This document shows, piece by piece, positions 1-23,643 of a stretch of 23,643 bases of DNA. The notes under the pieces were generated by a model. It was not told the origin of the DNA. It was given only the letters and a program-made list of their open reading frames with translations, and searched no databases. The position numbers were made by a program, and so were the translations under genes. This DNA is from a virus, in IMG/VR virus record IMGVR_UViG_3300010885_030372, positions 1 through 23,643 of that record; one strand, 5' to 3'. Position 1 is the first letter of the stretch, and each line of letters starts with the position of its first letter.

Positions 1-3000
1 AACCGCAAATCGCCGTCCGCTCCGCACGGTAGCGAATGCTCGACTGAATATCGCAATGCTTGGCGATGTACGAGAACAACGTCGCGTCATCGCCCTTCAG
101 GGGAACGAGGATGTCGGGGTACACGCCACCAGGAAGTGCGCCCTCGCAATCGTCAATCGCCGCGATGTACGCCGAGGTCGAGACCGAATCATTCGTCCCG
201 TCCGCGTTGCTGTCCTGATCCTTCGGGACCTGCTTGACCGCGACCAATACCGCACCGTTCAAAAGCGTCAAGTACGACGCCAAAGAAACGGGGTTCGTCG
301 GGCTGTTCGCGCCGTAAGCCGCCTCAATCGAGGAAAGCCGCGTGAACAACTGCGCCGAGAAGTCCTGCTTCCGGTAATTGTAGGAGACGTAGTAAACGTC
401 GCCCACCGCAGGCTGCGCGCCGCTTCGATTGTGCGTCGTGACCAACGCCGTGTCACCGACCGCAATGCCCGCCGTATTCGCCACGATGAGCTGAATGCCG
501 GGAACCGCGTAGTTCGGCAGGTTCGAGTCGCAGGTCCCGTTGACGCGGACCTTGAACGTGAAGCTCTGGCCCGCAGGGTAATCCGCGCCGCCCGCACGAT
601 CCAGAATCGTGAAAGTCAGGCCCGTCACGAGGTCGCGGTAGGTCTGACCTACCTGACCGTCCTGACCCGTACCGGAGTTGAGGATGGAGTTATTGGCCGA
701 ACCCGAGCCGTTGACCGGATCGGACGAGGTAACGAAGAATCCGTCGATAGCCGCTTCGCCCACGTTGCCGTCACCCACCACAACGCCGAGGCCGACGCCA
801 GGACGCAGAGCCGTGTTGGACTCAAAGGCAACGCTGGAAGCCGTGCCCAACGTCAGGCTTTGCAGGAAGAGGTAATCCGCACCCGCCTGATCGCTCACGG
901 TCTTGGCAATCGCCAAATCCGTGAAGTAGTTTGCGTCCGGACCCGCGAAATCCAGCAGGTAGTCCGCAACGCTCGCATTCGCGTTCGCCATGAGGCCGGA
1001 AACGAGAACCTGCGGCGTCAACACCGTCCGGCTAGAAGCCGCGTTCGTGCTGAAGCCGAGGGTGCTGTTCGCGTTACCGTCACCGATGACCACCTGAGCC
1101 GAGGCTTCGGAGGAACCGGAACGGAAACGGATACCCGCGCCTTCCTGCTGGACCGAACCCGAGCCCGTGATCGCATTGTTGATCTGCCAAAGGACCGAGT
1201 TCGCAAGACCGATGGGGCCGAACGAAACCGCAGCGGAACCGCCGACCGGAATCGCCGCGCCCGCACCGTTCGTAAAGACCACGGTGTACGGCTGGCCGTC
1301 CATCGTGAACTTAAAGACGTTGTTCTGGTCGTTGACGCCGCCCGAGGCGTAGAACGTGATCTGAGGCTGGCTGTTCGCCGCTTGGCTCGCATAGCTCACG
1401 CGACCGAAAGCCGTAGCCTCCATGATCGTAGCGCGAAGGCCCGCGTAACCACGCTCCTGCGCCGTCAAGCCCGCTTGGGAAGCACCCGTGCCGCCGACGA
1501 TCTGCAACTCGCATTGATCGAGCTGAGACTGACCGTCGATAGAGCCGGAACCAGGGACGATGCGGTTGCGGACGATGATGCGGTCGTAGAGCAGCGGGGC
1601 CACGCCGAGGGACACGCTACGGGCAATCTCGCCTTGGAACAACTTGGTCTGATTGCCGAGAGTCGCACCGTCGGTGCTCAAGCCCGCCGTGATACAGAAG
1701 TCACGGGCAGGAGCCGCGTTCGTGATGAACTCCAAGAAACCGTTGCTGTCCGCAGGGTCAAGCGTGAGGGCGAACTGCAAACGGCTGGAAGAATCAGCCG
1801 TGACCGCAACGGTGAAAGTACCGCCACCAATCGCAGCCGCAAGAGCCGCGTTAACCGCAACGGCCAAAGCCGACGCCGTATTATAGGTGCCCGGAGCAAT
1901 CGTCGCCGTCAGGTTGCCGGAAGCAAGAGATACGTCGCCTGTGTAGTGGATCGTGATGCGGTCGTACTCGTTGACCGAAACCGTCAGCGGGCTAGAGAAG
2001 CGCGTGACCGACTTCAGCACGGGGGCTTCTGCCAACGCCGCCGAGTTGATCGCCGAAACGTAATCCGCAACCGTCGCCGCGACGTTCGCACCCGCGCTCG
2101 ACTGAATCAGAACGCCGTCAACCAGCAGGTCAATCGCGTCATTCGTCGCGTCGATCTCGAAGGTCGAGCCGCCCGTCGCCGGATCGTAAACGGCCTCGTT
2201 GCCGACGATCTGAGCGAAGAAGCCGCAGCCCGCGCCCGTCGGATCGCTAAGGTCTACGGAAACCGTGGTGCCGTCAACCGCGATGTCGAGGGCGTCCGAG
2301 TCGCCGGAAACCGGATAGTACGGGCCATGCGAAGGCACGGTGTATTTCGCGGGGGTCTCGTCGCGCTGAGCGAACTCAACCGTAACGTCCTCTGCAACCG
2401 GACCCGCAAAATCCGTCGTCGTGTACGGGGTCTCGAAACGAACGTCGGGCAGACGCTCGCTACCAGACGGGAACTGAATCTGCACGGTCGCCAAGCCCGC
2501 AGACTTGGAGCCAAACGTCGGAATCAAGACCTGATTGCCGTCCTGATTCGTGATCGAGTAGGTGCCGACGCCGGAAGGTCCAGCCGTCTGCGCCGTAACC
2601 GTGTATTCGACGTCCTGAATCGTATTGTAGTAGAACGTCGCGTAAACTTCCGCGCCAACAGGCACAGGCTCGGCCAACGTAATCGTCGCCGTATCCGACT
2701 CGACCTTCGTGACCGTCACGCGGCCACGCTCAATCGCGTCCTGAAGCGAAAAGCCCCAATAAGCGAAAACGAGGTCCGGACGATTCGTGGGAAGGTCAAC
2801 TCGACCGTTCGCCACCTGATTGAACGTCGTGGAACCGAGGGGGCTATTACGACCGTTGCCCGTCGTGGGAGTCAGGGGCAGGATGAACTGCTTGCGATCC
2901 TCGACAGCGGGGTTGACGCTCGTATTAACGAAAGGCTCGCAAGGAGCCAAATACTCGCGCACGTCAACCAGCGTGGGAATGACCTGCGAGTTATTGAAGG

Positions 3001-4216
3001 TCGCGCCGCCCGCCGTGTGCTCGCCCGCTTCCGTCGTGACCGCCGTGCCCCACAGGATTAAGTCGTCCTGAAGCACGAAGTCCACGTTCTCGACGAAATC
3101 ATCACGACCCGGCGTCAAGCCGCAAAGCGTGACTTCCGTGACGCCGCGATTGGCGAGGTAATCGAAGGTGTCCTGCCACGAGTTGAAGTAATACTGAATC
3201 GTGACCGTCGCGCCGCTCTCGGGAGCGAAGGGGAGGGTCACGGCACCAGACTGACCGTCAACGGCGGTCGGGATAACCTGCGCGCCATTGACCTTCACCG
3301 TCACGTCGGCGGGATCGGTCGTCGTGATACCGCCGTTCGAGCCGTCCACGATGGGGCGCTGAAAGACGTAGAACACGTTGTTGCGGCCCGTGAAGGAACC
3401 CGTCGTGAAACCGAGGGTCGCGTTCAAGGAGCCGTTGCCGACCAAGATGTTGCGGTCAGCGGTCAACTTGAGGACCGTGACGCCGAAGTTATTGACCGCC
3501 GTGCTCGCCACAAGGCTCGTGCCCGTAGCCGCACCATTAATAAAGGCCGCAATCTGCGCCGCCGTCCAACCGCCAACCGGAGAGGCCGCGACCGTCACCG
3601 TGAGGGTCGTCACGTCGTCGATGGTGAGGATGAGTTCGTCGTTGGAACCCGTCACCACGTCGTAGTTCTGGCCGATGCCGCCAAACAGCACGCCCGCGTC
3701 AGGCGTGACCTGCTCGCTCACGGTGTCCGTGATGAGCGTGTCCGTGCGGTTGAAGTAGTAGGTGACGCGAACATCGTCGGTCGCCGCAGGCTTCACGCTG
3801 AGACGAAGGATGCCGCGAGCACCGTCGATGGTAAGGACGACAACGGGGATGCCGTTGACCGTAACGGATACCGAGGCCGAGTCCGTCGCCGTCGTGCCCG
3901 TGCCGTTGCCGGAAACGATGGGGTAGTTGCGAACCTGAACGCGGTCAAGCGTGCCGTCGAAAGCACCGAGGGTGATTTGACCAGCGGGGCTGATGCTTAC
4001 GACCGCACGGCCCGCTTCATCTTCCTGTACGACGCGCTGATCGACGGAAGAGCTAGAACCGCGCACAAGCTCCAAAGCCGATTGGCTAAGGATTTCGGAG
4101 CCGGGTCCGATGACCAACGGGATGCGGGTGACCGCGCCCGTCCCCTGATTCGGGGGCTGAAGATTCGTTTGGGTATAAACGCCAGGGGGCGCGTAGACAC
4201 CATTAGGAAAGGCCAT
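1..4216 (-). CDS. Contractile tail sheath protein, giant, partial (C-terminus beyond left edge)
   Basis: Seen: an open minus-strand frame of 1405 codons from ATG at 4214-4216 to the window edge without a stop. GGAG at 4225-4228 lies about 8 bases upstream. The protein starts MAFPNGVYAPPGVYTQ, the usual sheath opening (a P-PGVY motif). The part next to the edge, with ILVPL, AKHCD and ERTAICG, matches the conserved sheath C-terminal subdomain (LVPP, HCE, R-AI-G). Known: sheath subunits polymerise around the tail tube and contract to drive it through the cell envelope. Odd: usual sheaths have about 400-700 residues (T4 gp18 about 660). The extra length is beta-rich, Gly/Thr/Asn-rich material with internal repeats (residues 96-165, 285-352, and a shorter copy near 2605-2720), plus two GNG-N-TLGF segments. 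These are probably surface-exposed inserted domains (inference). The left-edge boundary is artificial. Alternative: another sheath-fold virion protein, less likely. Confidence 0.85.
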   Translation of the reverse strand, partial: MAFPNGVYAPPGVYTQTNLQPPNQGTGAVTRIPLVIGPGSEILSQSALELVRGSSSSVDQRVVQEDEAGRAVVSISPAGQITLGAFDGTLDRVQVRNYPIVSGNGTGTTATDSASVSVTVNGIPVVVLTIDGARGILRLSVKPAATDDVRVTYYFNRTDTLITDTVSEQVTPDAGVLFGGIGQNYDVVTGSNDELILTIDDVTTLTVTVAASPVGGWTAAQIAAFINGAATGTSLVASTAVNNFGVTVLKLTADRNILVGNGSLNATLGFTTGSFTGRNNVFYVFQRPIVDGSNGGITTTDPADVTVKVNGAQVIPTAVDGQSGAVTLPFAPESGATVTIQYYFNSWQDTFDYLANRGVTEVTLCGLTPGRDDFVENVDFVLQDDLILWGTAVTTEAGEHTAGGATFNNSQVIPTLVDVREYLAPCEPFVNTSVNPAVEDRKQFILPLTPTTGNGRNSPLGSTTFNQVANGRVDLPTNRPDLVFAYWGFSLQDAIERGRVTVTKVESDTATITLAEPVPVGAEVYATFYYNTIQDVEYTVTAQTAGPSGVGTYSITNQDGNQVLIPTFGSKSAGLATVQIQFPSGSERLPDVRFETPYTTTDFAGPVAEDVTVEFAQRDETPAKYTVPSHGPYYPVSGDSDALDIAVDGTTVSVDLSDPTGAGCGFFAQIVGNEAVYDPATGGSTFEIDATNDAIDLLVDGVLIQSSAGANVAATVADYVSAINSAALAEAPVLKSVTRFSSPLTVSVNEYDRITIHYTGDVSLASGNLTATIAPGTYNTASALAVAVNAALAAAIGGGTFTVAVTADSSSRLQFALTLDPADSNGFLEFITNAAPARDFCITAGLSTDGATLGNQTKLFQGEIARSVSLGVAPLLYDRIIVRNRIVPGSGSIDGQSQLDQCELQIVGGTGASQAGLTAQERGYAGLRATIMEATAFGRVSYASQAANSQPQITFYASGGVNDQNNVFKFTMDGQPYTVVFTNGAGAAIPVGGSAAVSFGPIGLANSVLWQINNAITGSGSVQQEGAGIRFRSGSSEASAQVVIGDGNANSTLGFSTNAASSRTVLTPQVLVSGLMANANASVADYLLDFAGPDANYFTDLAIAKTVSDQAGADYLFLQSLTLGTASSVAFESNTALRPGVGLGVVVGDGNVGEAAIDGFFVTSSDPVNGSGSANNSILNSGTGQDGQVGQTYRDLVTGLTFTILDRAGGADYPAGQSFTFKVRVNGTCDSNLPNYAVPGIQLIVANTAGIAVGDTALVTTHNRSGAQPAVGDVYYVSYNYRKQDFSAQLFTRLSSIEAAYGANSPTNPVSLASYLTLLNGAVLVAVKQVPKDQDSNADGTNDSVSTSAYIAAIDDCEGALPGGVYPDILVPLKGDDATLFSYIAKHCDIQSSIRYRAERTAICG
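3161..3364 (-). repeat. Sheath internal protein repeat, copy 2
   Basis: Residues about 285-352 of the sheath protein, aligning with copy 1 (PIVDGSNGG, TVKVNG, AVDGQSGAVTL, TIQYYFN, DT). A shorter third relative (ATITLAEPVPVGAEV, then FYYN) is encoded near 2605-2720. Confidence 0.6.
3722..3931 (-). repeat. Sheath internal protein repeat, copy 1
   Basis: Residues about 96-165 of the sheath protein. Shared pattern with copy 2: PIV-G-G, then T-rich, V-V-VNG, DG--G, L---PA or PE, V---YYFN, DT. The divergence is at protein level; the DNA is not obviously duplicated. Confidence 0.6.
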
Positions 4217-4251
4217 CGGGAAACTCCATCGCGTTCGAGTGCAAGCAGGTG

Positions 4252-4279
4252 ATTTATCGCCGCAACGGGCGTCTATCAA
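4252..4279 (-). promoter_or_regulatory. Weak candidate sigma70-type promoter for the sheath gene
   Basis: On the minus strand, TTGATA (4274-4279) is followed after 15-16 bases by GATAAAT (4252-4258), upstream of the sheath ATG. The -35 match is good (5 of 6) and the -10 match only fair. The 105-bp divergent gap 4217-4321 has no gene and must drive both neighbours. On the plus strand TATAGT at 4287-4292 could serve as a -10 for the FmdB gene, but no convincing -35 is visible. Confidence 0.25.
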
Positions 4280-4321
4280 ACTTGCGTATAGTATCCCTAA
4301 CGTAATGGAGGAAACTGCGCT

Positions 4322-4774
4322 ATGCCGATATACGAATACCTTTGTAAAGCCTGCGGCTTGAAGTTCGAGAAAATGGTCTCGGTCAAAAAGTCCGAGGAAA
4401 AGGTCAAGTGCGAATGCGGCACCGAGGCCGAAAAGCTCATGTCAACCTTCGGATTCGCTTTCTCCCACAAGCCTGTAAACGGTCCCGTGCCGCAAAATAC
4501 AGGAGTCCACAGCGTCGATTATAATTACGACAAGGTAATCGGACGGGACGCGGAGCAGAAGTGGAAGGTGATTGAACAGCGCGACAAGGCCAAGGACGAG
4601 GCCATCCGTGACGCTCGGCGCGAGGGCAAGAACGTCACGTCGCGTGATCAGTTGGTCGGAACGGCTGAAGGCGGCTATCGCCCGATTACTGAACCGGAGC
4701 GGGTCGCCGCCAATCAGAATCGAGCGGTCGCCAACGACATCAACAAGGCGTTGTCGAAGGGCAAGAAGCCTTAA
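4322..4774 (+). CDS. FmdB-family zinc ribbon protein
   Basis: 150 residues, ATG with GGAGG about 10 bases upstream. The N-terminus MPIYEYLCKACG, then FEKMVS, is the diagnostic FmdB/CxxC zinc-ribbon opening. Metal ligands would be C8, C11, C30 and C32. The second knuckle is C-x-C rather than the usual C-x2-C. The remaining ~110 residues are charged (K/E/D/R-rich) with no recognised domain. FmdB ribbons are common small regulatory or accessory proteins in bacteria and occur in phages; their role is unclear. The gene is divergent from the sheath gene and convergent with the next gene: the two stop codons share the palindrome CTTAAG. The function here is not assigned beyond a zinc-ribbon protein. 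Confidence 0.85.
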   Translation: MPIYEYLCKACGLKFEKMVSVKKSEEKVKCECGTEAEKLMSTFGFAFSHKPVNGPVPQNTGVHSVDYNYDKVIGRDAEQKWKVIEQRDKAKDEAIRDARREGKNVTSRDQLVGTAEGGYRPITEPERVAANQNRAVANDINKALSKGKKP

Positions 4775-4788
4775 GCGGCTTTTTTATT
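4764..4788 (+). terminator. Candidate intrinsic terminator after the FmdB gene
   Basis: AGAAGCC (4764-4770) can pair with GGCTTTT (4777-4783, including one G-T pair) around a six-base loop TTAAGC, followed by TTATT. The FmdB stop codon lies in the loop. The run of six A residues on the other strand may make it work both ways for the convergent gene. The U tail is short, so strength is uncertain. Confidence 0.45.
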
Positions 4789-5268
4789 ATGCGCCGCGTC
4801 GATGGCCCGCTCGATGATCGCCACCCCGTTATCGACGATTTCATCGACGAGACGGTGCGGGAACCCGCCGCGCCAATTAATCATGTCGTTCAAGTTTTCG
4901 CGGGCGAGTTCGGACACTCGCTCCTGAAGCGAGGCGTAAGCCTCGCTCACGACCTTGGGATCAACCGTGTTGGCGATGTCCCGCAGGCCCGCCATCAAAA
5001 CGGCGTTCGGGGCGTTTTCCATCTCTTCCGCGTAAAAGTTGACGGTGCGGAAGATCGCGTAGTTGAGGTACTCCGTGGCCGTCAAAAGGCATCTCGTAGC
5101 CGGAGCCTCGATGGTGTAACGCACCCCGTATCGAGCGAACAGCCTGTCGAGCAGGCTGTCGAGAAACAAGGGCACGTCCGGCCCGTAAACCCACTTCACG
5201 TCGGGCTGGTAGCCCGCGCAGAAGTGGTGGGCGATATCCTTGAAAACCTTGTTGCCGTCAACACCCAT
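4771..5268 (-). CDS. Uncharacterised phage protein, paralogue A
   Basis: 165 residues from ATG at 5266-5268, chosen because AAGGGG lies 6 bases upstream; the longer frame to 5346 would run through the promoter-like element at 5297-5341. No known domain recognised. It is clearly paralogous to the gene at 5343-5837: both share RT--FY--EMEN near the middle, then LQERVSELARENL-DMI, FP---VDE and GV close to the C-terminus. Predicted largely alpha-helical and soluble. Cys residues are few and not arranged as a metal site. Its own upstream two-block element suggests separate transcription. Tandem duplication is the likely origin (inference). Confidence 0.8.
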   Translation of the reverse strand: MGVDGNKVFKDIAHHFCAGYQPDVKWVYGPDVPLFLDSLLDRLFARYGVRYTIEAPATRCLLTATEYLNYAIFRTVNFYAEEMENAPNAVLMAGLRDIANTVDPKVVSEAYASLQERVSELARENLNDMINWRGGFPHRLVDEIVDNGVAIIERAIDAAHNKKAA

Positions 5269-5296
5269 ATTGCACCCCTTGTTGGTCAAGTTCGCG

Positions 5297-5341
5297 TTAC
5301 ACCATCCAGACGATTGACGACCGTATCGAAAACCGAAAATC
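5297..5341 (-). promoter_or_regulatory. Two-block promoter-like element, copy 3 (upstream of paralogue A)
   Basis: Read on the minus strand: GATTTTCGGTTTT, 16 bases, CGTCTGGAT, then GGTGTAA. It lies in the 74-bp gap between the paralogues, about 28 bases before the ATG at 5268. Spacing is identical to the other copies. Layout and spacing resemble promoters of alternative (ECF-like) sigma factors, with a -35-like first block and a CGTC-type -10-like second block. Confidence 0.65.
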
Positions 5342-5342
5342 G

Positions 5343-5837
5343 TCAATCCCTCATCGAAGCCGCAATATTGTCGATGCCGTGGTCGAGCGCCTTCACGCCG
5401 CGCTCAAAAACCTCGTCGACATACTCATTCGGGAACCGGCTTTTACCGAGGATCATGTCGCCCAAGTTCTCGCGGGCGATTTCGCTGATTCGCTCTTGCA
5501 GCACGACGTAGACCTTACGAACCAGCAGGTCGTCCAGCGAATCCGCAATCAGCCGCAAGCCGTTGATGACCGCGGGCGAAGGATCATTCTCCATCTCAGC
5601 CTTGTAAAAGGCCAGAGTCCGGTCCACGATTTGATGAAGGTATTTGCCCGCGGGCAAATCCGGATCAACGTACTCATATTCCGGAAACCGGATTCCGTTC
5701 AGGTCGAATAGTCCCTTCGTCAGCGACTCGATCAGAATGTGAACGTCACTCAGATACGCACCACGCGGATCGACCTTGTCTAAGAGACAAGGGGAAAACT
5801 CCCATGCGATTCTCCGAAAGATTAAGTTACCTACCAT
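5343..5837 (-). CDS. Uncharacterised phage protein, paralogue B
   Basis: 164 residues from ATG at 5835-5837, preceded by AAAGGAG at good spacing; a TTG one codon earlier is less likely. No known family recognised. The C-terminal half aligns well with paralogue A (RTLAFYKAEMEN, LQERISEIARENLGDMI, FPNEYVDEV-ERGV). The N-terminal halves have diverged much more. Predicted alpha-helical, without a signal peptide or membrane segment. It is preceded by two tandem copies of the two-block element within the divergent gap 5838-6013, so it seems to be the first gene of a short unit. Confidence 0.8.
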   Translation of the reverse strand: MVGNLIFRRIAWEFSPCLLDKVDPRGAYLSDVHILIESLTKGLFDLNGIRFPEYEYVDPDLPAGKYLHQIVDRTLAFYKAEMENDPSPAVINGLRLIADSLDDLLVRKVYVVLQERISEIARENLGDMILGKSRFPNEYVDEVFERGVKALDHGIDNIAASMRD

Positions 5838-5871
5838 CAAGACTCCTTTCAGTACCGGGTCATTACAACCC

Positions 5872-5915
5872 CTACACTATCCAAACGATTAGTAACCGCT
5901 ATAAAAACCGAAAAT
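5872..5915 (-). promoter_or_regulatory. Two-block promoter-like element, copy 2 (proximal, upstream of paralogue B)
   Basis: Minus strand: GATTTTCGGTTTT, 16 bases, CGTTTGGATAGTGTAG. About 35 bases upstream of the ATG at 5837. Its first block overlaps the end of the second block of the distal copy, making a tandem pair. Confidence 0.65.
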
Positions 5916-5955
5916 CGACACGAATTTATATAGGTTGAAAAACCGAAAATCGACA
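5903..5955. repeat. Direct 18-bp repeat pair in the divergent gap
   Basis: The 18-base sequence AAAAACCGAAAATCGACA occurs at 5903-5920 and again at 5938-5955 without mismatch, 35 bases apart. These are the complements of the first blocks of the two minus-strand elements plus flanking bases. Confidence 0.85.
5914..5951 (-). promoter_or_regulatory. Two-block promoter-like element, degenerate distal copy (copy 4)
   Basis: Minus strand: GATTTTCGGTTTT, 16 bases, CGTGTCGAT, 7 of 9 matching CGTCTGGAT. The first block is identical to the other minus-strand copies and the 16-base spacing is kept. The AGTGTAA extension is absent, so it may be a weak or decayed promoter, or a regulator site. Confidence 0.4.
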
Positions 5956-5973
5956 TTCGTTTTTTCGGTTTTT
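5938..5973. repeat. Inverted repeat joining the divergent elements
   Basis: AAAAACCGAAAA (5938-5949) is the exact reverse complement of TTTTCGGTTTTT (5962-5973), with 12 bases between. The two arms are the first blocks of the distal minus element and of the plus-strand element. The symmetry may simply reflect back-to-back promoters, or may mark a regulator site. The gap 5838-6013 holds no gene. Confidence 0.7.
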
Positions 5974-6004
5974 TCGGGGCAAGCCGAACGTCTGGATAGT
6001 GTAA
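5960..6004 (+). promoter_or_regulatory. Two-block promoter-like element, copy 1 (plus strand)
   Basis: TTTTTTCGGTTTT, 16 bases, CGTCTGGATAGTGTAA, directly before the small plus-strand gene. The ribosome site AAGGAG (6003-6008) begins inside the AGTGTAA tail. The transcript must therefore start at or before about 6002, so the -10-like part should be CGTCTGG (5989-5995), not GATAGT. Confidence 0.65.
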
Positions 6005-6013
6005 GGAGATCAA

Positions 6014-6190
6014 ATGAGTACGCGATTCGTAATCGGTTTTGTTTTATTAGCCGTTGGATTTACTGCGTTTGCAGCGGCTCCTCGTGAGCCGAGTAATATC
6101 GTCGTCGTCGACGGCGCGGAGTACGAGGTACTACCAACGCCCAATGGCGTAATCCTAATTAATCGAAAGACGGGTAAGGTCTTGCCGTGA
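6014..6190 (+). CDS. Small exported or membrane-anchored protein with N-terminal signal segment
   Basis: 58 residues: ATG at 6014-6016 with AAGGAG 5 bases upstream, stop TGA at 6188-6190. The N-terminus has Arg4 and a hydrophobic stretch VIGFVLLAVGFTAFA followed by AAP, a good Sec signal peptide with an A-x-A type cleavage site. The predicted mature part is about 35 residues and includes VVVDGAEYEVLPTPNGVILI and NRKTGKVLP. No family recognised. It sits immediately after the plus-strand two-block element and overlaps the next gene by GTGA, implying co-translation. An envelope-directed role is possible but is inference. Confidence 0.75.
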   Translation: MSTRFVIGFVLLAVGFTAFAAAPREPSNIVVVDGAEYEVLPTPNGVILINRKTGKVLP

Positions 6191-6447
6191 ACAACGCGGC
6201 ATGGCTAGAAAGAAAAGGCTTCGTCCCCTACGGCTCAGGGTTTCGTGGGGACGTCGGCCCTTATGCTGTTCACGTCTTTCCGTACTTGGACGGACGTGAG
6301 TGGGAGGCCGTGGACCCCGTCGCATCCGTGACGGGTCATGGTGAAAACCCGCAGGAGGCGTTGCTCGACCTTATCGAGAGCATGGAGTCGCGGAAAGCGC
6401 GATTGAGTGCGATGATAAGGTTGATGCGGGAATTCGTTAGCGAATAA
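6187..6447 (+). CDS. Small uncharacterised protein, translationally coupled
   Basis: 86 residues. GTG start at 6187-6189 overlaps the upstream TGA (GTGA), so translation is probably coupled; no independent ribosome site is seen. The first ~60 residues (MNNAAWLERKGF, GPYAVHVFPYLDG, EWEA, GENPQEALLDLI) look like a small alpha/beta domain and the last ~25 form a charged helix. No family recognised. The 3' end overlaps the convergent virion gene by 11 bp. A six-base-stem hairpin (TCGAAA/TTTCGA, 6450-6467) lies just downstream but lacks a U tail. Confidence 0.7.
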   Translation: MNNAAWLERKGFVPYGSGFRGDVGPYAVHVFPYLDGREWEAVDPVASVTGHGENPQEALLDLIESMESRKARLSAMIRLMREFVSE

Positions 6448-7663
6448 TCTCGAAAGACCGATTTCGATTAACGAAGAACGGGTCGCGTATGGCGACCAAG
6501 TTCAAATTCTGATATACGAAGAACTGCGAAGGCGATCCGGTTTCAAACAACTGATCGTCCGTCAATCCGGCCACGGATTGTTCCTCGGCCACCGTGCCGG
6601 GGATTACGCGATTGGCTTCCCAATTGAGCGGGAAGTGCATGGACCAATCGGTCTGGATCGTCATGCTGATCGAAGACGTGTAGAAGTAGTCGTCGGCGTT
6701 TTCGTCGTAGGCTTCCTCGGCCTCACCGCCCATGCTGACGGACATGATTTCAACGCCCTCGTTGGAAAGTCGTCCGCGCAGGTCCGAATACAAGAACAAA
6801 AGGGTCCGGTCTGTGACCTCGCCCGTGGAGAGAACGTCGCGGGTCATCAAGTCCAAGTCGACGTTGATTTCCCATCGACCGCCGTATTCCAGAGCGCAAG
6901 CCTCACGGGTACGGCCAATCACGACGGTCTGAATGTCCCCGTCCTGAACCCTGCGACCAAACGCGAGCACCACGCCAGGAATCGCCGCGTTGTTGGAACC
7001 GTTGGCGGGTGCCAGAAAGGGTCCACGGCTTTCCCCAGCATACCGATAGTCTACGGACAGGTAGTTTTTGGGGTTAACGGGTTGGGCGAGAGTGATCTGC
7101 CCGTTCGTCGGGTCGGACGTGTAGTTAATGCCCTCGTACATTAGGATATTGCCGGGCATTTCGTACACGCGAAGGCTCCCAGGGTGAAAAGTCCCTTGGG
7201 CGACTTCGTATAAGCGTGGGCCTAAAGAAATCGGGCGTTCATCGAGAACTTCGAGGAGCGGGTCTACATAAAAGACGTTTTGCTCGGAAGGGGTGGGCTC
7301 ACCGTAGAGTTCCCGCCTGACCTCTATATAATAGACGCCGGGCAAAGAAGGGAACGTGCCTCGATTACGCTGAATGGCGAGAGCGTCCTCGCGCACCCAT
7401 TCGATTGACGTGCCGTTCTTGCCCAGGACATTCGCCAGATTGCAGTACGAAACGACCACGCCCTGATAGTGATCGGCACTCAGGATTTGCGGGTTCGCAC
7501 TTGCGCCCTTGACGATGATCGCCTGTTGGGGCCGTTCACGAAACGAGTATCGGCCTTGGATGTTCGGTACTAGGGTGTCACGGTAGTTCGGGTCCAAGGA
7601 CCAAAAATGCCGTAACTCCTGCAAGATGCGGCGTTTAACCGCCTCCGTCAGATTAGCGAACAT
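6437..7663 (-). CDS. Phage virion structural protein (tail/baseplate region), 408 aa
   Basis: 408 residues, ATG at 7661-7663, 12 bases after the stop of the upstream gene. The protein is beta-rich with many aromatic and Pro/Gly turns. The N-terminal helix (VKRRILQELRHFW) is followed by YSFRERPQQAIIVKGAS. A central piece (TNGQITLAQPV, then LSVDYRY) resembles the repeat unit of the sheath protein. No signal peptide or enzyme motifs. Co-directional with other putative virion genes, so a neck, tail or baseplate part is likely, but the exact role cannot be read from the sequence. Confidence 0.7.
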   Translation of the reverse strand: MFANLTEAVKRRILQELRHFWSLDPNYRDTLVPNIQGRYSFRERPQQAIIVKGASANPQILSADHYQGVVVSYCNLANVLGKNGTSIEWVREDALAIQRNRGTFPSLPGVYYIEVRRELYGEPTPSEQNVFYVDPLLEVLDERPISLGPRLYEVAQGTFHPGSLRVYEMPGNILMYEGINYTSDPTNGQITLAQPVNPKNYLSVDYRYAGESRGPFLAPANGSNNAAIPGVVLAFGRRVQDGDIQTVVIGRTREACALEYGGRWEINVDLDLMTRDVLSTGEVTDRTLLFLYSDLRGRLSNEGVEIMSVSMGGEAEEAYDENADDYFYTSSISMTIQTDWSMHFPLNWEANRVIPGTVAEEQSVAGLTDDQLFETGSPSQFFVYQNLNLVAIRDPFFVNRNRSFEIIR

Positions 7664-7675
7664 CAGGCACCCGCT

Positions 7676-8521
7676 TTATCGGCGGCTAGTGATTTCCCGA
7701 AGCCAAGAGGCCATGAGTGCGCGATTCGCTTTGGCGGCGGACGCAATATCGGGCTCTTCAGACTTGATGACCAAGCGGCTCAGGGTAGAAGCACCCTCAG
7801 ACCCCGGCTGCTTCTCAAGGATTTCCTCGGGGGTCGGCGGGGTCTTGTTCACTTGGCGCATGACCTTACCGTTGCCATGCTCCTTGGCGAAGTCCTTGCC
7901 GACGGCAGGCACGTTCGTCGGCGCACCGGATTCCGCGAACTCACGAGTCTCGCGCTTTCGCGGATTGTCGTAGAAGTGACCTTCGGCAGAAGGTGCTGCA
8001 GGGGCAGAAGCCCTATGACCCATCATAGCAGGCCAATTGGAAGCGGGGGCGTCCAAGACCTGTTGGAGCAGGTAGATGTTGGACTCGTGGGCATTCGCCG
8101 TCGCCGCAAGCCAATCGTCCAACCCTAGGGGAAGGGGGACGTGTTCCTCGGGCCAGCTATTTCTGACGATGGACAGGGCATCCTGCAACTCGCCCTCGGA
8201 GGTCAAGCCCCGACGGAAAGGGCACTCGTGGGAGCACCAACGCCCGACCATTTCAAAAATCAGGTCGAGAGAAACCTCGAGGTCAACGGCCTCAATGCCG
8301 AAATAGCCGACGAGCTTTTCCCCGAGAGCGTCAATATCAGCCTGTACGCTCTCGTAAAGACGCTGAAAGAGCAGGTGGTTCCCGTAGTAAGCGGGGCCAC
8401 GGGTCTGCCAATGGCTCGTCTGGTAATTAAGGTACTGCGCCCGAAGGATCGCCAAGACGATGCGGAGCATCGGCAGGACTTCTTCGCGGATCGAAGCGTT
8501 AAGGTAGGCTTTGCGGCGCAT
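7676..8521 (-). CDS. Dps/ferritin-like protein with C-terminal extension
   Basis: 281 residues. Residues about 20-160 match the Dps branch of ferritins. Motif: H37-W, RGP, H49, then D64 and E68 with spacing H-x11-H-x14-D-x3-E, identical to the ferroxidase ligands of E. coli Dps (H51, H63, D78, E82); the Dps D67 position is Gln here. A later helix (ANAHESNIYLLQQVLD) fits the last bundle helix. Dps proteins form 12-subunit shells that oxidise and store iron and may bind DNA. The last ~110 residues are low-complexity, Pro/Ala/Lys/Glu-rich and not Dps-like. It lies among virion genes, so it may be a virion component or iron/peroxide protection (inference). No Shine-Dalgarno is evident; the ATG is 7 bases after the previous stop. 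Confidence 0.75.
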   Translation of the reverse strand: MRRKAYLNASIREEVLPMLRIVLAILRAQYLNYQTSHWQTRGPAYYGNHLLFQRLYESVQADIDALGEKLVGYFGIEAVDLEVSLDLIFEMVGRWCSHECPFRRGLTSEGELQDALSIVRNSWPEEHVPLPLGLDDWLAATANAHESNIYLLQQVLDAPASNWPAMMGHRASAPAAPSAEGHFYDNPRKRETREFAESGAPTNVPAVGKDFAKEHGNGKVMRQVNKTPPTPEEILEKQPGSEGASTLSRLVIKSEEPDIASAAKANRALMASWLREITSRR

Positions 8522-8528
8522 ATTAGTA

Positions 8529-9344
8529 TTAGGCTTTCGAATTTATGAAAGATATTAGTCTTTGAAGTCTCGAACTCGACATGCTATTGCATGCCTCCGT
8601 TATCCCTTCAAGATATTCGCTGACCTCAGATATTAAAAAACCTTTAGTGGTATTCGAGAAATCGTCACGATGATTGCCCTCCATCATAAACTTTTTTCTC
8701 TCTTCTAGCAACCTATCCCCGATTTCGTTTAGAGAAGAAGAAGCGACTCGGCAAAGAGTCCCCTCTTTCCGTATAAGCTCGTCAAGGGCTTCTTCAAAGG
8801 CCATAATAGCAGCTTTTACTTTGTGATCGAGGTACGGGTTAGAGTCAATCTCTGAAGCATTGCGCCGATGCGCCTTCTTCTTAAATTTATCGCCGTACTT
8901 CTCTTTATTAGCCTGCCAATCGTCCTGGACTTCCTCGTCCTGAGTCGCAAGCCACTTTTCAAATCCAGCCGTATCGCCCTCGGCGAAACGGGCTTTCTTC
9001 TTAAATTTATCGCCGTACTTTTCTTTGTTAGCCTGCCAGCTTTCTTGAATGGACTCGTCCTGAGTCGCAAGCCACTTCTCGAAACCAGCCGTATCGCCCT
9101 TACTAAAGCGGGCGAACTTCCATTTCCTTAACATAGCCTGCTTGGTCAGGTCCAAAGCGGGACCAAGCTCGCCGTCAATCTGAGCATCCTGAAGCTGCTC
9201 AAAGTTTTCCTGCGTGAAATGGTCATCCATCCACGGCTCGTCGCTATCCAGCGTCTCAATCGGGCCGGAAACAGGCTGGCCGATTTCATGGGCGTCGAAG
9301 TTCGCCCGACGACGAAGATTGGCTGTTTCAACGGGAAGTCGCAT
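8529..9344 (-). CDS. Uncharacterised protein with 40-residue tandem repeat
   Basis: 271 residues, ATG with AGGAG 5 bases upstream. The N-terminal ~75 residues are acidic. Residues 78-117 and 118-157 form two 40-residue units, 34 of 40 identical (core GDTAGFEKWLATQDE, WQANKEKYGDKFKKK). The C-terminal ~110 residues are helical (KVKAAIMAFEEALDELIRK, EIGDRLLEERKKFM). The basic, aromatic repeat might bind nucleic acid or another virion part, but this is inference. No family recognised. The C-terminal part from about 8529 to 8720 is more AT-rich than the neighbours, which could mark a separately acquired domain. Confidence 0.75.
   Translation of the reverse strand: MRLPVETANLRRRANFDAHEIGQPVSGPIETLDSDEPWMDDHFTQENFEQLQDAQIDGELGPALDLTKQAMLRKWKFARFSKGDTAGFEKWLATQDESIQESWQANKEKYGDKFKKKARFAEGDTAGFEKWLATQDEEVQDDWQANKEKYGDKFKKKAHRRNASEIDSNPYLDHKVKAAIMAFEEALDELIRKEGTLCRVASSSLNEIGDRLLEERKKFMMEGNHRDDFSNTTKGFLISEVSEYLEGITEACNSMSSSRLQRLISFINSKA
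8874..9113 (-). repeat. Two 120-bp tandem repeats
   Basis: Unit 1 is 8994-9113 and unit 2 is 8874-8993, exactly 120 bp each, encoding residues 78-157 of the host gene. Long identical blocks such as TTAAATTTATCGCCGTACTT recur at 8881 and 9001 on the plus strand. The high DNA identity suggests a recent duplication or ongoing gene conversion. Confidence 0.95.
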
Positions 9345-9352
9345 TGGAACTC

Positions 9353-9784
9353 CTAGATAAAGACGTCGTAGCCGACTTGACCTGTAATGGTCGCGCCCGC
9401 TTGCACGGTAAATCCCGTGATAGTCTTGTTAGTGATGCGAAGGGGAGCGAAAATGCTCGGTGAGAGTTGAACGCGGTAGTTCGTGTTCGTCAAAGGCGTA
9501 GCGAAAACGACGTCTTTGTACGTCTCGGCGGTGAAAGTCAGTATGCCGTTGATTGCGCTTACAAGGGCCAAAATCGACTCCACCTGAGAAGTAGCCGAAC
9601 AAATATCGTCCGTGACCGATTGCGGCAAACGGGTATAGGGGCTAACCACCATGCCGTAGCGGTCAGTGATCTCACGAACGTATACGCGGCCTGTCGTCGC
9701 GTCCGCGCCAACCGTGAACGTGAAATACTCAGGGGGAACCCCCGAACGGTACACGAACTCCGATATGACGAGGGAAGCCGACAT
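9353..9784 (-). CDS. Phage virion protein with tail-appendage-like C-terminus
   Basis: 143 residues using ATG at 9782-9784, which overlaps the upstream stop as TGATG; a frame extension to 9826 would lie inside the previous gene. The N-terminal part (GVPPEYFTFTVG, GRVYVREITDRYG) is followed by a helical stretch. The C-terminal ~45 residues (NTNYRVQLSPS, PLRITNKTITGFTVQAG) have the beta-strand pattern common at the ends of phage tail fibres and receptor-binding proteins, where Y-V-L and NKT-TGF are typical. A small virion appendage or decoration role is likely; the exact role is unknown. Confidence 0.65.
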   Translation of the reverse strand: MSASLVISEFVYRSGVPPEYFTFTVGADATTGRVYVREITDRYGMVVSPYTRLPQSVTDDICSATSQVESILALVSAINGILTFTAETYKDVVFATPLTNTNYRVQLSPSIFAPLRITNKTITGFTVQAGATITGQVGYDVFI

Positions 9785-10095
9785 CACCAAATCCCCGACG
9801 TTTCGCAGCCGTGTTTCTGGAACCAAGCGTCGAGTTCGATCAAGCCGTCACGATTGGACGACCAGACCTCAAGACGGTCGAAGCCGACCTTCACGCCCAA
9901 GTCGCTGATCGGTTTAATCGATCCGAGCTTCAATCGCCCATCTCGAAAAGACCGGAGCATGGCCGGAAGATTCTTGATCGGGTTCGCAGGCTGATAGACC
10001 GTGAGCCTATATTCATCACGCACGTTGGACTCTAGCCAACGTGAGGCGATTTTGCGGGCGAGGTCTACAACTTTAGTGGGGGCTTCTTCTTTCAC
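9784..10095 (-). CDS. Uncharacterised 103-aa protein
   Basis: Starts at GTG 10093-10095 with no strong ribosome site. The sequence mixes charged helices at the N-terminus (KVVDLARKIASRWLESNV) with beta-type segments (YRLTVYQP, RLKLGSIKPI, KVGFDRLEVWSS). No family recognised. Its stop overlaps the start of the next gene (TGATG). Its size and position next to a putative appendage gene fit a small tail-completion type protein, but nothing in the sequence proves this. Confidence 0.65.
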   Translation of the reverse strand: MKEEAPTKVVDLARKIASRWLESNVRDEYRLTVYQPANPIKNLPAMLRSFRDGRLKLGSIKPISDLGVKVGFDRLEVWSSNRDGLIELDAWFQKHGCETSGIW

Positions 10096-10125
10096 GCTAT
10101 CCGCTATTCAATAGAACGATTAGCG

Positions 10126-10746
10126 TTAGGCGACGACATAAATCATAGGATCATTCCAAGCACTACGTTGGACCTGCTTCATAATATTCAAATGCGCGGC
10201 AACGTGCTTGAACAGGGCGACGTAATTATCCATGCCCCGCATCCCCTCAAGTGCCCGAAGGGTGCGAAAAAACCTATGGCGAACGTAGCCTTGGGTTACG
10301 TCTAAATTACGAGCCACCGTGCTTTGACAGGTCGAATCGATCATTTCGAGCATGATTCGAACGTCAATAGGGTCTGATATTACGGATCGCAGATCGGCTT
10401 CGATTGTTTCCGAATCATATTCGGGCATCGTAAGCACATACTTGATGCGAGTCGCAGCGCGGCGCAGTCGGTAGCAGACCGTCGGTTGGCTTACGCCAAA
10501 TAAATCGGCGATTGCGGATTGCCGCAGCCGTTGGAAGAAATAAAGTTCGAGGTAGTCGGCTTCCCGTGGATGCAAGTAAGAAAGAGCATCGCGGACCTTC
10601 GAGAAGTCTGCCGCCCGATCCTCGCGCAACGCCTCAACGAAGGTCAAGTCGGAAGCCGCGATTGCGTCTTCATTGGAGAACACCGCTTCCAAGTCAGCGG
10701 GGTCCATGACCACATGGCTATTCCAGAAACTATCACTCATCGTCAT
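10126..10746 (-). CDS. Sigma-region-4-like protein with two HTH segments (candidate phage sigma/transcription factor)
   Basis: 206 residues. Residues 58-105 read as a classic sigma70 region 4: LHPREADYLELYFF, IADLFGVSQPTVCYRL, then RAATRIKYVL. A second HTH-like unit follows at 127-169 (VARNLDVTQGYVRHRFFRTLR). There is no visible region 2, which binds the -10 element and core polymerase; this favours a small regulator or divergent phage sigma such as the T4 gp55 type rather than a complete sigma70. ATG at 10744-10746 with AAAGGG upstream; a second ATG at 10740 is possible. It overlaps the end of the NusG-like gene by 14 bp, so the two are coexpressed. It would act in the cytoplasm on promoter DNA and RNA polymerase. 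Confidence 0.75.
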   Translation of the reverse strand: MTMSDSFWNSHVVMDPADLEAVFSNEDAIAASDLTFVEALREDRAADFSKVRDALSYLHPREADYLELYFFQRLRQSAIADLFGVSQPTVCYRLRRAATRIKYVLTMPEYDSETIEADLRSVISDPIDVRIMLEMIDSTCQSTVARNLDVTQGYVRHRFFRTLRALEGMRGMDNYVALFKHVAAHLNIMKQVQRSAWNDPMIYVVA

Positions 10747-11365
10747 TATCCCTTTCTAATGTATCAAATTCTTGATCATTATAGCTGGGGTAAATCTCAG
10801 AAGGTGAATCGAAACCTAAAACACCATCTGCGGGACGAAGTGAATAGCGTGGGAAAACGCGAACCGTCTCAATCGTTCGCATTTTGATTAATACGAAAGC
10901 ATCATCACCGTGTACGTCAACGACTTTTCCAATAAGACCTTTATGTAGACCATCGTAAACTCGAACTTCGCTATTAATCTCAATCTCGCGGGAGATCATC
11001 TGGCGAAGGCGCGTTTGCAGGTCCAAGACGGACCTATTGGGCACGGGCGTCAAGACCCGACCTACCCCTGAACGATTTTGGGATAGGGCCGTCTTGATGT
11101 TCGGACTCTTGTTGCCGAGCCCGAAATACGTCGTATCAGGCAATCCCGTAGCAACGAAGGCGTACCCTTCGATGACGTTGATGACGGATCGGCGTTTGTG
11201 CCGAATGATCACCGTGTACGGGACGAATATCGGATGGTCCTCGGGACAATCCAGAACGCTGCGAAGATGGGCGTCTAAGTCGCCCTCTTCTGCGAGTCGT
11301 TCACCAGCGTCCGTTAGTTCTAAAACGACCCAAGTGAGGTCGTCACGTTGATCCCGTTCCCGCAC
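10733..11365 (-). CDS. NusG-like transcription elongation/antitermination protein
   Basis: 210 residues, GTG start with GGAG 8 bases upstream. An NGN-like N-terminal domain spans about residues 10-125: it opens TWVVLELTDAGERLAEE, has IFVPYTVIIRHKRR where NusG has its P-----R-GK segment, then EGYAFVATG in place of FPGYVFV, then GVGRVLTPVPN. A KOW-type domain follows at 133-178 (EVRVYDGLHKGLIGKVVDVHG). NusG binds RNA polymerase and modulates pausing and termination. The acidic tail (residues 185-210) is extra. The gene overlaps the clamp-loader gene by 23 bp and the sigma-like gene by 14 bp. Assignment rests on motif order; a NusG paralogue acting on phage late transcription is inferred. Confidence 0.75.
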   Translation of the reverse strand: MRERDQRDDLTWVVLELTDAGERLAEEGDLDAHLRSVLDCPEDHPIFVPYTVIIRHKRRSVINVIEGYAFVATGLPDTTYFGLGNKSPNIKTALSQNRSGVGRVLTPVPNRSVLDLQTRLRQMISREIEINSEVRVYDGLHKGLIGKVVDVHGDDAFVLIKMRTIETVRVFPRYSLRPADGVLGFDSPSEIYPSYNDQEFDTLERDNDDE

Positions 11366-12695
11366 CTGTTAATCTCCGATAGTGGAAACCAACAAGGTTG
11401 CGGAAAGCATCGGCGTCGAGTGCCGTTGCAGGGACAGACGTATTATTTTGGACGCGACGATTCGCGGCACCGCCACCAACGGCTCGCGGGTCAACTTGAA
11501 CAACGGCGTTTGCAGAGGGCTTTGGAGCATTTATGCCTACATTACCCGCAGGCATAACTTTTTCAGGCACGGCGGAAACAGACGTTGGTGCGGCCTTGGC
11601 GACCGACACAATCACCGCCTCCGAAGAAACCCCATGCACGACGCCATTGTGTAGGGCCACGGAATCGAGCAACAACGTATGGGAGGTCGGTCTCTTAGGC
11701 GGGGCCGAAAATCGGGAACTGAGCGCGAGTAACTGCGCCCCCTTTTCCGCAAGGGCTTTGATTCGGTCTTGCGGCCAATGGGCCTGAATCTTACCGACGC
11801 CGATGTGCGCCCGATACGCCGTAATCGAAGCCTCGGCCAATCGCTCATACGCCGAAGTCGGACTCGTCGAGTCCGCAAGTGCGGAAGCGGCACGGACAAC
11901 CGATGCCTGATCCACCCCTATCGAATCCAACAGGTCGAGGATCAAGTCGTTCGACCCAAGCCCTAGATAGGACGTGACGTTCGTTCGGGATACAGGCCCA
12001 AGCACCGACACGCCCTCAAGGGTCTTAAGGGCGTCCCGAATATGGCACTCCGTCACTTCGGCAATCGTGACCAGAGCATCGTGCTCGTAAGCGATGCCCT
12101 CTTGGGCGCAAACCCAAGCGAGTCGATCCGCGATGCCCTCGGGCGTGACGGCTTTAATCACGAAAGCGGGAGCGCACCGTGAAAAGATGGTCGATTGCAT
12201 CTTTTCAGGTTCCGTCGTACAAAAGATGCAGATGAGCTGCTTGTCTTGTGTACCCGGAATGCAATCTTCCATCGGTTTCAGCACCGCGTCAAGCGCGCTC
12301 TTGCTCAACCGATGGGATTCGTCGAATAGGTAGATGCGCCGCTTGCCCGAAAACGAAGAATACTGAATATCCTCCGTAATCTTCAGCATGTCCTCTTTGG
12401 TGGACTTGGTGGCGGCGTCTAACTCCGTGAAGCACTCGTGCTGCTTGCCCTGCAAGATTGCAAGGCAGGACTCGCATGAATCGCAGGGCTCCCCGTCAAC
12501 GGGTGCCGAGCACAACAGGGCACGGGCGAGGATTCGCCCCATTGTCGTTTTACCGGACCCGTGCTGGCCGCAGAAAACGTAGGATTGATGGTAGCCCTTA
12601 CCCTCTTTGAGCAATTGGCGCAGGACTCGAACCGACGACTCTTGACCGAGTACGTCGCCGTATTTGCGCGGGCGATATGTCGTATCGAGGGCCAC
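11343..12695 (-). CDS. dnaX: DnaX-like clamp loader ATPase subunit (tau/gamma type)
   Basis: 450 residues, GTG start with GGAG 6 bases upstream. AAA+ features in order: YRPRKYGDVLGQE (N-terminal DnaX box), Walker A GQHGSGKTT (43-51), a Cys4 zinc module with C62, C71, C74 and C77, Walker B IYLFDESH (121-128), sensor 1 CTT (159-161) and the SRC arginine-finger motif (172-174). DnaX assembles with delta subunits to load the sliding clamp at primer-template junctions. Residues after about 370 are Ala/Val/Pro-rich and poorly conserved, presumably a linker to a short C-terminal domain. A gene for a matching beta-type clamp lies about 3 kb upstream in the same operon. No delta or delta' subunit is in the window. 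Confidence 0.93.
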   Translation of the reverse strand: MALDTTYRPRKYGDVLGQESSVRVLRQLLKEGKGYHQSYVFCGQHGSGKTTMGRILARALLCSAPVDGEPCDSCESCLAILQGKQHECFTELDAATKSTKEDMLKITEDIQYSSFSGKRRIYLFDESHRLSKSALDAVLKPMEDCIPGTQDKQLICIFCTTEPEKMQSTIFSRCAPAFVIKAVTPEGIADRLAWVCAQEGIAYEHDALVTIAEVTECHIRDALKTLEGVSVLGPVSRTNVTSYLGLGSNDLILDLLDSIGVDQASVVRAASALADSTSPTSAYERLAEASITAYRAHIGVGKIQAHWPQDRIKALAEKGAQLLALSSRFSAPPKRPTSHTLLLDSVALHNGVVHGVSSEAVIVSVAKAAPTSVSAVPEKVMPAGNVGINAPKPSANAVVQVDPRAVGGGAANRRVQNNTSVPATALDADAFRNLVGFHYRRLTGAGTGST

Positions 12696-12717
12696 GGAGG
12701 GCTCCGTTCAGGGCATG

Positions 12718-13185
12718 TCAGTCGTCGGAGCCGAAGATTTCCTCGACGGGGGAAGGCTTATCACTGCCGTCGCCCTCGTCCTTCGGGAACCACATGCCGT
12801 ACCGCTCGATATTGTCGCGGAAAGCCGCAATGTCGGGCTTGGCGATGGAGCACTTCGGTTCAGCCGTCTTAGGGTCCTCTTCGCAACGGCAGGAGCAGAG
12901 CAGGTGGTCAAGCAAAGCCTCGCGCTTCGCATTGTCCAACTCGGTCTCCCAAACGTCCGCGCCGATCTCGAGCATGAACTTATAAGACGTATTGCCAATC
13001 GCATTCGCAATCGGGGCAACCTTACGGCTCGTGCCAAGCGTCACCTTGCCGCCCGACTTACCCGCCTTGTCGCGGAACACGACGACGATTTCGTCAACAA
13101 CCAAAATCAAATCAGGATGGTTATTAGCGACCAACCGCTTGATAATCTCGTGAACGTCCTCGCCCGCTTTCCAAAAATCAGCCAT
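12718..13185 (-). CDS. Putative phage metallopeptidase-family protein (apparently without HExxH)
   Basis: 155 residues from ATG 13183-13185 (AGGAG 8 bases upstream; a GTG three codons earlier is too close to that site). HPDLILVVDEIVVVFRDKAGKSGG, then LGTSRKV, YKFMLEIGADVW and LLDHLLCSC fit the phage 'putative metallopeptidase' family often found in replication regions. In metal-binding members this last segment reads DHELxH; here HLLCS replaces it, so the zinc-binding Glu and second His are missing. A Cys-rich part follows (CSCRCEEDP, C). The protein may be inactive as a peptidase and structural or regulatory instead. Its start overlaps the primase end by 8 bp. Confidence 0.65.
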   Translation of the reverse strand: MADFWKAGEDVHEIIKRLVANNHPDLILVVDEIVVVFRDKAGKSGGKVTLGTSRKVAPIANAIGNTSYKFMLEIGADVWETELDNAKREALLDHLLCSCRCEEDPKTAEPKCSIAKPDIAAFRDNIERYGMWFPKDEGDGSDKPSPVEEIFGSDD

Positions 13186-13915
13186 TGAAAACACTCCTAC
13201 TCAGGTATTGCGAAAAGGCCGCACGCAACGCCGCACGACCACCAGAATCCCAAATCTCGCCAGGGTCTTTGCCACCGCGATAACGAACGACTTGGACGTT
13301 TACATTTACACGCTCTAAGGCTTGTTTGGCCCCCATGTGAAATGCACCCGTATTGTCTACACGACCTTCGGCCATGCCGCGTCCGGTCGCGTCCTCGTCG
13401 AAGCACACATACGCCGTCGCACTACGGCGCAAGAACCTTGAAATGAATTGCGCGTGGGCGTGAGACAACCTCGCACCGCCACACGCCAGAACGACGCCTT
13501 GAGCAACGTGGGCAAGGGCAAGGTCAAAAATACCCTCGACGAGCCAAACGTCGGCACCAGACCAAATGCGCTCCATCGCCGTGTAGTTCATACCCGCAAA
13601 GGTCGCGGTCCATTTCGACGGCGGTAGGTAATGCTTCATCACCGCCTTGTCGCCCTGCCACCGCCTGAACTCCACGCCAAGCAACTTGCCCGATGGTGCC
13701 CACAGGGGGATTGAAAGCCAACCCGCCACGGCGTCACCGTGAGCACCGAATCTCCGCGTGAACTCCGCATCGGGACTCGGTTCCTCAGGAGGATTCCAGA
13801 CCCCCACCCTGCACTCTTGCATGATGGATTCGGGCAAGCCTCGACCAAGGCAATAGCCCTCGGCTTCTTCGGGCATGCCAAAGGCCGAATCGACAAGTGC
13901 CTGATGTAACCACAT
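13178..13915 (-). CDS. DnaG-like TOPRIM primase
   Basis: 245 residues from ATG at 13913-13915, which overlaps the upstream stop as TGATG; GTG one codon earlier is possible. The N-terminal part (YCLGRGLPESIMQECRVGVW) matches the DnaG core before the TOPRIM fold, followed by a beta-rich part with WLSIPLW and GVEFRRW. TOPRIM signatures: VWLVEGIFDL with E127, then CFDEDATGRG with D173 and D175, and GGKDPGEIW near the end. These residues bind the metal ions for RNA primer synthesis. The CHC2 zinc-binding domain normally in front of DnaG is absent, and so is a C-terminal helicase domain. It could use another gene product for template recognition. Confidence 0.82.
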   Translation of the reverse strand: MWLHQALVDSAFGMPEEAEGYCLGRGLPESIMQECRVGVWNPPEEPSPDAEFTRRFGAHGDAVAGWLSIPLWAPSGKLLGVEFRRWQGDKAVMKHYLPPSKWTATFAGMNYTAMERIWSGADVWLVEGIFDLALAHVAQGVVLACGGARLSHAHAQFISRFLRRSATAYVCFDEDATGRGMAEGRVDNTGAFHMGAKQALERVNVNVQVVRYRGGKDPGEIWDSGGRAALRAAFSQYLSRSVFNG

Positions 13916-14397
13916 CACGGTCGAACGACGCTCATTCCCCGTGATGCGTTATGCACCACTACTGCGGCCCAATCGCCCTCGCATACGAAAGCCGTGCCTA
14001 GATACTTACGGTCGGTAGGCACAAAGACGTGCGTAACACCGTCGGGCAACCACGGCGCATTTTCACGGTCCAGCACGTCGTAGTCCGTGAAGTCGTATTC
14101 GGCCAGACGGGACTCGGCCTCGGCTATCGTATTAACGATGCAACCCCACTCGTTTTCCTCGGACGCCTGCATGGTCGCGTGGACCACTTCAGCAAAGAGC
14201 GCGGTAGGAGCTGCTTGTCGAAGCGCGGCACGGACAGAACCCGTTTTCGGGAAAGGCCGTTCTACCCACGCGACAGCGGAAGACGTAGAAATTAGGTAGG
14301 GTCCGGACTCTTGGGGGACCGGAACCTCGATAAACAGCGGCCTTCGATTCTTGCCGACGAACGCCAAGGGCTCGATATGCAAGAGCGCGGGATTCAC
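13915..14397 (-). CDS. Uncharacterised 160-aa protein
   Basis: Start chosen at GTG 14395-14397, overlapping the upstream TGA (GTGA); an extension to 14457 would lie inside the preceding gene. The sequence shows alternating beta segments (RPLFIEVPVP, GPYLISTSSAVAWVERPF, GVTHVFVPTD, WAAVVVH) and an alpha part (RAALRQAAPTALFAEVVHATM). It has no recognised motif and no signal or membrane segment. It lies directly before the primase in an overlapping chain, so a replication-associated role is plausible but unproven. Confidence 0.7.
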   Translation of the reverse strand: MNPALLHIEPLAFVGKNRRPLFIEVPVPQESGPYLISTSSAVAWVERPFPKTGSVRAALRQAAPTALFAEVVHATMQASEENEWGCIVNTIAEAESRLAEYDFTDYDVLDRENAPWLPDGVTHVFVPTDRKYLGTAFVCEGDWAAVVVHNASRGMSVVRP

Positions 14398-15119
14398 GGC
14401 TTCTTCCAGATGCGGTCGATGAACGCCGTGAAAACCAACGCCATCGGGCGCAGCCAAGTCATGAGCGCATTCGGCTTCGGCACGGAAAGGCGCGTAACCT
14501 CGGCCTTGAGCGAATCAAGCTCGGCCTGCTTAGACGTGACCTGATTGGTCGCTTCACTCAAGCGTATCTCAAGCGAGGCAACCTCTTCGTCGCGGGCACC
14601 CAAGCGGGTATGCAGGTCAGCGAGGTCCCCCTCAAGGGATTCACGGGCTTCTTCCAAGTCGCGCAGGATGGTCTTCAGGGCGTCGGCATCGTCAAGGTCG
14701 TCAACCCAAATGGATATGCCCTCAAGCTCGCCCGCAGAATAAGGGTCAGGGTACTCGACTCGTTCCTCGTCGAGAGCCCAAATCAACGCGGCGACGTCGC
14801 TATACTTGGCCGCAATCTCGCTCGGCGGGGCGTTCTTGAAAAACTCCTTGACCCGAGAACGCGCATCGTCGGCGTTGTGCAACGGCTCATAGAAGGCACA
14901 ACCCACAGCGCGGTCGGAGAAACGAGAGTCACAGGACTTGCCCTTGCGCGGGCAGTCCTGCGAAGAGCAGAAGCCGATCTTGCCGAATCCGGCGAGGTCC
15001 AATTGGCGATTGTGCGCGCAATTGGACGGCTTAGTATCAAGCAAGTCTGCTATTTCGCGCTTCGCGTGCCGAAATTGAACTTGCTTTAGTTTATGGGCAA
15101 TCTCGGCTTCAGTTTTCAT
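14394..15119 (-). CDS. Cys-cluster/coiled-coil protein with hydrophobic C-terminus
   Basis: 241 residues, ATG overlapping the upstream TGA (ATGA). Three visible parts: an N-terminal Cys cluster (C34, C51, C56, C63, C74; NCAHNRQL, GFCSSQDCPRKGKSC) that may hold zinc or an Fe-S cluster; a long coiled coil at about 150-215 (LEEARESLEGDLADLHTRL, SLEIRLSEATNQV); and a C-terminal hydrophobic or amphipathic stretch (WLRPMALVFTAFIDRIW) that could be membrane-active. No family recognised. It follows the ABC-type ATPase half gene directly, so it may contribute coiled-coil or hook structure to that complex (inference). Confidence 0.7.
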   Translation of the reverse strand: MKTEAEIAHKLKQVQFRHAKREIADLLDTKPSNCAHNRQLDLAGFGKIGFCSSQDCPRKGKSCDSRFSDRAVGCAFYEPLHNADDARSRVKEFFKNAPPSEIAAKYSDVAALIWALDEERVEYPDPYSAGELEGISIWVDDLDDADALKTILRDLEEARESLEGDLADLHTRLGARDEEVASLEIRLSEATNQVTSKQAELDSLKAEVTRLSVPKPNALMTWLRPMALVFTAFIDRIWKKP

Positions 15120-15757
15120 CGGCGCACAACTTCCTTGAAGGTCGCTTCGCCGTCCTTTTTGTGAATCCGGTAAGCCAAGTCCGCTTCTTCGACCAGCGTT
15201 TGACTATGGGATACTGCCAATATATCGATGCCTAACCGTTCGGACAGCAACCGCAGGAAACGGCCAACCCTCGGAACGTAGTGCTCAGCGACAGCGGCAA
15301 GGGATTCATCAAGTAGGATCAAGGGCCGAAGCCCTCTACGATGCGTGACGACAACGCGCAACAAAACGGATTGGACGGTGGCGATTGAACCACCATAGGC
15401 ATCTACGCTTGAACCTTCGATCATACCCCCTGCGTCCACTTGGGTCGTGATCAGTTCTACGGACACCTTACCCCGTTGCACGTCTACCTCTGACCTGACG
15501 GTCAGGTGCAGGTCGTCGAAAACCGCACCCAAACCCTCGGTCAAAAGCTCTTGGGCCAATTTTGCGTTGTCCACAACCTCACGGTCGATCAACGCACGAA
15601 GCACGTCCGCGACTCGGGCAAGGATCTGGTCCTCGTTCTCCAAATGCGCGATGCGGGCTTCGACTTGGCCCATTTCAGACAGAGACGCCGCACGAATCCC
15701 TGAGACTCGTGCGGCGTCCAATCGAAGGTCGTCTAGTTTTCGGATTAGTTCTTCCAC
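15116..15757 (-). CDS. SbcC/Rad50-type ATPase, C-terminal half only (no Walker A)
   Basis: 213 residues, GTG start overlapping the clamp gene by 13 bp. The N-terminal ~70 residues are coiled-coil-like (RIAHLENEDQILARVADVL). ABC/SMC features follow in order: signature-like YGGSIATVQS (121-130), Walker B LILLDES (146-152, D150 and E151), and H-loop AVSHSQ with H184. There is no Walker A in this protein. Known: Rad50/SbcC needs Walker A from an N-terminal half and signature plus Walker B from a C-terminal half. The gene at 20353-21522 has exactly the missing half. A split, two-gene SbcC is the simplest reading (inference). Confidence 0.7.
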   Translation of the reverse strand: MEELIRKLDDLRLDAARVSGIRAASLSEMGQVEARIAHLENEDQILARVADVLRALIDREVVDNAKLAQELLTEGLGAVFDDLHLTVRSEVDVQRGKVSVELITTQVDAGGMIEGSSVDAYGGSIATVQSVLLRVVVTHRRGLRPLILLDESLAAVAEHYVPRVGRFLRLLSERLGIDILAVSHSQTLVEEADLAYRIHKKDGEATFKEVVRR

Positions 15758-16890
15758 ACCAGAACCGCGAAGTAGTCGGTGGAGCCGCTTTCGACGGGGT
15801 CCTTATGACGCACGCCGATAAACCCACCCTTGCCTCGTCGGTTTACACCCAACTTCAACTCAGCAACCCCGAAAGCGTCCGCAATCGACTTCAGGTAGTT
15901 GTGCCCAACCGTGAAGCCGTCCGCGAAGGAATCACCGTTGACGATGTCACCCTTGACCGTGAGGGGGTAATCGTCCTCGCCGCCCGCGTCGGAAGGCATC
16001 GACGCAACCACGCGACCGTCGAGATACCGCAGTCGAATCGTATCGTGGTTCTTCGGGGCAGACGCCGACAAAACGCTGACCGCAGACTTGAAATCCACCA
16101 AGTCCAGCACGAATGAAGCCGCGTCCTCATTGTCGGGATTGACGTCGAGCTTGGGGAACGGGGCATTAGGACGGCTGATGCCGATGTAGCCGCCGTCAGC
16201 GCGACGGACAAAGGCGCACGCGCCACCACCGTCATTCGCGGAACGCTCAGACGTAAGCAAAGTAACGTCGCCAAGCAGCGTGTCCTTGAGGGACAGGAAT
16301 CGCGTTACCGTCGGGATATCCTTGCCCGGAATTCGCATATTCAGCTCGGGCATCGCAACGCGAACGTGCGACAGCGCACGGCGGTCGGTAGACCACAGCG
16401 TGCCCTTAACCGCCTCAATCTGACAAATCTCGGGCTTTTGCGTATCGTCCGTAGACACAAAGCACTTCGACACGTTAATCGCACGATTCAACGTGGAGGG
16501 CGCGATAGCGCCGTCGGCCTTCGCCTCGGAGTAAAGACGATCCCAATACGGGAACTTGGTCGGGTCAAGGGACCGCAGACGAATGCGGCCCTTCGTGCCC
16601 TTTGCCGTGACCTCGCCGTTGGCGTCAGACGTGATCGTGAGAACACCGTCGGCGACACCGGACAGCCATTTGTCCAAACGCCAAGCCTCGACCGTGAAAG
16701 AATCGTCCCCATCGACGTTGCACTTCAGGGGAATGCCGCTGAAGGTACGCATATCATAGGATAGAATCTCCACACCCGCGTCCGTCTTGCGGAACAGGTA
16801 ATGCGAGGATAGGTCGGTGCCAGAACCAACCGTCAGCGTGGAAACCGCGAGCGCGGACTCAAGATCAATCTTGGCGACTTCAATCTTCAT
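15745..16890 (-). CDS. dnaN: Sliding clamp, DnaN (beta) type
   Basis: 381 residues from ATG 16888-16890 with GAGGAA just upstream; a start 10 codons earlier would overlap the previous gene. It has the length and motif order of three-domain bacterial beta clamps: SSHYLFRKTDAGVEILSYD; RIRLRSLDPTKFPYWDRL (beta clamp ...L-FP--); a TDRRALSHVRVAMPEL strand pair like beta TDGHRLA; then IPGKDIPTVTRFL. It would form a ring around DNA and tether polymerase and partners. Being of bacterial type, it differs from T4 gp45. It lies 7 bp after the small coiled-coil gene and overlaps the ATPase-half gene. Confidence 0.83.
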   Translation of the reverse strand: MKIEVAKIDLESALAVSTLTVGSGTDLSSHYLFRKTDAGVEILSYDMRTFSGIPLKCNVDGDDSFTVEAWRLDKWLSGVADGVLTITSDANGEVTAKGTKGRIRLRSLDPTKFPYWDRLYSEAKADGAIAPSTLNRAINVSKCFVSTDDTQKPEICQIEAVKGTLWSTDRRALSHVRVAMPELNMRIPGKDIPTVTRFLSLKDTLLGDVTLLTSERSANDGGGACAFVRRADGGYIGISRPNAPFPKLDVNPDNEDAASFVLDLVDFKSAVSVLSASAPKNHDTIRLRYLDGRVVASMPSDAGGEDDYPLTVKGDIVNGDSFADGFTVGHNYLKSIADAFGVAELKLGVNRRGKGGFIGVRHKDPVESGSTDYFAVLVWKN

Positions 16891-16897
16891 GGGTTCC

Positions 16898-17161
16898 TCA
16901 TAGTGTCCGGTAAGGCGCAAGTGCCTTGTCGAGATCGTCGAGTTCAGATTCGAACTTGGTCAAAGCCGCAGCGTAGGCTTCTTCTAACTCCCGAACCTTC
17001 TCGTCGATCTGGTCGGGGTCAATGCCCTTTGCGCGAATCTCGGCCTCAACGTCGGCTAGATTCTTTTGCGCGAGTTCGCGGCGGGCCTCAATCTTGTTCA
17101 CTTCTTCAGCAAGTCGATCCCGCGTGGAGATAGCCTGCTTCAAGCGTGCGTCTAGTTCCAT
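16898..17161 (-). CDS. Small coiled-coil protein
   Basis: 87 residues from ATG 17159-17161 (TTG at 17179 would add six residues; neither start has a clear ribosome site). Nearly the whole protein is a heptad-type coiled coil (LKQAISTRDRLAEEVNKIEA, LADVEAEI, VRELEEAY). Its middle GIDPDQID may break the helix into a hairpin. No family recognised. Lying between an SbcD/Cas4-like pair and the clamp, it may be a structural adaptor, for example lengthening the arm of the split ATPase (inference). Confidence 0.75.
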   Translation of the reverse strand: MELDARLKQAISTRDRLAEEVNKIEARRELAQKNLADVEAEIRAKGIDPDQIDEKVRELEEAYAAALTKFESELDDLDKALAPYRTL

Positions 17162-17185
17162 ATTCGCCAATACACCCAAAGCAGT

Positions 17186-17203
17186 TAGGGGGTGCCCCCC
17201 TTA
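17186..17203 (-). other. GC hairpin between nuclease and coiled-coil genes
   Basis: On the minus strand AGGGG, a short loop GGCAC and CCCCT directly follow the TAA of the nuclease gene. The stem is five base pairs without a U tail, so it is unlikely to be a terminator. It could shield or expose the G-rich stretch for initiation of the next gene. Confidence 0.35.
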
Positions 17204-18118
17204 AAGAATCAAGTCCCCAAAACCATCGGGGCCAGCGGCCTCCTTGGGCTTTTCTTCCTTCGGTCTGCGCTTGGCCGCATTGAATTCCCGCTGAGTTTTA
17301 CGAGCCTCGCAGACCGTCTCGAAATCACAATACTTACAGTTCGACGGAGTGGGGGTCGGGTCGAACTTGCCCTTACGCATCGACAACCGCGCTTGCACGA
17401 CACGTTGAGCGATGCCCTCCAAGTCCTCGTCCGTGAAGGGAATCCACTCGACGCCCGATTCGCCCGTATCATCATTGTACGGGAACCTGTACCAGACGAA
17501 GCCGATGCGCTCGGGAACCTGCTTGTACGACAACTTGAACAGCAGCGCGTACCACCGCAACTGATCGGGGTCGGGGTCTTTGCGCTTCGTGTTCTTGCCG
17601 TCGAGAATGGTGAGGCCACTATCGTCACGGCGAATGATCAAGTCGGCACGCCCGCCGACCTGCGTGTATTGGTCGATCCAACCGACCAAACCCACTTCGG
17701 CCTTCGCGTAGGGGCCGATGAACTTGTGGGCCTTCATGGTCTTGAGGTAGCCAAGAACCGCGTCCCGACAATGTTGCAACATTTCGGAGCGGGTTAGCTC
17801 CATCTCGCGGTAATCCATGAAATTGCGGGGGTCGGACTCTTGCCGCTCCCACTCACGATCCACGATGTTCAGCAAGGTGGCCGAAAGGGTCTTTGGCTCC
17901 TTGTAGAGTTCATCATTATACATGCGCTCGATGGCGTACTGAATCACCGTGCCCATGACCGCGTGATGACGGGGGCTCGGCTTTTCCGTCATGGGCTTGG
18001 GCCTGCCCATCCCGCCGCCGCAATCGATCCCATCCCACCCACGGGACCACAGGAACTTCTGAGGGCACGTTTCGTACAGGGCGAAACTAGACCAATAGAT
18101 CGTGCTATTCTCATTCAT
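17201..18118 (-). CDS. Cas4/AddB-like Fe-S PD-(D/E)XK nuclease
   Basis: 305 residues. Nuclease core: H52, GGRADLI with D158, ILDGK with D173 and K175, and the Q186-L-R-W-Y190 motif. Fe-S ligands: C18 in YETCPQKF plus C261, C264 and C270 (CKYCDFETVC), the C...C-x2-C-x5-C pattern of Cas4 and AddB nucleases. Known: such enzymes process DNA ends in a 5' or 3' direction. It follows SbcD with a 9-bp gap and sits in the recombination block, so end resection during phage replication is the expected role rather than CRISPR adaptation; no cas1, cas2 or CRISPR array is present. The C-terminal ~30 residues are K/E/P-rich. Confidence 0.9.
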   Translation of the reverse strand: MNENSTIYWSSFALYETCPQKFLWSRGWDGIDCGGGMGRPKPMTEKPSPRHHAVMGTVIQYAIERMYNDELYKEPKTLSATLLNIVDREWERQESDPRNFMDYREMELTRSEMLQHCRDAVLGYLKTMKAHKFIGPYAKAEVGLVGWIDQYTQVGGRADLIIRRDDSGLTILDGKNTKRKDPDPDQLRWYALLFKLSYKQVPERIGFVWYRFPYNDDTGESGVEWIPFTDEDLEGIAQRVVQARLSMRKGKFDPTPTPSNCKYCDFETVCEARKTQREFNAAKRRPKEEKPKEAAGPDGFGDLIL

Positions 18119-18135
18119 GGGCTTATTCTACGCCC
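18116..18135 (-). other. Intercistronic hairpin GGGCGTA..GCCC-ATG, copy 1
   Basis: Minus strand: GGGC, nine bases containing the stop codon TAG of SbcD, GCCC, then ATG of the nuclease gene. A near-identical element precedes the SbcC half gene. No Shine-Dalgarno is visible, so the hairpin or stop-to-start coupling may control initiation. Confidence 0.45.
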
Positions 18136-19093
18136 GTTCTAAATAAGATAGAACCCGCTCGCGCACGTTTTCAGGCACGTCGGGCATTTCTCGCACGCTA
18201 TCGACCACGGACTTCACGCCGTCTAGGGGCTGAAGGGCGTCACGAATCCGGCCCACGAAAGCGTCCATTTCTTCTTGACGACGTATCTGACGGTCGCGCC
18301 GCTCAAGGTCAAAAATCTTGTCCGGTGGCGACACGCGCAGACGAACCGTGGTGACCTCTAAAGGTTTGCCCTTCTCGCAGGTAAAAACGGCGCAGGCGGG
18401 AGCCCGCTCCAAATCGTCTTGCGACAACGAGCCTCGGGTCAGACTGCCGATGTTCACGAACGTCTTGCCGCCGATGTATTCGACGCCTTGATCCTTGTGC
18501 CAATGACCGAAGGCGTACAAATCAGGCGCGGTGTCGAGCAGGTCCGCGTACTTGATAATGTCCTCGCCCTCGAACATCGTGCCGCCTTGCTTCGATGCGA
18601 GCACATGGGCGATGCAGATCAAAAAGTCCTCGTCACCCCGTTGAATCGAAGTGAATCGGCCTAGATCGTATGACGTGCCGTGGTAGGGGATGCCGACAAC
18701 TCGAACCTTCAAGCCGTCTTGGACGAAAACGGCTTCGTATTGGTCGTACAGGGGACGGAAAACACCCGTCGCATATAAGACCCCGAGAGGCTGTTGGGGC
18801 AAGAAGGCGTAGTCGCCGTAGATCGAGTCGTGATTGCCAGGGACGCAATATACCGGGCACGGGTAATCCGCATGGTGCTCGGCGGTGCGCCGAACGAGGT
18901 CATGGGAGTTACGGGTCGGGGACTTGATATGGAAGAAGTCCCCGCCGTCAATAATCGCTTGGGCGTTGACCTTGCGGGCCACGTCGCGCACTTGACCCAA
19001 CTTGTCGAATACGGTGCTCGCCCAATCGTCCGTGCGTGACGTGGGTGGACGGTCGGAGAGATGCACGTCAGTTCGCCAGACCAGTCGAATCAT
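18128..19093 (-). CDS. sbcD: SbcD/Mre11-type metallophosphatase nuclease
   Basis: 321 residues from ATG 19091-19093 with AAGGA about 10 bases upstream; an upstream frame extension to 19159 overlaps the candidate promoter and is rejected. Phosphoesterase motifs in order: RTDVHLS (D9, H11), DGGDFFH (D52), GNHD (87-89), IAHVLA (H163) and FGHWH (H197, H199). These bind two Mn2+ ions for 3'-5' exonuclease and endonuclease activity. The C-terminal capping and ATPase-binding part (LERRDRQIRRQEEMDAF) follows. Known: it pairs with SbcC/Rad50, or T4 gp47 with gp46, for end processing. Its partner halves are encoded at 20353-21522 and 15116-15757. Confidence 0.93.
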   Translation of the reverse strand: MIRLVWRTDVHLSDRPPTSRTDDWASTVFDKLGQVRDVARKVNAQAIIDGGDFFHIKSPTRNSHDLVRRTAEHHADYPCPVYCVPGNHDSIYGDYAFLPQQPLGVLYATGVFRPLYDQYEAVFVQDGLKVRVVGIPYHGTSYDLGRFTSIQRGDEDFLICIAHVLASKQGGTMFEGEDIIKYADLLDTAPDLYAFGHWHKDQGVEYIGGKTFVNIGSLTRGSLSQDDLERAPACAVFTCEKGKPLEVTTVRLRVSPPDKIFDLERRDRQIRRQEEMDAFVGRIRDALQPLDGVKSVVDSVREMPDVPENVRERVLSYLERA

Positions 19094-19131
19094 GGAATGG
19101 GATTCCTTGCGGACAATTTTTGGTTGCGGTT

Positions 19132-19159
19132 TTAATACGCGATCCTGCGACTCGCGCAA
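19132..19159 (-). promoter_or_regulatory. Candidate sigma70-type promoter for sbcD and downstream genes
   Basis: Minus strand: TTGCGC (19154-19159), 16 bases, TATTAA (19132-19137). It lies in the 93-bp gap 19094-19186, the largest gap in the minus-strand block, about 39 bases before the ATG. A small hairpin (TCGAAA/TTTCGA, 19165-19179) sits between the previous stop and the promoter, without a U tail. It may allow separate transcription of sbcD onwards. Confidence 0.4.
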
Positions 19160-19186
19160 CCCCGTCGAAAGTTTTTCGAGCGGTTC

Positions 19187-20356
19187 TTAGGTTTTTTTCC
19201 AGACCCAAATGGGTTCGCAAAACTTATCAGGTATATCATCACCCGAATTTACACGCTCTGCCATTCTTAATCCTATCGCACCTTGATAAGAAGCGTTAGG
19301 AAGCGTGGCGATAAAATCATTCATCGGGTCACAAATGCTATTTACTAGCCTTTTGTAACCGCCTTCTTCGCGTGCATCACCTCGAACGTCCGCAATATTG
19401 ACGCACAGGTGCCCGCCGACTTTTAAGTGATTCCAAACAAGCGTAAGGGTCTTGAACAAAAAACCCTGCAACCATGAATCCAGATGCCTGTACCGAACCC
19501 ACGATTGGGTGGGGTCTTTGGTGTAGCGTTCTTTATCGAAGTATGGCGGCGAAGTGAAAACAATATCGAAAGGACCGTCTAAAGTCTCAAGCTCTTCGGC
19601 GGGGCTGCATATCAAATTGAACGTCTTAGGCGTGAAAGAGCTGAACCAATCGAACAAGTCCCCATCGAGGTTTCGATTGTAGGTTTCGACCTGAGCCGCG
19701 TATCCGTCGTGCAATCGGAAGTTAGGGTCTATTCCGGTGTAGTGGTTGACCTTGCTGCAAGCAAGGGCCGCAGATAACCTGTCGCCCCAACCCGCAGAGA
19801 AGTCCAAGACCCTGCCACCCCCATATAGGTCGTAAAGAGCCTTCGCCGCCGAGGGGCGAAACTGCGCGGCAACGTACTTGCGATTAGCGGCGGCGGTTCG
19901 AATCTCTCGAGAACTAACTCGGGTCATGCCCAATGACCATAACGCCTTAAGCAGACTTCGGCGTAAAGACGTATTCGACCAACTTCGCAAGGCCGATGCA
20001 CTCGAGGACAAATCAACAGCGTGCCTATTCGCCGAGTGAAAGTAATCCGACGAACGAGAACCGACGTTGCTGCGTTCAATAAATAGGTCTTGCTTATGAT
20101 ATGAATACGGAAAGTCCGTTTCCCACGGTTCCCGCTTCAATAATATCCGCGAATCAATACTGCGAAGTCGCAAAAAATCAACCGTAGCCTGTTCAAGCGA
20201 GGTTTGCCTGAAGGGATACGGCATATTGGTCTTTTCGACCGCATCTTGAAGCAAGTCGAGGATTTGATCCTGAGTAAGTGTGGCATTGAGTTCCGCCCAC
20301 AAAGATTCAGAAATATCGAATTCCTGATTGCGAATTAATGATTCCCAAGTAATCAC
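19187..20356 (-). CDS. DNA methyltransferase-like protein (TSPPY motif)
   Basis: 389 residues from GTG 20354-20356, which overlaps the SbcC-half stop as GTGA; ATG at 20380 would add eight residues and overlap by 28 bp. The N-terminal ~170 residues are helical and unrecognised. Then SAM-binding motif I VLDFSAGWGDRL, an acidic YTGIDPN motif II, and catalytic motif IV FTSPPYFDKERY, typical of N6-adenine or N4-cytosine DNA methyltransferases; a later strand GGHLCVNIADV fits. No target domain or restriction partner is seen, so it is likely an orphan phage enzyme for genome protection or regulation. The AT content is somewhat higher than neighbours, which suggests acquisition into the SbcC-SbcD operon. 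Confidence 0.75.
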   Translation of the reverse strand: MITWESLIRNQEFDISESLWAELNATLTQDQILDLLQDAVEKTNMPYPFRQTSLEQATVDFLRLRSIDSRILLKREPWETDFPYSYHKQDLFIERSNVGSRSSDYFHSANRHAVDLSSSASALRSWSNTSLRRSLLKALWSLGMTRVSSREIRTAAANRKYVAAQFRPSAAKALYDLYGGGRVLDFSAGWGDRLSAALACSKVNHYTGIDPNFRLHDGYAAQVETYNRNLDGDLFDWFSSFTPKTFNLICSPAEELETLDGPFDIVFTSPPYFDKERYTKDPTQSWVRYRHLDSWLQGFLFKTLTLVWNHLKVGGHLCVNIADVRGDAREEGGYKRLVNSICDPMNDFIATLPNASYQGAIGLRMAERVNSGDDIPDKFCEPIWVWKKT

Positions 20357-21522
20357 GTCGCATGTCCGCAAGTAGGGCATTCGCCCATCGCGTGCAAGGC
20401 GTCATGCGCCTCCTGCACGGCTTGAGCATGCTGGTCTCGATACGAAGATAGGGACTGATTTAAAAAGGATACGTCTGCCGAATCCTTCCGATAACGCACG
20501 GACCAATCCCGAACTTTGGCTACGGCAGCGGGGTACTTGGCTATCCGGTCCCCGCTCGGTAATGCCGGTAAATCTAAATCTTGGGCGATTTTTTGGAAGG
20601 TTTTTTTTTCGGACGCGCGACGCCGCAAAGCCTCCAAATAGGACAAAGAAAATGAAAAAAGCGGCACGGACACCTGAAGATTATAGGTATGTGAGTCTCT
20701 GCGAGCGTTTTTGAGGCGGGCGGCGAGGGCGGCGACGGCTCGCAGGTCATCGGACACGGCCAGACCGCGAGAATCGGGGATGGATTTAGGCGTAAATCCC
20801 GCGATTGGAGCTAAATCTTCTCGGGATTTACGGAGCCGTGAGGCTAAATCTTTCAGGGCCGCAATCTCGCGGGCGATGTTTTTCAGCTCGCCCAAGTCCA
20901 CCGTGCTGATACTATCGAGCACGGGGTCCAATCCGTCGAACTTCTGAGCACGCTCTTGCAAGCGGGCCATATCCGCGCGACGCACCTTCATTTCCGAAGC
21001 GATGGTCCTGCGGTCGGACTCGCTTGCCCTGAGCGCATCGGACAACTTGCCCACACGCTCCACGTCGGATAAGGCTTCGGCTACCACCGAACCAGGACGG
21101 TCAACCAAAAACAGGGTGCCGTCGAATTGACGAGCAATCTGAGGCCAAAGACCATCGGTGCCTGCGCTAATCTCGCGCACCCCTAAAGCCTCAACTTCGG
21201 GCGGGACCCCTCGGCCAACACCTTCCAATGCCTTGCCGTCTAGGACGTAGCGATTAATCGCTTTGCCCTTGCCGTCAGGCTTCTCGTTGCCCTTCTCCCA
21301 AGTGAGCGTGCGACCATCTTCGAACGATAGGTCTACGGTCAAATGAGCCTCGCCCTTGCGAACGAGGGGGCCAGCAGGGGCGTTCGTGAACGCGCCACGA
21401 ACGGCCCTTAGCATGGCCGTTTTCCCGCTGTTGTTCGGACCCGTGATTACGGTCAGGCCGGAAACACGGATAGCGGCGTCTTTGATCGATTGGAAGTTAC
21501 GGACACGAACACGGAAAGGCAT
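20353..21522 (-). CDS. SbcC/Rad50-type ATPase, N-terminal half ending at a CxxC
   Basis: 389 residues. N-terminal lobe: FRVRVRNFQSIKDAAIRV, GLTVITGPNNSGKTAMLRAV with Walker A at 28-36, then LTVDLSFEDGRTLTWEKG. A coiled-coil-rich middle runs about 170-370. The protein stops four residues after C382-P-T-C385 (GECPTCGHAT), which would be the apex zinc hook of Rad50/SbcC. There is no signature motif, Walker B or H-loop, so it is half of an SbcC. The missing half is probably the product of 15116-15757. Not a simple frameshift: the stop is followed by an unrelated overlapping methyltransferase gene. Start preceded by the GGGCGTA hairpin element rather than a ribosome site. Confidence 0.85.
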   Translation of the reverse strand: MPFRVRVRNFQSIKDAAIRVSGLTVITGPNNSGKTAMLRAVRGAFTNAPAGPLVRKGEAHLTVDLSFEDGRTLTWEKGNEKPDGKGKAINRYVLDGKALEGVGRGVPPEVEALGVREISAGTDGLWPQIARQFDGTLFLVDRPGSVVAEALSDVERVGKLSDALRASESDRRTIASEMKVRRADMARLQERAQKFDGLDPVLDSISTVDLGELKNIAREIAALKDLASRLRKSREDLAPIAGFTPKSIPDSRGLAVSDDLRAVAALAARLKNARRDSHTYNLQVSVPLFSFSLSYLEALRRRASEKKTFQKIAQDLDLPALPSGDRIAKYPAAVAKVRDWSVRYRKDSADVSFLNQSLSSYRDQHAQAVQEAHDALHAMGECPTCGHAT

Positions 21523-21539
21523 GGGCTATATTACGCCCA
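21520..21539 (-). other. Intercistronic hairpin GGGCGTA..GCCC-ATG, copy 2
   Basis: Minus strand: TGGGC, eight bases with the stop codon TAA of the 118-aa gene, GCCCA, where the last A is the A of the ATG. It nearly matches copy 1 at 18116-18135, although the neighbouring genes are unrelated. Confidence 0.45.
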
Positions 21540-21887
21540 AGGCTGACCGGATAGTACCCTCTTCATCTGCATCGACCACCAACGCAGTCGATTCTGCGCG
21601 CTCGGCGGGACGCTTGCGAAGTCCCCATGAAAAGAAACTTGCTGCCCACCTTGAGGGCGAGTCCAATGGGCCTCGGCGTGATCGACCGTCTCAACGAACC
21701 CCGTGACTGCAAAAGTCAGGGCGTCGTTGCGGCGAAGCAAGTCGTGATGCCGATTCATTGCGTCCTGAGCGGCCTGCACTAAACCGACCTTGGCTAAGTG
21801 ATGCCCACCGTCGCCGTTTAGAACGGCGAGCAGATTGCCGACGGCGGCGCGGCCTTCGGGCGTGTTGAGTTCTTCGGCAAGGCTCAT
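21531..21887 (-). CDS. Uncharacterised 118-aa protein
   Basis: ATG 3 bases after the recombinase stop, without a clear ribosome site. The N-terminal half is Ala/Leu-rich and helical (AVGNLLAVLNGDGGHHLAKV, AQDAMNRHHDLLRRND); the C-terminal part contains HAEAHWTRP and WWSMQMKRV. No family recognised. Its place between the recombinase and the SbcC half suggests an accessory recombination protein, but this rests on context only. Confidence 0.7.
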   Translation of the reverse strand: MSLAEELNTPEGRAAVGNLLAVLNGDGGHHLAKVGLVQAAQDAMNRHHDLLRRNDALTFAVTGFVETVDHAEAHWTRPQGGQQVSFHGDFASVPPSAQNRLRWWSMQMKRVLSGQPWA

Positions 21888-21890
21888 AGG

Positions 21891-23105
21891 TCAGTCGTCG
21901 AAACTGAGAGAAGCGTCGCTCATAAGGTCAACGGGCGGTTCGTCTTCACCAACGACGGGCTCGTAATCATCATCCTCGACAAACTGCTTGGCCGATTCAC
22001 CGCTGCCAAGCACCGGACGAACAATCGAATCGACCAACTTGAAATCAGCGGGGTTATCGACCATGTGCTGCCGCATCTTCTCAATGCCCTGCAACTTGAG
22101 CGCGGAACCATCGGGCTTGGTCCAAGTGAACCAACCCGCGCCCTGCTTCTTGATGAAGCCGTGCGAAATGGCGATTTCCAGAATCGACCTGATATTATCA
22201 ACGCCCTGGCCACCACGCAGGTAGAAGATTTCCTCACGGCCCTGCGAGCGGGACATCTTGCACTTGACCGCCTTGACCTTGACTACGGAGCCGGAGACTT
22301 TATCCTCGACCTTGTGGGTCAGGTTGTTCATCTCTTTGGCCTGCTCGTACTGAACACGGCGAAGTTCAAGGCGCACGCTGGCGTAGAACTTCCAAGCGTT
22401 ACCACCCTGCGGCTTCGTGCTCGGGCCATGCCCCATCTTGCCGATTTCCGCACGGATCTGACTAATGCCGATTACCGCCGTTCCGGAACGCGCGATGATG
22501 CGCTTCAGGTTGGGCAACTCCTGAGACCACACGGCCTGCACTTCACCGACCTTGCCCTGCTCTGCGGCCTCAGAAAGATCGCGGTCCGTCAAACGACGAG
22601 GAATCGCCGCGCCCACAGAGTCGAACACGATCAGGTCCGCGCCCGCAGCGGCGTAAATCAAAGCGTACTTGATGCCGTCCTCGAGATTATCCGGCTGAAG
22701 CAACTCGAACTTATTTTCGTCCGTGACGGGCACGCCGAGGGCCATCGCGTAATCGGGAACGATGTCGTTCTCCCAGTCAACGTAGAGAACCGTGCCGCCC
22801 TCACGACAAACCTGAGCCGCAGCCGAGAGCGCGATTGAGGTTTTACCTGCGCCTTCGTGACCCCAAATCTGACTCACGCGGCCACGCGGAAAACCGGGGC
22901 ACGGCGCGACGCCAAATGAATTCGGGATGCCGCCGATCAAATGATCGAGCACAATGGAGCCGGACGATATATGGGGAAGTGACTCCTTCATGTCGTCGGC
23001 AGACATTTTGACGCGGACGTTCTCGAACTCTTCCTTGCGCTTATCGAGCGCGAACGCACGGGCTTTCGCCAATGCACCTACCGGAGTCGCTGATGCCTTA
23101 GCCAT
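21891..23105 (-). CDS. RecA/UvsX-like recombinase
   Basis: 404 residues from ATG 23103-23105 (AGGA 8 bases upstream); an extension to 23153 would sit inside the resolvase gene. Motifs: ISSGSIVLDHLIGGI like RecA ISTGSLSLDIALGAGG, Walker A GHEGAGKTS (82-90), VDWEN with catalytic-type E112, Walker B LIVFDSVGA (158-166), GISQIR (213-218), and GGNAWKFYASVRLELRR (234-250), which is nearly RecA GGNALKFYASVRLDIRR. It would form ATP-dependent filaments for strand exchange in recombination-dependent replication. The C-terminal ~45 residues are very acidic, as in RecA-family regulatory tails. Closer to bacterial RecA than to T4 UvsX by these motifs. Confidence 0.92.
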   Translation of the reverse strand: MAKASATPVGALAKARAFALDKRKEEFENVRVKMSADDMKESLPHISSGSIVLDHLIGGIPNSFGVAPCPGFPRGRVSQIWGHEGAGKTSIALSAAAQVCREGGTVLYVDWENDIVPDYAMALGVPVTDENKFELLQPDNLEDGIKYALIYAAAGADLIVFDSVGAAIPRRLTDRDLSEAAEQGKVGEVQAVWSQELPNLKRIIARSGTAVIGISQIRAEIGKMGHGPSTKPQGGNAWKFYASVRLELRRVQYEQAKEMNNLTHKVEDKVSGSVVKVKAVKCKMSRSQGREEIFYLRGGQGVDNIRSILEIAISHGFIKKQGAGWFTWTKPDGSALKLQGIEKMRQHMVDNPADFKLVDSIVRPVLGSGESAKQFVEDDDYEPVVGEDEPPVDLMSDASLSFDD

Positions 23106-23643
23106 TTTGTTCGTCCTGTTGAGCCTGTTGTGACCATAGGAAAAAGCGTTCATCCTCGCGGTAAATCACGCCACGCTGGACTTCTTTGCCCGCGTTCTTA
23201 CCGCGAATGAACTTCTTGACCTCGGTGAAATACTTGGTTTCCACCGCCGTCATACCCCCTTCTAGCAACTCTGAAGAAATCAGGTGCCAGAAGCGAGCGG
23301 AAAGCCGAGCGACTAAATAGGCGTCGGCCTCATTGTGGTTCCATTTCGAACCACTCGCATCGTGCATCGCGGCATCGACCATATCCTTTTTGTCCATCAC
23401 CCAACCTTTCGGACGGGCTAAGGACTCTCGGGCATGGGCCTTGACCTGCAACGGGGACCAAAAAACCACGTCGCATCGTTCAGACTTGAGGGCTTCGCAC
23501 GAGTATAAAAACAACCCGTACATCCCCTCGCTGAACAAATTGTCGAAGACGGGGAACTCGATCCCCACCCGATCAGGCTTGACCTCTCGAATCAAAGCCC
23601 GCAGGGATTCCCGTTGCGCGATGTAACGGTCTACGAACGTCAT
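23098..23643 (-). CDS. RuvC-like Holliday junction resolvase, N-terminus probably beyond right edge
   Basis: The frame is open to the window edge; an ATG occupies the last three bases, but 181 residues from there lack the first beta strand with the catalytic GxDxx Asp. Visible RuvC-type features: KPDRVGIEFPVF (E29 as second catalytic acid), then FWSPLQVKAHA, KKDMVDAA, and WNHNEADAYLVARL with the D/E pair near 104-107. RuvC-fold resolvases cut Holliday junctions during recombination and packaging. The last ~45 residues are a charged extension. It overlaps the recombinase by 8 bp. An alternative is a different RNase H-fold nuclease of the same superfamily. Confidence 0.75.
   Translation of the reverse strand: MTFVDRYIAQRESLRALIREVKPDRVGIEFPVFDNLFSEGMYGLFLYSCEALKSERCDVVFWSPLQVKAHARESLARPKGWVMDKKDMVDAAMHDASGSKWNHNEADAYLVARLSARFWHLISSELLEGGMTAVETKYFTEVKKFIRGKNAGKEVQRGVIYREDERFFLWSQQAQQDEQNG

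Follow-up and report, generated by a model that had tools for sequence, protein, structure and literature searches.

We propose that a two-block sequence element, found upstream of small genes in a huge phage and its relatives, is a promoter at which the host RNA polymerase starts with a phage-encoded ECF-like sigma factor, a reading that we consider reasonably probable. The element was found in a 23.6-kb viral fragment, the whole of which was analysed and is referred to below as the window. Gene relatedness shows the window to be part of a huge phage of ~0.5 Mb, because almost every core gene in it is related to a gene of LR745208, an uncultured phage of 485 kb. Inspection of the window genes pointed to tail sheath-like, clamp-loader, sliding-clamp-like, nuclease and RecA-like proteins. 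A 271-aa protein (window 8529-9344, minus strand) carries an internal repeat, GDTAGFEKWLATQDE...QANKEKYGDKFKKKA, twice, and the clamp-loader ORF of LR745208 (LR745208.1 420816-422702, minus strand) contains an intein-looking insert relative to window 11343-12695.

The pattern TTTTCGGTTTT-N16-CGTNTGGAT gave three exact matches and one match with 1 mismatch in the window and none elsewhere in it; 0 matches were expected from 100 dinucleotide shuffles. This agreed with the initial annotation, which had described two blocks at a fixed spacing of 16 bases and had seen no further copies in the rest of the window. The elements and the genes next to them are as follows.

4771-5268, minus strand: target gene A, 165 aa, matching no known family.
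5304-5339, minus strand: element 1, complete, an exact match upstream of gene A; block 1 (TTTTCGGTTTT) at 5329-5339, N16, block 2 (CGTCTGGAT) at 5304-5312 and a GGTGTAA extension at 5297-5303.
5343-5837, minus strand: target gene B, 164 aa (165 aa if the start is TTG), a paralogue of gene A.
5879-5914, minus strand: element 2, complete, an exact match upstream of gene B; block 1 at 5904-5914, block 2 (CGTTTGGAT) at 5879-5887 and an AGTGTAG extension at 5872-5878.
5914-5949, minus strand: half element with 1 mismatch, block 1 intact and the second block lost (CGTGTCGAT).
5950-5961, no strand: 12-bp centre of a divergent pair (TCGACATTCGTT).
5962-5997, plus strand: element 3, complete, an exact match upstream of the 58-aa gene; block 1 at 5962-5972, block 2 (CGTCTGGAT) at 5989-5997 and an AGTGTAA extension at 5998-6004.
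6014-6190, plus strand: target gene for a 58-aa protein with a hydrophobic N-terminus; its orthologue in the related contig G002 (23073-23249) has an element of its own.
6187-6447, plus strand: 86-aa gene overlapping the 58-aa gene.

The distance from the end of block 2 to the start was 35 nt for gene A (element 1, ATG), 38-41 nt for gene B (element 2, TTG or ATG start) and 16 nt for the 58-aa gene (element 3, ATG at 6014), where a ribosome-binding site lies directly 3' of the extension. The placement just before three starts was thus as first described. Transcription from element 3 is predicted to start near 6000-6004, and the 86-aa gene is probably co-transcribed with the 58-aa gene.

Four copies had originally been counted, with an AGTGTA(A/G) or GGTGTAA extension. 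Three are complete and carry the extension; the fourth is only a half element, in which the place of the second block is taken by CGTGTCGAT, most of which belongs to the CGATTTT flank upstream of the element next to it. Its PWM score was 11.5 bits, versus 58-60 bits for the other three. In G002, an intact divergent pair lies at the same spot (23281-23316/23329-23364), and 10 of the 12 bases of its centre (TCGACATTCACT) equal those in the window (TCGACATTCGTT). Since both block 1 and the 12-bp centre match this intact pair, the half element reads as the decayed divergent partner promoter of element 3. One member of the G002 pair (23329-23364, plus strand) is intact, faces no ORF and is antisense to an FmdB-like gene; it is probably an orphan promoter, left after gene loss or preceding gene gain.

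The unrelated spacers had been taken as evidence against simple duplication. The spacers have indeed diverged, but duplication took part: genes A and B, the two minus-strand targets, are paralogues (40% identity), so a gene was probably duplicated together with its promoter, and the blocks then stayed fixed while the spacer changed. Gene A is 31% identical to a gene of contig G003 (39178-39693) that bears the same element 25 nt upstream. A search with gene B returned no relatives in viral contigs, yet a distant homologue exists in G003. The paralogy of A and B and the G003 homologue with its element indicate, at the level of sequence, that genes and promoters travel together.

We found 19 full copies of the element in five related viral contigs (G000-G004), all 19 of them intergenic. 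An ORF began 16-39 nt after block 2 in 16 of the 19 copies; of the remaining three, one had its ORF at 65 nt, one lay near a contig end and one faced no gene. The core was CGGTTTT-N15-CCGTYTGGAT and the consensus of the window clade was GNCGATTTTCGGTTTT-N13-RACCGTTTGGATGGTGTAAG, with nearly invariant blocks and a nearly random spacer. The reversed sequence gave 0 matches, and a BLAST comparison with named phages returned only chance matches of 22 nt.

The elements of the window lie in an island of small genes that is missing at the same place in two relatives: the 86-aa gene directly follows the FmdB-like gene in G005, and a 408-aa gene directly adjoins it in LR745208. The island of G002 differs in composition from that of the window. 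Such coming and going of units, together with an identical spacer in two G001 copies, would fit elements that are mainly part of a mobile, copied cassette or serve recombination, with no role in transcription. We regard this as highly improbable, because spacers otherwise diverge while the blocks stay fixed, orientation and distance to the starts are strict, the downstream genes are unrelated, and elements of the same geometry occur in phages without these genes.

Divergent copies stand back to back, with a gap of 11-12 bp from block 1 to block 1 in all pairs, and thereby form an inverted repeat, AAAACCGAAAA-N11/12-TTTTCGGTTTT. This repeat, and an information content that is high for a promoter, might instead mark binding sites for a phage regulator, either an activator or a repressor, beside ordinary promoters. 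The element, however, consists of two directional blocks at a sigma-like spacing, its geometry is kept across phages, and in several copies a ribosome-binding site directly follows block 2, leaving no obvious room for a second promoter. Regulator sites of this kind are therefore very unlikely in our estimate.

For comparison across huge phages, we recovered ~80 further contigs through a region-4 protein of the window (described below) and fetched nine, several of them partial; G027, G031, G022, G028 and G029 were left out of the motif analysis. In LR745208, de novo enrichment of upstream k-mers identified 56 copies of CGATTTCRCTAAAAAGT-N11-GCCGATAGG. Seeding with k-mers yielded a strongly enriched private element in six of the nine fetched contigs, and dyad analysis yielded one in G007; neither method revealed a clear motif in G006 or G008. 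In total, eight further relatives, ranging from nearly complete genomes down to a 113-kb fragment, each had their own enriched bipartite upstream element in 8-67 copies, against 0 in the reversed-sequence control of every genome. All share one geometry, in which a private -35-like block is followed after ~17 bp by a semi-conserved -10-like NCGTA. Aligned on the -10-like 5-mer, the elements are as follows.

Window clade: TTTTCGGTTTT..ACCGTTTGGAT
G007: TGGTTGGAGC..CCGTA
G017: TGGGGTTG..TCCGTATA
G011: AGGGTTCCC..GACGTAA
G015: GGGGGGTTCAACTC..CTCCGTATA
G014: GACTTACTT..GCGTAGAT
G038: GGGCTTATTT..GAGTAGTCTA
G023: GTAAACTTTT..CGCGTAGA
LR745208: CTAAAAAGT..GCCGATAGG

Four sets (window clade, G007, G017 and G011) have GGTT-N17-NCGT in common, letter for letter. 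In seven large sets, 87-100% of the sites were intergenic, and sites upstream of starts were far commoner than strand-flipped ones (51 versus 5 in G017, 43 versus 9 in LR745208). Genes conserved between phages were depleted among the pooled targets (odds ratio 0.40, p 2.7e-7), and the regulon therefore consists mainly of accessory genes. Taken singly, only LR745208 and G014 showed this trend clearly, and the G017 targets include replication-type genes. Taken together, location, orientation, fixed spacing, the 19 copies in relatives and the same-geometry elements in eight more phages or fragments strongly support the promoter reading put forward in the initial annotation. As it had also stated, the element is unlike sigma70 promoters (TTGACA-N17-TATAAT), with neither the TTGACA nor the TATAAT hexamer within its conserved columns.

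No family of the beta or beta' subunits of RNA polymerase was detected in 11 records, so the host polymerase is likely used. The same result is compatible with a rival reading in which an alternative sigma factor of the host, of the ECF or sigma-28 type, recognises the promoters, the differences between phages then reflecting differences between hosts. The -10-like CGTA core is ECF-like, and the LR745208 element exactly matches TAAA-N15-GCCGATA, the sigma-28 (FliA/WhiG) consensus, so that for this phage a host sigma is conceivable. A search for similar promoters in host genomes, as had been suggested, did not bear this out. Among 84,980 bacterial and archaeal genomes, in which the hosts may be missing, the strict scan with the extended pattern gave 0 matches and the relaxed scan with the window core gave two isolated single matches, in unrelated species and near chance; a host regulon was rejected as a candidate. 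The LR745208-type element occurred in only two IMG/VR contigs, that of the phage itself and one more. The host-genome scans and this rarity favour a phage-specific reader. Moreover, the information content of the elements is very high, and the phages encode a sigma-like protein of their own. A host sigma factor as the reader thus appears unlikely.

Two sigma-related proteins came into question as the phage-encoded reader, of which the first lies in the window.

10126-10746, minus strand: tandem sigma-70 region-4 protein (PF04545, 1.2e-11).
10733-11365: KOW/NusG-like protein.

The structural model shows the region-4 protein as two sigma-4-like HTH units in tandem. We favoured it at first as the reader of the variable -35-like block, alone or with a region-2 protein, since its sigma region-4 domains are clear and it is encoded in the same window. 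Alignments and helix lists showed, however, that both recognition helices are near-invariant across ~80 huge phages while the -35-like blocks differ, which makes it an unlikely reader of that block. In addition, G005 encodes the protein at 85% identity and has no element in its 43-kb fragment. We set this candidate aside as quite improbable. Its gene adjoins the clamp-loader and NusG-like KOW genes; by analogy, the protein could possibly be a late co-activator like T4 gp33 that works with the sliding clamp. LR745208 encodes a second region-4 protein (LR745208.1 153904-154695, plus strand), an extra paralogue.

The second sigma-like protein has a region 2 and a C-terminal HTH, and was found at these places, among others.

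G001 15421-16308: candidate sigma.
G003 5881-6768: candidate sigma.
LR745208 74150-74884: candidate sigma.

In G001 and G003, its gene and the elements lie on one contig; the gene is absent from the 23.6-kb window. It was present in 7 of 8 searched IMG/VR records over 288 kb and in LR745208. The exception was the G011 record (288 kb, maybe incomplete), though the G011 motif is clear. The protein gave sub-threshold matches to Pfam Sigma70_r2 and Sigma70_ECF; in three members, PF07638 (Sigma70_ECF) spans r2-r4, below the cut-off. Matches to PHROG 1740 (RNA polymerase sigma factor) reached down to 2.9e-6. The AlphaFold model (pLDDT 83, pTM 0.37) contains an extra N-terminal beta domain, and its five best PDB matches were all ECF sigma entries, although weak (E 0.12-0.37, probability 0.33-0.66). 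Together with the geometry and the clade-wide -10-like NCGTA core, these fold matches, with their weak E-values, support the ECF-like reading given initially. G023 encodes a further region-2 protein (265388-266230, plus strand), an extra paralogue.

Region 2 of the candidate sigma is conserved (mean entropy 1.19 bits), whereas the HTH is hypervariable (2.42 bits). Between phages with different motifs, identity was 44-92% in region 2 and 5-63% in the HTH. The G042 sigma, which is 84% identical, goes with a kept window motif, and two further sigma-bearing contigs, L268 and L269, have G007-type and G015-type elements, respectively, near their sigma genes. One trio is awkward: the motif is common to L269 and G015, with 47% identity between their HTHs, but differs between G007 and G015, for which the figure is 63%. 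The pairing of HTH and motif is suggestive at the sequence level. A comparison of sigma distance with motif distance was dropped as proof of recognition, because shared descent gives the same result and one trio contradicts it.

We therefore return to the promoter with a phage-encoded ECF-like sigma factor. In its layout, 15 unconstrained bases would separate a -35-like CGGTTTT, whose extended upstream form is CGATTTTCGGTTTT, from a -10-like CCGTYTGGAT, and a conserved start region, GGTGTAAG, would follow. A sigma of the G001/G003 type, whose gene would lie outside the 23.6-kb fragment, may read the element, with region 2 contacting the -10-like block and the hypervariable HTH contacting the -35-like block. 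A conserved region 2 beside a hypervariable HTH would explain why the phages share the NCGT(A) core and the geometry but have private -35 blocks. Host RNA polymerase with this sigma would then start at the element and produce short accessory-gene units, often divergent from paired promoters. A good sigma-70-like promoter (of the TTGACA-N16/17-TAtAaT type) lies 59-66 bp upstream of the sigma gene in 3 of 22 loci (L277, L284 and L292), with only 0.5% of random stretches scoring as well; nothing comparable was seen at the remaining loci. At these three loci, a cascade from host sigma-70 through the phage sigma to a private regulon is plausible.

For the takeover of transcription by uncultured huge phages that lack an RNA polymerase of their own, a process little understood so far, the nine phage sets offer a candidate system at the sequence level, with defined putative promoters and a candidate reader, and the element provides a rule that predicts which phage genes form one regulon. 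More broadly, this clade of huge phages may possess an unrecognised ECF-like sigma family, with a fast-evolving helix that reads the -35 block, a kept region 2 and private promoters for dozens of accessory genes per lineage, possibly stopping co-infecting relatives or cassettes from sharing expression; the constant tandem sigma-4 protein would stand alongside. We see the chances of this wider picture as evenly balanced. The series of putative sigma-promoter pairs, natural variants with one geometry and different specificities, lends itself to working out how DNA is recognised by sigma region 4 and to building orthogonal expression tools.

Jumbo phages without a polymerase are believed to rely on homologues of sigma factors that act at promoters specific to the phage (PMC13282480). 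Minimal and RpoD-like sigmas as well as gp33 appear in a comparative jumbo-phage survey, which makes no mention of ECF sigmas (PMC7824862). We found no published ECF-like phage sigma family with per-phage promoters in the literature outside subscription papers and preprints. Phage sigmas paired with cognate promoters have been described before; an ECF-like version in which the promoters differ from phage to phage is apparently undescribed.

The ECF promoter consensus has AAC in the -35, a CGT-containing -10 and a spacing of ~16-17 bp. The elements resemble it in CGTTTGG/CGTCTGG in the window, in NCGTA in most relatives and in the constant spacing of ~16-17 bp. AAC is present in the -35 of G023 (GTAAAC) and G015 (CAAC) only; the window-clade -35, CGGTTTT, is without it, and the -35 block is private to each phage. 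Like ECF (group 4) sigmas, the candidate has a region 2 and a C-terminal HTH; it differs from ECF sigmas in being phage-encoded, in its extra N-terminal beta domain and in family matches below curated cut-offs. Compared with sigma-28 promoters, the window element is without both boxes of TAAA-N15-GCCGATAA, and the agreement is limited to CCG and the general geometry.

Phage sigma-like factors such as T4 gp55/gp33 and SPO1 gp28 and gp33/gp34 divert the RNA polymerase of the host to the promoters of the phage; their relatives in jumbo phages are covered by PMC7824862 and PMC13282480. As expected of a phage sigma/promoter pair, the candidate sigma gene and the elements occur in the same phage here (G001 and G003). 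The consensus promoters of T4 and SPO1 are unlike the element, and here one sigma family with per-phage promoters can be traced over a clade. The start-associated sequences of cluster K mycobacteriophages and the promoter cassettes of T4-like phages are likewise directional elements that lie directly before small genes and travel with cassettes. The elements described here share their conservation, their direction and their position directly before small-gene starts; their sequences are unlike, and a candidate sigma family and its per-phage divergence can be traced across the clade.
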